Source of the DNA: Natronoarchaeum philippinense
Lineage (GTDB): Archaea; Halobacteriota; Halobacteria; Halobacteriales; Natronoarchaeaceae
Length of the DNA stretch: 64,000 nt
Direction: 5' to 3'
NCBI RefSeq assembly: GCF_900215575.1
Contig: NZ_OBEJ01000002.1
Coordinates: 248,001-312,000, forward strand
In this document: in pieces, positions 1 to 64,000 of the stretch
How positions within the stretch are numbered: position 1 is the stretch's first letter
Layout: every line of letters begins with the position of its first letter
Made by a program: the position numbers and the translations under genes
The notes under the pieces: generated by a model
Seen by the model: the letters and a program-made list of their open reading frames with translations, nothing else
Databases searched by the model: none
What the model was told of the DNA's origin: nothing

Positions 1-1
1 C

Positions 2-1708
2 CTGCCCGCGCTGACGCCGCTGACGTTCGACCCGGCCCATCCGTTCCCGTTTATCTCCAACCAGAGCCTCTCGCTGGCCGTGCTGACGCGGGAGTCGCCA
101 GACGCCGACGTGACGTTCTCGCGCGTGAAGATCCCGCGCAATCAGTTGCGGTTCATCGATGTCGACGAGCTGGTCGACGGCGACGCGGGCGGCGAAACAC
201 AGCGGTTCGTGCTGCTCGAAGAGCTGGTCCGCAACAACCTCGATCTCCTGTTTCCGGAGGTCGAGATCGTCGACGACGCGCTGTTCCGGGTGACGCGGAA
301 CGCGGAGGTCCGGCGGGACGAGGAAGTCGCGGAGGACCTGCTGGAAATGGCCGAAGAGGTGATCGAGGAGCGGCGGTTCGCCACGGTCGTCCGACTCGAA
401 ATCGAGAGCGACGTGCCGGCGGCGATCCTCGACATCCTCCGCGAGCAACTCGATCTCGAAGCGCGCGAGGTCTTCGAGATCGACGGCCCGCTCGACTTCC
501 GCGACTTCGGGACGCTGCTGGATCTGGACCGTCCGGACCTGTCGGTCGATCGCTGGACGCCCCAGCCTCACCCGCGTCTCGACGATCCCGCGACCGACAT
601 CTTCGAGGAGATCCGCCGGGACGACGTGCTCGTCCACCACCCGTATCACTCGTTTACCGGCACCGTCCAGCAGTTTCTCGAAGCCGCCGCGGAGGACCCC
701 GACGTGCTGGCCATCAAGGCGTCGATCTACCGCACCGCCAGCGACTCGCAGGTGATCCAGACGCTGATCGACGCGGCGCGCAACGGCAAGCAGGTCGCCG
801 TGATGGTCGAACTCAAGGCCCGTTTCGACGAGAAGAACAATCTGGAGTGGGCAAAGCGCCTCGAAGAGGAAGGCATCCACGTCGCCTACGGGACGATCGG
901 CTACAAGACCCACACCAAGACCTCGCTGGTCGTCCGCCGCGAAGACGACGGCGTCCGTCTGTACTCCCACGTCGGCACCGGAAACTACCACTCCGAGACC
1001 GCAAAGCAGTACGAGGATCTCGGACTGCTCACCGCCGACAGGGATGTCGGCCACGATCTGGTTCGGCTGTTCAACTACTTCACCGGCCACGCGCGCCACG
1101 AGGACTACCGCACGATGCTCGTCGCGCCGGGCAACATGCGCCGCCAGTTCACCGACCTGATCCGCGCCGAGGCGGCGGCAGCCCGAAACGGCGAGGACGC
1201 CCGGATCGTCGCCAAGATGAACCGGCTGGAGGATCCCGAGATCGTCCGTGAGTTGTACGCAGCCTCGATGGCCGGCGTCGATATCGAGCTGATCGTCCGG
1301 GACATCTGTCGACTTCGCCCCGGCGTCGAGGGCGTCAGCGATCGGATCGACGTCTACAGCGTCGTTGGAAGATTCCTCGAACACTCCCGGATCTTCCGGT
1401 TCGAGAACGGCGGCGATCCGCGCTTTTTCGTCGGGTCGGCCGACTGGATGACTCGAAATCTCGACAACCGCGTCGAGACGATCGTCCCGATCGAGGATCC
1501 CGCGCTGCAGGCCGAACTCTCGACGGTGCTGGAGCTCCTGCTCGACGACAACCGTCGTCGATGGGTGATGCATTCGGACGGACGCTACGAACAGCTCGTG
1601 CCGGGCGACGACCAGTCTCGATCGACGCACCAACGACTGATGGAGCGAGCTCGTTCGGGACGCCACTGCGCGCGCCGCGTCAGTAGCGACGGGGGAGACG
1701 AGTCCTAA
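2..1708 (+). CDS. ppk1: Polyphosphate kinase 1, 3' part (5' end outside window)
   Basis: Catalyses reversible transfer of the ATP gamma-phosphate to polyphosphate. The frame is open from base 2, before the first ATG at 80, and the residues upstream (LTPLTFDPAHPFPFISNQSL) belong to the conserved core, so the gene starts left of the window. The two family histidines are visible: His in SHVGTGNY (codon 968-970), the autophosphorylated residue in this family, and His in RFLEHSRIF (codon 1382-1384). The C-terminal PLD-like domains appear complete. The Arg/Ser-rich tail after about base 1600 is probably a lineage extension. The gene converges on radA with 164 bases between them. Confidence 0.95.
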   Translation: MPALTPLTFDPAHPFPFISNQSLSLAVLTRESPDADVTFSRVKIPRNQLRFIDVDELVDGDAGGETQRFVLLEELVRNNLDLLFPEVEIVDDALFRVTRNAEVRRDEEVAEDLLEMAEEVIEERRFATVVRLEIESDVPAAILDILREQLDLEAREVFEIDGPLDFRDFGTLLDLDRPDLSVDRWTPQPHPRLDDPATDIFEEIRRDDVLVHHPYHSFTGTVQQFLEAAAEDPDVLAIKASIYRTASDSQVIQTLIDAARNGKQVAVMVELKARFDEKNNLEWAKRLEEEGIHVAYGTIGYKTHTKTSLVVRREDDGVRLYSHVGTGNYHSETAKQYEDLGLLTADRDVGHDLVRLFNYFTGHARHEDYRTMLVAPGNMRRQFTDLIRAEAAAARNGEDARIVAKMNRLEDPEIVRELYAASMAGVDIELIVRDICRLRPGVEGVSDRIDVYSVVGRFLEHSRIFRFENGGDPRFFVGSADWMTRNLDNRVETIVPIEDPALQAELSTVLELLLDDNRRRWVMHSDGRYEQLVPGDDQSRSTHQRLMERARSGRHCARRVSSDGGDES

Positions 1709-1872
1709 CGCCATCGGATAGAATATCGGCCGGACGCCGAAGGGTAGCTCGCCACTGTCGTTCCGGTCCCGACTGTCGGCGTCGCCCCGCCGTGGCATCG
1801 TCTCGCAGCGGCTACGCTATCGAGCGTTTCAGTCGGGCGAAACGAGAGAATCGGTAACCCCGTGTCGAGACG

Positions 1873-2907
1873 TTACTCCGGCTTCAGCCCTTCGTCCTGC
1901 ACGCGCATGATCGCCTCGCCGTCGGCGAGGTTCGGTGCGTCGACCAGTTTGAACACGCGCTTGTTACCCTTGGACTTGCGGATGTAGACCCGGAACGTCG
2001 AGGTGTGCCCGAGGATGTTCCCGCCGATCGGCTGGGTCGGGTCGCCGAAGAAGGAATCGGGGTTCGAGGCGACCTGATTGGTCACGAGCACGGCGGTGTT
2101 GTTGAGGTCGCCGACGCGCATCAGGTCGTGGAGGTGCTTGTTGAGCTTCTGCTGACGCTCTGCGAGTTCGCCTCGACCGACGTACTCGGCGCGGAAGTGG
2201 GCGGTCAGCGAGTCGACACAGAGCAGTCGGACCGGGTAGTCGTCGTCTTGGCTCTCGCTCGCGAGGTCCTTTGCCTTCTCGGCGAGCAAGATCTGGTGGT
2301 TACTGTTGAACGCCTTGGCGACGTGGATCTTGTCGAGGAAGCTCTCCAGAAGCTCGTCCATCGTGTCGTCGTCGCCGGGTTCGCCCTCGATCTCGCGCTC
2401 TTCGAGCACGTCGGCGATAATCTCGTCGTCGAGGCCGCGGATCATGTCGTCGATTCGCTCGGGCCGGAACGTGTCCTCGCTGTCGACGAAGATGACCGAG
2501 CCGTGTAGCCCGCCGTGTTCCTTGGGAAGCTGGACGTTGACAGCGAGCTGGTGGGTCACCTGCGATTTGCCGGCGCCGAACTCGCCGTACACTTCCGTGA
2601 TCGACTGCGTCTCGACGCCGCCGCCGAGCAGGTCGTCGATCTCAGGAATGTTGAAGGAGAGCTTGCCGATCTGCTCGCGTCGTTCGAGCACCTGCGCGCC
2701 GCTCTCGAACCCGCCGATGTCGGCGGCCTCGCGGGCGGCCTGAATGATGTCGGCCGCGGTGGACTCGCCCACGTCGGCCGTGTTGCTCAGTTCGCCCGGG
2801 CTAGCGACGGCCAGCCCCTGATAGGAGTCGAAGCCGTTGTCGCGGAGCTTCTCTGCGGTTGCTGGTCCGACGCCGGGGAGATCTTCGAGGTCTGCTTCTG
2901 CTGCCAT
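1873..2907 (-). CDS. radA: DNA repair and recombination protein RadA
   Basis: Archaeal RecA/Rad51 recombinase that forms filaments on single-stranded DNA for homologous recombination. An N-terminal helix-hairpin-helix domain (residues 4-60, [13 protein letters not shown]) precedes the ATPase core. Walker A is GEFGAGKSQ at residues 108-116, and Walker B is near [13 protein letters not shown] start at the ATG at 2905-2907, giving 344 residues, the usual size; an in-frame extension of nine codons upstream (MYHRGQRGC) does not look like RadA. No intein interrupts the Walker A region. A T-rich, TATA-like stretch (CCTTTATG on the minus strand, about 2930-2937) lies about 27 bases upstream, suggesting a leaderless transcript. 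Confidence 0.97.
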
Positions 2908-3356
2908 ACAACCCCGTTGCCCCCGATGGTACATAAAGGCCCGTTAACACCAAAGTGAAAGTGAAATTGGTAGCGCCCTCGCGGAGCATTCTGCGCACGA
3001 TCGTATCTAAAGCTGCGTGTCCTGCAACGCGCACTGTGACCTCGCGTTCATCTGGCTCGATTGCCGGCAAAGTGTTTAGGCACTCACCATTTGGTTTGGC
3101 CTCACCTACTGCAGCGTGCCTCGATCCGTCCTCTGGAGGGGCCAAATCGCACGACGAAATACGATAGTATATATGTAAGGAGTAATCATGACATGGTATC
3201 CATGGTACAACAGTCCCGCATGCACGTCTGGACCCCTACCCGTGTCAAGGGTTCCCAATCGACACGGTCGGCCGACGGCTCGTCCGCGACTGTTGTGCCT
3301 GCCGGTACAGCGCGTCTGCAAGCGTCGTCACGTGCCGACGACGGAGTCCGATCTAT
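2908..3356. other. Intergenic region between radA and the GH13 gene, 449 bases
   Basis: No convincing gene is present. Short frames in both directions lack haloarchaeal protein character. The left end should hold the radA promoter, near a direct repeat AGTGAAAGTGAA at about 2953. A TATA-like AGTATATATG lies at about 3167-3176, far (about 180 bases) upstream of the GH13 start. It could imply an untranslated leader, or a separate small transcript. A palindrome-like TTTAGGC stretch near 3076 does not complete a recognisable operator. Confidence 0.4.
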
Positions 3357-6300
3357 ATGAGCAAGAACGACGATCCCGTCAGATCGCTCGCGAACGGTCG
3401 AACAGCACCCGGTAAAACGACTGCGTCGGAACGTAACGAGGGGCGTTCCCAGACCTACGCCGGATTCGGCGCCGACTCCTACCACCCCGGCCAGCCCCGG
3501 ATCGTGACCGTCGGCGAGGCGCTGGTCGACCCCGCCTTCGTCGGTCGAATCTACGGGAGCGACCGCAGCAACTACTCCAACCGCGACCACCTCGGCCCGC
3601 GGCTACCCGTGCTCCGCGAGGACCCCGAGGAGTACGCGCCCGAGGATTTCGAGTGGTCGATCGCTGAGCGACCCGAGGGCAGCGACGCCGAACTGTCCTT
3701 TTCGATTCCGACCGTCGACGACCAACCCCGTTACGACCACGGGCAAGGCCACGTCACCGAGTTCGTCCCAGACGCGCCCGGCACGTACGTGCTCGAACTG
3801 GAGGCGCCCGACGGCGTCCACGAGCAGACGATCTACGCGTTTCCCGAACCGCCGGCAGCGGCCGAGCGCCCGCCGCGCGTCTCGCTCGACGCCGAGTACG
3901 ACGCCGAGACCGACGAGTTCGTCGTCGACGCCGACGCCGCACTCGCGCCGGGCGCCGACGCGTCGACGGCGGCGCTCGAAGCCGTGTTCCTCGCCGACGA
4001 CCGTGACGCGCTGGCGACCGAGGACGTGCGAGCCGACGAGACAACCGCGCGTGTTCCCGTGTCCGCGCTCGATGGCGAGTCCGCGCGCATCCACGCCGCG
4101 GCATACGACGGCCGGCTCACGAGCGTCGTCGACACCGTCGAGCTCTCGCCCGACGGCGCCGTCACGCTGCCGAACCGCCCGCCGGCGTGGATCGAGGACT
4201 CCGTCGTCTACGAGATCTTCACCCGATCGTTCCACGGCCAGCCCGGCCAAACGGACTTCGACGTACTCGAAGCCGGCATCGAGTACATGGACGACCTCGG
4301 CGTCGACGTGGTCTGGCTGACGCCGATCGTCCCATCCGCCAGCGCCGCGAAAGAGATCTCCGGTGGCGGCCCTCACGGCTACGACACGCTCGATTACTTC
4401 GACGTGGCGCCGGATCTGGCGCCCGATGGCGAGGACCCGATCGAGGCCTACCGCTCGTTCGTCGAGGCTTGCCACGACCGGGACATTCGCGTCGTGTTCG
4501 ACTTCGTGGCCAACCACTGCGGCCGAGACCACGAGTTCTTCCAAGCATCGATCGACCAGCAGGGCGAGGCGCTCGCGCGCTGGCCCCGCGTCGACGCGTG
4601 GGACGCCGACTCGAAGTACTACGACTGGTTCGATCGGGTCCACGAGGCCCGCTACGACGGCGACGGACTGGTCGAGCCCGAGCCCCGCGTGACGGGTTTT
4701 TTCGACCTGCTCGACATGCCCAACTGGAACTTCGACAACCTCGCGGTCCGCGAGCACCTGCTCGCGGCCGCCGACTTCTGGTCGGGCGAGATCGGGGTCG
4801 ACGGCTTCCGCTGTGACATCGCGTGGGGCGTCCCCCACGACTTCTGGAAGGACGTTCGCGAGGTCGTCCGGTCGAACAACGACGAGTTCCTGCTGCTCGA
4901 CGAGTCGATCCCCCACGACCCCGCCTTCGCCGAAAACGAGTTCGACATGCACTTCGACACCGTCGAGTACACCGGCGCGGCCCACGACATCGCCCGCGGC
5001 GAGGGCACTGCCTTCGACCTACTCGACGCCGTCGAGGCTCGCGCAGAGAAGGGGTTCCCGGACCACACCCTATTGCTCAACGCCACCGAGAACCACGACG
5101 AGGCGCGCCTGCTCAACGAGGCGCTCCACGCCGGCGCTCACGACGACCCCGAACACGTCCAGCGAGCCGTCTGGGCCGCCAGCGTCGCGCTGCCGGGCGT
5201 TCCCTTCGTCTACTCCGGACAGGAGCGCCAGATCAGCAAGTACGGCGAGGGCCGCCACCGCGGCGAGGGCGACGACCGCGACGCCGACGTTCGCCCCGGC
5301 GGCAAGCAACGGGCGTTCATGAACTGGGCTCATCAGGGCGATACGGTGCCCGAGGAGCATCTCCAGTTCTACAGCGACGTGATCGACCTGTACCACGAGA
5401 CCGACGCGCTCGGCCCCAACGCTGACCTCGAAGACGTCTGGTTCCGGTCGGACGACCACGCGCTCGTCTTCGGGCGCGACGCGAGCGACGTTGTAGACGC
5501 TGCCGGTCCCGAGCGCGCGGTCGTCGTCGTCAACTTCGACAGCGACGGGCCGGCCCGAGTCGAGCTTCCCTCCGGCGTCGATACGATCGACCGATTCACG
5601 GGCACCGATCTCGCGGCCGACGCCGCGGCGTCCGGCGGCGACGCCACGCCGGACGAGCTCGTAACCGTCGAAGTCGACACGATCGCCGTCTTCGAGACGC
5701 CGACGTTCGACCCGCTGGGCGAGCCGATCGCCGTCTGGGACGGCGACGCCGCGCCCGGGCTCGGCCCCGGCCACTACGAGTTCCCGCTCGCCGAGGACTT
5801 CGCGCCGGGCAGTTTCGATTTGGAGAGCTTCGAGCTCCGCGAGTTCGACGACAGCTACCAGTTCGTCTTCGAGTTCGACGCCATCGAGAACCCGTGGAAC
5901 CGCGACCGGGGCTTTTCGGTCCAACTTCCGCAGGTGTACGTGCGCGAGCCGGACGCCGGCGGCGGGTCGGTGTACGCACAGGCCGGCGTCAACGCCCGCT
6001 TCGAGGACGAGTACCACCACCGCGTGCTCGCCCGGCCGATGGGCGGTGTCACGGTCGAGAGCCCCTACGGCGACGTGCGAGCGACCGGCGGCGCCGAGGT
6101 GCTCGCCGACCGCGACGCCGTCGTGGTCTGGGTTGGCAAGGACGCCCTGCCGGACCTGACCGACGGCGCCGAACTCGTCCCGTTGGTGACGGCGTTCGAC
6201 GAGACGCGAACGGACCACGTCCGCCCAGTCGAGGCCGAGGCGAGCCAGTGGACTTTCGGCGGCGGCCGCGAGGACGACATGAACCCGAACGTGCTCGATC

Positions 6301-6392
6301 TGGTGACGCCGTCGGGCATGGCGCGAGCTGACGCGCTCGCGTACTCCGGCGAGGAGTTGGCGACGATTCCCTTTCTCGATGCCTCGGAGTGA
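3357..6392 (+). CDS. GH13 alpha-glucan hydrolase with glucodextranase-type C-terminal module
   Basis: Retaining alpha-glucosidase or alpha-amylase of family GH13, 1011 residues, probably acting on maltodextrins. About 280 N-terminal residues form a non-catalytic beta-rich region. The catalytic barrel starts at VVYEIFTRSF (about 283). The nucleophile is Asp487 (GFRCD), the acid/base Glu516 (LLLDES) and the third carboxylate Asp581 (ENHDEA). Residues about 789-950 resemble the C-terminal binding module of glucodextranase. No signal peptide, Tat motif or lipobox is visible, so the enzyme is probably cytoplasmic unless the start is wrong; no better upstream start was found. It stands alone, but related glucan genes lie at 9.2 kb and 59-64 kb. 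Exact substrate is unknown. Confidence 0.88.
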   Translation: MSKNDDPVRSLANGRTAPGKTTASERNEGRSQTYAGFGADSYHPGQPRIVTVGEALVDPAFVGRIYGSDRSNYSNRDHLGPRLPVLREDPEEYAPEDFEWSIAERPEGSDAELSFSIPTVDDQPRYDHGQGHVTEFVPDAPGTYVLELEAPDGVHEQTIYAFPEPPAAAERPPRVSLDAEYDAETDEFVVDADAALAPGADASTAALEAVFLADDRDALATEDVRADETTARVPVSALDGESARIHAAAYDGRLTSVVDTVELSPDGAVTLPNRPPAWIEDSVVYEIFTRSFHGQPGQTDFDVLEAGIEYMDDLGVDVVWLTPIVPSASAAKEISGGGPHGYDTLDYFDVAPDLAPDGEDPIEAYRSFVEACHDRDIRVVFDFVANHCGRDHEFFQASIDQQGEALARWPRVDAWDADSKYYDWFDRVHEARYDGDGLVEPEPRVTGFFDLLDMPNWNFDNLAVREHLLAAADFWSGEIGVDGFRCDIAWGVPHDFWKDVREVVRSNNDEFLLLDESIPHDPAFAENEFDMHFDTVEYTGAAHDIARGEGTAFDLLDAVEARAEKGFPDHTLLLNATENHDEARLLNEALHAGAHDDPEHVQRAVWAASVALPGVPFVYSGQERQISKYGEGRHRGEGDDRDADVRPGGKQRAFMNWAHQGDTVPEEHLQFYSDVIDLYHETDALGPNADLEDVWFRSDDHALVFGRDASDVVDAAGPERAVVVVNFDSDGPARVELPSGVDTIDRFTGTDLAADAAASGGDATPDELVTVEVDTIAVFETPTFDPLGEPIAVWDGDAAPGLGPGHYEFPLAEDFAPGSFDLESFELREFDDSYQFVFEFDAIENPWNRDRGFSVQLPQVYVREPDAGGGSVYAQAGVNARFEDEYHHRVLARPMGGVTVESPYGDVRATGGAEVLADRDAVVVWVGKDALPDLTDGAELVPLVTAFDETRTDHVRPVEAEASQWTFGGGREDDMNPNVLDLVTPSGMARADALAYSGEELATIPFLDASE

Positions 6393-6529
6393 GGACTAGC
6401 GGCTACTAGTTGGTTCATTTTCTCTGTCACCGCGACCGACGACACCTCGAAAGCCCCCGAGAGGAGTTCACAGCGGTTCTAAATACGGCCAGCCGACAGT
6501 CAAACGATACTCTCTGCACTCGGCTACTC

Positions 6530-7144
6530 TCACTCCCAAGGATGCCGCCCGCCCTCGCTGGGCCACAGGGGATACCAGTACTCCTTGTCGTCTTCGACGT
6601 CGAGTTCGCCATCGAGCACGCTTGCAAGCTTCAACTCCAGCTGGTTGTCGCGCTCGTGGCTGGCGTCCGGCGCGGGCGCAAACGGGTAATACGAGCCTCG
6701 CCGGAACGAGTAGATCCAATCGGCGGGCTGGCCGCGCCCCTCGAAGGCGAAGACGGCAGCGAGCAGGCGCGAGCCGTACCCCTCTTCGATGAACGTGTCG
6801 GCGGCGAAGTTGAGATTCGTCACCAGATCCTCGAAGTCGTCCTCGTCCTCGAAGACGACCCAGCGATACCCGTGGTCGTCGTCGACGAACCGCGAGACGG
6901 TGCCGGTTTCGGCCTCGCCAGCCGCGAGAATATCGCGGACATCGGAGACGGTGCCGGCGAACTCGTGGCTGTCGACTTCGGCAAAACACAGCGCGGCGTA
7001 GCCGGTCGGCTCGTAGCCCAGATCGGCCGACATCGTGAGGTAGGCGGTGCTCATCCCGAAGAGGTCGTCGGGGTCGGCACCGCTCGTGGCGTCGGATTCG
7101 GCGCGGGTCCCGAAGATGCTCCGGAGCCCGTCGAACAGTCCCAT
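6530..7144 (-). CDS. pspAB: PspA-associated protein PspAB
   Basis: Soluble 204-residue protein of the PspAB family, found in archaea and actinobacteria beside PspA or HtpX and thought to take part in the envelope stress response. The N-terminus (GLFDGLRSIFG) is amphipathic and could touch the membrane. The body is acidic, with no membrane segment and no recognisable catalytic motif. The ATG at 7142-7144 follows the htpX stop by 24 bases on the same strand, so the two form an operon with htpX first. The molecular role of the family is not established. Confidence 0.85.
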   Translation of the reverse strand: MGLFDGLRSIFGTRAESDATSGADPDDLFGMSTAYLTMSADLGYEPTGYAALCFAEVDSHEFAGTVSDVRDILAAGEAETGTVSRFVDDDHGYRWVVFEDEDDFEDLVTNLNFAADTFIEEGYGSRLLAAVFAFEGRGQPADWIYSFRRGSYYPFAPAPDASHERDNQLELKLASVLDGELDVEDDKEYWYPLWPSEGGRHPWE

Positions 7145-7168
7145 GCTCGCCAGTAAGGCCGTCGAGAA

Positions 7169-8053
7169 CTACAACCCTTCCATCTCGCGTGCCAGCTGGT
7201 CGAGCTGCTCGATGCGCTTTTCGGTCGGCGGGTGAGTACTGAAGAGCCGCGCGATGGCGCCCTTCGATATCGGGATGATGAAGAACGCGTTCATCTCGGC
7301 CTCGTCGCGCATGTCCCGGCTCGGGATCTTGTCCATCTCGCCGGAGATCTTCATCAGCGCCGACGACAGCGCGGTGGGCTTGCCGGTGATGACGGCCGCC
7401 CCTCGGTCGGCGGCGTACTCGCGGTACCGCGAGAGCGCCCGGATCAGGATGTAGCTGACGACCCAGACGACAAGCGAGATCAGGATGGCCACGATGATGC
7501 CGCCCCCGCCGCCCTCGCGGCGGTGGCCGCCACCGCCGAAGAAGGCGCCCCACCGAACGATCATGAAGGCGATCGTCGACAGGAACGAGGCGATCGTCAT
7601 CACCATCACGTCGCGGTTCTTGACGTGGGCGAGTTCGTGGGCGATCACGCCTTCGAGTTCCTCCCGGTTCAGCGTCTCCAGAAGGCCGGTCGTCACGCAG
7701 ACGGCGGCGTTTTTCTGGTTACGTCCGGTCGCAAACGCGTTGGGAACCCGATCGTTCGCAACGGCGACGGTCGGCTTTGGCAGATCTGCTTGCTGAGCGA
7801 GACGCTGGACCGTCGCGTGGAGTTCGGGATACTCCTCCTCGCTGACCGTCTGTGCGCCCATGCTCTTGAGCGCGAGTTTGTCGCTGAAGAAGTACTGGCC
7901 GATCGAGAACGACCCGATCACCAGCCCGGCGAGTAGCAGGCTTCCCCCCGAGTACGCCCACAGTCCCGCGAAGAACACGATATACAGCGCGAACAGTAGG
8001 AACATCGTCAGTCCCATTCGCGCGCGAAGTCCCCAGTCGGGTTGCCACTGCAT
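7169..8053 (-). CDS. htpX: Zinc metalloprotease HtpX
   Basis: Integral membrane M48 peptidase that degrades damaged membrane proteins. There are two N-terminal membrane segments (about 14-34 and 38-55), the zinc motif HELAH at residues 139-143 preceded by a conserved Asn/Arg-rich segment (RVPNAFATGRNQKNAAV), and two more hydrophobic segments after it (about 155-175 and 185-205, separated by a Gly/His-rich loop). A downstream Glu in EYAADRGA probably supplies the third zinc ligand. Length 294 is normal. It leads the htpX-pspAB operon. Confidence 0.95.
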   Translation of the reverse strand: MQWQPDWGLRARMGLTMFLLFALYIVFFAGLWAYSGGSLLLAGLVIGSFSIGQYFFSDKLALKSMGAQTVSEEEYPELHATVQRLAQQADLPKPTVAVANDRVPNAFATGRNQKNAAVCVTTGLLETLNREELEGVIAHELAHVKNRDVMVMTIASFLSTIAFMIVRWGAFFGGGGHRREGGGGGIIVAILISLVVWVVSYILIRALSRYREYAADRGAAVITGKPTALSSALMKISGEMDKIPSRDMRDEAEMNAFFIIPISKGAIARLFSTHPPTEKRIEQLDQLAREMEGL

Positions 8054-8165
8054 GCCTTCTGTTACGGTCCGAACGGCATAAAGTCGTCCGGATCAACACG
8101 TAGGATTCCGGTTCGTGGGTGTTCGTCTCGACGCCGCGCGGCATCGCCTCCTGCCTGCTGTCGCG

Positions 8166-8339
8166 TCAGCGATCGATTGCGTACACCTCGGCCCAGAGAA
8201 ACGCGACGCCGATGCCACCGTACGTGAGGCCGAGCACGGTCATGATCCACTGGCTCTGTACTGCGAATGCCAGCGCCTGCACGATCCCCAGCAGGACCAT
8301 CGCCACGCCGATGATGGTCTTTGCTCGTCGTCGCTCCAT
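8166..8339 (-). CDS. Small two-helix membrane protein, 57 residues
   Basis: This short gene runs from the ATG at 8337-8339 to the TGA at 8166-8168. The product starts MERRRAKTIIGVAMVLLG, with a positive N-terminus and two hydrophobic segments (about 8-26 and 33-50), predicting a hairpin in the membrane with both ends inside. It sits upstream of htpX on the same strand with a gap of 112 bases, so it may share the envelope-stress context. I do not recognise a family. The coding potential rests on membrane-protein character and on a good start and stop. Confidence 0.55.
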   Translation of the reverse strand: MERRRAKTIIGVAMVLLGIVQALAFAVQSQWIMTVLGLTYGGIGVAFLWAEVYAIDR

Positions 8340-8442
8340 GCGACGTAGGTCGGCCGGGGTTCTGATAAATCCCGTTTTCCGAGACGGCGTGGCTTCGATA
8401 ACAAACCGATGGCTCTCCGGTTTCTATTTGCTTCGTTAAAAG

Positions 8443-8513
8443 TGGGACCGCCGAGAGTCGAACTCAGGTCATACGGACCCCATCCGCATAGGATACCACT
8501 ACCCCACGGTCCC
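8443..8513 (-). tRNA. tRNA-Pro (anticodon GGG)
   Basis: Read on the minus strand, the acceptor arms GGGACCG and CGGTCCC pair perfectly. The anticodon arm is TGCGG-ATGGGGT-CCGTA, giving anticodon GGG, and the T arm is CTGAG-TTCGACT-CTCGG. CCA is not encoded, as is common in haloarchaea, and there is no intron. A second proline tRNA (CGG) is at 51.2 kb. Confidence 0.95.
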
Positions 8514-8540
8514 GGGTTGCATTTTCACGAACGCCGGTCC

Positions 8541-8550
8541 ACAAGTTAAG
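8541..8550 (-). promoter_or_regulatory. TATA-like box of tRNA-Pro(GGG)
   Basis: The minus-strand CTTAACTTGT lies about 28-35 bases upstream of the tRNA 5' end at 8513, the spacing expected for an archaeal TATA element serving a tRNA with no leader. Confidence 0.45.
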
Positions 8551-8660
8551 GGCTTCGTTTCGTCGCCGCAACCAAGCGCCCGACCGCGATCTAGAAGCAC
8601 GACGAATTGGCTCATCATACGTTAGAAAAATTTTTACGGGACGGATCCGATTAGCAGGAT

Positions 8661-9095
8661 ATGACCGCAGACGAGAAACTGACCTCAATCCCTTCGGGGA
8701 TTCGAGCTGCCTGTGTCGCGGACGGATATCTGGTCCTGCTCGGCATGGCCTTTTCGATGATCGGACTGTCGGACATGGCCGAGGCCGGCTTCTTCCAGTT
8801 TTCGTTCCTCTCTATCGATGGGATCGCGTGGGTGATCTTTGCCGCGCTCATCCTGATCGTAGCGCAGTTGTACGTCATCGGCGGCGTGTGGCAGATCAAG
8901 CCGTGGGCTTGGACTGCAGGCCTCGTCATGTTCGGGGCGCAGGCGCTGCTGTTCGCCGGCATTCTGGTGTGGGTACAGCTCAACTCTAACGTCCCGGTGT
9001 CGTACGCCGACGGCCTGATCCAATGGCTGGTGCCGCTGGTAGTCGCTTTGGGCTGTCTCGCATACATCTTCGACCAGCGCTCTTGGTACCGCTGA
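8661..9095 (+). CDS. Four-helix membrane protein of unknown function
   Basis: Hypothetical integral membrane protein of 144 residues with four hydrophobic segments at about 17-38, 50-74, 84-105 and 112-135. There are no cysteine pairs, charged membrane residues or enzymatic motifs that would suggest a role. It is monocistronic. A TATA-like element (AGAAAAATTTTTAC) at about 8624-8637 lies 25-35 bases before the ATG, indicating a leaderless mRNA. It is flanked by tRNA-Pro and, convergently, the secreted amylase. I do not recognise the family. Confidence 0.75.
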   Translation: MTADEKLTSIPSGIRAACVADGYLVLLGMAFSMIGLSDMAEAGFFQFSFLSIDGIAWVIFAALILIVAQLYVIGGVWQIKPWAWTAGLVMFGAQALLFAGILVWVQLNSNVPVSYADGLIQWLVPLVVALGCLAYIFDQRSWYR

Positions 9096-9238
9096 ACGGC
9101 CCGCTGTTTTTGCGATTCGTTGGTGTCGGCGACACTGTGTAGCGTGCGCTCTGGCAAGTGCTTGCGGCGATAGCAACAGTCGTCAAAAACGAAACGCGCT
9201 CGTGTCCCCGATCTCACCCAGTCGGGGGCCTGTCGTTG

Positions 9239-10531
9239 TCAGGCCGGCGCGTAGCAGACCCATCCCTGTGGCGGGATCCAGATCTGCACCCAGCCGTTGC
9301 CGTCGGTGGTGAAGTTGTCGCCGTTGTTGCCAGCGTAGTCGCTGAGCTCCGTGTTGGTCCAGCTCGTCTTGACCCACTTGCCCTGCCACGATCCCGAGCG
9401 ATTGAGACCGACGAGTAGATTCCCGTCGCGCTCGAAGACGTACAGATCCTTGCTCGCGTGGCGCTGAATCGACGACCCGCCGGCGAGATTTCGTCGAATC
9501 CACAGCAGGTTTTGGATATCGCTGTCCCAGTAGGGCATGTCCTTCTGGTAGACGCGTGGATACCCCTCCTGCGTGAGGATGTAGGCGTAGGCCATCTTCT
9601 GGTACTGGGGCGGATCGCTGTCGTGGTTCGAGACGAACGTCATCGCCCTGTAGGAGTTCCAGTCGACGTAGCCGCCGCCGTCGAGCGCGCTGAGGTCGCC
9701 GTTCTGATGGAAGGCGTCCTCTTTCATGGTGTAGTACAGCGGGTAGTCGGTGACCGACATCCCCGTCTGGGCGTAGCCGTCGCAGTAGCTCTTCGAGCCC
9801 TGAAGCACCTCGCCGACCGAGTACAGGCCATGCTGGTTGGCCCACTGATTGGCGTAGTCGCTGAAGAACCACTCGGGAACGTGCTTGGCGGCGTCCCACC
9901 GGATGCCGTCGACGCCGAGGCTGGCGTACTTGTCGACGTAGTCTTGGAGCTGGCCGCGGACGTAGCTCGACTCTTGCTTGAGGTCCGGCAGCCCCGAGAG
10001 GTCGCAGTTTTCCACCTGCCAGTCGTCGCTGTAGTCGTCGATGCCGCCGTTGTGGTGGAAGTCGTTGTAACTGAAGTAGGGGAACTGATCGAAGTTCACG
10101 CCGGCGGCCATGTGGTTGATGACAGCGTCGGCGATGATGTCGAGCCCGTTGTTGTGGGCGGCATCGATCATCTGGCTGTACTCCCACTCGGCGCCGAACA
10201 CGCTGTCGAAGCTCTTGTGATTGATCGGCTGATAACCCAGCGGCGGGTGGTGGTCGTTGTCCTGATCGGCCCGGGTAAGTTTCGACTTCTGGGCTGGCGG
10301 CACCTGAACCGCGTCGAAACCGGCGTTCGCAATGTCGCCTATCTGGTTCTTGATGTCGCTCCAGTCGGTGTGATAGAACTGGAGCACTGCCGAGTCGCCA
10401 ATCGCGGCGGCCCCGCTCCCGGTAGCGAACGCTCCCCCGGCGACGGCAGCACCGGTCGCACCGATACCTTTCAGCACTGTTCGCCTGTCGGGGTTGTACT
10501 CCGTGCCACGACCGTTGTCATCGGGTGACAT
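9239..10531 (-). CDS. Secreted alpha-amylase, Tat-exported GH13
   Basis: Extracellular endo-amylase of 430 residues hydrolysing alpha-1,4 glucans. The N-terminus carries a twin-arginine signal (Arg16-Arg17 in RRTVLKG) followed by an Ala/Gly-rich hydrophobic stretch to about residue 42. The GH13 triad is Asp213 (RWDAAKH), Glu241 (VGEVL) and Asp304 (SNHDSD). A short C-terminal beta domain ends in WVCYAPA, as in archaeal and plant-like amylases. I start at the ATG at 10529-10531, because the extra codons upstream (IIIIFWKN) are AT-rich promoter DNA. An AT-rich segment with TTTTAATG at about 10552-10559 is the likely promoter. It is divergent from gndA. Confidence 0.93.
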   Translation of the reverse strand: MSPDDNGRGTEYNPDRRTVLKGIGATGAAVAGGAFATGSGAAAIGDSAVLQFYHTDWSDIKNQIGDIANAGFDAVQVPPAQKSKLTRADQDNDHHPPLGYQPINHKSFDSVFGAEWEYSQMIDAAHNNGLDIIADAVINHMAAGVNFDQFPYFSYNDFHHNGGIDDYSDDWQVENCDLSGLPDLKQESSYVRGQLQDYVDKYASLGVDGIRWDAAKHVPEWFFSDYANQWANQHGLYSVGEVLQGSKSYCDGYAQTGMSVTDYPLYYTMKEDAFHQNGDLSALDGGGYVDWNSYRAMTFVSNHDSDPPQYQKMAYAYILTQEGYPRVYQKDMPYWDSDIQNLLWIRRNLAGGSSIQRHASKDLYVFERDGNLLVGLNRSGSWQGKWVKTSWTNTELSDYAGNNGDNFTTDGNGWVQIWIPPQGWVCYAPA

Positions 10532-10713
10532 AGCACCGAGTATACAGCCATCTACATTAAAATTTTTCCAAAATATAATTATAATCAATAGTTCAACGTC
10601 CCATAATTATAGAAATATACACAATTATTGTATTCCGTGGGTCGGTACTAACTGCCGCTGTTCCCAACAGACGAACCGCAATCACTACCTTCGTCCCCGA
10701 GGGACAGCGAGGC
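10532..10713. promoter_or_regulatory. AT-rich divergent promoter region, amylase and gndA
   Basis: The 182 bases between the divergent amylase and gndA genes include a stretch at about 10552-10630 that is far richer in A and T than the rest of the window. TATA-like ACATTAAAATT serves the amylase side at a spacing of about 25 bases. The sequence is compatible with regulated expression of both genes, but I see no clear dyad operator. Confidence 0.45.
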
Positions 10714-11610
10714 ATGCAACTGGGCGTTATCGGACTTGGACGGATGGGAGCGATCGTCGTCGACCGGGTACTCGACGCTGGACACGACGTGGTGGCGTTC
10801 GACCTCGACGACGACGCCGTCGCCGCGGCGGCAGACGCCGGCGCGACGCCGGCCGACTCGATCGAAGATCTCGTCGGAAAACTCGGCGACGAAAAGCGAA
10901 TCTGGCTGATGGTTCCCGCCGGGCCCGCGGTCGACGCCGCACTCGATGATCTCGAGGACGTGCTCGACGCCGACGACATCGTCGTCGACGGTGGTAACTC
11001 CCACTTCGAGGACTCGGTACGACGCGCCGAGTCGACCGAGGCGGCGTATCTCGATTGTGGCACCAGCGGCGGCCCCGCCGGCGCCGAGCTCGGCTTCTCA
11101 CTGATGATCGGCGGTCCCGAATGGGCCTACGACGAACTGACCCCCGTCTTCGATGCCGTCGCTACCGGACCTGCTGGTCACGACCGGATGGGAGCAGCCG
11201 GCAGCGGCCACTACGTCAAGATGGTTCACAACGGCGTCGAGTACGCGCTCATGCAAGCCTACGGTGAGGGTTTCGAGTTGCTCGCCGAGGGGCGCTACGA
11301 CCTCGATCTCGAAGCCGTCGCGCGCACGTGGAACAACGGCGCCGTGATCCGGTCGTGGCTGCTGGAGCTCTGCGAGGAGGCGTTCCGCGAAGAGGGTTCG
11401 GATCTGGGAGATGTCGACGATCACGTCGCCGGTGGTTCGACCGGCACGTGGACCGTCCAAGAGGCACTTGAGCAGGAGATCTCGCTTCCGCTGATCTATC
11501 AGGCGCTCGCCGAGCGCTTTGCCAGTCGAGACGAGCGCTTCTCCCGACGGCTCGCCAATCGGCTTCGCTACGGCTTCGGCCGCCACGAGGTCGCGCGGAA
11601 AGAGGAGTAG
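10714..11610 (+). CDS. gndA: 6-phosphogluconate dehydrogenase (short, NAD-type)
   Basis: Oxidatively decarboxylates 6-phosphogluconate to ribulose 5-phosphate in the oxidative pentose phosphate pathway that haloarchaea use for pentose supply. It has an N-terminal Rossmann motif GLGRMG (residues 7-12), the substrate signature GGPAGAELG near residue 127, and the catalytic Lys/Asn segment GHYVKMVHNGVEY. At 298 residues it belongs to the short 6PGDH class rather than the 470-residue form. It is monocistronic and divergent from the amylase. Confidence 0.93.
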   Translation: MQLGVIGLGRMGAIVVDRVLDAGHDVVAFDLDDDAVAAAADAGATPADSIEDLVGKLGDEKRIWLMVPAGPAVDAALDDLEDVLDADDIVVDGGNSHFEDSVRRAESTEAAYLDCGTSGGPAGAELGFSLMIGGPEWAYDELTPVFDAVATGPAGHDRMGAAGSGHYVKMVHNGVEYALMQAYGEGFELLAEGRYDLDLEAVARTWNNGAVIRSWLLELCEEAFREEGSDLGDVDDHVAGGSTGTWTVQEALEQEISLPLIYQALAERFASRDERFSRRLANRLRYGFGRHEVARKEE

Positions 11611-11864
11611 CAGTTTAGTTGCCATCACGGTGCCGGCCCTGCGGCAGCGGCGCCGCGCTTTCGCCGCGAGCGAACTGTAGTTCGAGCGTCGTAGACCTGA
11701 AAACCGCAAGAACGCGACCGCCGTCGCCGTGAGCAAACGAGACTACTTTTTGCCGTGCGAGATGGCCGAACACCGCGAGGCGATCCGAACGGCAGCAGGG
11801 AGGCAGGGAAACGGTGGCTGGGAAACACAATACAATTAAACCAGCATTCCGAACCCACCTCTAT

Positions 11865-12443
11865 ATGGTGAACGAACTGGGGGTCGCTATCGGGATCGGA
11901 CTGACCCTGGTCGCCGTGCTCATGCACTTCTCGCGTGGCACGGGCTGGACTACGAACGAGGACATTTCCCAGCAAGTTCTCGAACGACGTGCCGAAACCG
12001 TACCGGAGACTGACTTCCCCGAACCGATGAATCGCTCGATCGGCGGCGGCGCTCCGGCCGGCGCCATCGGCGGTGGCGAAGCCGGCGGCGAACTCGAAGA
12101 GGGCGGTGACGGCGAGGGCGGCGCCAGCGGTCCCGCTGACATCCCCGAAGACGAGATCGAGTACTACGAGATCGAGTTCGTCAAGGAAGGCGAAACGATC
12201 GAAATCGCCAACAACGAGAACATCCTCGACCGCGGCGAGGAGGAAGGCTGGGATCTTCCTTACGCCTGCCGACAGGGACAGTGTGTCTCCTGTGCGGGTC
12301 AGATCGACGGCGACGCCAACGACCTGATCGAGCACGACAACCAGTCGATGCTCGGAGAGAGCGAGATGGAAGACGGCTACACGCTGACCTGTGTCGCCTA
12401 CCCCCGCGGCGAGTTCTCGATCGAGACGGGCGAACAGCCCTGA
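11865..12443 (+). CDS. Membrane-anchored 2Fe-2S ferredoxin
   Basis: Plant-type [2Fe-2S] electron carrier of 192 residues. An N-terminal hydrophobic segment (ELGVAIGIGLTLVAVLMHF) anchors it to the membrane. A Gly/Glu-rich linker follows, then the ferredoxin domain with cluster ligands Cys135, Cys140, Cys143 and Cys176. I prefer the ATG at 11865 over the in-frame ATG at 11814 because the upstream codons overlap an AT-rich, TATA-like element (ACAATTAAACC, about 11831-11841) about 25-30 bases before 11865. Its electron partner is not encoded nearby. Confidence 0.9.
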   Translation: MVNELGVAIGIGLTLVAVLMHFSRGTGWTTNEDISQQVLERRAETVPETDFPEPMNRSIGGGAPAGAIGGGEAGGELEEGGDGEGGASGPADIPEDEIEYYEIEFVKEGETIEIANNENILDRGEEEGWDLPYACRQGQCVSCAGQIDGDANDLIEHDNQSMLGESEMEDGYTLTCVAYPRGEFSIETGEQP

Positions 12444-12502
12444 CCGACGATATCGTCGACTGTTCTTCGTCTGCGGACGTGATTTCTACGCTCGCTTCAC
12501 AA

Positions 12503-12511
12503 CGGTTATAT
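12503..12511 (+). promoter_or_regulatory. TATA box of tRNA-Arg(CCG)
   Basis: CGGTTATAT lies 27-35 bases before the tRNA 5' end, matching archaeal TATA spacing. Confidence 0.55.
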
Positions 12512-12537
12512 CGCCACACAGTCGTATCCGTATTCGA

Positions 12538-12610
12538 GGGCGCGTAGCTCAGCGGACAGAGCACTTGGTTCCGGACCAAGATGCCGCGGGTTCAAATCCC
12601 GTCGCGCCCG
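12538..12610 (+). tRNA. tRNA-Arg (anticodon CCG)
   Basis: The acceptor GGGCGCG pairs with CGCGCCC, the D arm is GCTC/GAGC, and the anticodon arm CTTGG-TTCCGGA-CCAAG gives anticodon CCG. The T arm is GCGGG-TTCAAAT-CCCGT. No intron and no encoded CCA. Its 3' end is repeated 78 bases downstream. Confidence 0.96.
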
Positions 12611-12674
12611 TTCGACTCGCTTGCGCTCGTCTCACGGACGCGACGTAGCTCGCAAACGCTTCGCGTTTGCTCAC

Positions 12675-12688
12675 TCCCGTCGCGCCCG
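12675..12688 (+). repeat. Direct copy of the tRNA-Arg 3' end
   Basis: TCCCGTCGCGCCCG repeats the last 14 bases of tRNA-Arg(CCG) (12597-12610). Integrases often use tRNA 3' ends as attachment sites, and the DNA to the right carries broken genes. This makes an old integration boundary possible, but no integrase is present in the window. Confidence 0.5.
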
Positions 12689-12810
12689 CTGCTTTGCGCG
12701 AATTGGCACAACGTCGAATAGTTGCTAGAGTGACTGCAGATGTCCTTTCGACTAGTAACGGATAGGCAGACCGTCCCTACATCTGGATCTCATGAGCAAA
12801 CGGAACGCCG

Positions 12811-12975
12811 ATGGTCTCGCTCGACAAAAGAGAACTGCGATTGGACGGTATTGTGGACGCTGACGGCGAGATTCCGCAGGATCAGAAAAAGTACGTCAAT
12901 CGCGTGGCCGAAGGCGCCTATCTCGTGCGCGCGGTCGACGGCGACGACATTCCCGAAGTTGGCGATGCGCTGTGA
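12811..12975 (+). CDS. Hypothetical 54-residue acidic protein
   Basis: A short frame runs from ATG 12811 to TGA 12973-12975. The product begins MVSLDKRELRLDGIVDADGE and ends DIPEVGDAL. It is acidic, has no cysteine or membrane segment, and its composition is haloarchaeal. I do not recognise it; it resembles small hypothetical proteins of mobile regions in style only. It could be intact, or the remainder of a longer gene, because the flanks contain degraded genes. Confidence 0.4.
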   Translation: MVSLDKRELRLDGIVDADGEIPQDQKKYVNRVAEGAYLVRAVDGDDIPEVGDAL

Positions 12976-13227
12976 CGCCAGCCCGCTGGAACCCGGTCTT
13001 CAGCTCCGACCCCACGGGGTCTGGCGCGGATTGAACGGCCAACCCGGATTGATGTATTTTTGCGGGGGCCACCCCACCGCAGGAGTACATCAAACCCCGG
13101 CGTCCACCGGCGCCGATCACCGCGGTGGGCATGGGCGCCGAGCACCATTTATCAATGGCGGCTGAGTTCGTCACCCCCGAACGACCGTTTCGGCCGGTTT
13201 CGAGCAGCGGTACATCAATCGGTACGT
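12976..13227. other. Hairpin-rich non-coding segment
   Basis: About 250 bases without a convincing gene. It holds a perfect dyad GACCCCACGGGGTC at 13008-13021 and a 41-base hairpin at 13051-13091. That hairpin has outer arms GATGTA/TACATC, a 4x4 internal loop and inner arms TGCGG/CCGCA. Further GC-rich inverted repeats lie at about 13097-13140 (CGGCG/CGCCG type). This is compatible with a structured RNA, a small mobile repeat or recombination debris. Confidence 0.4.
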
Positions 13228-13457
13228 ATGAGCCACTACAGTTGCCCCCTGAACGACGAGCGCGAGCGACTCCTCGACCAGCTCGAAGGCGCGACCGATG
13301 CCAACACGCGCGCGACGACACGATCGACGCCGCGATCCGGCACTATCTAGAGGATAAGGAGAATCGGCAGGAACACTGGCGGGAGTTCACGCCGGAGCAG
13401 TTGGAGCTATTGAGTACGCCGTCAATCTCTATTCAATACTATCCTCAAGTAAAATGA
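13228..13457 (+). pseudogene. Frameshifted small DNA-binding-like protein
   Basis: Two overlapping frames make one plausible small protein. The first begins at ATG 13228 (MSHYSCPLNDERERLLDQLE...) and breaks at about 13315. The other frame continues DDTIDAAIRHYLEDKENRQEHWREF to the TGA at 13455-13457. Losing one base near GCGCGCGACGAC explains the break. The segment DTIDAAIRHYLE resembles the C-terminal helix of ribbon-helix-helix-like haloarchaeal proteins. Together the parts would give about 76 residues. A sequencing error is the main alternative to a true pseudogene. Confidence 0.55.
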
Positions 13458-13526
13458 GACTTAGACACAGATTGCTGTGACTGGGTGGAAGTGTGATCGT
13501 CAAATAAAATAGGTTAATTGCGGGGG

Positions 13527-13979
13527 TTATCCGCTAACGTCGTAGTCGTGGTTTGACAGCTCAGTCGACTGGCTCCCGTCAGAGGATTCCCACGTGAGCG
13601 TGGCAGTACCAGTGCTGTCACTACCGTCGATGACTAATTCGACGGAATTGCCGGCAGTCATCGAATTGCTGTAGTAGTTATCTAGGGTGATGGGGCTTGT
13701 ACTACTGTTGTCGGGAACAGTCAACGTGATCTGGCTGGGACTGCTGACCGTATCCCCTCCACCATGCTCCACGGTCACGGATCCGAGGTTTGATCCGTCA
13801 TCTGTGCTGTTATCAGCCCAATCCCACTGCACTTGCGGTGCAGATTCTTGGCTGCCACCGATGTCAAGGACGAACGCACCGATCACGGCGGCTAGGATGA
13901 CGGTGATTGCAACCATCAGAATGACGCCGATAACCGGCGACACAGCGTCATCGTCCGTGAATAGTTCTTTCAGATCCAT
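13527..13979 (-). CDS. Type IV pilin (first of a tandem pair by position)
   Basis: Archaeal PilA-like major or minor pilin of 150 residues. The N-terminus has a short charged leader ([11 protein letters not shown]) followed by the conserved hydrophobic domain [20 protein letters not shown]. The prepilin peptidase PibD would cut just before this domain, which forms the pilus core. The rest is a Ser/Thr/Gly-rich globular domain ending [14 protein letters not shown]. The start is 2 bases after the stop of the upstream pilin, so both are co-transcribed. GC is lower than in neighbouring genes. Role: surface adhesion or biofilm filaments. Confidence 0.92.
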
Positions 13980-13981
13980 TA

Positions 13982-14419
13982 TTATGTCAGGTCGTAATCG
14001 TGGCTCGAGAGTTCAGTCGACTGACTGCCATCTGAAGACTCCCAGATAAGGGTGATCGTCCCCGTAGAGCCACCAGAGGTGCCGGGAACAACTTCAGAGT
14101 CGCCAGCTGTGATCGAATCTGCGAATGATCCGCCAATACCACTGCTCCCGAGAGTCTGTTCGGTAGCATCACCGGTCACCGAGATTTGTCCGGGATTGTT
14201 GACGGTGTCTCCCCCACCATGAGAGAGTGTCACTTCGTTAGCACCCGCATCATCTGACCAGTCCCACTGAACTTGCGGTGCGCTCTCCTGACTGCCACCG
14301 ATGTCGAGGACGAAGGCTCCGATCACGGCGGCCAGAATGACGGTGATTGCAACCATCAGGATGACGCCGATGACCGGCGACACAGCGTCGTCGTCGGTGA
14401 ATAGCTCTTTTAGATTCAT
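13982..14419 (-). CDS. Type IV pilin, upstream member of the pair
   Basis: PilA-like pilin of 145 residues, starting at the ATG at 14417-14419 ([11 protein letters not shown]). Upstream in-frame codons (VFARYILCC) cover the promoter and are unlikely to be translated. The first roughly 52 residues (leader, hydrophobic domain and [14 protein letters not shown]) are almost identical to the downstream pilin. The last 20 ([18 protein letters not shown]) are also shared, while the middle differs. The promoter carries a TATA box and a perfect 15-base dyad. Confidence 0.92.
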
Positions 14420-14430
14420 GTTTTGCGATT

Positions 14431-14445
14431 GTTCACGCCGTGAAC
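14431..14445 (-). promoter_or_regulatory. Perfect dyad operator before the pilin operon
   Basis: GTTCACG-C-CGTGAAC is a perfect 7+1+7 inverted repeat, 12 bases upstream of the pilin start codon. A TATA-like CGTTATATCC lies at 14455-14464. The transcription start should be about 25 bases below that box, inside the dyad, so a bound repressor would block transcription. The regulator is unknown. Confidence 0.55.
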
Positions 14446-14454
14446 AGCAACAAA

Positions 14455-14464
14455 GGATATAACG
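14455..14464 (-). promoter_or_regulatory. TATA box of the pilin operon
   Basis: Minus-strand CGTTATATCC, about 36-45 bases before the ATG at 14419. It implies a leader of about ten bases. Confidence 0.5.
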
Positions 14465-14646
14465 TGCGAACACCACAGTTCGCGTGAGGCATTGTCCAAT
14501 TGGGGACGTGGTGGCGTCCCACGCCTCGCCGTCCTTCGTTGCGTACCGACGTTATCAGTCCTCATTAGAGTCAAATGTAATAAAACCATTCCTACCACGC
14601 AAGCATCTAGTAGGTATTTTCTATCCACGGCGTGACCACGTAGCTA

Positions 14647-15069
14647 ATGCCCTCGCCGTTCGTCACCGAGCGTGCCCTCGCCAATACCTACGCCAGTCGG
14701 TCGTACGAAACGGCCTACTAGCGGGTTCTCCTGTATCGGAAGGCCCAACGCGCCAAGCTCCGGCATCCAGACAAGGGTTCGTACGCGCTCGCAAGCGAAC
14801 TCGACGTGGGGCGGAACGCGATCCGGGGGTGGGTCGACGGCGGTGCGGTGCCGAACCCCGTTCGGGCGATCCAGATTGCCGACCGACGCGGGTGGGTCGA
14901 TCTCGATTACGACAGCGATGTGTTCGCACCGCTGAATCGGCTCACGGGCGGAGTGTGGCTCACAAACGTACAGCGGTTGCTCTCCCGTCACCTCGGCTTT
15001 TCAACTGTGTCGAAGCCAAGCACTCCGGGTCGTGGAACTCATGTATGTCCGGGCGCCTATCACGCACCA
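14647..15069 (+). pseudogene. Helix-turn-helix protein gene with in-frame stop, truncated
   Basis: One reading frame begins MPSPFVTERALANTYASRSY at ATG 14647 and meets TAG at 14719-14721. It then continues in the same frame with RVLLYRKAQRAKLRHPDKGSYALASELDVGRNAIRGWVDGGAVP. That part looks like a helix-turn-helix segment in which a Tyr/Ala-rich helix and a recognition helix are followed by WVDG. The frame then runs without a stop into DUF6663, but the residues after about 14940 lose coherence, so the 3' end seems deleted. Similar N-terminal segments precede homing-endonuclease-like domains in haloarchaea; this link is from memory and unverified. Confidence 0.5.
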
Positions 15070-15657
15070 ATGCAACAGACGTCTGACGGACGATTTCGCG
15101 TGCTCTCTGGTCGAAGTGACGATGAGTGGCTCTTGCTGGACGTGGAGTCGGCGGAACCGACGTATGTCCCGACGGCGTCGGCACCCGACCTCGCGGTCGG
15201 CAATCGGATCGAGGCGTCGCTTCGCTGGGCGGACGGCGACCCGAGCGTCGACGACTACTCGATGCTCTCACCGACGAGCTTTCAGTTCGCTCGCACCGAC
15301 GAAGCCGTCTTTCAGGCCGCCCAAGAGTGCTTCGAGGCGGCCCGGTCAGCGGGCGAGGCGATGAACTCCCGGGTCACCTACAGCACCGACAACGAGCCAA
15401 ACGGCGTCGTCTACACGTTTGCCGAGCAGTCCGGCCAGCGCGATCTGTTTACCGAATTCCGCGATGGCGTCAAGCCGCTCGATCCGCTGGTCGCACGTGC
15501 CGCCGAGGACGCCACGCCGCCGTTTTCCGTGTGGATTCTCGACCCGCGCGAACCGTTCGTGCTCGTCTACATCGTGCTCGATCCCGACGGAATCCTCGAA
15601 GAGACGATGCGAGATACGTATAAAAATCGAGGGTCACAGCCGACGAGCCCCGATTAG
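15070..15657 (+). CDS. DUF6663 family protein
   Basis: Conserved haloarchaeal protein of 195 residues, function unknown. I start at the ATG at 15070 (MQQTSDGRFRVLSG); the same frame stays open upstream but belongs to the decayed gene. The protein has a beta-rich N-terminal half (residues 1-80) and a conserved C-terminal half with AGEAMNSRVTYSTDNEPNGVVY and PFVLVYIVLDPDG. There is no signal peptide or membrane segment. It marks the return to core chromosome after the accessory segment. Confidence 0.75.
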   Translation: MQQTSDGRFRVLSGRSDDEWLLLDVESAEPTYVPTASAPDLAVGNRIEASLRWADGDPSVDDYSMLSPTSFQFARTDEAVFQAAQECFEAARSAGEAMNSRVTYSTDNEPNGVVYTFAEQSGQRDLFTEFRDGVKPLDPLVARAAEDATPPFSVWILDPREPFVLVYIVLDPDGILEETMRDTYKNRGSQPTSPD

Positions 15658-16013
15658 GACCCGGACGGGAGCTAATTTCCGCGGCCCCTACGACCGTGCT
15701 GGAATCCCCAGGTTCACGAACGCCGCTCGCGCGTCGTCCGCTACGTTGGTCTTGACGACCGTCCGTCCGGGCGGACGGTTTCCGGGCCACTGCGAGTCTC
15801 CTTCGGAGCGTTCACCTCGGTCCCGTGTGACGGGGAGTTTAGTTTTGCTCCGGCTCCGCACGATCCGTCCGCGAATCGGACAGTTCGTGTCGGAGCGTCC
15901 GGTGTATCCTCGGGTGCTCGTCGGACATATTGAGATACGGCACCACACAGCATAAACAGTGTTGGCGATGGCCCGAGATGTCGCATCGGCGTCACGCTGG
16001 GCCGCACCGGCGC
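15658..16013. other. Intergenic region, 356 bases, no gene seen
   Basis: Contains short frames in both directions without recognisable products and a GC-rich inverted repeat (CGTCCG/CGGACG, about 15761-15778) that could act as a terminator or operator. Composition is more variable than in flanking genes. Confidence 0.35.
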
Positions 16014-16601
16014 CTACGTCCGCCCGTTCTCGCCGAGTCGGATGTGGCGGCCGACGCAATCGACCAGCCTGTCGAGCGCCGCCTGCTCTCGGCTGGTGAC
16101 GGGATGGTCAGCGCCGAGTTCGTCGCTCTCGAAGGCGTTGAGAACGGCCGCGTCGGCGTCGTCACAGTACGAGCAAAGCCGATCCGGATCGGTCCTCTCG
16201 GCCTGAAACGGGATCGTCGCATCGTTGACGAACACCGCCGCGGGATCGGCGGGTGCTGCGCGCAGCAGTTCCAGCGCGCGCTCGGCGTTGTCGGCGGCGA
16301 GGGCGCGGGCCTCGCGCTCGTCGTCGCCTTCCGACCGGGGGGCGTGGGCGGCAAGGACGCCGTGAAATGCCGCCGAGGGAACCTCGACGAATCGGTCGAG
16401 TCGCCCGCCGAGCAGGACGCCGTCGCGCTCGATTTCGGGGGCGAACTCCAGCACGACGACGCCGTCGGCGCCGCGCTCGTCGATCCAGTCCTCGAGCGCC
16501 TGTGCGGTCAGCCGCGTTTTGCCGACGTTCGAGGGACCGGTGACCAGTGTCGTGCCCCGCAGCGGCGTCGCCAGCTCCGGGCCGGGTTGCTCCTCAGGCA
16601 T
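16014..16601 (-). CDS. P-loop NTPase overlapping the Nramp-like transporter
   Basis: Cytoplasmic 195-residue ATP/GTP-binding protein. Walker A is GPSNVGKT near residues 21-28, and a Walker B-like strand VVVLEF follows near 47-52. A CSYC pair lies near residue 140, and the segment NDATIPFQ looks conserved. The start codon at 16601 lies inside the end of the transporter gene (8-base overlap), so translation is probably coupled. It may regulate or energise the transporter, which is inference. It does not match ABC ATPases: no LSGGQ signature is seen. Confidence 0.75.
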   Translation of the reverse strand: MPEEQPGPELATPLRGTTLVTGPSNVGKTRLTAQALEDWIDERGADGVVVLEFAPEIERDGVLLGGRLDRFVEVPSAAFHGVLAAHAPRSEGDDEREARALAADNAERALELLRAAPADPAAVFVNDATIPFQAERTDPDRLCSYCDDADAAVLNAFESDELGADHPVTSREQAALDRLVDCVGRHIRLGENGRT

Positions 16602-17967
16602 CCGATCCGGCCTCGACAGTCGGCGTCGATCGGCGGGCCGACAGCACGAACTTGCCGATCAGTCCGAGGGTCGCTGCCGCCATCGCAACCGCGAACGCGA
16701 GCACGAACGCCGTGACGGGGTCGGTCAGACTCCCCTGCGCGTACTGGTCTCGGACGAACACGCCCGCCAGCACCGACGCGATGACGAGCACGGCGACGCC
16801 GCCGACGTTCGCAGCCGTCGGGTTCTGTTCGGGGACCGCTCCGGGGTGGTTCAGCAGGTACAGCACGACGACGAGCGCGAAGGGCGTCCCGACGAGGCCG
16901 AACGCGAGCATCACGACGAGCAGCGTGAAGAACTCGCCGCCGAGGAACGCGCCGAGCGCGCCGATCAGCGCGACGGCGACGACGGCCGCGCGAAACCGCC
17001 CGTCCGACACGTTAGTCTCCCAGCCGAGCTTGTCGGCCAGCAGGTACGGCGGGACGACCGTGTTCGCACCGAGCGTCGAGACGGCGGCGCCCCACAGCCC
17101 GAACAGGAACAGCGCTTGCGCGTACTCGCCGGCCAGCGGGCCGAGCGCGTCGGCCGCGACGGCGGCGTTCAGGTCGCCGCCGGGCGAGAACTCCGGTGCG
17201 AGCACGCTCGCGGCGACGAGAAACGTCGCCACACTGAACACGCCGAACGCGACGAGCATCGAGGTTGCCACGTCGAACCGGCCGAGGTCGTAGTCCTCGC
17301 GGGTCCAGCCGCGGGCTTGCATCGTGTAGCTCTGCATCGTGATCAGCGTGATGTGGACCGCACCGCCGAGCACGCCGGCCGCCAGCAGCGCACCGTCGAG
17401 CCCGTTGGGAATCGTCGGCACCATCCCCGACGCGGCCGCTCCGGCGTCGATCGGGACGAAAAACGCCGATGCGACGAAGGCGACCACGACGACCGAAACG
17501 ATCGCCTTCGCGCCGACTTCCAGAAAGCGATAGCCGCCGCCGGCCAGCCCAGCCGCCAGCACCAGCGCCCAGACGACACTCCAGAGCCGGGCGTCGAAGC
17601 CGGTGATCGTCCCGCTGACCTCGGCGACCGTCTTCATAATCACGATCTGTGCCAATCCGGAGGCGAGCACGGTGTCGATCACGAGTACCCACGCCCACAA
17701 CTCGCCGAGGTGGTCCTCGACGGCGCCGACGATGCCGCGCTCGGTCAGCAAGCCGAGTCGCATCGAGAGGTACTGCGTCGTCGCACCCAGCAGCGCCGAG
17801 AGGACGACGACCCACAGCAGCGCGTACCCAAAGGTCGCCCCTGCGCCGAGGACGGCCGCCATCGAGGCCGGTCCCGCCGCGATTGCGCCGGCCACCCACG
17901 TCGGGCCGAGCTTCGAGAACTTCGATCGTATCCCCGTCACCGCCGAGTCGTGCGTCGCGTTGCTCAT
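16594..17967 (-). CDS. Nramp-family-like transporter with altered metal motifs
   Basis: Integral membrane protein of 457 residues with about 11-12 hydrophobic segments and the LeuT-like Nramp fold signature GPTWVAGAIAAGPASM...GATFGYALLW. The canonical metal motif DPGN of helix 1 reads GPAS here (residues 32-35), and the MPH motif of helix 6 reads AVH (203-205). The usual Asp, Asn and Met ligands for Mn/Fe are therefore absent and the substrate may differ, for example magnesium or a non-metal solute. The gene is followed by an overlapping NTPase gene. A divergent promoter region with dyad and TACCACC repeats lies upstream. Confidence 0.8.
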   Translation of the reverse strand: MSNATHDSAVTGIRSKFSKLGPTWVAGAIAAGPASMAAVLGAGATFGYALLWVVVLSALLGATTQYLSMRLGLLTERGIVGAVEDHLGELWAWVLVIDTVLASGLAQIVIMKTVAEVSGTITGFDARLWSVVWALVLAAGLAGGGYRFLEVGAKAIVSVVVVAFVASAFFVPIDAGAAASGMVPTIPNGLDGALLAAGVLGGAVHITLITMQSYTMQARGWTREDYDLGRFDVATSMLVAFGVFSVATFLVAASVLAPEFSPGGDLNAAVAADALGPLAGEYAQALFLFGLWGAAVSTLGANTVVPPYLLADKLGWETNVSDGRFRAAVVAVALIGALGAFLGGEFFTLLVVMLAFGLVGTPFALVVVLYLLNHPGAVPEQNPTAANVGGVAVLVIASVLAGVFVRDQYAQGSLTDPVTAFVLAFAVAMAAATLGLIGKFVLSARRSTPTVEAGSDA

Positions 17968-18009
17968 CGAGATATCGAAATCGCCGGTGGCTTAAAAACT
18001 ATTCTACTC

Positions 18010-18021
18010 GGTGGTACCACC
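18010..18021. promoter_or_regulatory. 12-base palindrome in divergent promoter
   Basis: GGTGGTACCACC is a perfect palindrome between the divergent transporter and dioxygenase genes. The half-site TACCACC occurs three times on the plus strand at 18015, 18048 and 18058; the last two are exactly 10 bases apart, one helical turn. A regulator-binding region is likely. Confidence 0.5.
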
Positions 18022-18075
18022 CAAATATGATTAGAAACCAAAATGATTACCACCGAATACCACCGCTTGTTATCC

Positions 18076-18861
18076 ATGCAGCTGACCGACGCCGAGTTCG
18101 AGCAGTACCAGTCCGACGGCTACGTCGTCGTCGAAGACGCCCTCTCGCCCGAGATGGTCGAGACGGTCCGAGAACGGCTCCGCGAGTACACTCACGGCGA
18201 CCGCGAACCCGAGCGGTTCCAGCGCCAACTCGAACCCGCCGTCGAGCGCGGCGAGGTCGAAGTCGAGCAGTCGGGCGACGCCGTCCGGAAGTTCGAGGGA
18301 CTGGGAATGGTCGAAGCCGACGACGTGTTCCGCGAGGTCATGCAAAACGACGCGATCACCTCCGTGGCGACTGATCTGCTCGGGCCGAACCTCAAACTGC
18401 TTCGCAGCGCCGCGATGTTCAAGCCCCCGCAGGTCGGCAGCGAGAAGGGGTTCCATCAGGACGCCGCGTACTACCCGATCCGACCGCTGGACCACGTCAC
18501 GGTCTGGATCGCGCTCGACGACGCCACTCCGGAGAACGGCTGCATGCAGGTCGTCCCCGGCGCACACGCAGACGGGCTACTGGGCCACGAGGCCGTCGAG
18601 TACGACACCGACATCGTCATCGGCGAGCGCGACTACGAGCCCGACGACGCCGTGCCGATCCCGATGGAGGCCGGTAGCGCCCTCTTTACGCACTGTCTGG
18701 TGCCCCACTACACCTCGCCCAACGAGACCGAGGACTGGCGGCGTGCGCTCATCATGTCGTATATGAACTCGCGGTCGCGCTTTACCGAATCCGCCGAGGA
18801 GCGACCGGACTGGGTCGACTCGGTCCACGTCCAAGGCGAAGAGTTCCCCGGCTGCGTGTAG
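18076..18861 (+). CDS. Phytanoyl-CoA dioxygenase family protein
   Basis: Fe(II)/2-oxoglutarate-dependent oxygenase of 261 residues. The iron triad is visible as His-X-Asp in FHQDAAYY (about residues 128-130) and a distal His in HCLVPHYTSPN near residue 215. The following Arg (WRRALIMSYM) should bind 2-oxoglutarate. I use the ATG at 18076 rather than the upstream ATG at 18043, because the latter overlaps TACCACC repeats in the promoter. The substrate cannot be told; family members hydroxylate lipids, ectoine or secondary metabolites. Divergent from the Nramp-like gene and possibly co-regulated. Confidence 0.82.
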   Translation: MQLTDAEFEQYQSDGYVVVEDALSPEMVETVRERLREYTHGDREPERFQRQLEPAVERGEVEVEQSGDAVRKFEGLGMVEADDVFREVMQNDAITSVATDLLGPNLKLLRSAAMFKPPQVGSEKGFHQDAAYYPIRPLDHVTVWIALDDATPENGCMQVVPGAHADGLLGHEAVEYDTDIVIGERDYEPDDAVPIPMEAGSALFTHCLVPHYTSPNETEDWRRALIMSYMNSRSRFTESAEERPDWVDSVHVQGEEFPGCV

Positions 18862-18863
18862 AC

Positions 18864-19346
18864 TCAGTTCCCGCGATTCGGCCGAAACAGGTCGGGCGTG
18901 AACGGATCCGAACCGACGGTAATCGCGTCGGTTGGAGGCTCGTCGACCGGCACGAGGTCGGCGTCCGGCGCGAGGACGAGTTCCACGTCGGCGTCCGCGG
19001 GGACGAGTTCCACAGCAGCCTCCGGCGCGACGCCGTCGTCAGGATCACTCACTCCCGCGGCCTGCTCGTCCGGAACGATGTGAAATCCGGTCTCCGTGGT
19101 CGATTCCTCGACGATCTCGAACCCCGTCTCGGTGCGCCATTCGACCGGCATCAGTCCGGGGTATCGGGCGTCGGCGTCCGGCACGGCGACCAGCGCGTCG
19201 TCCTGCCGAGCATCGGCGTCCTCGGGGTCGGCTTCGACGATGACGAAGTCCGTTCCCGGATCGTCGTCGTCGCCGTCCGGTCCGTTCTCCGCACCGGTTT
19301 CGGGGCCCGTGTCGTTTTCGGCGCCGGTTTCGTGGTCCATGTTCAC
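18864..19346 (-). CDS. Acidic hypothetical protein with internal repeat
   Basis: Product of 160 residues, dominated by Asp, Glu, Ala, Pro and Val, with no membrane segment, cysteine or known motif. The first 30 residues are disordered and Gly/Asp-rich. Short repeats are seen: TETGFEIVEES followed at once by TETGFHIVPDE, and VELVPADADVELVLAPDADLVPVD. Start may be at 19346 or two codons later. It ends only 2 bases past the convergent dioxygenase stop. I do not recognise the family; a purely compositional frame is possible but the repeats argue for a real protein. Confidence 0.5.
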   Translation of the reverse strand: MNMDHETGAENDTGPETGAENGPDGDDDDPGTDFVIVEADPEDADARQDDALVAVPDADARYPGLMPVEWRTETGFEIVEESTTETGFHIVPDEQAAGVSDPDDGVAPEAAVELVPADADVELVLAPDADLVPVDEPPTDAITVGSDPFTPDLFRPNRGN

Positions 19347-19502
19347 ATCATACGTACTCTCGTGACATGAATCTGCTCACCGGTTCGTTCCCCACCCCGC
19401 ATCTGCTGGTGGGATAGGGCGGTGGCGTCCAGCAGGATGCCGGCGTCCGGCACTCGAACGCCTTCGGACAACGTTAGGACCCCTCGCTCCCTATCGTGAG
19501 CT

Positions 19503-20195
19503 ATGTGCGGCCGCACCTCCCTGTTCGCCACTCCCGAGACGCTCGCGGCGCGCTTCGGCGTCGACGTGACCGACGAGTACGAGCCCCGGTACAACGTCGC
19601 GCCCGAGACGCCGATCGCGGCGATCAGGGACGACGCCCCGGACGCGCTCGAACACCGCCACTGGGGTTTCGTCCCGACGTGGGCCGACGACGCCGACGAG
19701 TGGAACGGGCTGATCAACGCTCGGACCGAGTCAGTCGACGAGAAGCCGGCGTTCCGCGAGGCCTACGACCGACAGCGGTGTCTCGTGGTGGCCGACGGCT
19801 TCTACGAGTGGCAGGAGCGAACCGACGGGACCCAGCCGTTTCGCGTCGAGCGCGCCGACGGCGAGCCTTTCGCCATGGCCGGCGTCTGGTCGCGCTGGGA
19901 GGGCCCGGACAGAACCGTCGAGTCGGCGGCGATTCTCACCACCGAGGCGAACGACCTGATGGAACCCCTGCACCACCGGATGCCGGTGATCTTCGACGCC
20001 GAGGACGAACGGGACTGGCTGCGCGACGAGCCGCCGGCGAAAGACGATCTGCTCGAACCCCACTCCGGCGACGGCTTCGAAAAGTATCCGATCTCGACGG
20101 CGGTCAACGACCCCAGCAACGACGTTCCCGAGATCGTCGAACCGGTCGACGCGCCCGAATCGGATCCACAGAGCGGCCTCGACGAGTTTGTCTGA
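19503..20195 (+). CDS. SRAP/YedK family abasic-site shield protein
   Basis: SOS response-associated peptidase family protein of 230 residues, homologous to YedK and HMCES. These proteins use Cys2, exposed after Met removal, to cross-link abasic sites in single-stranded DNA. MCGRTSLF is intact at the N-terminus. Other family blocks are present: PRYNVAPETP, GFVPTWA, INARTES, GFYEW and HHRMPVI, including the catalytic Asn, Glu and His. Length and motifs are complete. Monocistronic; a role in replication-linked DNA repair is expected. Confidence 0.93.
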   Translation: MCGRTSLFATPETLAARFGVDVTDEYEPRYNVAPETPIAAIRDDAPDALEHRHWGFVPTWADDADEWNGLINARTESVDEKPAFREAYDRQRCLVVADGFYEWQERTDGTQPFRVERADGEPFAMAGVWSRWEGPDRTVESAAILTTEANDLMEPLHHRMPVIFDAEDERDWLRDEPPAKDDLLEPHSGDGFEKYPISTAVNDPSNDVPEIVEPVDAPESDPQSGLDEFV

Positions 20196-20210
20196 ACGGC
20201 CACACCGTGC

Positions 20211-20387
20211 TCAGTCGGGTTGCCTACTTCCCTTCAGGAACCCATACCCGACCAGCACTGCGAGTGCGACCACTCCAACCGTCGTTTCAGTAGCGTACTG
20301 GAAGCCGATTCCAAGCAGAAGCAGGACGGCTACCACCAGCAACAGGAGGATTGCATCGAGACGTTTCTGGAGGGCGGATTCGTCCAT
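20211..20387 (-). CDS. Small membrane protein, 58 residues
   Basis: Starts at the ATG at 20385-20387 (MDESALQKRLDAILLLLVVA). It has two hydrophobic segments, about 12-28 and 32-50, and ends FLKGSRQPD. The acidic N-terminus followed by a two-helix hairpin is typical of small haloarchaeal membrane proteins. The stop lies 16 bases past the convergent SRAP stop. Codons upstream of 20387 in the same frame look non-coding. Function unknown. Confidence 0.6.
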   Translation of the reverse strand: MDESALQKRLDAILLLLVVAVLLLLGIGFQYATETTVGVVALAVLVGYGFLKGSRQPD

Positions 20388-20442
20388 ACTGTCACTCACA
20401 ATAGCAGTGTGATAGAATTGGTGGTCCAAATGTACCGACAAG

Positions 20443-21087
20443 TCACTCCTCTCGCCCGCGCTCGACGGCTTCGCGCAGGTCGCGCGTCGCCGCCGCGGGG
20501 TCTTCGGCCTGCGTGATCTCGGTGATGACGGCGACGCCGGCTGCGCCCGCCTCGGCGACCCCAGCCGCGTTGGACGCCGTGATGCCGCCGATCCCCACCA
20601 CCGGAATCCCCACGGCGTCGACGATGTTTCGGACGCGTTCGGGCCCGAAATCGGCTTCGTCGTCGGGAACGTCCTTGGAACTCGTGCCGTACACCGCGCC
20701 GACGCCGAGGTAGTCCGCCTCCTCGCGCTCGGCTTGGCGTGCTTCCTCGACGAACGAAGCTGATTTCCCGATCACGGCGTCCTCGCCCAGCAACTCGCGC
20801 GCCGCAGGAACCGGCAGATCCGACTGCCCGAGGTGGACGCCGTCGGCGCCGATCGCCAGCGCGAGATCGACCCGGTCGTTGACGAGCAGGTCGACGCCCG
20901 CCTCGGCCGTGAGTTCACGAAGCCGTTGTCCGGTCTCGTACCGCCGTCGTGCGCTCTGGTCCTTATCCCGAAGTTGGATCGCGTCGACGCCGCCCTCGAT
21001 CGCGGCACGAGCGATGTCGACCGTGCTCCGGCCGGCCGAGAGACTCTCTTGGGTGACGAGATAGGTTCGCCAGTCCTGCGGGGCCAT
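20443..21087 (-). CDS. thiE: Thiamine-phosphate synthase
   Basis: Joins the thiazole and pyrimidine phosphate precursors to make thiamine phosphate. The product has 214 residues from the ATG at 21085-21087; the longer frame upstream (ARPRSGSDAAG) is not family-like. Key blocks are QLRDKD (38-43) for pyrimidine binding, LLVNDRVDLALAIGADGVHLGQSDLP, the flexible loop VYGTSSKD, and the phosphate-binding GIGGI near residue 165. The single-domain form lacks the ThiN fusion. The upstream gene (cyclo-ligase) is on the same strand with an 89-base gap. Confidence 0.94.
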   Translation of the reverse strand: MAPQDWRTYLVTQESLSAGRSTVDIARAAIEGGVDAIQLRDKDQSARRRYETGQRLRELTAEAGVDLLVNDRVDLALAIGADGVHLGQSDLPVPAARELLGEDAVIGKSASFVEEARQAEREEADYLGVGAVYGTSSKDVPDDEADFGPERVRNIVDAVGIPVVGIGGITASNAAGVAEAGAAGVAVITEITQAEDPAAATRDLREAVERGREE

Positions 21088-21176
21088 AGGCGTTGCTGGT
21101 CGGGCGTCCGGCAAACCGGTTTCGACTCCGGCGGCGTCCGAACCGCTTCGCGGCCTCGCCGACACAGTCCGCCGAG

Positions 21177-21881
21177 CTATGGCTGGAGCGTCTGCAATAC
21201 CGGAATTTCCTCGATTCGCTCCTCGGAGAGAACTGTCCAGTCGACCCCGGCCGGCCGGTCGTGGGGCGTCTCGGTCTCGACCGTCCGATCGGGCGTCACA
21301 ACGAGATCCAAGGGCACGTCGTGGGCGTCGACCGGCACGTCCGCGTCGACGACCTGACGCTCGTGGACGGTCGTCACGACCGTCGTCGATTCGTCCACGA
21401 GATCGAACGCCTGCAGGACGCCGTACTCCAGATCGCTATACCCTTCGCCCTTGCCGACGCGAGCGCCACCCTCCGTGACGGCGACGCTGCCCGCGACGAT
21501 CAGGTCGATCTGTGGCATCGCTTCGGGCGCGACTTGGACGCCGACCTCGGCCGAGCCGCCGATCGTCGTCGCGTGGTCGATGTCGTCGGTCTCGGCGGGA
21601 TCGAGCCGGAGGAAACACTCGGCCTCGCGCAGGCGCGGGACGGCCATATACACCGTCTTTCCGGCGCGCAAGGCAGCGCGCCGAACTGGAAGCTGGGGCG
21701 CATCGGGGTTGGACTTGATCGCGTCGGCGGCCTGCCAAGCGTCGGTCGCGGCGAGCCGATCGGCGGCGTCGTCCGCGCCGGCGAAGTTGGGAATTCTCCC
21801 GTGTGGTGGGTACGGAAATCTGGCCTCGCCGCTTTCCTCTAACTCGTCCCAGACGCGCTCGCGGAGCGGCTGCTTGTCCAT
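21177..21881 (-). CDS. 5-formyltetrahydrofolate cyclo-ligase family protein
   Basis: ATP-dependent conversion of 5-formyltetrahydrofolate to 5,10-methenyltetrahydrofolate, 234 residues. The signature GKGEGYSDLE (143-152), which binds ATP phosphate, is intact. The N-terminal basic/acidic segment REAECFLRL and the C-terminal HERQVVDADVPVDAHDVPLD block, with catalytic-site His and Asp residues, also fit. Same strand as thiE. Haloarchaea use folate-type one-carbon carriers, so the role is plausible. Confidence 0.88.
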   Translation of the reverse strand: MDKQPLRERVWDELEESGEARFPYPPHGRIPNFAGADDAADRLAATDAWQAADAIKSNPDAPQLPVRRAALRAGKTVYMAVPRLREAECFLRLDPAETDDIDHATTIGGSAEVGVQVAPEAMPQIDLIVAGSVAVTEGGARVGKGEGYSDLEYGVLQAFDLVDESTTVVTTVHERQVVDADVPVDAHDVPLDLVVTPDRTVETETPHDRPAGVDWTVLSEERIEEIPVLQTLQP

Positions 21882-21973
21882 GCGCGGATCGGTGGTGCGC
21901 CGGCGGGTTGAGCGTTGTCCTCGCGGCCGGCGTCCCCCCTGCGTTGAAACCTGCTACCGTCGTATCCGCCCGT

Positions 21974-22378
21974 ATGGAACTCGACGACGTGCGACCGCTG
22001 GCGGCCGACGGCGTCGTGCAGTTCGACGACGGGGTCGTCCTCCTGCGACGCGACATCGCTCCCTTCGAGGGCGCGTGGGTGCTCCCCGGCGGATTCGTCG
22101 AACGCGATGAGGGCGCACGGACGGCCTGCGAACGCGAGATCGCAGAGGAGATCGGGATCGACGTGACTGCCGACGTGTTCCTCGGCCTCTACGACGACCC
22201 CGACCGTGACCCTCGCGGGAACGTCAGCGCGGCCTTTCGCTGCCGGCCGGACGGTGACGCCCGCCCCGAAGCGCGCGAGGAGGCCCGCGAGGTCGATACG
22301 TTCCCCGTCGGCGATCTCCCCGAGATGGGGTTCGACCACGAGCGCATCGTCCGCGACGCCGTCGACGCGGGTGACTGA
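21974..22378 (+). CDS. Nudix hydrolase
   Basis: Pyrophosphohydrolase of 134 residues. The Nudix box runs from Gly40 to Ile62 (GFVERDEGARTACEREIAEE), with the metal-binding REXXEE glutamates intact. I start at the ATG at 21974; the frame is open further upstream but overlaps the promoter of the divergent cyclo-ligase. Substrate, such as ADP-ribose or an oxidised nucleotide, cannot be told. Confidence 0.85.
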   Translation: MELDDVRPLAADGVVQFDDGVVLLRRDIAPFEGAWVLPGGFVERDEGARTACEREIAEEIGIDVTADVFLGLYDDPDRDPRGNVSAAFRCRPDGDARPEAREEAREVDTFPVGDLPEMGFDHERIVRDAVDAGD

Positions 22379-22405
22379 CGCCGCGGCGGGGTCGGCGTCG
22401 ACCGC

Positions 22406-22909
22406 TCAGCTCTCGACTGATCGAAACTCGACCGTCTCGGAGTCGGTGTCGACGAGCGCGACGCTGTGTTCCTCGTCGGGCACCGTCGGGAAGTGCGCGC
22501 CGGGGTTGAGCACCGTCGTGCCGTCGACAGCCCGCTCCTCGGCGACGTGATGGTGGCCGTAGCAGACGTAGTCGTACTCGCCGGACTGGGCGTGGCCCTC
22601 GACCTCCGCGGTGTCCTCGCCGTGGAGGACGGCAAACTGCGTCCCGTCGAACTCCAACTCGGCGAACCGGCCGTGGAGCGCGCTGCCGTTGCCCAACTGC
22701 CGGAACGCCGACTCCAGCCCGTCGAGTTCGCCGTCGTTGTTCCCCAACACGGCGTGGACCTCCAGCCCGTCGAAGTGGGGGACGACCGGCGGCGCGATCA
22801 CGTCGCCGCAGTGGACGACGGCGTCGACGCCCGCGTCCTCGAAGATCTCGACCGCTCGATCGACCGCCGCGACGTTGTCGTGAGTGTCGGAGATGACGCC
22901 GATCAGCAT
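22406..22909 (-). CDS. YfcE/MJ0936-type phosphoesterase
   Basis: Metal-dependent phosphodiesterase of 167 residues in the calcineurin-like family. Metal ligands are visible in order: Asp8 and His10 (SDTH), Asp36 (CGD), Asn58 (GNND), His96 (LHGE) and the GHHH block (118-121). The last normally reads GHTH. Length is normal for the family. It converges with the Nudix gene (27 bases between stops). Confidence 0.9.
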   Translation of the reverse strand: MLIGVISDTHDNVAAVDRAVEIFEDAGVDAVVHCGDVIAPPVVPHFDGLEVHAVLGNNDGELDGLESAFRQLGNGSALHGRFAELEFDGTQFAVLHGEDTAEVEGHAQSGEYDYVCYGHHHVAEERAVDGTTVLNPGAHFPTVPDEEHSVALVDTDSETVEFRSVES

Positions 22910-22959
22910 ACTCGTCGGTGACGGGCGAAGGCCTTACAGTAGTTCCGCTCGCCCGACGG

Positions 22960-23694
22960 CTACAGCACGCCGAGCAAGCCGACGAACCCCAGCGGAACCG
23001 CCACGGCGACACCGGCGGCCGCCCGCGAGAGATCGGCGTCCTTCGAAAGCCCGGCACTGAGGATGTACCACTGCCAGCCGATCGTCAACAGCGACGCCAG
23101 CGCCAGCCACGGCGTAACCGGCGCCAGCGCCGCGTCCAGCGCGACATCGGCCTGTTCGAAGTCGGTGATCGTCGTGTTCGAGAGTACGACCCACAGGCTA
23201 CCGATCCCCACCACGAGGCGGGCAAGTTCCGGCACCGCCGCCCAGCCCGCGAGCGCGAACGCCCCGCCGAGCGACGGATCGCCGCCCGCGAGCCGACCGG
23301 CGCCGAACAGCACCACGCCGCCGAGAAACCACATGACGAACGGGACGACCATCCCGATCCAGAGGAAACTGCGCATTGCCTCCGCGACCAGCGCTCCGGC
23401 GTCGCGCTCGATCGTTCTGGGCTCGTCGCAGCCGTCGTCGAACGACGACCCCGACTCCCCGAACTCCCCGTCACAGAACGGCTCGGGCGGCCGGTCTGGA
23501 TTGTCCATCGTGACCGTCGCGTCGATCGCACCTTCGAGTATCGATTCGAGAGCCAGAATACCACCGGTCAAACAGACGGCGAGCAACACGACGAGGCCCG
23601 CCGCGATCGGGAACGTCCGAGCGGGGGGCCGTTCTTCGAAGAACGCTGCTGGCGACAGGAGGAACTGACGGAGGGCGCGGGCGGCGTCGACCAT
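22960..23694 (-). CDS. Yip1-like membrane protein
   Basis: Membrane protein of 244 residues with about five hydrophobic segments (28-50, 110-135, 145-160, 170-190, 220-240), of the kind annotated as YIP1 family in haloarchaea. The N-terminus (RALRQFLLSPAAFFEERPP) matches the family pattern of an FFxxRP motif before the first helix. An extracytoplasmic loop at residues 65-90 contains two cysteines (FCDGE and DGCDEP) that may form a disulfide. I start at the ATG at 23692-23694; upstream codons (SRVISVAEK) overlap the divergent gene's promoter. Function unknown. Confidence 0.75.
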   Translation of the reverse strand: MVDAARALRQFLLSPAAFFEERPPARTFPIAAGLVVLLAVCLTGGILALESILEGAIDATVTMDNPDRPPEPFCDGEFGESGSSFDDGCDEPRTIERDAGALVAEAMRSFLWIGMVVPFVMWFLGGVVLFGAGRLAGGDPSLGGAFALAGWAAVPELARLVVGIGSLWVVLSNTTITDFEQADVALDAALAPVTPWLALASLLTIGWQWYILSAGLSKDADLSRAAAGVAVAVPLGFVGLLGVL

Positions 23695-23824
23695 CGAGTT
23701 GCGGGTTTTCGCTCCGCCGACATATATCTTGTCAGCGGGCATTAATTTATGAACGCAGTCAGCGAACCGGTGGGCGAGCGAGTAGAAACCATCTTGACCG
23801 GGGCGTGACTTCTCGGCCACAGAG

Positions 23825-24571
23825 ATGACACGCGACAGCACCCAGAGCGCGGCGACGCCGACGATCGGTCAGGTGACGCTGATCGGTCTGTTCGTCACCG
23901 CGCTGGTGACCGCACAGCTGACGGCCTCGAAGATTCTTGGCTTCTCGATTCCCGTCGAGTTGCCGATCGCCGGCGCCCAGCTCGCGCTGCCCGGCGCCGC
24001 GTTGGCCTACGCCGTCACGTTTCTGGCGAGCGACTGCTACTCCGAGCTGTACGGCCGGCGGGCCGCCCAAGTGATGGTCAACGTCGGCTTCGCGATGAAC
24101 TTCGTGTTGCTGGTGTTGGTGTGGTCGACGATCGCCGCCCCCGTGTCGCCGGCCTCGCCGGTCGCCGCTGACACGTTCGCAACGGTGCTCGGCGCCAGCA
24201 CGAACATCGTGATCGCAAGCCTGCTGGCCTACGTCGTCAGTCAGAACTGGGACGTGCTGGCGTTCCACCGGCTTCGGGAGTACACCGACGGCGACCACCT
24301 CTGGCTGCGCAACGTCGGTTCGACCGCCAGCAGCCAAGCGATCGACACCGTGATCTTCGTCACCGTCGGGTTCGCCCTCGCGCCGGCGGTTCTCGGTAGT
24401 GGTGAGCCCGCCGGCGTCGACCTGCTCGCGTCGCTGATCGTCGGCCAGTACCTGCTCAAGCTCCTGATCGCGGTCGTCGACACGCCGGTCGTCTACGCTA
24501 TCGTCGGCGCGATCCGGGAGTACGGTCTCGACGGTGCGGCGCTCGATTCAGCCGGTCGCACCGGCGACTGA
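23825..24571 (+). CDS. VUT family (YhhQ-type) 7-deazapurine precursor transporter
   Basis: Integral membrane protein of 248 residues with six or seven helices, family of queuosine-precursor transporters. The signature TAQLTASKIL near residue 33 and the SDCYSELYGRRAAQVMVNVGF block are typical. In archaea that make archaeosine the natural cargo would be preQ0 or a related 7-deazaguanine, consistent with tgtA and arcS at 53-56 kb. Divergent from the Yip1-like gene across 130 bases. Confidence 0.85.
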   Translation: MTRDSTQSAATPTIGQVTLIGLFVTALVTAQLTASKILGFSIPVELPIAGAQLALPGAALAYAVTFLASDCYSELYGRRAAQVMVNVGFAMNFVLLVLVWSTIAAPVSPASPVAADTFATVLGASTNIVIASLLAYVVSQNWDVLAFHRLREYTDGDHLWLRNVGSTASSQAIDTVIFVTVGFALAPAVLGSGEPAGVDLLASLIVGQYLLKLLIAVVDTPVVYAIVGAIREYGLDGAALDSAGRTGD

Positions 24572-24634
24572 TCGAGCGCTCGACGACGCCGCTGTGTGGG
24601 CCGATACGGTCGAAAAATGCACGGGGCCGACTGC

Positions 24635-24910
24635 TTACTGACTCGATCGCAGCAGGTCCTCGATCGTCTCGCGGACGTTCGAGGCCGACGGTGCGACCGG
24701 GATCATCTTGAGGCGCTGTTCGAATTGGCGTTGCTTGAAGTGGTTGGCGATCGCGAGGATCGTCGGCGCCCAGAGGCCGACGAACAGCCCGAGTTCGCGG
24801 TCGTCGCGCACGAAGAAGGCGTACCACGACATCGCTATCGAGGCGACCGACGCCAGCAGCGCGACGTCCGTTCCGGCATCCGCCGTTACGTCCGTCTCTC
24901 GTTCGCTCAT
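24635..24910 (-). CDS. Small membrane protein of unknown function
   Basis: Product of 91 residues from the ATG at 24908-24910 (MSERETDV); an alternative ATG lies four codons upstream at 24922. It has two hydrophobic segments (about 16-32 and 38-56), then a basic, Gln-rich cytoplasmic tail (NHFKQRQFEQRLKMIP) that may form a helix. No catalytic motif. Convergent with the VUT transporter. Family not recognised. Confidence 0.6.
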   Translation of the reverse strand: MSERETDVTADAGTDVALLASVASIAMSWYAFFVRDDRELGLFVGLWAPTILAIANHFKQRQFEQRLKMIPVAPSASNVRETIEDLLRSSQ

Positions 24911-25092
24911 TGTTTGACTCATAGAGTGACCCGCATTTGCACCTAGACGAGTTCCGTCTTCAACACCGAGAACCGTTCACGCGTCGTTCGACGCGTTTGG
25001 GCGACTGTACGAGCGCTTTGATTGTGAATTACGCCAGAGTAACGTGGGGTTACGGGGGCGTGTAATCGGCCGTGGAAGTACCGTAGGCAGGG

Positions 25093-25569
25093 TCAGTCCA
25101 GATTCTCGCCTTGATACGAGCCGTCGTAGGTGTCCTCGTGGTCGGCGCGTGCGAGCACCAACTGGGCGATCCGGGCGCCCTGCTCCAGTTCGATCTCGTG
25201 GTTGATCTCCAACAGTCCTTCGCCGCGGCCGGTGTAGCCGGCGTCCCAGACTGCGGTGTGGAGCATCGCGGAGTTGCGCATCAGCGACGATCGCGGGAGG
25301 ACGTACCCGACGTGTCCTTCGGGAATCGAGATCGTCTCGCCGTAGCGGGCGACGTAGCCGCTTGGCGAGAGTCGGTAGGTCGGAACCCCAGCGTCTGCGT
25401 CTGGATCAAGCTCGCGGCGCTCGCCGATCTGCTTGTCGTCGCGGCCGATGCGTCCGGGTTCGACCTGCTCGAACACTGCGTCGACCGTGAGATCGACGCC
25501 GTTTGGCTGTACCTGCTGGTCGTCGATCGGCGAAATGTGCTCGGCGACGAACGCGCCCGATCGGAACAT
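25093..25569 (-). CDS. dUTPase / dCTP deaminase superfamily protein
   Basis: Prevents uracil misincorporation into DNA by hydrolysing dUTP or deaminating dCTP. The product has 158 residues from the ATG at 25567-25569 (MFRSGAFVAEHI). Superfamily blocks are QPNGVDLTVDAVFE, GYVLPRSSLMRNSAM, TAVWDAGYTGRGEG and the C-terminal QLVLARAD. The Ser in RSSLMRN and the Asp/Gly block form the nucleotide site. Haloarchaeal proteins of this length are usually named dut, but dcd cannot be excluded because the deaminase-specific Glu/Arg pair was not clear to me. Confidence 0.85.
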   Translation of the reverse strand: MFRSGAFVAEHISPIDDQQVQPNGVDLTVDAVFEQVEPGRIGRDDKQIGERRELDPDADAGVPTYRLSPSGYVARYGETISIPEGHVGYVLPRSSLMRNSAMLHTAVWDAGYTGRGEGLLEINHEIELEQGARIAQLVLARADHEDTYDGSYQGENLD

Positions 25570-25770
25570 GGGGAGACGAGCGTCGCGGCCCTGCAAGTCA
25601 GTTTCGGACCGGTCGAGGCGCATTCAGAATCGTGAAGGATACCGGAGTACCAACGAAAGATCGGGAAGCGCCGTCGGATATACACAAACGCACGTATTCT
25701 TCTCGCGGGCACGAGTTACTAACTGGGATCTCGGGCGAGATTGTGAACGGTCGTACAGGATGGACTCGCG

Positions 25771-25780
25771 GGATTTATAT
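25771..25780 (+). promoter_or_regulatory. TATA box of the aconitase gene
   Basis: GGATTTATAT lies 27-36 bases before the aconitase ATG at 25807, so the mRNA is probably leaderless. Confidence 0.6.
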
Positions 25781-25806
25781 CCGAGGAAAGACGATATCCG
25801 GCCGCT

Positions 25807-27780
25807 ATGGGACAAACGCTAACCGAGAAAATTCTCGATGACCACCTCGTCGAAGGCGAGCTGGAAACCGGCGAGGAGATCGGCATCGAGATCGACCAGG
25901 TCCTTACACAGGACACCACGGGGACGATGGTCTGGCTGCAGTTCGAGGCGATGGGCCTCGACAACGTGCAGACGGAGCTTGCGGCCCAGTACTGTGACCA
26001 TCAGACCTATCAGTTCGATTTCAAGAACACGGACGACCACCGCTTCCTGCGCTCGGCTGCCGGCACCTACGGCGCACACTTCTCGCGCCCCGGCAACGGC
26101 ATCTGTCACAACGTCCACCGAGAGAACTTCGCCGCACCCGGCAAGACGCTGCTCGGCTCTGACTCCCACACGCCGACGCCCGGCGGCCTCGGCGAGCTGG
26201 CGATCGGCGCCGGCGGGATCGACATCACCGTCGCCATGGGCGGCGCGCCGTACTACATCGAGATGCCCGAAGTCGTCAACGTTCGCCTCGAAGGCGAACT
26301 GCCCGACTGGGCCACCGCCAAGGACGTCATCCTCGAGCTCCTCCGTCGCCTCTCCGTCAAGGGCGGCGTCGGCAAGATCCTCGAATACACCGGCCCGGGC
26401 GTCGAGACGCTGACCGCGCCCGAGCGGATGACGATCACCAACATGGGCACGGAACTGGGTGCCACCACGTCGATCTTCCCGACCGACGAGCAGACCCAGG
26501 ACTACCTCGAACGCGTCGGCCGCGCCGAGGAGTACGTCGAGCTCCAGCCCGACGAGGACGCAGAGTACGACGACGAGATCGTCGTCGACCTCTCGGATCT
26601 CGAACCGCTGATCGCACAGCCGTCGATGCCCGACAACGTCGTGCCCGTCCGCGAGGTCGCCGGCACCGACGTCGACCAGGTCATCCTCGGCTCCTGTACG
26701 AACGGCGGCTACGAGGACATCCTCCCCGGCGCGAAGATGCTGGAGGGCCGCGAGGTCGACAAGAAGACCGACATGATCGTCGCCCCCGGCTCGAAGCAGG
26801 CCTCCGAGATCTTGGCCCGTCAGGGCTGGGTCGCCGAGATGATGGCGGCCGGCGTCAACTTCTCGGAAGCGACGTGTGGTGCCTGTATCGGCATCGGCCA
26901 CGTTCCCGCCTCCGATTCGGTCTCGCTGCGGACCTTCAACCGCAACTTCGAGGGCCGCTCGGGCATCGAGGACGACAACGTCTACCTGTGCTCCCCGGAA
27001 GTCGCCACCGCCGCGGCGATCGCCGGCGAGATCGTCGACCCGCGCGATCTGTCCGACGAACTGGACGACCTCGAAGCCCCCGGCGTCGAGCTCCCCGAGG
27101 AGTACGACGCCTCCAAGACCGACCTCATCAGCCCCGACGAAGCCGTCGACGACGAGCTCGTCAAGGGTCCCAACATCGGCGATGTGCCGCTGAAGGACTC
27201 GCTCGACTCGAACCTCGCCGGGCCGACCCTCCTGAAGATGGAGGACAACATCACGACCGACCACATCATCCCTGCGACCCAGGACATCCTGATGTACCGG
27301 TCGAACGTGCCCAAGCTCAGCGAGTTCACCCTCTCGCGCATCGACGAGACGTTCGCCGACCGCGCGCTCGAAGCCGACGGCGGCTTCCTCGTCGCCGGCG
27401 AGAACTACGGTCAGGGTAGCTCCCGCGAGCACGCCGCCCTCTGTCCCATGTACCTGGGCGTCGAGGGCGTGCTGGCCCAGAGCTTCGCCCGCATCCACAA
27501 GGCGAACCTCTTCAACTTCGGCCTGATCCCGCTGACCATCGACGAGGACACCTACGAGCAGATCGAGCAGGGCGACGACGTCGAGATCGTCGACGACGTT
27601 GCCGAGGCGGTCAAGTCCGGCCAGGAGGAGTTCACGGTCCGCGTGAACGACGACTGGGAGGCCACCGCCCACCTCGACGCCTCCGAGCGCGAGCGCGACA
27701 TCCTCGCGGCCGGCGGCAAGCTCGCTCACACCAAGGCCCAAGCCGAGTCCGGCGACAGTCCCGCTCCGGCGGACGACTGA
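25807..27780 (+). CDS. acn: Aconitate hydratase
   Basis: Citric acid cycle enzyme interconverting citrate and isocitrate, 657 residues, of the aconitase/isopropylmalate isomerase class found in haloarchaea. The [4Fe-4S] ligands are visible: Cys297 in GSCTNGG, then Cys357 and Cys360 in CGACIG. LLGSDSHTPTPGGLG is a substrate and cluster block. The swivel domain follows a linker (about 440-480) and holds GENYGQGSSREHA near residue 530. It is the longest core-metabolism gene in this region, with very high GC and strong codon bias, suggesting high expression. A strong TATA element precedes it. Confidence 0.96.
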   Translation: MGQTLTEKILDDHLVEGELETGEEIGIEIDQVLTQDTTGTMVWLQFEAMGLDNVQTELAAQYCDHQTYQFDFKNTDDHRFLRSAAGTYGAHFSRPGNGICHNVHRENFAAPGKTLLGSDSHTPTPGGLGELAIGAGGIDITVAMGGAPYYIEMPEVVNVRLEGELPDWATAKDVILELLRRLSVKGGVGKILEYTGPGVETLTAPERMTITNMGTELGATTSIFPTDEQTQDYLERVGRAEEYVELQPDEDAEYDDEIVVDLSDLEPLIAQPSMPDNVVPVREVAGTDVDQVILGSCTNGGYEDILPGAKMLEGREVDKKTDMIVAPGSKQASEILARQGWVAEMMAAGVNFSEATCGACIGIGHVPASDSVSLRTFNRNFEGRSGIEDDNVYLCSPEVATAAAIAGEIVDPRDLSDELDDLEAPGVELPEEYDASKTDLISPDEAVDDELVKGPNIGDVPLKDSLDSNLAGPTLLKMEDNITTDHIIPATQDILMYRSNVPKLSEFTLSRIDETFADRALEADGGFLVAGENYGQGSSREHAALCPMYLGVEGVLAQSFARIHKANLFNFGLIPLTIDEDTYEQIEQGDDVEIVDDVAEAVKSGQEEFTVRVNDDWEATAHLDASERERDILAAGGKLAHTKAQAESGDSPAPADD

Positions 27781-27830
27781 TCGGAACCGAGTGCCCGTCA
27801 GGGCCGAGGTGCTGTAGTCTCCGCCGGACA

Positions 27831-27847
27831 GGCGGACGACTGATCGG
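27831..27847 (+). repeat. 17-base repeat of the aconitase stop region
   Basis: GGCGGACGACTGATCGG at 27831-27847 repeats 27768-27784, which contains the aconitase TGA. The copies start 63 bases apart. This suggests a small local duplication past the end of the gene. Confidence 0.6.
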
Positions 27848-27859
27848 CTACGCGACTTC

Positions 27860-27872
27860 TTCGATTTTTTGC
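27860..27872 (+). terminator. T-tract terminator after aconitase
   Basis: A run of six T (27865-27870) in a GC-rich context, about 85 bases after the stop, resembles archaeal T-rich termination sites. No strong hairpin is required in archaea. Confidence 0.4.
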
Positions 27873-27987
27873 AGTCTCGAACCGAATAGCCCCGACAGCG
27901 CGCCCCCCGCGTCCGTGTGATCGAGTGCGGCCGACCGCGGTCGCGCGGGCCAAGTAGCTATTAGGCCCCGGGCCCGTAGCTACGCGC

Positions 27988-28515
27988 GTGACTGTCACGC
28001 CGGAGGATTCGACCGACGCCGTGCGAGTGCGCGACGCCGAGCGGGCGGACCTGCTGGCGGTCCACAGCATCGAGAAGTCGTCGTTTCCCAGCCCGTGGCC
28101 GCTGGCGGCGTTCGAGCGCCACCTGTCTTCGCCGGCGTTTCTCGTGGCCGTCGACGGGACGGCTGACGGCGACGCCGCGGGTGGGACCGCCACCGAGAGC
28201 ATCGACGCGGCGTCGGTACTCGGCTACGTCGTTGCCGATCTGGTCCCGAACCACGGCCGGCCGCTGGGCCACGTCAAGGACATCGCGGTCCACCCCGACC
28301 GGCGCGGCGAGGGCGTCGGGTCGGCGCTACTGGAGGCGGCGCTCACCGCACTGGCGACCGAGTCGGTTGGATCGGTAAAACTCGAAGTTCGCGTCAGCAA
28401 CGAATCCGCCCAGTCGCTGTACCAGTCCTTCGGCTTCGAGCCGTTGCGGCGGGTCCCCCGGTATTACGACGACGGCGAGGACGCGATCATCATGGTTCGC
28501 CAGTTCGAGGACTGA
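27988..28515 (+). CDS. rimI: N-terminal acetyltransferase RimI-like
   Basis: GNAT acetyltransferase of 175 residues, related to RimI and archaeal Ard1, which acetylates protein N-termini. The start is GTG at 27988. The acetyl-CoA site is VHPDRRGEGVGSALL (101-115), and conserved NESAQSLYQSFGFE near residue 135 contains the catalytic Tyr segment. A stretch at 56-75 rich in Asp, Gly and Ala is an insertion relative to bacterial RimI. It is followed by a small membrane-protein gene 70 bases downstream on the same strand. Confidence 0.87.
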   Translation: MTVTPEDSTDAVRVRDAERADLLAVHSIEKSSFPSPWPLAAFERHLSSPAFLVAVDGTADGDAAGGTATESIDAASVLGYVVADLVPNHGRPLGHVKDIAVHPDRRGEGVGSALLEAALTALATESVGSVKLEVRVSNESAQSLYQSFGFEPLRRVPRYYDDGEDAIIMVRQFED

Positions 28516-28585
28516 TGGCGAGACCGGCCACCCGCCGGGCGGCACAGACAAAGCACACAAGTACTCCACCCCCAAATCGACACGC

Positions 28586-28822
28586 ATGATAACTGCCACC
28601 GGACTGCTGGCACAGGTGTCCCCGATCACTGAGCTGACCGACGCCATCAACTACTTCGGCAACGCCGTGACGGTCGACCCGCTCTCGGCGATCCTGTTCG
28701 TGGTCGGACAGCTGCTTTTCCTCGCCGCCTTCGCCGTGTTCGGCTACCTCGTGCTGGGCTCGGTCGTCGACGCCATCATTCCCGAGTCGCCCGGTCGAGC
28801 GCCGCCGAAAGGAGAGCGATAG
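28586..28822 (+). CDS. Small conserved membrane protein, 78 residues
   Basis: Short protein with a hydrophobic segment near residues 33-63 (LSAILFVVGQLLFLAAFAVFG) which may cross the membrane once or twice, and a Pro/Lys-rich tail. The Asn-Tyr-Phe-Gly-Asn segment before it looks conserved. Its last 47 bases overlap the end of the opposite-strand mer-like gene. Function unknown; similar small proteins occur widely in haloarchaea. Confidence 0.65.
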   Translation: MITATGLLAQVSPITELTDAINYFGNAVTVDPLSAILFVVGQLLFLAAFAVFGYLVLGSVVDAIIPESPGRAPPKGER

Positions 28823-29759
28823 CCTCCTCCTGATCGGGACCCAGCGGCGTCCCGGCGACGAAGCTATCGGTGTACTGGAGAATCTTTTCGATCCGGTCGG
28901 CGACGTCTTCGGGCGTCCCGGCGACCGAGAACGCGTCGATCATCGCGGGCGTGACGGCGTCGAACGCCTCGCCGAAGTCGCCACGCTCGATGGCGTCGCC
29001 GATCGTCTCTGCCGCGTCGGCGTCGAGACCGTGCCGGTCCAGCACGGGCGGGGCCGCGCCGGCGGCGATGAATGCGACCGGTTGGCGCGCGACCTCGCGG
29101 GCCGCGTCGGCGTCCTCGGCGACGCTGACGCTGGCGTAGGCCGCCACGTCGAACTCGCCGCGCTCGTCGGGCCGTTCGTCTTTGCCTTCCGCAACTCGGT
29201 CGGCCGCCCACGCGAAGTCGTCGGGGTGAGAGGCGTTGATCAGGACGCCGTCGGCGTGCTTGGCGCTCATGCGGATCATGTGGGGCCCCTGCGCGCCGAC
29301 GTAGACGGGGATTTCGCCCTCGACATCGTACTCCAGTCCGGCGTCGCTGGCGGTGAAGGTGCCGTCGATCGAGACGCGCTCGCCCGCCCAGAGGTCCTGT
29401 GCGACCTTGAACGACTCCAGCACGCGCCGGAGCGGCCGGTCGCGCTCGACGCCGAGGCTCGACAGCGTCGACTTGTCGCCCGGCCCGACGCCGAAGACCC
29501 CTCGCTCGTCGCTGACTTCCTGTAGGGTCGCCATCCGCGAGGCCAGCGTCACCGGGTGGGTGTCGTAGGGGTTGGCCGCCGCCGGCCCGATCTGGACCTC
29601 TTCGGTCGCCGCGGCGATCCGATCCAGCGCGATGAATGGGTCGCGGTTGAAGTAGTGACTCGCCGCGAAGATCGCGTCGAACCCTTCGGATTCGGCGCTC
29701 TCGGCGTGTTCGACTGTCTCTGCTACCGGGTGCTCTGGGGTGAGTTCGATGCCGTGCAT
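28776..29759 (-). CDS. mer: F420-dependent methylene-tetrahydropterin/folate reductase-like (Mer)
   Basis: Luciferase-like monooxygenase-family oxidoreductase of 327 residues, related to 5,10-methylenetetrahydromethanopterin reductase. It should use reduced F420 to reduce a one-carbon carrier, tetrahydrofolate in haloarchaea. The barrel shows FDAIFAASHYFNRDP, PAAANPYDTHPVTLASRMATL, FGVGPGDKSTL and IPVYVGAQGPHMIRMSAKHADGVL, a normal block order. I start at the ATG at 29757-29759 (MHGIELTPEHPV). The gene follows cofE by 31 bases on the same strand, linking cofactor synthesis and use. Confidence 0.87.
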   Translation of the reverse strand: MHGIELTPEHPVAETVEHAESAESEGFDAIFAASHYFNRDPFIALDRIAAATEEVQIGPAAANPYDTHPVTLASRMATLQEVSDERGVFGVGPGDKSTLSSLGVERDRPLRRVLESFKVAQDLWAGERVSIDGTFTASDAGLEYDVEGEIPVYVGAQGPHMIRMSAKHADGVLINASHPDDFAWAADRVAEGKDERPDERGEFDVAAYASVSVAEDADAAREVARQPVAFIAAGAAPPVLDRHGLDADAAETIGDAIERGDFGEAFDAVTPAMIDAFSVAGTPEDVADRIEKILQYTDSFVAGTPLGPDQEEAIALLSAALDRATRE

Positions 29760-29790
29760 TGTGTGTTCTCCCTCGTATGTCGCCGTCCGC

Positions 29791-30549
29791 TTACTCGTCG
29801 TAGTGCCATTCGCGCAGCGCTTGCCGGACGAAGTCGCCCTCGACCTCTCTGAACAGTTCGTCGCTGCCCTCGTGGTCACCGAAGGACCAGTCTCGGATCA
29901 CGACGATCGGCGTCCCGCCGTCGCCCTCGCCGGCGATCAGGTTCGCCGTCGCCGCGAGTTCGTCGACGACGCTTTGGACTGTGACTTCGAGTTCGTGACC
30001 CTCGCGGTCGGTCTCGCCGCGCCAGTCGCGGCTGGCGGGCATCCCCGCCCAGCCGATGGCGACGCCGCGCTGGCCGTGGCGGAACGGCCGCCCGCAGGTG
30101 TCGGCGACGACGACCGGCGGGGCAGCGGCGAGTCCAGCGTGGATCCGCTCGGCGCTGTCGCCGGGACGCCGCGGCAAGAGCAGCAGCTCCTTGCCCGGCA
30201 CGTTCGAGCGGTCGATCCCCGCGTTGACCGTGACGTGGCCGAAGCGGGTCTCGGTCAGGAGAAACGGCGCGTCCATCAGCAACTCGGTGCCCTCCTCGAC
30301 GACGGCTTGGGCGAAGCGCGGGTCTTTCTCGTCGCCGGTCGCCGATTCGAGTCGGCTGGCGATCTCGCGGGCGCGCGGCCCGGCCGGAAACTCCGAGAGG
30401 TCTGCGGTCCGGCCTTCTGCCTTCGAGACGACGGTGCTGGCGACGACGACCACGTCGTCGGGGCGCAGATCGACCCGCTCCTCGACGATGTCGGCGAGGT
30501 CGTCGCCGGCCTCGATTTCCGGCACGTCCGGGACCGCGAACGCTTCCAT
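29791..30549 (-). CDS. cofE: Coenzyme F420-0:L-glutamate ligase
   Basis: GTP-dependent ligase that adds glutamate residues to F420-0. The product has 252 residues from the ATG at 30547-30549 (MEAFAVPDVPEI). Family blocks include DDVVVVASTVVSKAEGR, ETRFGHVTVNAGIDRSNV, PGDSAERI and VVVADTCGRPFRHGQRGVAIGWAGM, covering the GTP, metal and substrate sites. First gene of a cofE-mer pair. The in-frame extension upstream overlaps the divergent GNAT region and is not family-like. Confidence 0.93.
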   Translation of the reverse strand: MEAFAVPDVPEIEAGDDLADIVEERVDLRPDDVVVVASTVVSKAEGRTADLSEFPAGPRAREIASRLESATGDEKDPRFAQAVVEEGTELLMDAPFLLTETRFGHVTVNAGIDRSNVPGKELLLLPRRPGDSAERIHAGLAAAPPVVVADTCGRPFRHGQRGVAIGWAGMPASRDWRGETDREGHELEVTVQSVVDELAATANLIAGEGDGGTPIVVIRDWSFGDHEGSDELFREVEGDFVRQALREWHYDE

Positions 30550-30649
30550 GGCTCTCTCTCGGTGATGGCCGTTAAAAAGCGCGCGGATGGTGGAAAGTGC
30601 ATCCGGCGTCGCTGCAACTACCGCAGTCGGGGCGCGCCGTACTGACGAG

Positions 30650-31177
30650 TCACTCGCCCCACTCGTCGACGAGGAGGCCGTACCGGTGGATATCGACGTG
30701 CTCGCCGCCGATGAACGCCTCTTCACGAAGGACGCCTTCCTCGGTGAAGCCGGCTTTTTCGAGCACTCGTCGGGACGCCGGGTTCGTCTCGTAGACTTTG
30801 GCGTACAGCTTGTGCAGACGCCGTTCCTCGAACGCGTAGCGACAGAGAGTCTCGACGGCGTCGGTCGCGTGGCCCTCGCCCCAGTTGTCGGGCGCGATCA
30901 TGTATCCGATCTCCGTCCCGCCCCAGACCTCGTTGGGATCTTGGAAGCCGATACTCCCGACCCGATCTCCCCGAGCGCAGACCAGAAAATCGACGCCGTC
31001 GTCCTCGTCGAGCGACTCGACCCACTCGCTCTCTGTGGGTTCGTTGATCGGCTCGTAGCTGGCGAGCCCGGCCCTGACGGCCGGATCGTTCACCAACCGC
31101 TGGAGAAACTCCACGTCTTCGAGTTCGATCGTCCGCAGTTCGACCGTCTCGCCTCGGGCGAACACTGGACCGGGCAT
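30650..31177 (-). CDS. RimJ/RimL-type GNAT acetyltransferase
   Basis: Acetyltransferase of 175 residues. The fold blocks are VELRTIELEDVEFLQRLVNDP (N-terminus), GGTEIGYMIAPDNWGEGHATDAVETL (acetyl-CoA binding) and LHKLYAKVYETNPASRRVLEKAGFTEEG (family C-terminus). Such proteins acetylate ribosomal proteins, antibiotics or spermidine, and the substrate cannot be told. Located between cofE and the divergent Nudix/eIF2B fusion. Confidence 0.87.
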   Translation of the reverse strand: MPGPVFARGETVELRTIELEDVEFLQRLVNDPAVRAGLASYEPINEPTESEWVESLDEDDGVDFLVCARGDRVGSIGFQDPNEVWGGTEIGYMIAPDNWGEGHATDAVETLCRYAFEERRLHKLYAKVYETNPASRRVLEKAGFTEEGVLREEAFIGGEHVDIHRYGLLVDEWGE

Positions 31178-31287
31178 ACCGGATCGGTTCTGTCGACGCT
31201 CACTTTAGTGCTCCCCCGGCTCCAGACCTGCCGTCGGTCGTGGCGGATCCCGAAAGAGGTTCCCCGCAGCGGTCCGTCCGCCGAGCC

Positions 31288-32526
31288 ATGACCGATTACG
31301 CTACGCCCGTCGTCCGCCGAGGGGCCGCAGTGTGCGTTTCCCGCGAGGATGACCGCCTCCAGCTCCCCATCGCTCGGCTCGACGACGCCGACGATCCGGT
31401 CGAAATCGCCGCGGACGCCGTGGCGTCGACCGACGCCGACCTCGAACCGGTCCGGACTGGCACCGCCGTTCCGGACGGCGAGGACTCCTACGTCCCGGTG
31501 CTGTTCGACGCGCCGGCTGATCTGGACGCCCCCGCCGACGCCGAGCGGCTCGCCCCGACAGCCTTGCTCCACGAGGCCGAGCAGCCGACGTGGTGGCGGT
31601 GTTACGAGCGCGTCGCGCCGACGGTTCGCTCGATCACAGCCGACGACGAGCACGGTGCCGCCGTTCTCTCGACTCGCGCGCTGGAGGTGCTCCGGGACCG
31701 GGCCGCGCTCCAGATCGCCGAGGGCGACCCGGACCGGGGCGAGTTGACCGACCTCGCCGAGCGGCTGCTGAGCGCCCGCCCGAGCATGGCGGTGCTGGAG
31801 AATCGCGTGAACCGCGCTCTCGCGGCCGCAGTGGATGATGCCAACGAGACCGCTGACGGCGACGACGAGACACCCGCCGCCGGAATCGCCGCCGCTGTCG
31901 AGGCCGCGGCCGATACGGGCATCGACCGGGCGATTCAGGTTGACGCCGACACCGCCGCGGCGGCCGCTGGCATGCTCGACGGCGCGACCGTGCTCACGCT
32001 CTCACGCTCGGGAACCGTCCTCGACGCTTTGAGTTCGGCGTCGCTCGACGGCGTCTACGTCGCCGAGTCGCGGCCGGCTCGTGAGGGGATCGGCGTCGCC
32101 GAGGAGCTTTCGGCGTCGATCGGCGCGCCCGTGACGGTTCACGCCGACGCCGCTGTCGCGCACGTCGTGGCCCACGAGGGCGTCGACGCCGTCGTCGTTG
32201 GCGCCGACGCGGTGTTGCCCGACGGGCGTGTCGTCAACAAAACCGGCACCCGCGCCGCGGCGCTTTCGGCGGCCCGCGAGGACATTCCCGTCTACGCCGT
32301 CGCCGCGAGCGACAAGATCACGCACCGCGAGACGGTCAACATCGAGACCGGCGACGCCGGGGCGATCTACGACGGTCCGGCCGACCTCGACGTACTCAAC
32401 CCGACGTTCGACGTGACGCCGGCCGACCTGATCGACGCCGTCGTCACCGAGCGCGGACGCCTCGACGCCGACGAGGTCGGTGCCGTCGCCGAAGATCACG
32501 CCGAGCTGACGAGCTGGCGGGAGTAG
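31288..32526 (+). CDS. Nudix/eIF-2B-alpha-like fusion protein
   Basis: Product of 412 residues with two regions. Residues 1-120 resemble a Nudix fold (VVRRGAAVCVSREDDRLQLPIARLDD...) but no REXXEE box is present, so this part is probably catalytically dead. Residues about 125-400 match the eIF2B alpha/aIF-2B and ribose-1,5-bisphosphate isomerase fold, with VVGADAVLPDGRVVNKTGT near 305-321 and VYAVAASDKI. The start is the ATG at 31288. Haloarchaeal aIF-2B-like enzymes may take part in nucleotide salvage; this one's role is uncertain. Confidence 0.8.
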   Translation: MTDYATPVVRRGAAVCVSREDDRLQLPIARLDDADDPVEIAADAVASTDADLEPVRTGTAVPDGEDSYVPVLFDAPADLDAPADAERLAPTALLHEAEQPTWWRCYERVAPTVRSITADDEHGAAVLSTRALEVLRDRAALQIAEGDPDRGELTDLAERLLSARPSMAVLENRVNRALAAAVDDANETADGDDETPAAGIAAAVEAAADTGIDRAIQVDADTAAAAAGMLDGATVLTLSRSGTVLDALSSASLDGVYVAESRPAREGIGVAEELSASIGAPVTVHADAAVAHVVAHEGVDAVVVGADAVLPDGRVVNKTGTRAAALSAAREDIPVYAVAASDKITHRETVNIETGDAGAIYDGPADLDVLNPTFDVTPADLIDAVVTERGRLDADEVGAVAEDHAELTSWRE

Positions 32527-32766
32527 TTATCGCTGGTGCGAGGTGCCAGCGGGCGCCAGACGCAACAGTGAAACGGCGCCGCGGCCTACGACCGGCAGGC
32601 GGCAGTGACGAAGGTTACCCCCACCGAGCCCCTTGTGACGACGCCTTCACCCGAGCCGCCTTCTGCGATGGACGACAGGTTCTGAGCGCTCGCTGTCTCC
32701 GGGACGGCACCGCGATCGCTGACGAAAGTAAGAAAATTTAACACGAGCGCCGGAAGTCCGTGTAGC
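32527..32766. other. Intergenic region, 240 bases
   Basis: No gene seen. AT-rich TAAGAAAATTTAAC at about 32729-32742 is a good TATA element for the lipoprotein gene at 32767. Confidence 0.4.
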
Positions 32767-33126
32767 ATGCATCGAAGACAGTTTGTCGCCGCTGCGTCGG
32801 TTGGTTTCACGTCGATTCTCGCTGGCTGTTCCGACGAACCGGGCGGCGGCATCGACGGCGGGCTCGAGGTGACAGACGTGACGGCGTCGAACACGATCGC
32901 CGGCAACGTCGAACTCGGCGTGCTGGTTTCTAATAGCTCTTCGGAGTCGGCGTCGGCGACGCTGTACGGCGAAGTCGATGTCGAGGGCGGCGACGCCTAC
33001 ACCGAGTCCCGGTCGATCACCGTCAGCCCGGACGGGTCGAACTCCTACGAGCTGGGGATCGACGTGGCCGTCTCTGACTCGTTAAGTGGCTCGTCCTACG
33101 AGTACCGGGCGTGGGTCGAGGCCTAG
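32767..33126 (+). CDS. Tat-type lipoprotein, 119 residues
   Basis: N-terminus MHRRQFVAAASVGFTSILAGC has a twin-arginine pair and a lipobox ending at Cys21, so the protein should be exported folded and lipid-anchored outside. The mature part (about 98 residues) is Ser/Gly/Asp-rich and beta-like, with VTASNTIAGNVELGVLVSNSS, resembling FxLYD-type domains of haloarchaeal lipoproteins. Substrate or function unknown. Convergent with a small membrane-protein gene 13 bases away. Confidence 0.82.
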   Translation: MHRRQFVAAASVGFTSILAGCSDEPGGGIDGGLEVTDVTASNTIAGNVELGVLVSNSSSESASATLYGEVDVEGGDAYTESRSITVSPDGSNSYELGIDVAVSDSLSGSSYEYRAWVEA

Positions 33127-33139
33127 GCTAGGCCGACGA

Positions 33140-33364
33140 TCACGCCAGCTCCGCGACGGCGAGAAGAATAGTCGGCGCGACAAGCAACACGAGGCCGACG
33201 ACGATCAACAGCGCCGGGATCACCAACAGCCCCATCTCGGTGCCGAGCCAGAGGGCGAGGCCGGCCAGAATGGCCAGCAAGCCCAGAATCCGCAGCGCCC
33301 AGGTGATCAGTCCCTCGAAGCCCGAATCGGCGAGCACTTCGACCACTTCGAGCGCTTCGTCCAT
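33140..33364 (-). CDS. Small membrane protein, 74 residues
   Basis: Starts at the ATG at 33362-33364 (MDEALEVVEVLADSGFEGL). It has an acidic N-terminal helix, then two long hydrophobic segments (about 20-39 and 45-70), predicting a hairpin. No motif. Upstream in-frame codons look non-coding. It shares a 95-base promoter region with the divergent dehydrogenase gene. Function unknown. Confidence 0.65.
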   Translation of the reverse strand: MDEALEVVEVLADSGFEGLITWALRILGLLAILAGLALWLGTEMGLLVIPALLIVVGLVLLVAPTILLAVAELA

Positions 33365-33459
33365 ACAGGGGTCTGGCAGTTCCGGTCTGTTAAAAACTGG
33401 GGACTCCAGCGACGGTCGAATGCTACGACTTTTTGATCGACCGTGGCGAATGCCCTGCC

Positions 33460-34401
33460 ATGCCAATCGACAGCATACAGCGGCTTGGCGTCCACGAGTC
33501 GGTGTCGGCGGTGTTCCCGCCCGAGCGTCTCGATGCCGCGCTTGCCGATCTCGACGCCGAGGTCGAACTCGTCGGCGACGATCCCGACCGCGTCGCCGAC
33601 TGCGACGGGCTCGTCACGTTCGCCTATCGGGACTACTTCGTCGACGCAGTCGAGTGGATTCACACGATTCAGGCGGGCTACGACCGGTTTCCACTGGAGA
33701 CGTTCGAGTCAGAGGGCATCGTGCTGACCAACAGCACCGGCATCCACGACGACAGCGTCGGCGAGACGGTTGCGGGGTACATGCTCTCGCTTGCCCGGCG
33801 ACTCCACACCTACGCGGCGAACCAGCAGGCCCGCGAGTGGGATCGGCCGGACTGGGACGAGCCGTTCACGATCGCCGGCGAATCGCTCTGTGTCGTCGGG
33901 CTCGGCACGCTCGGTCGCGGCATCGCCGAGCGAGCCGACGCGCTGGGGATGGAAGTGACCGGCGTCCGTCGGACACCCGAGCCCGTCCCCGGCGTCGAGG
34001 AGGTCTACAGTCCTGACGAGCTTCACGACGCCATCGAGGAGGCGAAGTTCGTCGTGCTGGCGGTGCCACTGACGGACGACACTCGGAATCTCGTCGGACG
34101 AGACGAACTCGATGCGATGGCCGACGACGCGTACCTGCTCAACGTCGCCCGCGGCGGCGTCGTCGACCAGCCCGCGCTCGTCGACGCCATCGAGCGGGAC
34201 GCCATCGCCGGCGCCGCGCTGGACGTGTTCGAGAACGAGCCGTTGTCGGAAGACTCGCCGCTGTGGGACGCCGACGACGTGATCGTCACGCCCCACGCCG
34301 CCGCGGCGACGCGGGACTACTTCCGGTCGATCGACGAGCTGGTCCGCGAGAACGTCGCCCGGATCGGCGCCGACGAGGAGTTGCACAACCGCGTGATCTG
34401 A
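33460..34401 (+). CDS. D-2-hydroxyacid dehydrogenase
   Basis: NAD(P)-dependent reductase of 2-oxo acids, 313 residues. The nucleotide motif is VVGLGTLGRG (about 145-154). Catalytic residues fit the family order: Arg near 230 (NVARGGVVDQ), Glu near 258 (ENEPLSED) and His near 278 (VTPHAAA). The substrate-binding segment THTIQAGYDRFP precedes these. Related haloarchaeal enzymes reduce bulky 2-oxo acids. Start at the ATG at 33460; the upstream ATG at 33433 adds nine unlike residues. Convergent with the nucleoside hydrolase (12 bases). Confidence 0.9.
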   Translation: MPIDSIQRLGVHESVSAVFPPERLDAALADLDAEVELVGDDPDRVADCDGLVTFAYRDYFVDAVEWIHTIQAGYDRFPLETFESEGIVLTNSTGIHDDSVGETVAGYMLSLARRLHTYAANQQAREWDRPDWDEPFTIAGESLCVVGLGTLGRGIAERADALGMEVTGVRRTPEPVPGVEEVYSPDELHDAIEEAKFVVLAVPLTDDTRNLVGRDELDAMADDAYLLNVARGGVVDQPALVDAIERDAIAGAALDVFENEPLSEDSPLWDADDVIVTPHAAAATRDYFRSIDELVRENVARIGADEELHNRVI

Positions 34402-34413
34402 CTGCGGTGAGAC

Positions 34414-35322
34414 TCACAGGAGCGACAGCAACGCGTCGCCGATCGTCCGCCGAAACGCATTGACGTCGATCTCCGTAGCGACGCTGGCAGTCGTCGGGGC
34501 GTCAGTCCCACGTCGTGTGTCCGCGATCGTCGCGCCCCGGCAGGGACCGTCGCCGTCGACGACCGACACCGGCTGCGCGTCGAGCGTCAGCACGTCGCCG
34601 AGCAGGTGGGCCGCGACGGCAGCGTCGTGGATGGCGTCGCCGCCGGCCTCGCGGACCTCCGCCGGATAGCTACACCACTCCGCGATCGTCGAGCCGGCCC
34701 CGCCGGCGCTCCGGAACTCGTCGGTCATCGACGCCGGGAGTCGCGCCTGATCGGTCACATCCAGCGGGACGAGCGTGGGCGCGGCCGTCTGGACGACGCG
34801 ACTGGCCGCCGCCGGGTCGACGTAGACGTTGTATTCGGCCACGGGCGTGACGTTGCCCGCGGCCTCGAATGCGCCGCCCATCGCAACCATGCGCCCGATG
34901 CGGTCGGGGAGGCTCGGATCGAGTGCCAGCGCGACTGCGAGGTTGGTCAGCGGGCCCATGCAGGCGATCGTGAGATCGGTGCCGTGGGCGTCGACCTGCT
35001 CCCGGATGAACTCGACGGCGTGGGCGTCGGTAGTGGTACCCGTCGGCGCCGGCAGGTCGCCGCGCAGCCCGCCCGGTCCGTGGATGGACTCGCCGGTCGA
35101 GAGCGACCGGACCAGCGGGCGCTCGCAGCCCCGTGCGACCGGCACGTCCTCGCGCCCGAACAGTTCGAGAATCGACCGGGCGTTGGCCGTGGTGTTCTCG
35201 ACCGTCGAGTTGCCCGCGACCGTCGTCACGCCGACGACATCGACGGCCTCAGCGGCGAGGAGCGCCGCCAGCGCGACCGCGTCGTCGGTCCCGGGATCGG
35301 CGTCGATCAGAACCTTGCTCAC
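34414..35322 (-). CDS. Inosine-uridine preferring nucleoside hydrolase
   Basis: Hydrolyses N-glycosidic bonds of ribonucleosides for salvage, 302 residues. Calcium-binding DADPGTDDA (residues 7-15) is intact, as are CMGPLTNLAVAL, MGGAFEAAGNVTPVAEYNVYVDP and the C-terminal HDAAV. The start is GTG at 35322 (MSKVLIDADPG); no ATG is better placed. Downstream of the TetR gene on the same strand with 25 bases between, so the two may be co-transcribed. Confidence 0.93.
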   Translation of the reverse strand: MSKVLIDADPGTDDAVALAALLAAEAVDVVGVTTVAGNSTVENTTANARSILELFGREDVPVARGCERPLVRSLSTGESIHGPGGLRGDLPAPTGTTTDAHAVEFIREQVDAHGTDLTIACMGPLTNLAVALALDPSLPDRIGRMVAMGGAFEAAGNVTPVAEYNVYVDPAAASRVVQTAAPTLVPLDVTDQARLPASMTDEFRSAGGAGSTIAEWCSYPAEVREAGGDAIHDAAVAAHLLGDVLTLDAQPVSVVDGDGPCRGATIADTRRGTDAPTTASVATEIDVNAFRRTIGDALLSLL

Positions 35323-35347
35323 CCGAAAACCTTCGCCGTTCGCCTAC

Positions 35348-35992
35348 TTAACCCCCGGACTCGTCGCCCGCACTCGCTTCGGCGTCGGCGAGCAACTGCT
35401 CGACGAGCCTGTCGGCCAACTCGTCCCGGACGGTCGGCGTGTACGCGGGATCGTCGAGCGTGATCTGGCGCGTCCGAGCGCCGTCCAGCGTCGCGGCGAT
35501 CATCCGGGCGGTCGGCTCGGGATCGACGGACTCGAACGCCCCCGACTCGACGCCATCGCGGAGCATTTCCTCGATGGTGCCTCGCAACAACTCGTCGCTG
35601 CGGACCAGTTGCTCGCGGTAGGCTTCGTTGAACGGCCCCCGCGACCGAAGTTCGAGGAGCGCGAGGTGCATCGCCGCCCGCTCTTGCTCGTCGGGGTCGA
35701 ACACCCACAGGTCGAGAAACTCTCGCAGCCGTTCCTCGGGCGGGAGGTCGTCCGGCGGGAGGTGTTCCTCCCGGAACTTCGAGATGATGTGGTCGATAAA
35801 CGCCACCAGCAGGTCCTCTTTCGTGTCGAAGTGATAGTGCAACAGCGATGTGCTCTTGCCGAGGTGGTCCGCGATGTGTTGCATCGTCAGATCCGCGTAG
35901 CCGTGCTCGCCGAGCGCGCTGTAGGTCGCCTCCATGATCTCCTCCCGGGGGTCGGCGTCCTCACTCGACTCGTCGCTGGCAGCGTCGCCCAT
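35348..35992 (-). CDS. TetR/AcrR family transcriptional regulator
   Basis: Dimeric repressor of 214 residues. The helix-turn-helix (about 16-62) shows EEIMEATYSALGEHGYADLTMQHIADHLGKSTSLLHYHFDTKEDLL cut into its three helices, with the recognition helix SLLHYHF. The C-terminal domain (about 70-205) is ligand-binding and family-variable, so the inducer is unknown. A perfect inverted repeat directly upstream of the start suggests autoregulation. Downstream nucleoside hydrolase could be a target. Confidence 0.92.
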   Translation of the reverse strand: MGDAASDESSEDADPREEIMEATYSALGEHGYADLTMQHIADHLGKSTSLLHYHFDTKEDLLVAFIDHIISKFREEHLPPDDLPPEERLREFLDLWVFDPDEQERAAMHLALLELRSRGPFNEAYREQLVRSDELLRGTIEEMLRDGVESGAFESVDPEPTARMIAATLDGARTRQITLDDPAYTPTVRDELADRLVEQLLADAEASAGDESGG

Positions 35993-35994
35993 GC

Positions 35995-36014
35995 CTGACT
36001 GATCAATCAGTCAG
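35995..36014. promoter_or_regulatory. TetR operator dyad
   Basis: CTGACTGATCAATCAGTCAG has perfect 9-base arms separated by CA. It begins 3 bases upstream of the TetR start codon, on the likely transcription start of a leaderless mRNA, and resembles operators of TetR repressors. Confidence 0.72.
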
Positions 36015-36103
36015 TAGAGGCAAAATTGTTTCGAAGCAGTTGGACGGATGCTCCACAGAAAATTTTTCAATGCTGTCGGTGACGGGCGAACGTGACAGCG
36101 AGA

Positions 36104-36505
36104 ATGAATCGTCGGCAGCTCCTCGGATCGGCGGCTGCAGCCGCTGGTTCGGGACTGGCGGGCTGTTCGCTCATCAAACCCTCCGGTGACGTGGCCCTGA
36201 AGGTGATAAACTACCGCGATCGGGAGTTGCCTGTGACGACGACGATCTCGAAGGGGGACGAGACCGTGTTCTCCCAATCGCACACCCTCGCGGCGAACAG
36301 CGACGGGCTCTCGGAAAATGTGACCGAACACGCGCTGGTCGATGTCACGAAAGGGACGACGTTCGATGTCCTCGTTTCGGTCGACGGCGACCCTGAGTCT
36401 CTCGGTTCCTACACGGTATCCTGTATCGGGTCGAACGAGACACAGGCCGCCATCTTCGTGAATCTCTTCGAGCGGTCGATCAGAGTGGCACAAAACGAGT
36501 GTTGA
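36104..36505 (+). CDS. Tat-type lipoprotein, 133 residues
   Basis: MNRRQLLGSAAAAAGSGLAGC carries a twin arginine and lipobox, with Cys21 as lipid attachment. The mature domain is beta-rich (VALKVINYRDRELPVTTTISKGDETVFSQ) and has one further cysteine pair (SCIGS and NEC at the C-terminus), compatible with a disulfide. I choose the ATG at 36104 over the GTG at 36092. Function unknown; it is typical of haloarchaeal exported lipoproteins. Just downstream is a duplicated fragment of the neighbouring SDR gene. Confidence 0.8.
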   Translation: MNRRQLLGSAAAAAGSGLAGCSLIKPSGDVALKVINYRDRELPVTTTISKGDETVFSQSHTLAANSDGLSENVTEHALVDVTKGTTFDVLVSVDGDPESLGSYTVSCIGSNETQAAIFVNLFERSIRVAQNEC

Positions 36506-36512
36506 GACAGCC

Positions 36513-36590
36513 GCTCGGCCAAAACTGCGCTCGCTCCGCTCGCGCTACACGTCCTCGGGCAACCATCCGCCGTCGACTTCGATATTCTGC
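36513..36590 (+). repeat. Copy of the SDR 3' end, 78 bases
   Basis: This segment matches 36649-36726 (SDR stop-codon region) almost exactly: 3 differences in 78 positions by eye. The copies start 136 bases apart. The copy would encode the last residues of the SDR (IEVDGGWLPEDV-like) in the same orientation. It is a partial duplication, probably by slippage or unequal recombination. Confidence 0.85.
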
Positions 36591-36680
36591 AACGACCTTT
36601 TTGCTCGTCGGGTGTGCTCGCTGGGCTCGCACACCACTCCTCGAAAAAGCTCGGCCAAAACTGCGCTCGCTCCGCTCGCG

Positions 36681-37421
36681 CTACACGTCCTCGGGCAGCC
36701 ATCCACCGTCGACTTCGATATTCTCCCCACTGACGTAGTCGCTGTCGTCGTCGAGGAAGAACATGACCGCCTGAATCAGGTCCTCGAACGCGGCGGGGCG
36801 GCCCCGCGGCAGTTCGTCGGGGAACTCCGCGGAGTTCTCGACGACATAGGGCGAGACGGCGTTGACGGTGATGCCGTCGTCCTGCGTGTCGCCGGCGAGC
36901 ATCCGCGTGAACATCAAGACGGCGGCCTTGGCCATGAAGTAGGGCGCGTTCTTGGGGCTGATCAGGCCCTTCTCGCTGGAGGCGTAGCCGATGTTGACGA
37001 TCCGGCCGTACTCGCCCTCGCGCATAGCTGGGAGCGCACGGCGCGAACAGAGGTAGGTCGAGTGGACGTTCGTCGCAAATATGCCGTGCCACTGGTCTGT
37101 GTCCATCTCCTCCCAGTGGACGGGCGCGAAGTTCCCGACGTTGTTCACGAGCACGTCGACGGTGCCGAGATCGTCCTCGACGGCCTCGAACAGGTCGTCG
37201 ACGGCGTCGGGATCGGTCACGTCGGCGCCGACTGTGGTCACGTCGTGGGCGCCGCGCTCCGTGGCCGCTTCGGCGACCTCGCGGGCGGCCTCGTCGCTCG
37301 TGTTGTAGTGGACCGCGACGCTGGCGCCGCGCTCGGCGGCCGCCAGCAGCAGTTCGCGACCGACGCCGCGGGCGCTGCCGGTGACGAGGACGACCCGACC
37401 GCTGAGGTCCGTGTCGATCAT
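36681..37421 (-). CDS. Short-chain dehydrogenase/reductase
   Basis: NAD(P)-dependent oxidoreductase of 246 residues. The nucleotide motif is TGSARGVG (14-21), with NNVG at 93-96. The active-site Tyr161/Lys165 (YFMAK) is intact and the partner Ser lies in NIGYASSEKG. The Cys and Phe-rich end and DGGWLPEDV give a complete C-terminus. Related 3-oxoacyl-reductase-like or sugar SDRs fit; the substrate is unknown. Its 3' end is duplicated at 36513-36590. Confidence 0.87.
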   Translation of the reverse strand: MIDTDLSGRVVLVTGSARGVGRELLLAAAERGASVAVHYNTSDEAAREVAEAATERGAHDVTTVGADVTDPDAVDDLFEAVEDDLGTVDVLVNNVGNFAPVHWEEMDTDQWHGIFATNVHSTYLCSRRALPAMREGEYGRIVNIGYASSEKGLISPKNAPYFMAKAAVLMFTRMLAGDTQDDGITVNAVSPYVVENSAEFPDELPRGRPAAFEDLIQAVMFFLDDDSDYVSGENIEVDGGWLPEDV

Positions 37422-37612
37422 ACCGGACCGTGGCGCTCTGGGGTAATGAACGCCCGCGGTCCGGGACGACGCCGCGGCGTCCTGCCGCGGTTCGAGGGGA
37501 GCAGTACGGCGTCCTTCTCGGTTTGGCGTCGGTATTTCGGCGTCCCAATGTCAGTTGAGAGATTCCGAACAGCGGGAAAGACGGCATCGCTGCGAATGTC
37601 GATGTTGCCGTT

Positions 37613-38998
37613 CTAGTGATCGTGGCCATCCATCACCATCGGCTGTCCGGTGGCGTAGTCGGCTGGATTCGCCTCGAAGGTCTCCTTGCAGGTCTGTGAG
37701 CAGAAGTAGTACGTCTCGCCATCGTGTGTCGCTGCGGGCTCGCTCTCTCCGGTTCGCATCCCACAGACGGGGTCGCGGTACTGACCGGGTGCGCCGAGGC
37801 CACGACGATATACGTACAGGAGAAATCCCGAGAGCGCTACGGCGAGGAGGTTGAGATAGAACGTGTAGTTGAACTTGAAGTACGTCTGTTCGGTCGCTGT
37901 CTCCCCGCTGGCCAGATTCGGGACGATACGAAGGGCGTCAAACAGCAACTCCATGAGGAAGCCGGTGAACGCCATCGTCACGAAGAACACACCGAGGATG
38001 TACAGCATAATCTTCCAGCCGTAGTACTTCCTGTAGACGTTCAACACCGGAATCGTGATGAGATCGGCGTAGACGAACGCGATAACGCCGGCGAAGCTGA
38101 TTCCGCCGCCCCAGAGCGCAACGGCAAACGGGACATTGCCCATACTGCCGACAAAGCTGATGACGGCGATGAAGACACCCATAATCGCGTTTTCGGCGGT
38201 TACGAGCACGCCATCACCTTGGACGAACAGGGCGTTCCAGACCCACTGGGGGACAAAGACGATGACGAACCCGGAGATGAGAAAGCCGGCGACAACGTCC
38301 TTCCAGATCATCGACCACTCCTTCCTGTACTGGTTCCCAATTTTGTACCAGCCGCCCCACGACAGCAGCTCATCGCGCCATCCACCACGACTTGCTGTCT
38401 CTTGCCGGTAGGTCTCCATACAGCCCTCCGAGCAGAACTGCAACGTCTCCCCGCCGTCGGTCGTGAGCGTGTATTCGGCTTTGCCTTCCATCCCGCACGT
38501 GGGATCCTCGGTGACGCCTGCCTCGCGGTCGCGCTCGTTGAGCGTCTCCCGCACCTCGTCAAACAGGTTCTCGGGGAGCGTGAGGTGGACGATAACGGCC
38601 ATGACAGCGATGAGGACGAGGCCACCGAGCAGTTCCGCGAGAAGGAACTCCCAACCCAGCAGTAACAGGATCATCAACCCGAGTTCGACGATGAGATTCG
38701 TCGACGCGAACATGAATGCCAGAAAGTTCACCGCGTGGGCACCCTTCTTGAACAGCCCCTTTCCGATGGCGACGGCCCCGAAGCTGCAGCCACTGCTCGC
38801 CGCCCCGAACGCGGTCGCCTTTGTGAGACCGCTCAGGTCACCATCGCCCAGCACCTGCGCCATCCGCTCCTTAGAGACGTACACTTGAACGAGACTTGTG
38901 ATCGTGAGCCCCATGATGATCGCCCACGCCGCCGTCCAGAGGAACCCGACACCGATGCGGAGGGCTTCCAAGACCTCATTGAGCATCGTCGTCTCCAT
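37613..38998 (-). CDS. Permease with two YHS/TRASH-type metal domains
   Basis: Membrane protein of 461 residues. Two permease halves (about 11-145 and 225-395) show the DUF318/ArsP-like motif GCSFGA at residues 70-75 and the related block SMGNVPFAVALWGGG. Between them lies a cysteine domain (about 163-200) with Cys168 (DPTCGM), Cys189 and Cys193 (FCSEGC). A second lies at the C-terminus, with Cys412 (DPVCGM), Cys433 and Cys437 (FCSQTC). The end is His/Asp-rich (MDGHDH). Such YHS/TRASH domains bind soft or transition metals, suggesting metal efflux with internal sensing. Start at the ATG at 38996-38998. Confidence 0.85.
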   Translation of the reverse strand: METTMLNEVLEALRIGVGFLWTAAWAIIMGLTITSLVQVYVSKERMAQVLGDGDLSGLTKATAFGAASSGCSFGAVAIGKGLFKKGAHAVNFLAFMFASTNLIVELGLMILLLLGWEFLLAELLGGLVLIAVMAVIVHLTLPENLFDEVRETLNERDREAGVTEDPTCGMEGKAEYTLTTDGGETLQFCSEGCMETYRQETASRGGWRDELLSWGGWYKIGNQYRKEWSMIWKDVVAGFLISGFVIVFVPQWVWNALFVQGDGVLVTAENAIMGVFIAVISFVGSMGNVPFAVALWGGGISFAGVIAFVYADLITIPVLNVYRKYYGWKIMLYILGVFFVTMAFTGFLMELLFDALRIVPNLASGETATEQTYFKFNYTFYLNLLAVALSGFLLYVYRRGLGAPGQYRDPVCGMRTGESEPAATHDGETYYFCSQTCKETFEANPADYATGQPMVMDGHDH

Positions 38999-39084
38999 AT
39001 GTGTATTATCGCCGGAATCAGCTATTGCCGTTGTCCTTAGGAGACCCTGGTTCGAGGGGCAGATTCGCTGTGGATTCACAATAT

Positions 39085-39098
39085 GAATAGTTCTATTC
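39085..39098. promoter_or_regulatory. Dyad between permease and SHOCT genes
   Basis: GAATAG-TT-CTATTC is a perfect 6+2+6 inverted repeat in the 179-base divergent region. It is AT-rich and central, so it could be an ArsR-type or other metal-regulator operator controlling both directions. The regulator itself is not encoded nearby. Confidence 0.5.
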
Positions 39099-39177
39099 CA
39101 ACGGGTTCGAAGCCACAACTCCATTGAATCGTGACCCCGTAGTTGGAACTAGAGGCGGACTCACGGAGTGAACACAG

Positions 39178-39558
39178 ATGCCTGAAAATACGGACGACAC
39201 ACGGCTGGTCACGATTCTCCTCGTCATCATCGGTGCGGTCGTCGTCTTCCCGATGGTCTTCACGGGCTTCGGGACGATGGGATCCGGGCCGATGATGGGC
39301 GGGATGTGGGATAGTGGAATGTGGGGCCACGGAACGATGCCGGGGTGGATGTTCGTCGTCGGCATCGTGATGCAGTTCCTGTTCCTCGCTGCGCTCGTCG
39401 GGGGTGGGTATCTCCTGTACAAAGCGGTCACGAGCCGCGAGCGCGACTCGGACTCGGCGCTCGAAGAACTCCGACTCGCGTACGCTCGCGGCGAACTGAC
39501 CGACGACGAATACGAACAGCGCCGAGAGGCACTCGAACGCGACACCGAGTCGCGCTGA
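39178..39558 (+). CDS. Met-rich SHOCT-domain membrane protein
   Basis: Product of 126 residues. Two hydrophobic helices (about 12-30 and 58-80) flank an outside loop very rich in Met, Gly, Trp and His: GTMGSGPMMGGMWDSGMWGH. Such Met clusters bind Cu(I) or Ag(I). The C-terminal 35 residues (ALEELRLAYARGELTDDEYEQRR) form a SHOCT domain, a short helical module often at protein ends. Divergent from the YHS permease and followed 13 bases later by another membrane-protein gene. A role in copper or heavy-metal handling is inferred. Confidence 0.82.
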   Translation: MPENTDDTRLVTILLVIIGAVVVFPMVFTGFGTMGSGPMMGGMWDSGMWGHGTMPGWMFVVGIVMQFLFLAALVGGGYLLYKAVTSRERDSDSALEELRLAYARGELTDDEYEQRREALERDTESR

Positions 39559-39571
39559 GATCGACCCGAGC

Positions 39572-40204
39572 ATGACAGGGCGATCAGACCACCGCTACAC
39601 GACGGCGCAACCACCGCTCCCAACTTGGCTCGACCGATATACGACGTTGGGGCTGTACGGGCTCCTCGTCGGAACGGGGCTCTGCTTGGCCGCCTTTGTC
39701 ACAAATCCGGTCCCCGACCCCTCGTTTCCGTGGGCGACGCTGCCAGCACCGCTCCGACTCCCCTTCGAGCAGCCGCGGATCGAACACTGGCCAACGACGT
39801 ACACCCTCGGCATCTGGCTGTGGATTCTCGGGTTCCCGGCGTTGTTCCTCGATGGCTACAGACGGTTCGGAACTCGGACGACGGGTGGATCCACGATGTG
39901 GCTCGCAGGGCTTCCCACGGTGGCGATGCTCGGCTGGACGACCTACTGTCGGTTCTTCTGGCCGAAGCTCCACCCGCCGACTTGGAACGCCCCGTCGTAC
40001 ACAGTCGTCTGCTGGCTGTATTGCTCTTCGTACGACGTGCTCTGGAGCAACACCGCATATGCAATCGCGCTGTTCGGCATCGTCGCGACGCTCCTCGCCC
40101 TGCGCCGAAAGAGCGGAGATGGGTATGCCCTCCTCGGATTCGGGCTGTTAGCACTCCCTCTCGGTTTGCCAGCAGTGTACGCGGGCTATCACCGGATGCG
40201 GTGA
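39572..40204 (+). CDS. Polytopic membrane protein beside the SHOCT gene
   Basis: Membrane protein of 210 residues with five or six helices (about 26-46, 75-95, 108-122, 135-155, 160-178, 184-204). Notable features are a Trp/Pro/Phe-rich outer segment, a Cys cluster TVVCWLYCSSYD near residues 143-154, and another Cys in TTYCRFFWPK. The gene starts 13 bases after the SHOCT stop, so the two are co-transcribed. I do not recognise the family. The cysteine pair in the membrane suits metal transfer, but this is speculative. Confidence 0.72.
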   Translation: MTGRSDHRYTTAQPPLPTWLDRYTTLGLYGLLVGTGLCLAAFVTNPVPDPSFPWATLPAPLRLPFEQPRIEHWPTTYTLGIWLWILGFPALFLDGYRRFGTRTTGGSTMWLAGLPTVAMLGWTTYCRFFWPKLHPPTWNAPSYTVVCWLYCSSYDVLWSNTAYAIALFGIVATLLALRRKSGDGYALLGFGLLALPLGLPAVYAGYHRMR

Positions 40205-40313
40205 ACAGCGCCCAAGCGTGGCGATATGCCTTCGTCCGGTGAGGTTCGCTACACGATGCACGATGCGAGGCGGGGGCAGTATTCTTAATAAGCGTCGCTG
40301 AGAACCCCCTGCC

Positions 40314-40766
40314 ATGACGCTCAACACCATTCTCGTCGCCGCCGGCCCCGGCGACGCAGAGCGAGCCGAAGAGATCGCAGACGCCACCGTCGAGGTAGCG
40401 GCCCCCTCGAACGCGACGGTCGTGCTCTCGCACGTGTTTACCGAGGAGGAGTACGACGACGTGCTCGAACGGCTGGAGTTCGACACGGAACGCACCGAGG
40501 TAACGCCCGACGAGGTCGCCCAGCGCCACGCGACGATCCGGACGCTGGCGGACTCGCTCGACGCCTACGATGTCGAGTTCGAGATCCGCGGCGCGATCGG
40601 CGAGCACGGCGAGACGATCACCGATCTGGCCGAGGAGACCGGTGCGGACCGCGTCATCGTCGGCGGCCGCAAGCGCTCTCCGACGGGGAAAGCCGTCTTC
40701 GGCAGCACCGCCCAGACGGTGATGCTGTCGGCGCCGTGTCCGGTCACGTTCGTCCGCGAGGAGTAG
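40314..40766 (+). CDS. Universal stress protein UspA family
   Basis: Cytoplasmic 150-residue stress protein with an ATP-binding Usp fold. The ATP motif follows the G-2x-G-9x-G-S pattern in VGGRKRSPTGKAVFGSTAQTVM near residues 116-137. N-terminal TILVAAGPGD is slightly unusual because of the extra Gly. TATA-like ATTCTTAATAAG lies about 30 bases before the ATG. Confidence 0.9.
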   Translation: MTLNTILVAAGPGDAERAEEIADATVEVAAPSNATVVLSHVFTEEEYDDVLERLEFDTERTEVTPDEVAQRHATIRTLADSLDAYDVEFEIRGAIGEHGETITDLAEETGADRVIVGGRKRSPTGKAVFGSTAQTVMLSAPCPVTFVREE

Positions 40767-40782
40767 CGGTCGACCTACCCTC

Positions 40783-40791
40783 CGTTTTTTC
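40783..40791 (+). terminator. T-tract terminator after Usp
   Basis: Six T at 40785-40790, 19 bases after the stop, within GC-rich DNA. Confidence 0.45.
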
Positions 40792-40909
40792 GATGCGCTG
40801 GCCGCTCTCAGCGGCGCCGCTGTGTCGTGTCTCTCCGAGGATCGCACGATGGCGCGGCGGCCGTGGAAAACTATGCAATTAAGTGCGGCCGCGCTCGTTT
40901 GGCACGTAC

Positions 40910-41878
40910 ATGGTGAACTACGCGGGGGTCGACCTCGGCGCGACCAACGTCCGGGCGGTCGTCGCCGTCGACGGGACGATCATCGGCTCACACAAGCGGG
41001 GAACGCCTCGCGGCCCGACGGGGATCGCCGTCACCGAGGCCGTCCTAGAGTCGCTCCGGGCCGCGTGCGACGACGGCGGAATCGAGCCGTCCTCGATCGC
41101 GGCCGCAGGCATCGGATCGATCGGACCGCTCGATCTCGCTGAGGGCGCGGTGATGGACCCGGCGAACCTGCCCGACACGATCGATCGGATCCCCCTGACC
41201 GGCCCGATCTCCAAACTGATCGACAGCAGCGACGTGTACCTGCACAACGACACGATCGCGGGCGTCATCGGCGAGCGGTTCCACAGCGACCGCAACCCCG
41301 ACGATATGGTCTATCTGACGATCTCCAGTGGCATCGGCGCCGGCGTCACCGTCGACGGACACGTCCTCTCGGGCTGGGACGGCAACGCCGGCGAGGTCGG
41401 CCACATGATGGTCGACCCGCAGGGACGGCTCACGTGTGGCTGTGGCAAGGACGGCCACTGGGAGGCCTACTGCTCGGGCAACAACATCCCGAGGTACGCC
41501 GAGATGATCTACGAGGACGACCCCGTCGACACGGCGATGCCGATCGAGGATCCCGACTTTTCGGCCGCCGACGTGTTCGAGTACGCCGGCGAGGACGCGC
41601 TGGCCGACCACGTCATCGACCAGACCGCCCACTGGAACGCGATGGGGCTTGCTAACATCATCCACTCCTACGCGCCGATCGTCGTCTACGTCGGCGGCGC
41701 CGTCGCGCTCAACAACGAGGAACTCGTTCTCGATCCGATCCGCGAGAAGCTCCCCGAAATGGTCTTTACGAACCTCCCCGACGTGCAGTTGACGACGCTG
41801 GGCGACGACGTGGTCGTGAAAGGTGCCCTCGCCAGCGCGATGACCGAGGGGACCGGCGACCGGACTCGGATGTCGTAG
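40910..41878 (+). CDS. ROK family sugar kinase (glucokinase-type)
   Basis: Phosphorylates glucose or a related hexose using ATP, 322 residues. The phosphate-1 motif VDLGATNVRA is at residues 7-16. The catalytic Asp is in HNDTIAG near residue 112, and the ROK zinc site GCGKDGHWEAYCSG begins at Cys176. GAGVTVDG and EVGHMMVDP are also conserved. I start at the ATG at 40910, nine codons inside the open frame. It fits the glucan-degrading theme of this window by phosphorylating released glucose. Confidence 0.9.
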   Translation: MVNYAGVDLGATNVRAVVAVDGTIIGSHKRGTPRGPTGIAVTEAVLESLRAACDDGGIEPSSIAAAGIGSIGPLDLAEGAVMDPANLPDTIDRIPLTGPISKLIDSSDVYLHNDTIAGVIGERFHSDRNPDDMVYLTISSGIGAGVTVDGHVLSGWDGNAGEVGHMMVDPQGRLTCGCGKDGHWEAYCSGNNIPRYAEMIYEDDPVDTAMPIEDPDFSAADVFEYAGEDALADHVIDQTAHWNAMGLANIIHSYAPIVVYVGGAVALNNEELVLDPIREKLPEMVFTNLPDVQLTTLGDDVVVKGALASAMTEGTGDRTRMS

Positions 41879-41996
41879 CGGCCGGGACGCCACGGCGGCT
41901 CGACGCTGCACCGCGGACTGTTCTGTCTGTTGTACGCGACTGTTCGGCCCTGCCCCCACCGGACGCTTTAACACGCGGACGGCCTGACACTCGGGT

Positions 41997-43400
41997 ATGC
42001 GACGACGCGACGTTCTTCGAGCGGGTATCGGCGGCCTCGCGCTCACGGCCGCCGCCGGCGATTCGGCGGCACACCCGGACCAGCACTTTCTGCCGTTCGG
42101 GAGCGTCGATGTCGACGGCGCAAAGGAGGCGGTCGTCGGCGACGACGGGACGGTCGCGTACGTTGCCGCCGGTAACGGATTCGCGACCGTCGATGTCTCC
42201 GATACCACCGCCCCGCAGCTCCTCGCCGAGCGCCGCGAGCCGCTTGCCGACCGATCGGAAGGCCCGGTCGGCGAACTCTGGGACTGCCGGCTCGACGGCG
42301 ACCGGCTGATCGTCGTCGGCCCGGCAAACACGGCTGCCGACCTCCACAACGGCGTCTTGCTGTACGACGTATCCGATCCGGCGGCGCCGGAACTACTTAC
42401 GTTCTACCGGACCTCGTTCCCGATCCACAACGCCGAGTTCGCCGACGGACGGGTGTATCTCACCGGCAACGACGGACTCTCGAACCCGCTGGTGATCCTC
42501 GACGCCGCCGACGACGGGCTAACGCAGATCGGCCGGTGGTCGCCGCTTTCCTACGACGACGGCTGGGCGGATGTCGGCCCTTCCTTGCGCCCGCTGCACG
42601 ACGTGCAGGTCAGAGACGGGTTGGCGGCGCTTGCCTACTGGGACATCGGGACGTGGCTCGTCGACGTGTCCGATCCCGCGAACCCGTCGTACGTCGCCCG
42701 CGTCGGGGACTACGACCGCGAGGAACTGACCGGCCTCGACACGATGGCAGCCGCGACCGAGCGCATGATCCCTCCCGGGAACGCCCACTACTGCGAGTTC
42801 AACGACGACCGGACGGTACTCGGCGTCGGCAAGGAAGCGTGGGCCGTCGAGGACGGCAACGGCGACCGGCGCGGCGGACCCGGCGGCATCAGCCTCTACG
42901 ATATCTCTGACCCGTCGGCACCCGAGCAACTGGCACATATCGACGCGCCGGCCGCCGAGAACAACACCCGACAGGGGCAGTTCACTACGTCGCACAACTT
43001 CGAGCTCTCCGAGGGACGGCTCTACTCCTCGTGGTACTTTGGCGGCACGATGATCCACGACGTGCGCGACCCGTCCCGCCCGATCCGGATCGCGTGGTGG
43101 CAAAACCCCGACGAAGCGAGCTTCTGGACGGCCCGGCTCGCCAGAGCCGGCGAGTGCGTCGTCGCCAGCAGTGCCGAGGCGACCACTCCCCAGCTCGCAG
43201 AGCAAGGACGCCTCTACACCTTCCCGGACGGTCCGGTCAGCGACGCCGCGCTTCCGGAGGGTGTTGACGAGCCTGACGGTTCCGGCGGGGAGAACGGTGA
43301 CAACTCGGGGACGCCGCTGCCGGGCTTTGGCGTCAGCGCGGCGGCGCTCGGGCTCGGACTCGGCGCTTGGAGCGCGCTGCGGCGCGACGCCGAAGAGTGA
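41997..43400 (+). CDS. LVIVD-repeat surface protein with PGF-CTERM anchor
   Basis: Exported protein of 467 residues. The start [21 protein letters not shown] is a Tat signal. The body is a beta-propeller of LVIVD-type repeats; units such as [26 protein letters not shown] and [13 protein letters not shown] recur. The end has an acidic Gly/Asp linker, then [22 protein letters not shown], a PGF-CTERM signal. Archaeosortase should cleave that signal and lipidate the protein. Function of the propeller is unknown. Confidence 0.9.
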
Positions 43401-43471
43401 CCCACAGCCGACTTGTTACCGTCCGCGGAAACCCGAACGCTTTCCATGCACGGGACCCCTACGTACGACTA

Positions 43472-43852
43472 ATGAGCACCGACGCCTCCGAGGACGCTCC
43501 CGACGACGCGGGCGACGGCGAGGAGACGCTCGCCGAGGAGATCGAGACGTGGCTGGTAAAACAGATGCCGATCATCCAGATGCACGGCGGGACGAGCAAC
43601 GTTCGCAAGGCCGACCCCGAGACGGGCGAGGTCGTCGTCGAACTCGGCGGCGGCTGTGCCGGCTGTGACGTGGCAGACATCACGGCTGGCAACATCGAGG
43701 CCGACCTGATCAAGAAGTACCCCGAGGTCAGCGAGGTGACGGTTCGGGTCCCCGAATCCGGGGACAGCTTCGGCGTCGACCAGAAAGAGAGCGTGATGGG
43801 GGTCGACCGCACCGAAGGCGGGCGCGGCGACTTCAAAGACGGCCGCTGGTAG
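43472..43852 (+). CDS. NifU-like Fe-S scaffold domain protein
   Basis: Protein of 126 residues with a NifU C-terminal-type domain that can carry an Fe-S cluster on the CXXC pair Cys62/Cys65 (GGGCAGCDV). The first 22 residues are acidic and disordered. The domain has the usual pattern of HGG...[10 protein letters not shown] followed by a helix and strand. A role in Fe-S delivery or maturation is likely. Start at the ATG at 43472; it converges on sepF directly (no gap). Confidence 0.86.
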
Positions 43853-44215
43853 CTACGCGCCGTTGCCGAGCTTTTTGCGGCTGATCTTCACGCCCGTCGG
43901 CGTCACGATCAGCTGGTCGTCGCCCTTCTGAACGATGTCGCCGTCGACTTCGCTGGCGACCTGTCGCAGCTCGTCGATGACGTGTTCTGCTGTGCTGTCG
44001 CTGGTTCGGAGTCGCGTGATGTCCGCGATCACCATGTCGCCGTCGTAGACGGCGTCTTTGATGTCGATGGCGTCTGCCTGTCCGCTGATCTCGGCGATGT
44101 GAACCTGCATCGCCGCCTCCGTTGCGACCGACTCGAAGTCGTCGAGATCGAGCTCGACGTAGTCCTCGGTGCTCCGAGAGCCCCGGCCGCCGAGGATGGT
44201 GCTCATGAGACCCAT
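43853..44215 (-). CDS. sepF: Cell division protein SepF
   Basis: Archaeal SepF of 120 residues, the membrane anchor that brings FtsZ to the division site. The N-terminus MGLMSTILGG fits the short amphipathic membrane-targeting helix. The domain (about 18-112) shows DYVELDLDDFE, DAVYDGDMVIADITRL and DGDIVQKGDDQLIVTPTGVKI. Length is normal for haloarchaeal SepF. Function by homology to Haloferax SepF. Confidence 0.9.
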   Translation of the reverse strand: MGLMSTILGGRGSRSTEDYVELDLDDFESVATEAAMQVHIAEISGQADAIDIKDAVYDGDMVIADITRLRTSDSTAEHVIDELRQVASEVDGDIVQKGDDQLIVTPTGVKISRKKLGNGA

Positions 44216-44358
44216 ATCGAAACCCGACCGGCGCAGCGAGTATAGTTCTTGCCCTGCCGGCCCGGCTTTCGGACGCCCTCTGTCGGACGCGAGTCAGACG
44301 CAGCGGGGTCTGGCGTTGCGGCGACAGCATCGCGTGGCTCCGGACTGCCGTGGGGGGG

Positions 44359-45420
44359 TCAGCGGCGCGCGCGTGTCAGCGCGACGACTGACAGCGCGAC
44401 GAGCGTGATCGTGACGCCGAAGCCGGGGAGCGAGTCGCCGTCGTCGCTGGCTCCTGTCGCTCTATCGGCGGACTCGTTTTCTTCGCCGGACTCGTTCCCG
44501 CCGCCGTTCGGATCGGGGTCGGTGCCGTTCTGCGCGTCCTGCCCGTCGTTCGGGTCGGTGGTGTTGCCGTCGTCACCGTCGTCACCGCTTTCAGGATCGG
44601 TCCCGTCGTCCGGATCGGACTCGTCGCCGGTGCCGTCGTCCGCGGGCGGGTCCAGTTGGAGCACGACGACGACCTGTCCGTGGGAGGCGCCGGGGCGGTA
44701 CGTCCAGCCACCGACCTGTTCGTAGGGGACGGCGTCGGCGACCGGGTCGATGTCGGTATCCCAGCCGGGCATGTTCGCCTGCTGGATGTAGCCCGCCACG
44801 TCAATTCGGTCGGCGTGCTCGCCCTCGATACGGGCCGCGCCGTAGCTGATCGTCGCGTTCTCGCTGGGGCCGTGGAACTCCACGCAGTGGCTGTCGAGGT
44901 AGCCATCACCCTGCGCGACATCCGGGCTGGTTCCGAACTGATCGGCGTCCAGCGGTCGCTCGTAGTGCTCGGTCAGCGGGTATTGGACCTCGATCGGATC
45001 GGCTTCCGAGTGCCACGACAGCGTCTCCCCGGTCGGAATCGTGACCTGCGTGTCCGGCACCGATTCGCCGGCGACGACGTTGCCCGCTTGGTTCACCAAC
45101 GTGACGCAGATCTTGCCCGAGCCGGAGCCGAGATACGGATCTCGGTACTCGTCGCGCGGGTTGACGTAGCTCACCCAACTCCCGTCGCTGGCGGCGGCCT
45201 CGAAGTACTCGTCGCCCTCCTCGGGCGCCTCGACGACGAATTCCGATTCGAGGAGTTCACTGTCAGTTCCGTTCTCACCGGGGGGTGCGGCGGTCTGCGC
45301 GGCGGGATCGGCGTGCTGTGCGTTCGGCGCCGCGGCGGCAACCGCGACGACGCCACCCAGTACAAGCACTGCGAGGGCGGCGATTACGATCGTTCTGGTC
45401 GGAGGCGTGTGTTCGGCCAT
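44359..45420 (-). CDS. Exported PGF-CTERM protein, 353 residues
   Basis: Secreted surface protein. An N-terminal hydrophobic segment (RTIVIAALAVLVLGGVVAVA) acts as signal sequence. The mature domain (about 45-250) has CVTLVNQAGNVVAGESV, HCVEFHGPSENATISYGAARI and GWTYRPGASHGQ; the two cysteines may form a disulfide. A long low-complexity linker (DDGTGDESDPDDG...) of about 75 residues precedes the PGF-CTERM anchor LPGFGVTITLVALSVVALTRARR. Archaeosortase-dependent anchoring is expected; the ligand or role is unknown. Confidence 0.85.
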   Translation of the reverse strand: MAEHTPPTRTIVIAALAVLVLGGVVAVAAAAPNAQHADPAAQTAAPPGENGTDSELLESEFVVEAPEEGDEYFEAAASDGSWVSYVNPRDEYRDPYLGSGSGKICVTLVNQAGNVVAGESVPDTQVTIPTGETLSWHSEADPIEVQYPLTEHYERPLDADQFGTSPDVAQGDGYLDSHCVEFHGPSENATISYGAARIEGEHADRIDVAGYIQQANMPGWDTDIDPVADAVPYEQVGGWTYRPGASHGQVVVVLQLDPPADDGTGDESDPDDGTDPESGDDGDDGNTTDPNDGQDAQNGTDPDPNGGGNESGEENESADRATGASDDGDSLPGFGVTITLVALSVVALTRARR

Positions 45421-45594
45421 GGTTCGTGCATCGGCCCGGCGTGCCGTGACGGCGTCCGGGCACTCGTGACTGGCCGACGCGATACCCGTTTGAAGTAATC
45501 GCCTTGATTACCGACGGAAGCGTCTCGATTACCGACGTAAGGTTACGCTACACGAACGGTAAGGACAGTTTTCGGCGTCGTTGGGCAGTCGCCC

Positions 45595-46074
45595 TCAGAC
45601 GACGAAGTCGTACAGGTCGTCGCCGACGTGGTGGACCGAGTCGACCACTTTCCCCTCGTCGCCGTCCATTTCCTCGCCGTCGACGCGGGCCCGTCCGATG
45701 CCGAGCACCTTGCCGTGGGACTCCTCGGCGATCGCCACGAGATCGCCGGCCGCGATGCTCTCGTCGGCCTCGACGATGCCGGGCCGCATCACGTCGGCGC
45801 CGTCGCTGACGAAAGACACGGCGCCGGCGTCGACCGTGACGACGTTACTCTCGGGATCGCACGCGTTGGCCCCACGAACCGTCAGGAACGGCTCGTCGTC
45901 GACGTACAGCACGAGCGGGTCGCCGTCGACCAGCACCAGATCGAACTCGGTGCCCTCCAACTCGACCAGTTCGTAGGAATCGCCGCCGACGTCGACGCCG
46001 AGTTGCGCTCCGATCGTCGACTCCAGTTCCGACACGTCGTCGCTCCGGAGGTGGTGACGAGATTTGACTTCCAT
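45595..46074 (-). CDS. PUA-domain RNA-binding protein
   Basis: Protein of 159 residues from the ATG at 46072-46074 (MEVKSRHHLRSDDVS). The C-terminal half (about 75-155) is a PUA domain with FVSDGADVMRPGIVEAD, VAIAEESHGKVLGIGRAR and a final hydrophobic tail. The N-terminal half has a basic start and a small alpha/beta region. Similar proteins bind structured RNA or act in tRNA/rRNA modification; the exact target is unknown. The ten additional codons upstream are unlike the family. Confidence 0.88.
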   Translation of the reverse strand: MEVKSRHHLRSDDVSELESTIGAQLGVDVGGDSYELVELEGTEFDLVLVDGDPLVLYVDDEPFLTVRGANACDPESNVVTVDAGAVSFVSDGADVMRPGIVEADESIAAGDLVAIAEESHGKVLGIGRARVDGEEMDGDEGKVVDSVHHVGDDLYDFVV

Positions 46075-46420
46075 ATTCGGACCGAGCAGGCCCTCCAGCA
46101 TAAACGCCGCGTTCCTGCCGGTTTCTCAGAACTGCTCGTCGACCCACGACGGCCGAGCCACGTCGACCGACCCGAGTGCGTTGATCGTGAACGAGGTATT
46201 CTCGTGAGCTGTGACGATCTGCTGAGCGCACTCATCTGGACAGCGACCTCGTAGACAGACGCTACGTACCCCGAACGCGGTTTTGGTCCGCTTTTCGACG
46301 TTTCTGGGCCGGGAATGCTGTCGATACCGCCGAAACTGTCCGTCGTTCCGTGACGGTCGGCCGACCCTTCTCGATCGACGGCGAACAAACGCTAAGTGGT
46401 CGCAGGTCTTGTGGTAGCGT
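46075..46420. other. Intergenic region, 346 bases
   Basis: No firm gene. On the minus strand an open frame ends at 46126 with CAQQIVTAHENTSFTINALGSVDVARPSWVDEQF. This looks protein-like but lacks a good start codon nearby, so it may be the end of a lost gene. The right part holds the promoter of the DUF7562 gene. Confidence 0.35.
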
Positions 46421-46714
46421 ATGTGGGGATCCCGGTCCCGGGAGTCGAAGTCGGTCACCTGTATCGCCTGTGGGACCTCACTCCGCCGCGAGCACGCCCG
46501 CGAGTACGACAAGTACGGCGATCGGTGGGACCGCGACGGCAAGGAGTTCGAGTACCTCTGTAAGGCCTGCGACCGTGAGCTGTGCCACCAGCCCCGCGAC
46601 GAACTCGAAGGGCTACTCGTCGAAGTGGCTGCCGGCGAACACTCACAGGACGAGTTTTTGTCGTGGTACAGCGCGCTCGTCGAGGAGCGGTACGGCTCGC
46701 TCGAAGAGCAGTAG
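46421..46714 (+). CDS. DUF7562-like zinc-ribbon protein, 97 residues
   Basis: Small protein with two cysteine pairs, CIAC (14-17) and CKAC (47-50), expected to bind zinc. The Arg/Lys/Tyr-rich region between them and an extra Cys-His (LCHQPRDELE) follow. The C-terminus is a helix (EFLSWYSALVEERYG). This matches a conserved haloarchaeal family whose role is unknown. It lies 87 bases upstream of the RNB exonuclease on the same strand. Confidence 0.75.
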   Translation: MWGSRSRESKSVTCIACGTSLRREHAREYDKYGDRWDRDGKEFEYLCKACDRELCHQPRDELEGLLVEVAAGEHSQDEFLSWYSALVEERYGSLEEQ

Positions 46715-46801
46715 CCGGCCTCGGGGCGGTCGCAAGCCACCGGCCGCTCGCTTCGGCGCCGTTGCGATACGTCTATCCGTTCCACCGCCATAGCTGGTGG
46801 C

Positions 46802-48112
46802 ATGACCAGCGAGTCCCAGGCCGAAGCGGGCACGGCCGAGAGCCAGGGCCCCGTCGAGATCGACGAGGAGATGGCTCGCCACCTAGAGAACAAGCGCGAG
46901 GAACTGTTCGAGAAACTCGGGATCCGTGACGAGTTCCCGCAGGAAGTCCTCGACGAAGCCGAGGAACGGACCGAGGGAATCCAGCAACAGATCGCCGACG
47001 AAGTCGACGAGCGCGACGATCTGCGGGAGATGACCACGTGGACCGTCGACCCGATCGACGCCCAAGACTTCGACGACGCCATCTCGATCGAGGAGCGCGA
47101 CGAGGAGTACGTGCTGTGGGTCCACATCGCCGACGTGACCCACTACGTCAACCCCGACACCGCGATGTGGGACGAGGCCGTCGAGCGGGGCAACACCGTC
47201 TACCTGCCGGGCTACACGATCCACATGCTCCCCCCGGTGCTGGCCGAGACGGTCTGCTCGCTCGTCCCCAACGAGGATCGGCTCGCCCACACCGTCGAGA
47301 TGCACCTCGACAAGGAGACGCTGGGCTACGACGAGATCGAGATCTACAAGTCGGTGATCCGCAGCGACGCCCGCCTGACCTACACCGAAGCCGAGAACCT
47401 GCTCGACGAGCCCGAGTCGGCCGACGACCTGCTGGAAGACCCCGAAGTCGATCTCGCCGAGAAGTGCGAACTCGTCTGGGAGGTCGCCGACCGGATGCAC
47501 GAACAGCGCAAGGAAGAGGGATCGCTCGTGCTCAACCCCGCGCGGGACCGGGCTCACACGATCATCGAGGAGTGCATGCTGAAGGCCAACAAGGCCGTCA
47601 CGCACAAGCTCATGTGGGACCGCGGCGTCGAGGCGATGTATCGGGTTCACCCCCAGCCCAGCCCCGACGAGTGGGACGAGGCGCTGCGGGAGATTCAGGA
47701 ACTCGACGGCGTGTCGATCCCCGCCGACTCGTGGGACGACCCGCGCAAGGCCGTCAACGCTACCTTAGAGGAAGCGCCGGGCCGCCAACTCGACAAGATC
47801 CAGTGGGCCGTGATGAAGGTGATGCCCCGCGCGAAGTACATGAACGACCCCTTCGGCGGCCACCACGCGCTGAACTTCGAAATTTACGGCCACTTCACCA
47901 GTCCGATCCGCCGACTCTCGGACCTGATCAACCACTGGATCGTCTACACGAACGACGTGCCGGAGGATCTCGCCGCGCTGTGTGACCACGCCTCCGACCA
48001 GCAGAAAGACGCCGAACAGTGCGAGCGCGAGTACAAGGACTTCCTGCAGGAGGTCGGCCTCGACCCCAGCGCGGTGAACAACCGCGGGATCGAGGTCGTC
48101 GACGAGGAGTAG
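46802..48112 (+). CDS. RNase II/RNB family exoribonuclease
   Basis: 3'-5' exoribonuclease of 436 residues. The catalytic metal site is DPIDAQDFDDAISIE (about 82-96), with the four conserved Asp residues in DAQDFDD context. HFTSPIRRLSDLINH is the conserved RNB C-terminal block. N-terminal cold-shock and C-terminal S1 domains of bacterial RNase R are missing, as usual for the short haloarchaeal form. The N-terminus (1-70) is acidic and helical. Role: RNA decay. Confidence 0.92.
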   Translation: MTSESQAEAGTAESQGPVEIDEEMARHLENKREELFEKLGIRDEFPQEVLDEAEERTEGIQQQIADEVDERDDLREMTTWTVDPIDAQDFDDAISIEERDEEYVLWVHIADVTHYVNPDTAMWDEAVERGNTVYLPGYTIHMLPPVLAETVCSLVPNEDRLAHTVEMHLDKETLGYDEIEIYKSVIRSDARLTYTEAENLLDEPESADDLLEDPEVDLAEKCELVWEVADRMHEQRKEEGSLVLNPARDRAHTIIEECMLKANKAVTHKLMWDRGVEAMYRVHPQPSPDEWDEALREIQELDGVSIPADSWDDPRKAVNATLEEAPGRQLDKIQWAVMKVMPRAKYMNDPFGGHHALNFEIYGHFTSPIRRLSDLINHWIVYTNDVPEDLAALCDHASDQQKDAEQCEREYKDFLQEVGLDPSAVNNRGIEVVDEE

Positions 48113-48334
48113 ACGAGTCGACTGCTCGGGAGAGCATCGCTCTTCCGGTGTCGTCGACGAGTAGCGCCAGACGACGCCGCCGACGGGAAGGCGGGACGCC
48201 GCTCCCTAGACGGCCACGGCCCGCTGATTTCCGGTGTCTCGGTGCGACGCGATCCGCGACGCTCGCGGAAGGCTACAATCGCCGTTTTACCTTAGCGATC
48301 CTATTAGTCCCGAGAACGAATACACGCAATCGGC

Positions 48335-49030
48335 ATGTACAGGGAGGCAACGTTCGCCCTAGCTCTCCTCGCGCTCCTCGTCGGCGGAGCGGGGACAGTG
48401 GCAGCGACTCCCGGCGACGCAGGTATCTGCGTCGTCGGTGCAGACACAGCGTGCACCGACGACTCGGCGTCCGACGACGCCGTCGAACTCCACGATAGCG
48501 CCAGCAGCAACGACTCGGCGGCTGTCGGCATCTGTCAGATCGGCGTCGACTCGCCGTGCAACGGCGACGCCGCCCGGAGTACCGAGACGACGACCGGCTC
48601 GGAAAGCGCGGGCCACGAGTCCGGACCGGTCTGGGGTCACGAAAGTCAGCACAGCAACGGCCACACCGACGCCCGCTTCGGGGGCGTGCAGTCGCTGCTG
48701 TCGAACAGCTTCCTCGACACCCTGTTCGGCGGCGCCGATAGCGTCTCAGAATCGACCCGAGCGACGGCCGAGAACGGCAGCGCTGGCGTCTGCGTGATCG
48801 GCGCCGACTCGCCGTGTAACGGCGGCGAAACGCGAGACAGCGGCTCGAACTCCCACTCCTCCAGCGCGTCTCACGGCGAATCCGGACAGGTCTGGATCCC
48901 CGAGGATCAGAACCACGACGGTGAGATCGACGAGGAGTTCCGCGCCGATTCCGGTGCCAGCGGTAGCGCGAGCACAGGATCGGCATCAACCGCTAGCATC
49001 GGCGGTGTCCTCACGGCCATCTTCCGCTGA
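48335..49030 (+). CDS. Secreted cysteine-repeat protein
   Basis: Exported protein of 231 residues. A Sec signal peptide (MYREATFALALLALLVGGAG) ends near residue 24. Three repeats of the same unit follow: GICVVGADTACTDD, GICQIGVDSPCNGD and GVCVIGADSPCNGG, each with two Cys eight residues apart. Two Ser/His-rich linkers follow the second and third repeats, each with a Gly-X-Val-Trp motif (GPVWGHES, GQVWIPED). An EF-hand-like DQNHDGEIDEE occurs near residue 190. The tail is Ser/Ala-rich with a short hydrophobic end. No family recognised; cell-surface attachment or metal binding is possible. Confidence 0.7.
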   Translation: MYREATFALALLALLVGGAGTVAATPGDAGICVVGADTACTDDSASDDAVELHDSASSNDSAAVGICQIGVDSPCNGDAARSTETTTGSESAGHESGPVWGHESQHSNGHTDARFGGVQSLLSNSFLDTLFGGADSVSESTRATAENGSAGVCVIGADSPCNGGETRDSGSNSHSSSASHGESGQVWIPEDQNHDGEIDEEFRADSGASGSASTGSASTASIGGVLTAIFR

Positions 49031-49117
49031 CAGCGATCGGCCCTCTCACTGATTCCTCGCTGACGACGACCGGCCCTCCCGACGACATCTCGTTGCCGTC
49101 GCCGTTCGCTTTGTTCC

Positions 49118-50428
49118 TCAGTTCTCCTCGCTGTTCCGGAAGAACTCCTCGACCTCGAAGGGCTCGGACTCGCCCTCGACCGCGATCACGTCCAGCGCCG
49201 TCACCTCGGCGTCGACGCCGAGCAGTCCCGCCAGACTGGGCTCGGTTCGGCCGTCGTCGCCGCTGACCAGCTCTTTGACGTACAGGCCGCCCTCGCCGTG
49301 GAGTTCGAGCGTCCCGTGGCGCTCGTCGTCGAGGTCGCCGTCGATTTCGTACACGTCCCGCGTCCGGGTCAGGCTCGCCCGGCGATGGTCGACGCGCTGG
49401 GGTGTGTGCTGGTCGACCGTCGTCCCTTCGAGATCGTCGAGCGCCTCGGCGAGCGCGGCCTCGGTGACCGGCGCGCCGAACTCAACGTCCATCCGGTAGG
49501 TCTTGCTCGCGTCGTGTTCCTTGACGCGCTCGACCATCTCGTGGGTGGCGAGTCGCAGCCCCTCGACCTCGACCGCGCCGTCGGCGGCATCGTTGATCTC
49601 GGCTTCCAGCGCTTCGGCGTCGGGCTCACGGCGCTGGGGCTCTTTGACCTCGACGACGAACGGCCGGCCGGTTTCCAGCATCAGTGCGTCCACGTCCTCG
49701 CGGCCGGCGCCGTGGAAGACGGCTTCGTCGCCGTCCATCGCCTCCTCGACGTGGGGGGCGACGTAGCCCTCGACGCTGTCGTCGTAGAGGTAGCCGCTGC
49801 CGCCGCAGTAGTCACAGTCCTCCTCGCCGTCGGGGGCGAGTTGCTTCCCGCTGCCGCCACACTCCCGACAGGGCCACTCCGTCTGTGGGATGTCCCGCTC
49901 CAGTTTTCGGTAGCGCCCGTAGACGAACGCAGGATTGACTTGGAACTCCACGTCGCCGTCGCGTTCGAGATTGAGCAAGGCGAGCACGTCGGGCCGGTCG
50001 AAGTCGACCTCGCTGTCGGTGAGTCGGCCGACGCGCTTGCCGACCTCGCGGTTGAACGCCGACTTGAACAGCTCGCCGGCGTCCTCGTCCATGTCGGCCT
50101 CCTCGCGCAGCAACACGTCGTTTTCCTCGATCAGCGGCGGGACGCGCGTCCCGACCTGATAGGTGTCGAACGCGACGCCCTCGGCGGCCTCGGCGACGCG
50201 CTCTGCCCACTCGTCGTACCGGCCGCAGTGGCCTTCACAGACCCAACAGTCCGCGGGGTCGGTCGACTCGTAGGGGTCGTCGTCTTCCAGCGCGATCGTC
50301 GTCCGCAGGGCTCGCCCGCGCTGGGCGTTGGTCAGCCCGAAGCTCCGGTCGGCGAAGGGCCGGCCGAGGCAGGCGTCGCAGATCGGCCCCGACGACAGCA
50401 GCGTCCGGGCCCGCTCGGTGACGTTCAT
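49118..50428 (-). CDS. pus10: tRNA pseudouridine synthase Pus10
   Basis: Makes pseudouridine at tRNA positions 54 and 55 in archaea, 436 residues. The N-terminal zinc cysteines CDAC and CWVC are visible, then a THUMP-like domain. A second CXXC pair (CRECGGSG and CDYCGGSG, about 185-210) forms a zinc knuckle. The catalytic region carries [23 protein letters not shown] with the conserved Asp. I start at the ATG at 50426-50428; the open frame continues about 200 codons further but is antisense to trmY. Divergent from trmY across 142 bases. Confidence 0.93.
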
Positions 50429-50570
50429 GGCCGAACCCAGTCGCGGCGGGGTCAATTGCCTTGCGGTGTTGGGGCCGCTTCGACGCCTCGCCAGTGGCGT
50501 CGCGTCCGACCACGTGCTTCGGTCGCCGCCGACCGACGCCCCTTTGCCGGCCGCCGCCCGAGTCGGTCGC

Positions 50571-51161
50571 ATGCGCCAGTTCATCGTCCTCGGCCACGAC
50601 GCCCCCGTCGACGCCGAGTTCTCGCTCGACGACATCGCGGGCGGGGCCGGCCGCCTCGACGTGCTCTGTCGGTGTGTCAACTCCGCCTTTTTCCTCTCGC
50701 ACGCGATTCGAGAGGACGTACGCGCCCATCTCGTACTGGGCGACGAGTTCACCGTCTCCTTCGAGGGGTCGGACCTGCGCCGGCTCAACCCCGACGAGCG
50801 CTCGACCGCCGCGCTGGTTCGCAACGCCCTCGACGAGCGCGAGGAAGCCATCGGCCACATGCCCGTCGAGACCTCGCCCGGCGTCTCGCTGACCCGGCGC
50901 GGCTTCGAGCCGCTGCTGGATGCGCTCGATGGCACGGTCGTCCAACTCCACGAGGACGGCGACCCGATCGTCGGCGTCGAGCCACCTGAGGATCCGATCT
51001 TCGTGCTCTCGGACCACAACGACTTCACCGACGAGGAAGCTACCCTGCTCGACGCCGCCGCCGACCGGCGCGTCAGGCTCGGCCCCGAGCGCCTGCACGC
51101 CGATCACGCGATCACGGTCGCGCACAACTACCTCGACACCGACGGGTTCGAGACCTACTGA
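50571..51161 (+). CDS. trmY: tRNA (pseudouridine54-N1)-methyltransferase TrmY
   Basis: SPOUT methyltransferase of 196 residues which methylates pseudouridine 54 to m1-pseudouridine. Conserved blocks are [29 protein letters not shown], and the AdoMet knot in [20 protein letters not shown]-terminal [20 protein letters not shown] is typical. It acts on the product of the neighbouring Pus10, so the divergent pair covers both steps at position 54. Start at the ATG at 50571. Confidence 0.94.
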
Positions 51162-51189
51162 CCGCCCGCGGCCGTCCGTTCCGCAACCG

Positions 51190-51198
51190 TTAAAAATG
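51190..51198 (+). promoter_or_regulatory. TATA box of tRNA-Pro(CGG)
   Basis: GTTAAAAAT ends about 23 bases before the tRNA 5' end at 51221. Spacing and sequence match an archaeal TATA box. Confidence 0.6.
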
Positions 51199-51220
51199 AC
51201 CCCGGCTTTGGTTCTATTGC

Positions 51221-51293
51221 GGGCCGGTGGGGTAGCTTGGTATCCTTCGGCCTTCGGGTGGCCGTAACCGCGATTCGAATTCGCGCCGGCCCA
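51221..51293 (+). tRNA. tRNA-Pro (anticodon CGG)
   Basis: Acceptor GGGCCGG pairs with CCGGCCC. The anticodon arm CGGCC-TTCGGGT-GGCCG gives anticodon CGG, and the T arm is CGCGA-TTCGAAT-TCGCG. The D arm is GGGT/ATCC. No intron and no encoded CCA; discriminator A at 51293. Confidence 0.95.
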
Positions 51294-51324
51294 CTTTTCC
51301 CGCACTTTCATTCCGCGTAGCGGT

Positions 51325-51425
51325 GGCCTTCGGGTGGCCGTAACCGCGTTCTCGTGAGCGAAGCGAACGAGAGCAAGCGAGGCGAGCGTAGCGAGTCTCG
51401 CGTGATTCGAATTCGCGCCGGCCCA
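51325..51425 (+). repeat. Partial tRNA-Pro copy with 55-base insert
   Basis: The anticodon arm of tRNA-Pro(CGG) (51249-51272) is repeated at 51325-51348, and the T arm plus 3' end (51272-51293) at 51404-51425. Between them is a 55-base low-complexity insert rich in GCGAG and GAGCG. The 5' half of the tRNA is missing, so the copy is not functional. Confidence 0.8.
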
Positions 51426-51548
51426 TTTTCACCCCACTTCGCAACGGCGAGCGTTAGCGAGGAGTCCGTAGTGGGTGTGTACATCACGCCGCGCGAATTC
51501 GAGCAGACGAGTCGCAGCGCGAACGAAGTGAGCGATCGTCTCGGCGAG

Positions 51549-51568
51549 TTCGAATTCGCGCCGGCCCA
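51549..51568 (+). repeat. Third copy of the tRNA-Pro 3' end
   Basis: TTCGAATTCGCGCCGGCCCA repeats the tRNA 3' end once more, followed by CTTTTCCCGCA as after the real tRNA. With the copies at 51274 and 51406 this makes three, spaced about 130-145 bases. Att-site remnants or local duplications are possible. Confidence 0.8.
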
Positions 51569-51641
51569 CTTTTCCCGCATTCTACACCTTCGAGCACCGC
51601 GTAGCGTGAGATGGTCCAGCACGAGCGCGAACCTCGGCTGC

Positions 51642-52064
51642 TCAGTATGCAATCGGCCCGCCGATTCGCCGCCGCAGGTAGTCCACGAAGACGCCGCCGA
51701 GGTAGCCAAGCACCAGCATCAACGGTCCGTAGACGAGTAGGTCGGCTGCCGATAACGCCGCCGCGAAAAAGAGGGCGTCACCGAGCGCGTCAAACTCCGA
51801 GCGCACGACGAGCCGATACGACGCGATGACTGGGTGCAGGCTCATCGTGCCCAGCAAGACACCGACGAACGCGTCGTTGGCCGACTGATCGTACAGATCC
51901 CCGCGGACGGCCGCGACGCCGCCGGCGACAAACGCCGACGGCAGCAGCCACGCCGGCCTGCGAAACAGAAACACGACGGCAGCGCCAAGTACGACCGTCG
52001 CAGACCACGCCCACAGTGCGGGACTGCGAGCGTACTCGAACTCCGGATCGAAGCGCCGTGGCAT
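51642..52064 (-). CDS. Membrane protein, 140 residues
   Basis: Protein with about four hydrophobic segments (18-34, 40-57, 66-82, 100-125) starting at the ATG at 52062-52064 (MPRRFDPEFEYARSP). The GTG at 52070 is an alternative start. Tyr/Asp-rich loops GDLYDQSANDAF and DYLRRRIGG are present, but no catalytic motif. Family not certain; it resembles small haloarchaeal membrane proteins of metal-dependent-hydrolase type in length only. Confidence 0.6.
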   Translation of the reverse strand: MPRRFDPEFEYARSPALWAWSATVVLGAAVVFLFRRPAWLLPSAFVAGGVAAVRGDLYDQSANDAFVGVLLGTMSLHPVIASYRLVVRSEFDALGDALFFAAALSAADLLVYGPLMLVLGYLGGVFVDYLRRRIGGPIAY

Positions 52065-52230
52065 ACACACAGGTCACAGCTTCCGAACATGTATTCTTCG
52101 GCGCGACGCCGACGAGACCATTCTCGCGCCGCGGCGTCTCAACCGGCCCGGTTCCCCCGTTCAGTTGGCAGTTCCGACCACCAGTCGGCCGCCGTGAGGC
52201 TTTTCGACCTCGCGCCGAAACGCACGAGCG

Positions 52231-52779
52231 ATGGCCGAAGACGACCTCCGGTGGGAGACGCTCGACACGCAGACCGCCTACTCCTGTCCCGGCTTCGACG
52301 TTGTGACCGATGCCGTTCGGCTGCCCGACGGCACCGAGGAAAAGTACGATTACCTGACCGAACCGCCGGCGGTCGTGGTGTTGCCGTTCACGCCCGAGGG
52401 CGATGTCGTCGTCATCGAGGAGTGGCGCCAAGCCGTCGACCGAGTCAATCGCGGCCTGCCCGTCGGCGGCGTCGAGCCCGAGGACGAGTCGCTGGCTGCG
52501 GCAGCCCACAGGGAACTCCGCGAGGAGACCGGCCACGAAGCCGATTCAGTGCGGCACATGACGACCGTCGAGCCGGCCAACGGCATCGCCGACTCGGTGC
52601 TGAACGTCTTCGTCGCGGAGGGCTGTCGCCCGACGGCCGAGCAGGATCTCGATCACAACGAAAGTATTCGCGTCGACCGGACGACGTTCGGAGAGCTGAA
52701 GACCGCGGTCGAAGCCGACGAGGTCCGCGACGCCAGAACCGTGCTCGCGGTGCTGTACTACGCGCTCGGCGAGGCGTGA
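52231..52779 (+). CDS. Nudix hydrolase, ADP-ribose pyrophosphatase-like
   Basis: Product of 182 residues. The Nudix box GGVEPEDESLAAAAHRELREE (cut at Glu) lies near residues 79-99, with the metal-binding RELREET motif complete. The N-terminus (LDTQTAYSCPGFDVVTDAV) and the VVVLPFTPEGDVVVIEEWRQAV strand fit ADP-ribose pyrophosphatases. It stands 51 bases before tgtA on the same strand, so co-transcription is possible. Confidence 0.88.
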   Translation: MAEDDLRWETLDTQTAYSCPGFDVVTDAVRLPDGTEEKYDYLTEPPAVVVLPFTPEGDVVVIEEWRQAVDRVNRGLPVGGVEPEDESLAAAAHRELREETGHEADSVRHMTTVEPANGIADSVLNVFVAEGCRPTAEQDLDHNESIRVDRTTFGELKTAVEADEVRDARTVLAVLYYALGEA

Positions 52780-52830
52780 CGCCGGACTCGGAACGGAATC
52801 CTTACGCCCGGGCCCGACCACCCTCCGGTA

Positions 52831-54300
52831 ATGCGAGAGCACTTCGAGCTCCGGGACGCCGACGCGGCCGGCCGGATCGGTCGGTTGACGGTCCCCCGCG
52901 CCGACGTGACCGTCGAGACGCCGGTGTTGCTGCCCGTAATCAACCCCAACATCCAGACGATCTCCCCGAGACGACTCTACGAGGAGTTCGGCGCCGAAAT
53001 CCTGATCACTAACTCCTACATTATTCACGGCGACGACGACCTCCGCGAGGAGGCTCTCGACGTTGGCCTCCACGAACTGCTCGACTTCCCGGGCGCGATC
53101 ATGACCGACTCGGGCTCCTTCCAGCTGTCCGAATACGGCGAGATCGACGTGACGACCGAGGAGATTCTCCGATTCCAGCGCGACGCCGGCTCGGACATCG
53201 GGACGCCGGTCGACATCCCGACGCCGCCGGATGTCGACCGCGAGCGCGCCGAAGACGAGCTTGCGACGACCAAAGACCGCCTCGCCGAAGCCGAGGCCAT
53301 CGACACGGGCGAAATGCTGGTCAACGCGCCCGTGCAGGGCTCGACGTACCCCGACCTCCGGGAGGACGCCGCGGCCCACGCCGACGCGACCGATCTCGAC
53401 GTGTTCCCCGTCGGCGCCGTCGTCCCGCTGATGAACGACTACCGGTACGGCGACATGGTCGACGCCGTCGCCGCCGCCAAGCGCGGGCTGGGCGAGGACG
53501 CCCCGGTCCACCTCTTCGGCGCCGGCCATCCGATGATGTTCGCGCTCGCGGTTGCGATGGGCTGTGACCTGTTCGACTCTGCCGCCTACGCGCTGTACGC
53601 CCGCGACGGCCGGTATCTCACCGTCAGCGGCACCGAACACCTCGACGAACTCGACTACCTGCCGTGCTCGTGTCCGGTCTGTACCGAGCACACGCCCGAC
53701 GAACTCCGCGCGCTCGACAGCCGCGCCCGAGAGGAGGAACTCGCCGCCCACAACCTCCACGTCACGTTCCAAGAGATCCGCCGGATCAAGCAGGCGATCC
53801 GCGACGGCGACCTGCTGGAACTGGTCGAAGCACGCGCTCGCGCTCACCCGGCGATGCTCGACGGCTATCGGGCACTCTGCGATCACGCCGAACAGCTCGA
53901 ACGCGCAGATCCCGCCTCGAAAGACGCCTTCTTTTATCTCTCCACCGAGAGCGCTGACCGCCCCGAAGTCGTCCGTCACCACCAGCGCCTCGATCGGCTC
54001 GACCCCGAGGGCGAGGTGCTCCTGACCGAGGGCAACAACTCCGACAACTTCGACGAGACGTGGCGCGTCGTCCCGCCCTTCGGCCCGTTCCCCCGCGAAC
54101 TCTCGGAGACGTACCCGCTCACCGCCGAAGTACCAGACCGGAAGGATGCTCGCGCCCTCGAACGCGCGGCCGACGGCGTCGCCCGCCTCGCGGAACTGAA
54201 CCCCGATGTCGAGTTCACGCTCGGTCATCGCGGGTGGCCGGAATCCGCGCTTGACCGCGTCCCCGACGGCGTTACCTGCTGGAATCTCTCCGAGTGGTAA
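52831..54300 (+). CDS. tgtA: tRNA-guanine(15) transglycosylase TgtA
   Basis: Exchanges guanine-15 of tRNA for preQ0, the first tRNA step in archaeosine synthesis. The product has 489 residues. The nucleophile Asp is in ITNSYIIHG...MTDSGSFQL (the DSGSFQ block near residue 94). [11 protein letters not shown] and [27 protein letters not shown] follow. The zinc site is CSCPVC (near residue 279) plus downstream His. The C-terminal part lacks the PUA domain of longer archaeal TgtA; here that function lies in the separate arcS gene. arcS follows on the same strand. Confidence 0.94.
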
Positions 54301-54576
54301 GTTAGGACCTCGCCTCGCCACAGATTTATCACCGATCGAGCGGCCAGCACCGCCGTGATCTGATCGACGCCGCGGGGCGGTCAGCGATCGCGCGGCACGC
54401 CGCTCCGCGGGCGCCGGGTTTCTCCCGGCCGAGTGCCGCCTGTTCGCCATCCACCGACCAGTCTCGACGATGCTCGGCGTCGCCGCGAGACTGGCGACGC
54501 CCCTGTGCATCGCCGAGCCGCGGCGTCACCGCCGGGGACCGACAGCCTCATTCGACCGCCCCGGCACCGTAGAGGT
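54301..54576. other. Gap between tgtA and arcS, 276 bases
   Basis: No gene seen. The frame of arcS stays open into this gap but lacks family character upstream of 54577. It could carry an internal promoter; ATTTATCACC near 54324 is a weak TATA candidate. Confidence 0.3.
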
Positions 54577-56328
54577 ATGACTGAGTACTTCGAGGTGACC
54601 GAGCGGGACGCCGCCGCGCGGATCGCCCAACTTCGCCTCGACGAGCCGCTGACGACGCCGGCGATCGTCGACGATGTCGTCGAGGACGCCGGCAGCCTCT
54701 GGCCCGAGGAGCAGGAACTCCCCGAGGGCTCCGAAGACCGACTCACGATCCTGCCCCACCGCGGCTTTCCTTCGGGCACCGCCGACGAAGTCAAGGAGTC
54801 GTTCGCGGTCGACTACCCCGAAGTCGAGTATCCCAGCGCGGTCGTCGTCGATTCCGACACGGCCGACGATTACGGCGCCGACGCCTACGTCTTCTCGGGC
54901 ACGCAGAACGTGATCGGCCACGGGCGGGCGTTCCGCGACGCCGTCGTCGAGACGCGCGAGGCCATTCCCGCCGACAGCGGACTCTACCTCTCGGGCGTCG
55001 CCACGCCGGCCAACGCCGCTACGCTGGTCTACGCCGGTGTCGACCTGCTCGACGCCGATCGCGCCGTGGTGAAGGGAACGCAGGGCAAGTACCTCACCAG
55101 CGAGGGCGAGCACTTCCTCTCGGATCTGACGGAGCTGCCCTGTGCCTGCTCGGCGTGCCAGCAATCGGTCGAGTCGTTCGACCGCGAGGACTGCGTCGAG
55201 CACAACGTCAACGCCCTGCGCGCCGAACTCGCCACCGTCCGCGAGCGCATCCGCGCCGGCCGGCTTCGGGACTACATCGAGGGGCAAGCTCGCCACGAAC
55301 AGTGGTGTACCGCCGCCTTCCGCCAGTTCGACCAGCAGTGGTCGTACCTCGAACAGCGGACGCCGGTGCTGCGCGGCTCGGAACTGGTCTCTGCGACCGA
55401 AGACACGATCCGTCGCGTCGAGATCCAGCGCTTCGCCGAGCGGGTCACCTCCCGCTACAAGAATCGGTTCGACAACCCGCTCGTGCTGGTTCCCTGCTCG
55501 GCCCAAAAGCCCTACAGCGAGTCCCAGAGCCACGGCCAGTTCCACGACGCAATCGGATTCCGCGGCCACACCGTCTCGATGACCAGCCCGATCGGCGTCG
55601 TCCCTCAAGAGCTCGAAACCACCTACCCCGCCCAGCACTACGACTCGGTGGTGACCGGGCGCTGGTCCGAGGACGAAAAGCAGTTCGTCGCCGACGTGCT
55701 GGAGGCGTATCTCCGGCGCAACGAGTACCCGAAAGTTATCGCACACGTCCCCGAAGAAGGGTACCGCGACATCTGCGAGCGCGTCGAAGCCGAACTCGGA
55801 CTCGACTTCGAGTACACCGTCGCCGACCACCCGACCGACGACGAGTCGCTCGTCAACCTCGCCGGTGCGTTAGAGGGCGAACTCAAGTTCTCCAAGCGCG
55901 AGCGCGAGCACAACACCGTTCGCGCGATCGCCGACTACCAGTTCGGCCCCGGCGCCGGCGACGAGCTGTTCGACGACATCTCGACCGAGAGCCGCTATCC
56001 CAAGCTCCGCGTCAACGGCGCCGACGGCGAGCAGCTCGCGACGATGGTGCCGAACTACGGCGTCCTCTCGTTCACGCTGGCCGGCGCCCGCCGGTGGGTC
56101 GAGAGCCCGGCCCCGACCAAGCGCATCGAGATCGACGCGTTCGTCCCCCACGGCGACGTGCTCGCGCCGGGGATCGTCGACGCCGACGAGGAGATCCGCG
56201 TCGGCGACGAAGTCGTCATCGAGGGCCCGAAGGCCTTCGGCGTCGGCCGCGCCGAGATGTCCGGCCCCGAGATGGCAGAAAGCACCCGCGGCATCTCCGC
56301 GTCGGTGCGCCACGTCGAGGAAAAGTAG
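54577..56328 (+). CDS. arcS: Archaeosine synthase ArcS (alpha subunit type)
   Basis: Converts preQ0 at tRNA position 15 to the amidino group of archaeosine. The product has 583 residues from the ATG at 54577 (MTEYFEVTERDAAARI). An N-terminal TGT-like domain runs to about 250 and includes CACSACQQSVE. The ArcS core carries the conserved VPCSAQKPYSESQSHGQFH near residue 307. A C-terminal PUA domain (about 500-580) ends GIVDADEEIRVGDEVVIEGPKAFGVGRA. No radical-SAM partner (RaSEA) is visible in this window. Confidence 0.93.
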   Translation: MTEYFEVTERDAAARIAQLRLDEPLTTPAIVDDVVEDAGSLWPEEQELPEGSEDRLTILPHRGFPSGTADEVKESFAVDYPEVEYPSAVVVDSDTADDYGADAYVFSGTQNVIGHGRAFRDAVVETREAIPADSGLYLSGVATPANAATLVYAGVDLLDADRAVVKGTQGKYLTSEGEHFLSDLTELPCACSACQQSVESFDREDCVEHNVNALRAELATVRERIRAGRLRDYIEGQARHEQWCTAAFRQFDQQWSYLEQRTPVLRGSELVSATEDTIRRVEIQRFAERVTSRYKNRFDNPLVLVPCSAQKPYSESQSHGQFHDAIGFRGHTVSMTSPIGVVPQELETTYPAQHYDSVVTGRWSEDEKQFVADVLEAYLRRNEYPKVIAHVPEEGYRDICERVEAELGLDFEYTVADHPTDDESLVNLAGALEGELKFSKREREHNTVRAIADYQFGPGAGDELFDDISTESRYPKLRVNGADGEQLATMVPNYGVLSFTLAGARRWVESPAPTKRIEIDAFVPHGDVLAPGIVDADEEIRVGDEVVIEGPKAFGVGRAEMSGPEMAESTRGISASVRHVEEK

Positions 56329-56330
56329 AG

Positions 56331-57707
56331 CTACGACCGCTCGATCACTATCGCTCGCAGGTCGTTCACGTTCGTTCCGCTCGCACCGGTCCGGAGCAAC
56401 GCGTCGGCGTCGTCGAGCACCGGATAGGCGTCGTTTCGGTTGAGCGCCGCTTGGGCCGCCGAGACGCTGATTTCGCCGTCAGATCCGACAGTCTCCTCGT
56501 CGGCGATCGCGCCCGCAGCGTCGGTCGCGCCGTCGATCCCGTCGGTGTCGACCGCGGCGACGACCGCCGGCGCGTCGAGCTCCAGCGCCGCGCTCAGGAC
56601 GAACTCCTGATTCGGGCCGCCCTCGCCGTGGTCCTCGGCCAGCGTGACGGTCGTCTCGCCCCCAGAGAGTACGATTGCGGGCGGTTCGACCGGATCGCCA
56701 GTCGCCGCGATTTCCTCGGCGACGGCGGCGTGGGTCTTGGCGGCCTCCTGTGCTTCGCCGCGGACGCGCGAGGAGAGGATCATCGGAGCGAACCCTCGCT
56801 CGGACGCCACGTCGCGGGCCGCGTACAGGGCCGTGTGAGCGCTGGCGACGACGTGGACGGCCGTTCGCTCGAACGCGGCGTCGCCCCGCGTCGGCGTCTC
56901 CGGCCGTTCGCCGTCGGCGCCCGCTTGCAGATGTGAATGGACTGCTTCTGGCGCGTCGACGCCGTACCGCCCCAGCACGTCGAGCGCGTCGTCGTAGCTC
57001 GTCGGATCGGGCGAGAACGGCCCGCTTGCGATCACGCCGAGGTCGTCGCCCGCAACGTCGCTGATCGCCAGTCCGACGACGGTGGCGGGACTCGCCGCCC
57101 GCGCCAGTTGGCCACCCTTGCTCGCCGAGAGGTGTTTGCGCACCGCGTTCATTTCGCCGATCGGAGCGCCGCTGGCGAGCAGCGCCTCGGTCGTCGCCCG
57201 GAGGTGGTCGAGCGAGAGATCGCCCGCCGGCGCTGGGAGGAGCGCGCTCCCGCCGCCGGTGATACAGCCGAGCACGAGGTCGTCGGGGCCAGCGCGCTCG
57301 GCCAGATCGAGGACGCGCCGTGCGCTCTCGACGCCGCGCTCGCTCGGAACGGGATGGTCGCCCGGAAGCACCTCGATCTGGTCGGTGTCGGCGGGATCGT
57401 CGGTAACCACGGCGCCGCCGTCGAGATGCTCGCCGAGCAGGGGTTCGAGCGCCGCGGCGACGTGTCCCGCCGCGTTGCCGCCGCCGAGGACGAGGACGTT
57501 GTCGTAGCTACCGAGGTCGTACGTCGCGGCGTCTCCGGCGACCGGCGTCACGGTCAGTTCGCCGTCTTCGACCGCGAGCGCGTCGGCGACGACGCGACGG
57601 GGGTGGGCCGCCTCGACGCCAGCGACGAGACAGTCGATCGCGGCTGCCCGCGCGTCACTCCCGGCGAGGTTGGCTCGGCGCTCGATCGAAAGCTCGGGCG
57701 CGTCCAT
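56331..57707 (-). CDS. Glycerate 2-kinase (MOFRL family)
   Basis: Phosphorylates glycerate, feeding central metabolism, 458 residues. The DUF4147 N-terminal domain shows LVLGGGNAAGHVA, then GDHPVPSERGVESARRVLDLAE and CITGGGSALLPAP, part of the ATP/glycerate site. The C-terminal MOFRL motif region shows SGGETTVTLAEDHGEGGPNQEF and DTDGIDGATDAAGA. It follows an SDR gene with a 1-base gap, in a leftward series from about 64 kb. Confidence 0.92.
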   Translation of the reverse strand: MDAPELSIERRANLAGSDARAAAIDCLVAGVEAAHPRRVVADALAVEDGELTVTPVAGDAATYDLGSYDNVLVLGGGNAAGHVAAALEPLLGEHLDGGAVVTDDPADTDQIEVLPGDHPVPSERGVESARRVLDLAERAGPDDLVLGCITGGGSALLPAPAGDLSLDHLRATTEALLASGAPIGEMNAVRKHLSASKGGQLARAASPATVVGLAISDVAGDDLGVIASGPFSPDPTSYDDALDVLGRYGVDAPEAVHSHLQAGADGERPETPTRGDAAFERTAVHVVASAHTALYAARDVASERGFAPMILSSRVRGEAQEAAKTHAAVAEEIAATGDPVEPPAIVLSGGETTVTLAEDHGEGGPNQEFVLSAALELDAPAVVAAVDTDGIDGATDAAGAIADEETVGSDGEISVSAAQAALNRNDAYPVLDDADALLRTGASGTNVNDLRAIVIERS

Positions 57708-57708
57708 G

Positions 57709-58488
57709 CTAGTAGCCGCCGATCGAGTAGCCGCCGTCGACGAGCAGTTCGGCGCCGGTGATCCACTCGGCGTCCTCGCTGGCGAAAAAGCGCACGGCGT
57801 TGGCCACGTCGCGCGGCTCGCCGACGCGGGGCAGCGGCGTCTTTTCGGCCTGTCGTTCGCGGGTCGCCTCGTCGTTCTGATTCTGCATCGGCGTCTGGAT
57901 CACGCCCGGCAGCACCGTGTTGACCGTCACCTCGTCCTCGGCGAGTTCGAGCGCGAGATCCCGCGTGAGGTTGACGATGCCGGCCTTCGACGCCGAGTAG
58001 GGCGCGCCGGCGCCGCCGATGTAGGCGTTGACGCTGCTGACGTTGACGATCCGGCCCTGATCGGACGCCGTCAGGTGCGGGATGGCGTGTTTCGAGAGCA
58101 GGAACGTGCCGGTCAGGTTCACGTCGATGACGCGTTGCCACTGCTCGCGGGTCATCTCGGCGGTCGATTCGAGCACCTGAATGCCGGCGTTGTTGACCAG
58201 CACGTCGAGCCCGCCGAACGTCTCGACGGTCGCCTCGACCAGCGCCGCGACGGCGTCCTCGTCGGACACGTCGGTCTCGACGTATCGCGCCTCGACGCCG
58301 TGCTCGTCCGGCAGCATCTCGTCGGTCGGTCGGTCGTCCTCGCGCTCGTAGTGTTCGATCTGCTTGGGCTCGCGTCGCACGTCGGCGACGACGACGTTCG
58401 CGCCCGCCTCGGCCAGCCGGTCGGCGACGCCGCGGCCGATGCCGGAACTGGCGCCCGTTACGATCGCTGTCCTGTCTTGTAGGCTCAT
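57709..58488 (-). CDS. Short-chain dehydrogenase (sugar-dehydrogenase-like)
   Basis: SDR of 259 residues. Motifs are TGASSGIG (11-18), NNAG (99-102), Ser151 and the catalytic YSASK (164-168). Residues about 38-64 are an acidic insertion after the dinucleotide-binding strand. It resembles glucose 1-dehydrogenase or 3-oxoacyl reductases. The position between a sugar isomerase and a glycerate kinase suggests sugar-acid metabolism. The gene follows the upstream isomerase gene by 54 bases. Confidence 0.87.
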   Translation of the reverse strand: MSLQDRTAIVTGASSGIGRGVADRLAEAGANVVVADVRREPKQIEHYEREDDRPTDEMLPDEHGVEARYVETDVSDEDAVAALVEATVETFGGLDVLVNNAGIQVLESTAEMTREQWQRVIDVNLTGTFLLSKHAIPHLTASDQGRIVNVSSVNAYIGGAGAPYSASKAGIVNLTRDLALELAEDEVTVNTVLPGVIQTPMQNQNDEATRERQAEKTPLPRVGEPRDVANAVRFFASEDAEWITGAELLVDGGYSIGGY

Positions 58489-58542
58489 AGGTTGGATTGC
58501 TCAAGTCGTACTCGGTCGTTCAGTAGCCGATTCGATCGCCGG

Positions 58543-59382
58543 TCACTTCGTCGTGACGCCCATCTCGCGCAGTCCGGCCATGCTGGCGCTGGCGAGCTCG
58601 TCGGGGTTCTCGCCCCAAATCTCGACGCTCACCGGCCCGTCGAAGCCGACATCCGCCAGCGCGTCGAAGACGAGGTCCCACGGCACGTCGCCGTTTCCGG
58701 GGGCCTGTCGGTCGGTATCAGCCAGATGGACCAGCCCCAGATCGTCGCCGGCGGCGCGGAACGCGTCGACCGGGTTCGCCGTGCCGTCGGCCATCTGGAA
58801 GGTGTCGAGCAGGACGCCCGCGTCGACCGAGAGGGCGTCGGTGAGTTCGAGCGCCTGCTCGGCGGTGTGGGCAACGTCGCACTCGTGGAATCGCAGTGGC
58901 TCGACCAGCGGCGTCGCGTCGCCGTACTCGGCGTCGGCGAGCGCGCGGTCGATCGCCCGCGTTGCCAGTTCTCGCGCCTCGGCGGCCGACTGGTCGCCCA
59001 TCGACCAGCCCGGAACGACGTGGAAGAACTCGGCGTCGACCGCCGCGGCCAGTTCCGCGACGCCTTCGAGGTACGATCGCGCGGCGGCGCGTTCGGCCTC
59101 GTCGGGCGCCCCGAGGTTCAGCCCCAGCGGGGGGAAGTGCGAGCAGACGTTCGTTACCGTCAGCCCGGCGTTCTCGACTGTGTCGGCCAACTCCTCGCGC
59201 GCTTGCTCGCTCGTGGCTTCGGGGAGCGCGTGGGGTCGGCAGGCCGCCAGTTCGACGGCGTCGTAGCCGTAGCCCGCGATGCGTTCGACCGTCTCCGCGA
59301 TGCCGTAGGCCGGCCGCCAGTGCGGGAGATACGAGTAGGCCGTCGTGTTGAACGCGACGTGCTCGAAGGATCGCCCGGTCAT
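58543..59382 (-). CDS. Sugar phosphate isomerase/epimerase (TIM barrel)
   Basis: Xylose-isomerase-like barrel of 279 residues. The start is the ATG at 59380-59382, which overlaps the GH15 stop by 4 bases, so translation is probably coupled. Metal ligands are expected at Glu/His/Asp in VEPLRFHECD, GVLLDTFQMAD, LVHLADTDR and SVEIWGENP. It may isomerise inositol, hydroxypyruvate or keto-sugars; substrate unknown. Confidence 0.85.
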   Translation of the reverse strand: MTGRSFEHVAFNTTAYSYLPHWRPAYGIAETVERIAGYGYDAVELAACRPHALPEATSEQAREELADTVENAGLTVTNVCSHFPPLGLNLGAPDEAERAAARSYLEGVAELAAAVDAEFFHVVPGWSMGDQSAAEARELATRAIDRALADAEYGDATPLVEPLRFHECDVAHTAEQALELTDALSVDAGVLLDTFQMADGTANPVDAFRAAGDDLGLVHLADTDRQAPGNGDVPWDLVFDALADVGFDGPVSVEIWGENPDELASASMAGLREMGVTTK

Positions 59383-60731
59383 CGCGTCTCCCGCTTGAGC
59401 AGGGCCGTCAGGAACTCGGCGTGACACCACGCGAGCGGTTCGGCAAAGGAGATGACCTCGCGGTCTTCGAGCGCGTCGGCCATCTCGTCGTAGGCCTGTT
59501 GCATGTGGCCCAGTTCCTCGGCGATCCGGTCGAAGGGAACGTCACGGAGCACGGCCTCGTCGAACTCCTTCTCGAAGTCGACGCCCGTGTCCCACTCCCG
59601 GTCGACGAACTGCTCGAAGCGCTCGCGCGTCGAGAGGTGCTCGGGGATGTGGCCCTCGGCGTCGGCGTGGCCCGTGATCGTCGAGAGCACCGCGTCGCCC
59701 CGGTCGCGCTCGCCGCGCTCGAAGCGGAACTGCGCGTGCCAGGCGGTGTACTGCATCCACGGCCCGTTGCCGCCGTGTTGGTGCACGTCGTGGTCGCGGT
59801 AGAACCCGCGGAACCGCTGGAGGCCGCCGAGACGAGGGTCTTCCAGCCCGGCCGCCGCGCGCTCGGCCGCGCTGACGGCGTGCTCGCCGAACACGTCGTC
59901 GAGGCCGAAGTACGCCGGCGCGAGCAGCGTGATATCGGGGCGCTCGTCGCGCTCGCCGTCGGGCGTGTACCGGCGCGGGACGGGCCGTCCGTCGACGGCG
60001 AAACACCGTTCGATTCCCGGTTCGAGCAGCCCGCGAAGTTCGTCGACGCGCTCGGTGACGGCGTCGTCGACCGCGACCGAACTGCCGGCGTCGATCCGAT
60101 CGAGCGCGCCGGCGGCCTGTTCGAGTCCGCTCAGGAACGCGCAGTTGACCCACAGCGTGTAGCCCGACTCGATCGCGCCCTCGTGGATGCTCGTCGTGCT
60201 CTCGATCAGGTGGGCGTTGGCGTCGTACAGTTCCGAGCGGGCCAGCCCCGCCGCGGCGTCGACGGCGTCGACGACCGATTCGAGGAACGCCTCGTCGGCG
60301 TCACCGAGGTCGCCGGTCTCGTCGAGGGCCAGCACCGCGTGCGAGAGGATTCTGACGCCGTGAGCGACGTTGTCCTCCTGCTGGTAGATCGACTGGTCGG
60401 TGCCGTCGAGCGCGTACCGCTGGTACCACCAACCGTCGTCCTCGACGGCCGCGATAAAGCGGGCCGCGTCGACGATCCGGTCTCGACACGCCGCCGGCCG
60501 GACGCCGCTGCGAAGCGCCGCCAGCCATGCGCGGGTGATCGAGGCGATGTCCCGCGGGTACGCGTAGGGGTATCGGTTGTCCGGGTCGCTGGCCAGCGGG
60601 ACCGCGCCGTCGATCTCGGCGTCGTAGCGCAACTCGTCGAGCACGTCGAGATGGAACGCCGGGTCGTCGATCGGCGCGCCGACGTGCTCGGGCACGATAC
60701 TGTCTGTCGTCGTCTGCTGAGAGCGAGTCAT
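59379..60731 (-). CDS. GH15 glucoamylase-like glucan hydrolase
   Basis: Inverting alpha-glucosidase-type protein of 450 residues with an (alpha/alpha)6 fold. Conserved blocks are YPYAYPRDIASITRAWLA near 54, VEDDGWWYQRYALDG, EGAIESGYTLWVNCAFLSGL (general acid/base region) and EGHIPEHLSTRERF (second Glu). It lacks a signal peptide and the N-terminal beta domain of secreted glucoamylases, so cytoplasmic cleavage of maltooligosaccharides is likely. It overlaps the isomerase and lies 15 bases after the ABC ATPase gene. Confidence 0.86.
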   Translation of the reverse strand: MTRSQQTTTDSIVPEHVGAPIDDPAFHLDVLDELRYDAEIDGAVPLASDPDNRYPYAYPRDIASITRAWLAALRSGVRPAACRDRIVDAARFIAAVEDDGWWYQRYALDGTDQSIYQQEDNVAHGVRILSHAVLALDETGDLGDADEAFLESVVDAVDAAAGLARSELYDANAHLIESTTSIHEGAIESGYTLWVNCAFLSGLEQAAGALDRIDAGSSVAVDDAVTERVDELRGLLEPGIERCFAVDGRPVPRRYTPDGERDERPDITLLAPAYFGLDDVFGEHAVSAAERAAAGLEDPRLGGLQRFRGFYRDHDVHQHGGNGPWMQYTAWHAQFRFERGERDRGDAVLSTITGHADAEGHIPEHLSTRERFEQFVDREWDTGVDFEKEFDEAVLRDVPFDRIAEELGHMQQAYDEMADALEDREVISFAEPLAWCHAEFLTALLKRETR

Positions 60732-60746
60732 AGGTAGAAATGGGGA

Positions 60747-61910
60747 TCAGCCGCGCGTGATCGGCTGGGTGCTGGTTTGCTCGTCGCCGACGCCTCTGGT
60801 CTTGATCGACGCCGTCGTCTCGGGATCGAACAGGTAGACGTCCTCGGCGGCGACTCGGACGGTCACGTCGTCGCCCGCGTCGGGATAGACGCCCGGCGGA
60901 ACCCGGGCCGTGAGTTCGTGTCCGGCAACGTCGAGGTAGACGAAGTTGTCGTTACCTTGGTACTCGGCGGCGTCGACCGACGCCGAGAACGCGCAGGTGT
61001 CTGTTGTGTCTTCCTCGATCGCTTCGAGGTGGAGGTCCTCCGGGCGGACGCCGAACCGCACCGTGCCGCCGTCGATATTCTCGTCGACCGCTTCTTTCGG
61101 GAATCGACCGACGGTCGTCCCGCCGGCGTCGATCTCGTAGGCATCGCCATCGGCACGGGCCACGGCGTCGAACACGTTCATCGCCGGACTGCCGAGGAAC
61201 GAGCCGACGAACTCGTTTGCCGGGTGATCGTAGGCGTACTCCGGCGGGTCGACCTGCTGGACGACGCCGTCGTCCATGATCGCGAGCCGGTCGGCCATCG
61301 TCATCGCCTCGGTCTGGTCGTGGGTGACGTAGACGGCGGTGACGCCGAGGTCGTCTTGGATGCGCTGGAGTTCCGTGCGCATGTGCGACCGGAGCTTGGC
61401 ATCGAGATTGCTGAGTGGCTCGTCGAGCAGGAACACGTCGGGGTCCCGGACGATCGCTCGACCGAGCGCGACGCGCTGTTTCTGTCCACCGCTCATCGCC
61501 TCGGGCTTGTCGTCGAGCAGCTGCTCGATGCCGAGCAGCTCGGCGGTCTCGTCGACCTGCCGCTCGCGCTCGTCGGCGGACATGTCCGTCGAGTGCTTGA
61601 GCCCGTAGCCCATATTCTGGCGGGCCGTCATGCGCTTGTACAGCGCGTAGCTCTGGAACACCATGGCGATGTCTCGCTCGCTCGGCGCGAGGTGCTGTAC
61701 CTCCCGGTCGCGGATCTCGATTTCGCCCTCGGTCACCGTCTCTAGGCCGGCGATCATCCGCAGCGTCGTGGACTTGCCACAGCCCGAGGGGCCGACCAGA
61801 ACGAGGAACTCGCCGTCCTCGACGGTCAGCGAGGCCTCGTCGACGGCGGTCACCGAGCCGTCGGCGTCGTCGTAAACTTTCGTAACGTCGTGTAGCGTGA
61901 GTTCAGCCAT
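60747..61910 (-). CDS. MalK/UgpC-type ABC transporter ATPase
   Basis: Cytoplasmic ATPase of 387 residues of carbohydrate ABC importers. Walker A is GPSGCGKST (39-47), the signature is MSGGQKQRV, Walker B is VFLLDEPLSNLDAK, and the switch His is in VYVTHD. The C-terminal third (about 245-370) is a TOBE/MalK regulatory domain with VRFGVRPEDLHLEA. Membrane subunits and binding protein are not in this window; they may lie upstream or elsewhere. It overlaps the debranching gene by 8 bases. Confidence 0.94.
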   Translation of the reverse strand: MAELTLHDVTKVYDDADGSVTAVDEASLTVEDGEFLVLVGPSGCGKSTTLRMIAGLETVTEGEIEIRDREVQHLAPSERDIAMVFQSYALYKRMTARQNMGYGLKHSTDMSADERERQVDETAELLGIEQLLDDKPEAMSGGQKQRVALGRAIVRDPDVFLLDEPLSNLDAKLRSHMRTELQRIQDDLGVTAVYVTHDQTEAMTMADRLAIMDDGVVQQVDPPEYAYDHPANEFVGSFLGSPAMNVFDAVARADGDAYEIDAGGTTVGRFPKEAVDENIDGGTVRFGVRPEDLHLEAIEEDTTDTCAFSASVDAAEYQGNDNFVYLDVAGHELTARVPPGVYPDAGDDVTVRVAAEDVYLFDPETTASIKTRGVGDEQTSTQPITRG

Positions 61911-63993
61911 CAGAAGTCACCTCTTGGTTGTCGTGCTCTCGGTCCGGGTCGGCGCCGGTCGACGCGGGCGCCTCGCTGGTCGGCGTGACGACCGTCGCGG
62001 CGCCGCTCGTTCGTACCGCGTGGCGCCGGTCCCGGCAGAACAGCGTCGCCTCGATCGTCCCGTCGATGCCGTCGGCCGGATCGACCGTCGGCGAGTCCGC
62101 CTCGACGCCGACGCCGAGGGCGGCCCGCGCGAAGCCGAAGGCGCTTCCGGCGCTCCACGCCGCGGGTTCGCAGGAATCGGGGTGGGGCGCCCGTCCGGCG
62201 TCGGCCTCGGTGCCGTCGAGGCCGATCAGTAGTTCGGGGAAGCCCCAGCGACCGGGATCGCCGGTCGCGGCGGTCGACAGCGTCATCAGTCCGCGTTCTG
62301 CCAGCGCCTCGACGGCGTCCTCGCGGCCGTAGCGCGCACAGCCCATCGCGGCGAGGCTAGTGTCGTGGGGCCAGACGCTCCCGCGGTGGTACGACAGCGG
62401 ATCGAACGCGTCGTGGGAGGCCGCGTACGTCCGGAGTCCGGCGTCGGTCAGCACGTCCGACCGAAGCAGGCGGTCGATGACGCTGTCGGCCCGCTCCTCG
62501 GGGACGATGCCACACCACAGCGCGTGGCCCTGATTCGAGGCGACCGCGTCGACCGCGCCGTCGGCGTCCAGTGCGAGGGCATAACAGCCCTCCTCGGGGA
62601 GCCAGAACGACTCGTCGAACGCCGTCTGGATCTCTCCGGCGCGCTCGGCGAGGCGTTCGGCGAGATCGTCGTCGCCCCGCGCACTCGCCAAATCGGCCAC
62701 GCCGTCGAGCGCGCGGTAGGCGTACGCTTGGACCTCCGCCAGCGCGACCGGCGGCGTCGCGGCGTCGCCGTCGGGCCGGGCGATGGCGTCGGCGCTGTCT
62801 TTCCAGCCCTGATGGGTCAGTCCGTGCTCGTGGTCGTGGGGCTCGTACCACAGGAAGCCGTCCTCGTCGCCGGTCGACAGCGTCCACTCGGCGGCGTCGA
62901 CGGCGGCGTCGTACAGCTCGTCGGGGATCGACGCCTCGCCCGCCCACTCACCGTAGGCGGCGACCAGCGCGGCAAACAGCGGCGTCGCGTCGACGGTGCC
63001 GTAGTACGGCGACCGGATCGACTCGCCCAGCGCCGGCAGGTCGCCCCGGCGTCCCTCGTGGGGGATCTTGCCCGGCTCGGCGAGCGTGTCCGGGTCGGTC
63101 GAGGTCGCCTGTCGTCCCGCGAAGTACGTCAGCACGCTTCGGGTCAGCTCCGGCGCGAACGGGAGCGTCTGGAAGCCGACCAGCAGCGCGTCCCGGCCGA
63201 AGGGTGCGACGAAGCGCGGCGCGCCGGCCGCGGGGACGCCCTCGGGAAGCATCAGCGCCCGCAGCGTCTCCGCGGCGGCGTCGAACAGGTTCGGGTAGTC
63301 GTCCATCGAAACCGTCGGATCGACATCGACGTCGACCCGGCCGCGGGTCGGCTGGAGCCGAACGGTCGCCACGATCGTCTCGCTCTCGCCCGCGGGGATC
63401 GACAGCGTCCGCGACGCCGTCGCCCGGACGGCGTCGTCGGCGTCCGTCGTCTCGGCGTCGGCGCCGTCGAGTTGCACCGTTGCGGTCCGGGTCGTTCCGT
63501 CCGGCGACGTTCCCGACAGCCCGGCGCCCGACTCGCGCTCGGTCTCGTCGAGGTCGCGCTCGACGGGGTCCCGCGGCGAGAAGAAGCCGGGGCACTCGAA
63601 GACGTGTCGGAACGCGGATTCGGCGGTCAGATCGACCTCGACCGTCCGCTCCGCGGCCGTGTAGTTCGTGAGCGTCGTTTCCAGCGACACCACGTCGCCG
63701 TCGACCGTCAGTGACCGGTTCAGCACGAACCGGCGGGCGTCGCCGCGGCCCTCGCCGGGTGCGCCGCCGATCAGGACGGTCTCGACGCCGTCGGGACCGG
63801 CTTGCCGTTCGAGGCGATCCCAACCGCTGTCGGGCGCCTCGGGATCGGTCACGCGGACCGCGAACTCGCGGAGGTACTGCGTGTCGTTGCCGTACACGCC
63901 GGTCTCGTCGCGGCCGTCCCGAACGTCGCCGGCCTCGCCGACGACGCAGACGACGCCGTCTTGCACCGCGAGCGCGCAGTCCTCGGGAATCAT
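61903..63993 (-). CDS. Amylo-alpha-1,6-glucosidase (glycogen debranching-type)
   Basis: Removes alpha-1,6 branches in glucans, 696 residues. The N-terminal GDE domain (about 1-250) starts GDVRDGRDETGVYGNDTQYLREF. The C-terminal (alpha/alpha)6 catalytic domain includes FVAPFGRDALLVGFQTL, DPLSYHRGSVWPHDTSLA and WGFPELLIGLDG. The acidic tail after about 650 is a lineage extension. The ATG at 63991-63993 is 7 bases from the window edge, so an earlier start cannot be fully excluded. It is the first of the visible leftward gene series. Confidence 0.9.
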   Translation of the reverse strand: MIPEDCALAVQDGVVCVVGEAGDVRDGRDETGVYGNDTQYLREFAVRVTDPEAPDSGWDRLERQAGPDGVETVLIGGAPGEGRGDARRFVLNRSLTVDGDVVSLETTLTNYTAAERTVEVDLTAESAFRHVFECPGFFSPRDPVERDLDETERESGAGLSGTSPDGTTRTATVQLDGADAETTDADDAVRATASRTLSIPAGESETIVATVRLQPTRGRVDVDVDPTVSMDDYPNLFDAAAETLRALMLPEGVPAAGAPRFVAPFGRDALLVGFQTLPFAPELTRSVLTYFAGRQATSTDPDTLAEPGKIPHEGRRGDLPALGESIRSPYYGTVDATPLFAALVAAYGEWAGEASIPDELYDAAVDAAEWTLSTGDEDGFLWYEPHDHEHGLTHQGWKDSADAIARPDGDAATPPVALAEVQAYAYRALDGVADLASARGDDDLAERLAERAGEIQTAFDESFWLPEEGCYALALDADGAVDAVASNQGHALWCGIVPEERADSVIDRLLRSDVLTDAGLRTYAASHDAFDPLSYHRGSVWPHDTSLAAMGCARYGREDAVEALAERGLMTLSTAATGDPGRWGFPELLIGLDGTEADAGRAPHPDSCEPAAWSAGSAFGFARAALGVGVEADSPTVDPADGIDGTIEATLFCRDRRHAVRTSGAATVVTPTSEAPASTGADPDREHDNQEVTSDG

Positions 63994-64000
63994 TCCCCGA

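Follow-up and report, generated by a model that had tools for sequence, protein, structure and literature searches.

A divergent three-gene cluster in the 64-kb stretch of DNA analysed here (the window) encodes an ArsP_1-type permease, a Met-rich SHOCT membrane protein and an orphan membrane protein, P3, and we consider it probable, at roughly 70%, that the three form an auxiliary Cu(I)/Ag(I) efflux and surface-handling unit carried along with the copper-resistance islands of haloarchaea. The efflux reading is based on family membership, conserved gene order, copper-island context, conserved residues and a shared promoter element, and it is from these that we infer the substrate, the direction of transport, the topology, the roles of the YHS, Met and Cys sites and the identity of the regulator. 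Haloarchaeal copper resistance is usually described in terms of CopA, CopZ and an Lrp-type regulator. The module, which is widespread and frequently located on plasmids, extends this list by a class of transporter whose relatives, to our knowledge, have come up in only a handful of studies, all on bacteria, and by a haloarchaeal protein family that has no name and shares a conserved set of Cys and His residues. As an ArsP_1-type metal permease to which haloarchaea have added YHS domains and this unnamed partner family, it is a new form of a known kind of system. No direct report of the three-gene module was found in the open literature, and the database records consulted label its genes 'permease', 'SHOCT domain-containing protein' and 'hypothetical protein'.

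The permease (461 aa, COG0701) lies at 37613..38998 on the minus strand and scores 193.2 bits against PF03773 (cut-off 32.3), a profile matched by all 19 of the aligned permease relatives. The enclosing open reading frame spans 37613-39124(-), and 38998 is its most likely start because the alignments of orthologues, which are 77-92% identical, begin there; a start at 39124 was rejected for the same reason and because the added stretch would overlap both of the promoter elements described below. The protein has seven cysteines (71, 168, 189, 193, 412, 433 and 437), so that the gene position and the two cysteine triads of the original prediction, Cys168/189/193 and Cys412/433/437, all hold. The seventh, Cys71, is a membrane residue within the motif SSGCSFGA and is invariant in alignment from haloarchaea to E. 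coli YraQ. YraQ and the methylarsenite permease ArsP belong to the same family, PF03773, but YraQ is only 23% identical to the permease, for which no arsenic context was seen, and where YraQ has the motif C-T-C-C the permease has C-S-F-G: Cys71 aligns with a YraQ cysteine and the second YraQ cysteine is replaced by Phe73. Another ArsP_1-type protein, SO_0444 of Shewanella oneidensis, is implicated in Cu/Zn tolerance, as it is required for growth in Cu or Zn and was complemented (PMC3219624), and its Nitratiruptor homologue is induced by Cu and Cd (PMC10092412). The present permease differs from SO_0444 in its YHS domains and its divergent SHOCT-P3 partner operon, and it scores 67.5 bits against the SO_0444 Cu/Zn efflux equivalog NF033936, far below the cut-off of 300; against the SaoE efflux equivalog NF040736 it reaches 54.4 bits, below the cut-off of 325.

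Two YHS/TRASH-type domains had been predicted within the permease. The C-terminal domain (37646..37774, minus strand; C412, C433 and C437) is well supported, with 51.2 bits against PF04945, whereas the internal copy (38420..38506, minus strand; D165, C168, C189 and C193), located in the loop that joins the transporter halves, scores 22.8 bits and falls below the cut-off of 30.3, although it keeps the pattern DPxCGM...FCSxxC and its cysteines are present in 18 of the 19 aligned haloarchaeal permeases. The YHS insertions are missing from all three of the bacterial homologues aligned. When the C-terminal YHS part was compared with bacterial plasmids, what matched, at 50-54% identity, were YHS domains belonging to heavy-metal P-type ATPases, and in the structural model this region resembles the C-terminal region of toluene/methane monooxygenase hydroxylase (Z about 4-6). 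Activation of a YHS adenylyl cyclase has been reported to be Cu-specific (PMC4626032). Three distant YHS-permeases (L107, L108 and L109) retain the internal YHS cysteines and have lost the C-terminal ones, and a Methylobacterium homologue (L111:6992-8161) carries a His-rich C-terminal tail in place of the haloarchaeal YHS domain.

The AF2 model of the permease is of moderate confidence (pLDDT 73, pTM 0.68) and predicts a fold of the ion-transporter superfamily, which includes ArsB. Its core, residues 1-367, matched ArsB/DASS structures in VIA, among them NaCT (Z 14.5), a bacterial dicarboxylate/sodium symporter (Z 13.9) and ArsB (10tp; Z 13.5, 4.5 Å across 299 residues), with unrelated entries well below. 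Taken across 10tp, VcINDY and NaCT, the predicted core fold is alike at Z 13-14.5 over about 277-299 residues, but sequence identity is just 8-11% and a common fold does not reveal the substrate. Foldseek returned no match to the model with E < 0.001, a search by sequence found no solved structure for the permease, and the family profile matched only short YHS/treble-clef-like stretches. If the two halves of the transporter are inverted repeats, the extra helix at 378-399 would bring both YHS domains to the same side of the membrane.

Facing the permease, at 39178..39558 on the plus strand, is the gene for a 126-aa protein whose SHOCT domain scores 29.6 bits against PF09851 (cut-off 27). Hydropathy marks two helical segments, 10-28 and 58-76, separated by a Met/Trp/His loop, FGTMGSGPMMGGMWDSGMWGHGTMPGWM, and 6 of the 10 methionines of the protein sit between them, in agreement with the earlier description of a membrane protein with a dense Met/His loop opposite the permease. 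The sequence is consistent with a helical hairpin whose Met loop would be extracellular provided that the SHOCT end faces the cytoplasm. Two helices, a Met/Trp loop and a C-terminal SHOCT domain are features of other Met-rich SHOCT-domain membrane proteins as well, but the present protein differs from these in that its gene is paired with that of the orphan P3 and is transcribed away from a YHS permease. The same copper islands also contain another Met-rich SHOCT protein (c6). In Haloferax alexandrinus, the genes induced by silver include copA, lrp and copZ, together with those for a SHOCT membrane protein and a COG0701 permease (PMC10694973), the last two of which are set beside the present genes by description only.

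P3 (210 aa; 39572..40204, plus strand) begins 13 bases past the SHOCT stop codon, and the polytopic protein with membrane cysteines that had been expected there is indeed found, with C126, C147, C151 and H72 all invariant in alignment. Profile searches with P3 gave no Pfam, NCBIfam or PADLOC match. Its AF2 model has a pLDDT of 88 and a pTM of 0.82, and no fold could be assigned to it, because Foldseek against the PDB gave no match at E < 0.001 and the best VIA Z was 5.4. In the model, C126 lies near the end of helix 106-129, C147 and C151 open the next helix, and H72 immediately precedes helix 75-99; by the order of the helices, the three cysteines and the histidine are predicted to share one face of the membrane, and the positively charged loops suggest that this face is the outer one. 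Among GTDB genomes, 60 of the 61 P3 loci stand under haloarchaeal names. The exception is a gene on contig CAJXPB010000001.1 (L155), titled 'uncultured proteobacterium'; an identity of 60% suggests that this is a haloarchaeal bin with the wrong label.

The original prediction had proposed, as a check, that the three genes be sought together across haloarchaeal genomes, and they proved to be a conserved unit. Among 112 close permease orthologues from 242 genomes of the class, 36 have SHOCT and P3 upstream in divergent orientation, exactly as in the window, and these loci span 16 genera and 6 families, as counted by hand from the locus tables; this conservation of order far exceeds chance. Elsewhere a divergent SHOCT gene stands alone (14/112) or SHOCT lies directly upstream on the same strand (10/112), and 39 of the 112 orthologues have neither SHOCT nor P3 nearby, indicating that the partners are not obligatory. 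The module is patchily distributed and often plasmid-borne, with integrases nearby and multiple copies per genome. A second copy of the cluster is present in the genome studied here (C1:339789-342345; identities 88/81/82%), and some 3 kb away lies a CopA with 90% identity to the type found in the islands. The region around this second copy (G000:C1:331000-350999; L068) is a fuller copper island, with CopA, a CopZ-like protein, a second SHOCT protein, a DUF302-type protein and a Met-rich protein. The three genes of the cluster are poorer in G+C (60-63%) than the window as a whole (66%), and at third codon positions their G+C is about 0.8, compared with 0.9 in two genes downstream; this is consistent with acquisition from another source.

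No further copper gene adjoins the cluster within the 64-kb window, a point against the copper reading. When genes were called and clustered in 20 neighbourhoods, the recurrent neighbours were a heavy-metal P1B ATPase, a CopZ-like protein of 65-69 aa, the second Met-rich SHOCT protein, DUF302 proteins, AsnC-type regulators with a TRASH domain, DoxX and winged-helix proteins; the domains confirmed by Pfam were TRASH_HVO_1752_C, DUF326, DUF4396, DUF302, SHOCT and DoxX. The same picture emerges from named plasmid records: the annotated copper islands of Halobacterium hubeiense (pSTJ002), Haloarcula marismortui (pNG600) and Halorussus salilacus contain P-type ATPases, heavy-metal-associated proteins, an azurin-like protein and an AsnC regulator, and the azurin-like protein of pNG600 is accompanied by a DUF411 protein. 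Viewed from P3, SHOCT lies within about 5 kb at 47 of the 61 GTDB loci, a permease at 40 and CopA at 34; at 3 of the 61 every copper gene tested for is missing from the surrounding 5 kb, and DUF326 and AsnC-TRASH adjoin P3 in some loci. In bacteria, a permease of Sulfitobacter indolifex that is 35% identical adjoins CopA, CueR, DUF305, DUF411 and a multicopper oxidase, and the other two of the three bacterial homologues inspected, from plasmids of Methylobacterium and Streptomyces, have no gene nearby that is clearly linked to copper. The gene types of the haloarchaeal copA-lrp-copZ system are likewise found in the islands that carry the module, but that system works through a P1B ATPase, and the module described here is a permease unit in its own right. 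Two minor observations concern the same islands: DUF326, a Cys-rich, copper-storage-type protein, lies near P3 or SHOCT in several haloarchaea (L091:5078-5521, L092, L094, L095, L084 and L078), and a small, secreted-looking, Met/His-rich protein of 98 aa with no Pfam match recurs near DUF302 and SHOCT (L085:9073-9366 and L068).

The original prediction left the exported metal as copper, silver or arsenic. Soft-metal export and the choice of copper or silver agree with the co-localised genes, and the substrate is likely to be copper and probably also silver, the latter because of its chemical likeness to copper; copper is preferred over arsenic because the neighbours are CopA, CopZ, TRASH-type AsnC, DUF326, DUF302 and azurin-like proteins, with CueR beside one bacterial homologue. 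Arsenic is not supported as a substrate, as ars genes are absent from the annotated islands examined (three haloarchaeal, one Sulfitobacter), all of which list copper genes. A permease for arsenicals or thiol-linked solutes, exporting trivalent (organo)arsenicals as ArsP does with the metal genes merely co-resident, would account for the Pfam family name, the resemblance of the fold to ArsB and the invariant Cys71; that island inventory and the YHS domains and Met-rich partner, which favour Cu(I)/Ag(I), nevertheless make it highly improbable. It is also quite improbable that the permease exports Zn/Cd or divalent metals broadly, even though SO_0444 protects against Zn too and the Nitratiruptor homologue responds to Cd, since the neighbours are of the copper type and a loop rich in Met points to the soft metals Cu(I)/Ag(I).

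It might instead be supposed that copper is being delivered rather than removed, with the module loading extracytoplasmic cuproproteins (halocyanin/azurin-like proteins, oxidases) and P3 and SHOCT acting as metallochaperones. The conserved Cys/His residues of P3 could be read in this way, as could the azurin-like protein of pNG600 and the SCO-family protein, CcdA and multicopper oxidase of the Sulfitobacter island. However, cuproproteins are not constant neighbours, and a patchy, often plasmid-borne and multicopy distribution, with integrases and linkage to CopA/CopZ, fits resistance better than housekeeping, such that we regard delivery as unlikely. In the efflux reading, the permease, with the invariant Cys71 in its core, would export Cu(I)/Ag(I) from the cytoplasm, and the two YHS domains would bind the same ion as capture or gating modules that feed the pathway. 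The Met-rich loop of the SHOCT protein and the Cys3-His cluster of P3, both probably on the outer face, would then accept or sequester the exported metal. It is tempting to go further and picture a relay from the YHS permease to two dedicated outer-face acceptors, the Met-loop SHOCT protein and the new Cys3-His family, under one regulator and a bidirectional element, but in this specific form the proposal is tentative, and we would sooner expect some part of it to be wrong.

The divergent intergenic region is 179 bp long and contains two blocks that are conserved in orthologous intergenic regions, one directed toward each gene: AAGGACAACGGCAATAGCTGATT toward the permease (39016..39038, minus strand) and AAGCCACAACTCCATTGAATCGT toward the SHOCT gene (39110..39132, plus strand). 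They have the core AAYNGCAWTRRANNRT in common, with an element consensus of AAGGnnAAYNGCAWTRRANNRT. The two copies in the window are each one base off the exact core, which occurs twice in the 3.16-Mb genome, both times in the second cluster copy and once per direction. Between the elements lies the perfect 6+2+6 dyad GAATAG-TT-CTATTC (39085..39098), which is present as originally described; a role in control is not borne out, as none of the orthologous loci retrieved contains the dyad, nor does the second copy in this genome, and the window holds 52 perfect 6-2-6 palindromes, about 3 times the 16 estimated on the assumption of uniform bases. We therefore rejected it as an operator, being neither conserved nor rare, and judge it incidental.

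The motif used for genome searches was derived from those intergenic rows in which the locus orientation was correct (without L039, L041, L042, L045 and L048). In one family of 26 genomes it gave 28 matches against 3 with a reversed control, an enrichment that is partly circular because the motif derives from part of the same loci. Across 242 genomes, 58 of the 150 matches listed lie at set distances before permease, SHOCT or P3; among those listed, 28 exact matches place the end of the core 18-21 nt ahead of the permease start and 29 place it 43-65 nt ahead of the SHOCT start, and at divergent loci the spacing between the two elements is near-constant, at about 95-100 bp. The presence of the shared element before both transcription units suggests that they are probably switched together by one trans-acting regulator encoded elsewhere, for which an AsnC-TRASH protein is a candidate, and the element allows the rest of the regulon to be listed by sequence. 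The core also ends 45 nt ahead of a stand-alone P3 gene, a site that was not used in defining the motif, and with a matrix built solely from permease and SHOCT sites, further copies were located ahead of an ABC-transporter operon in several islands.
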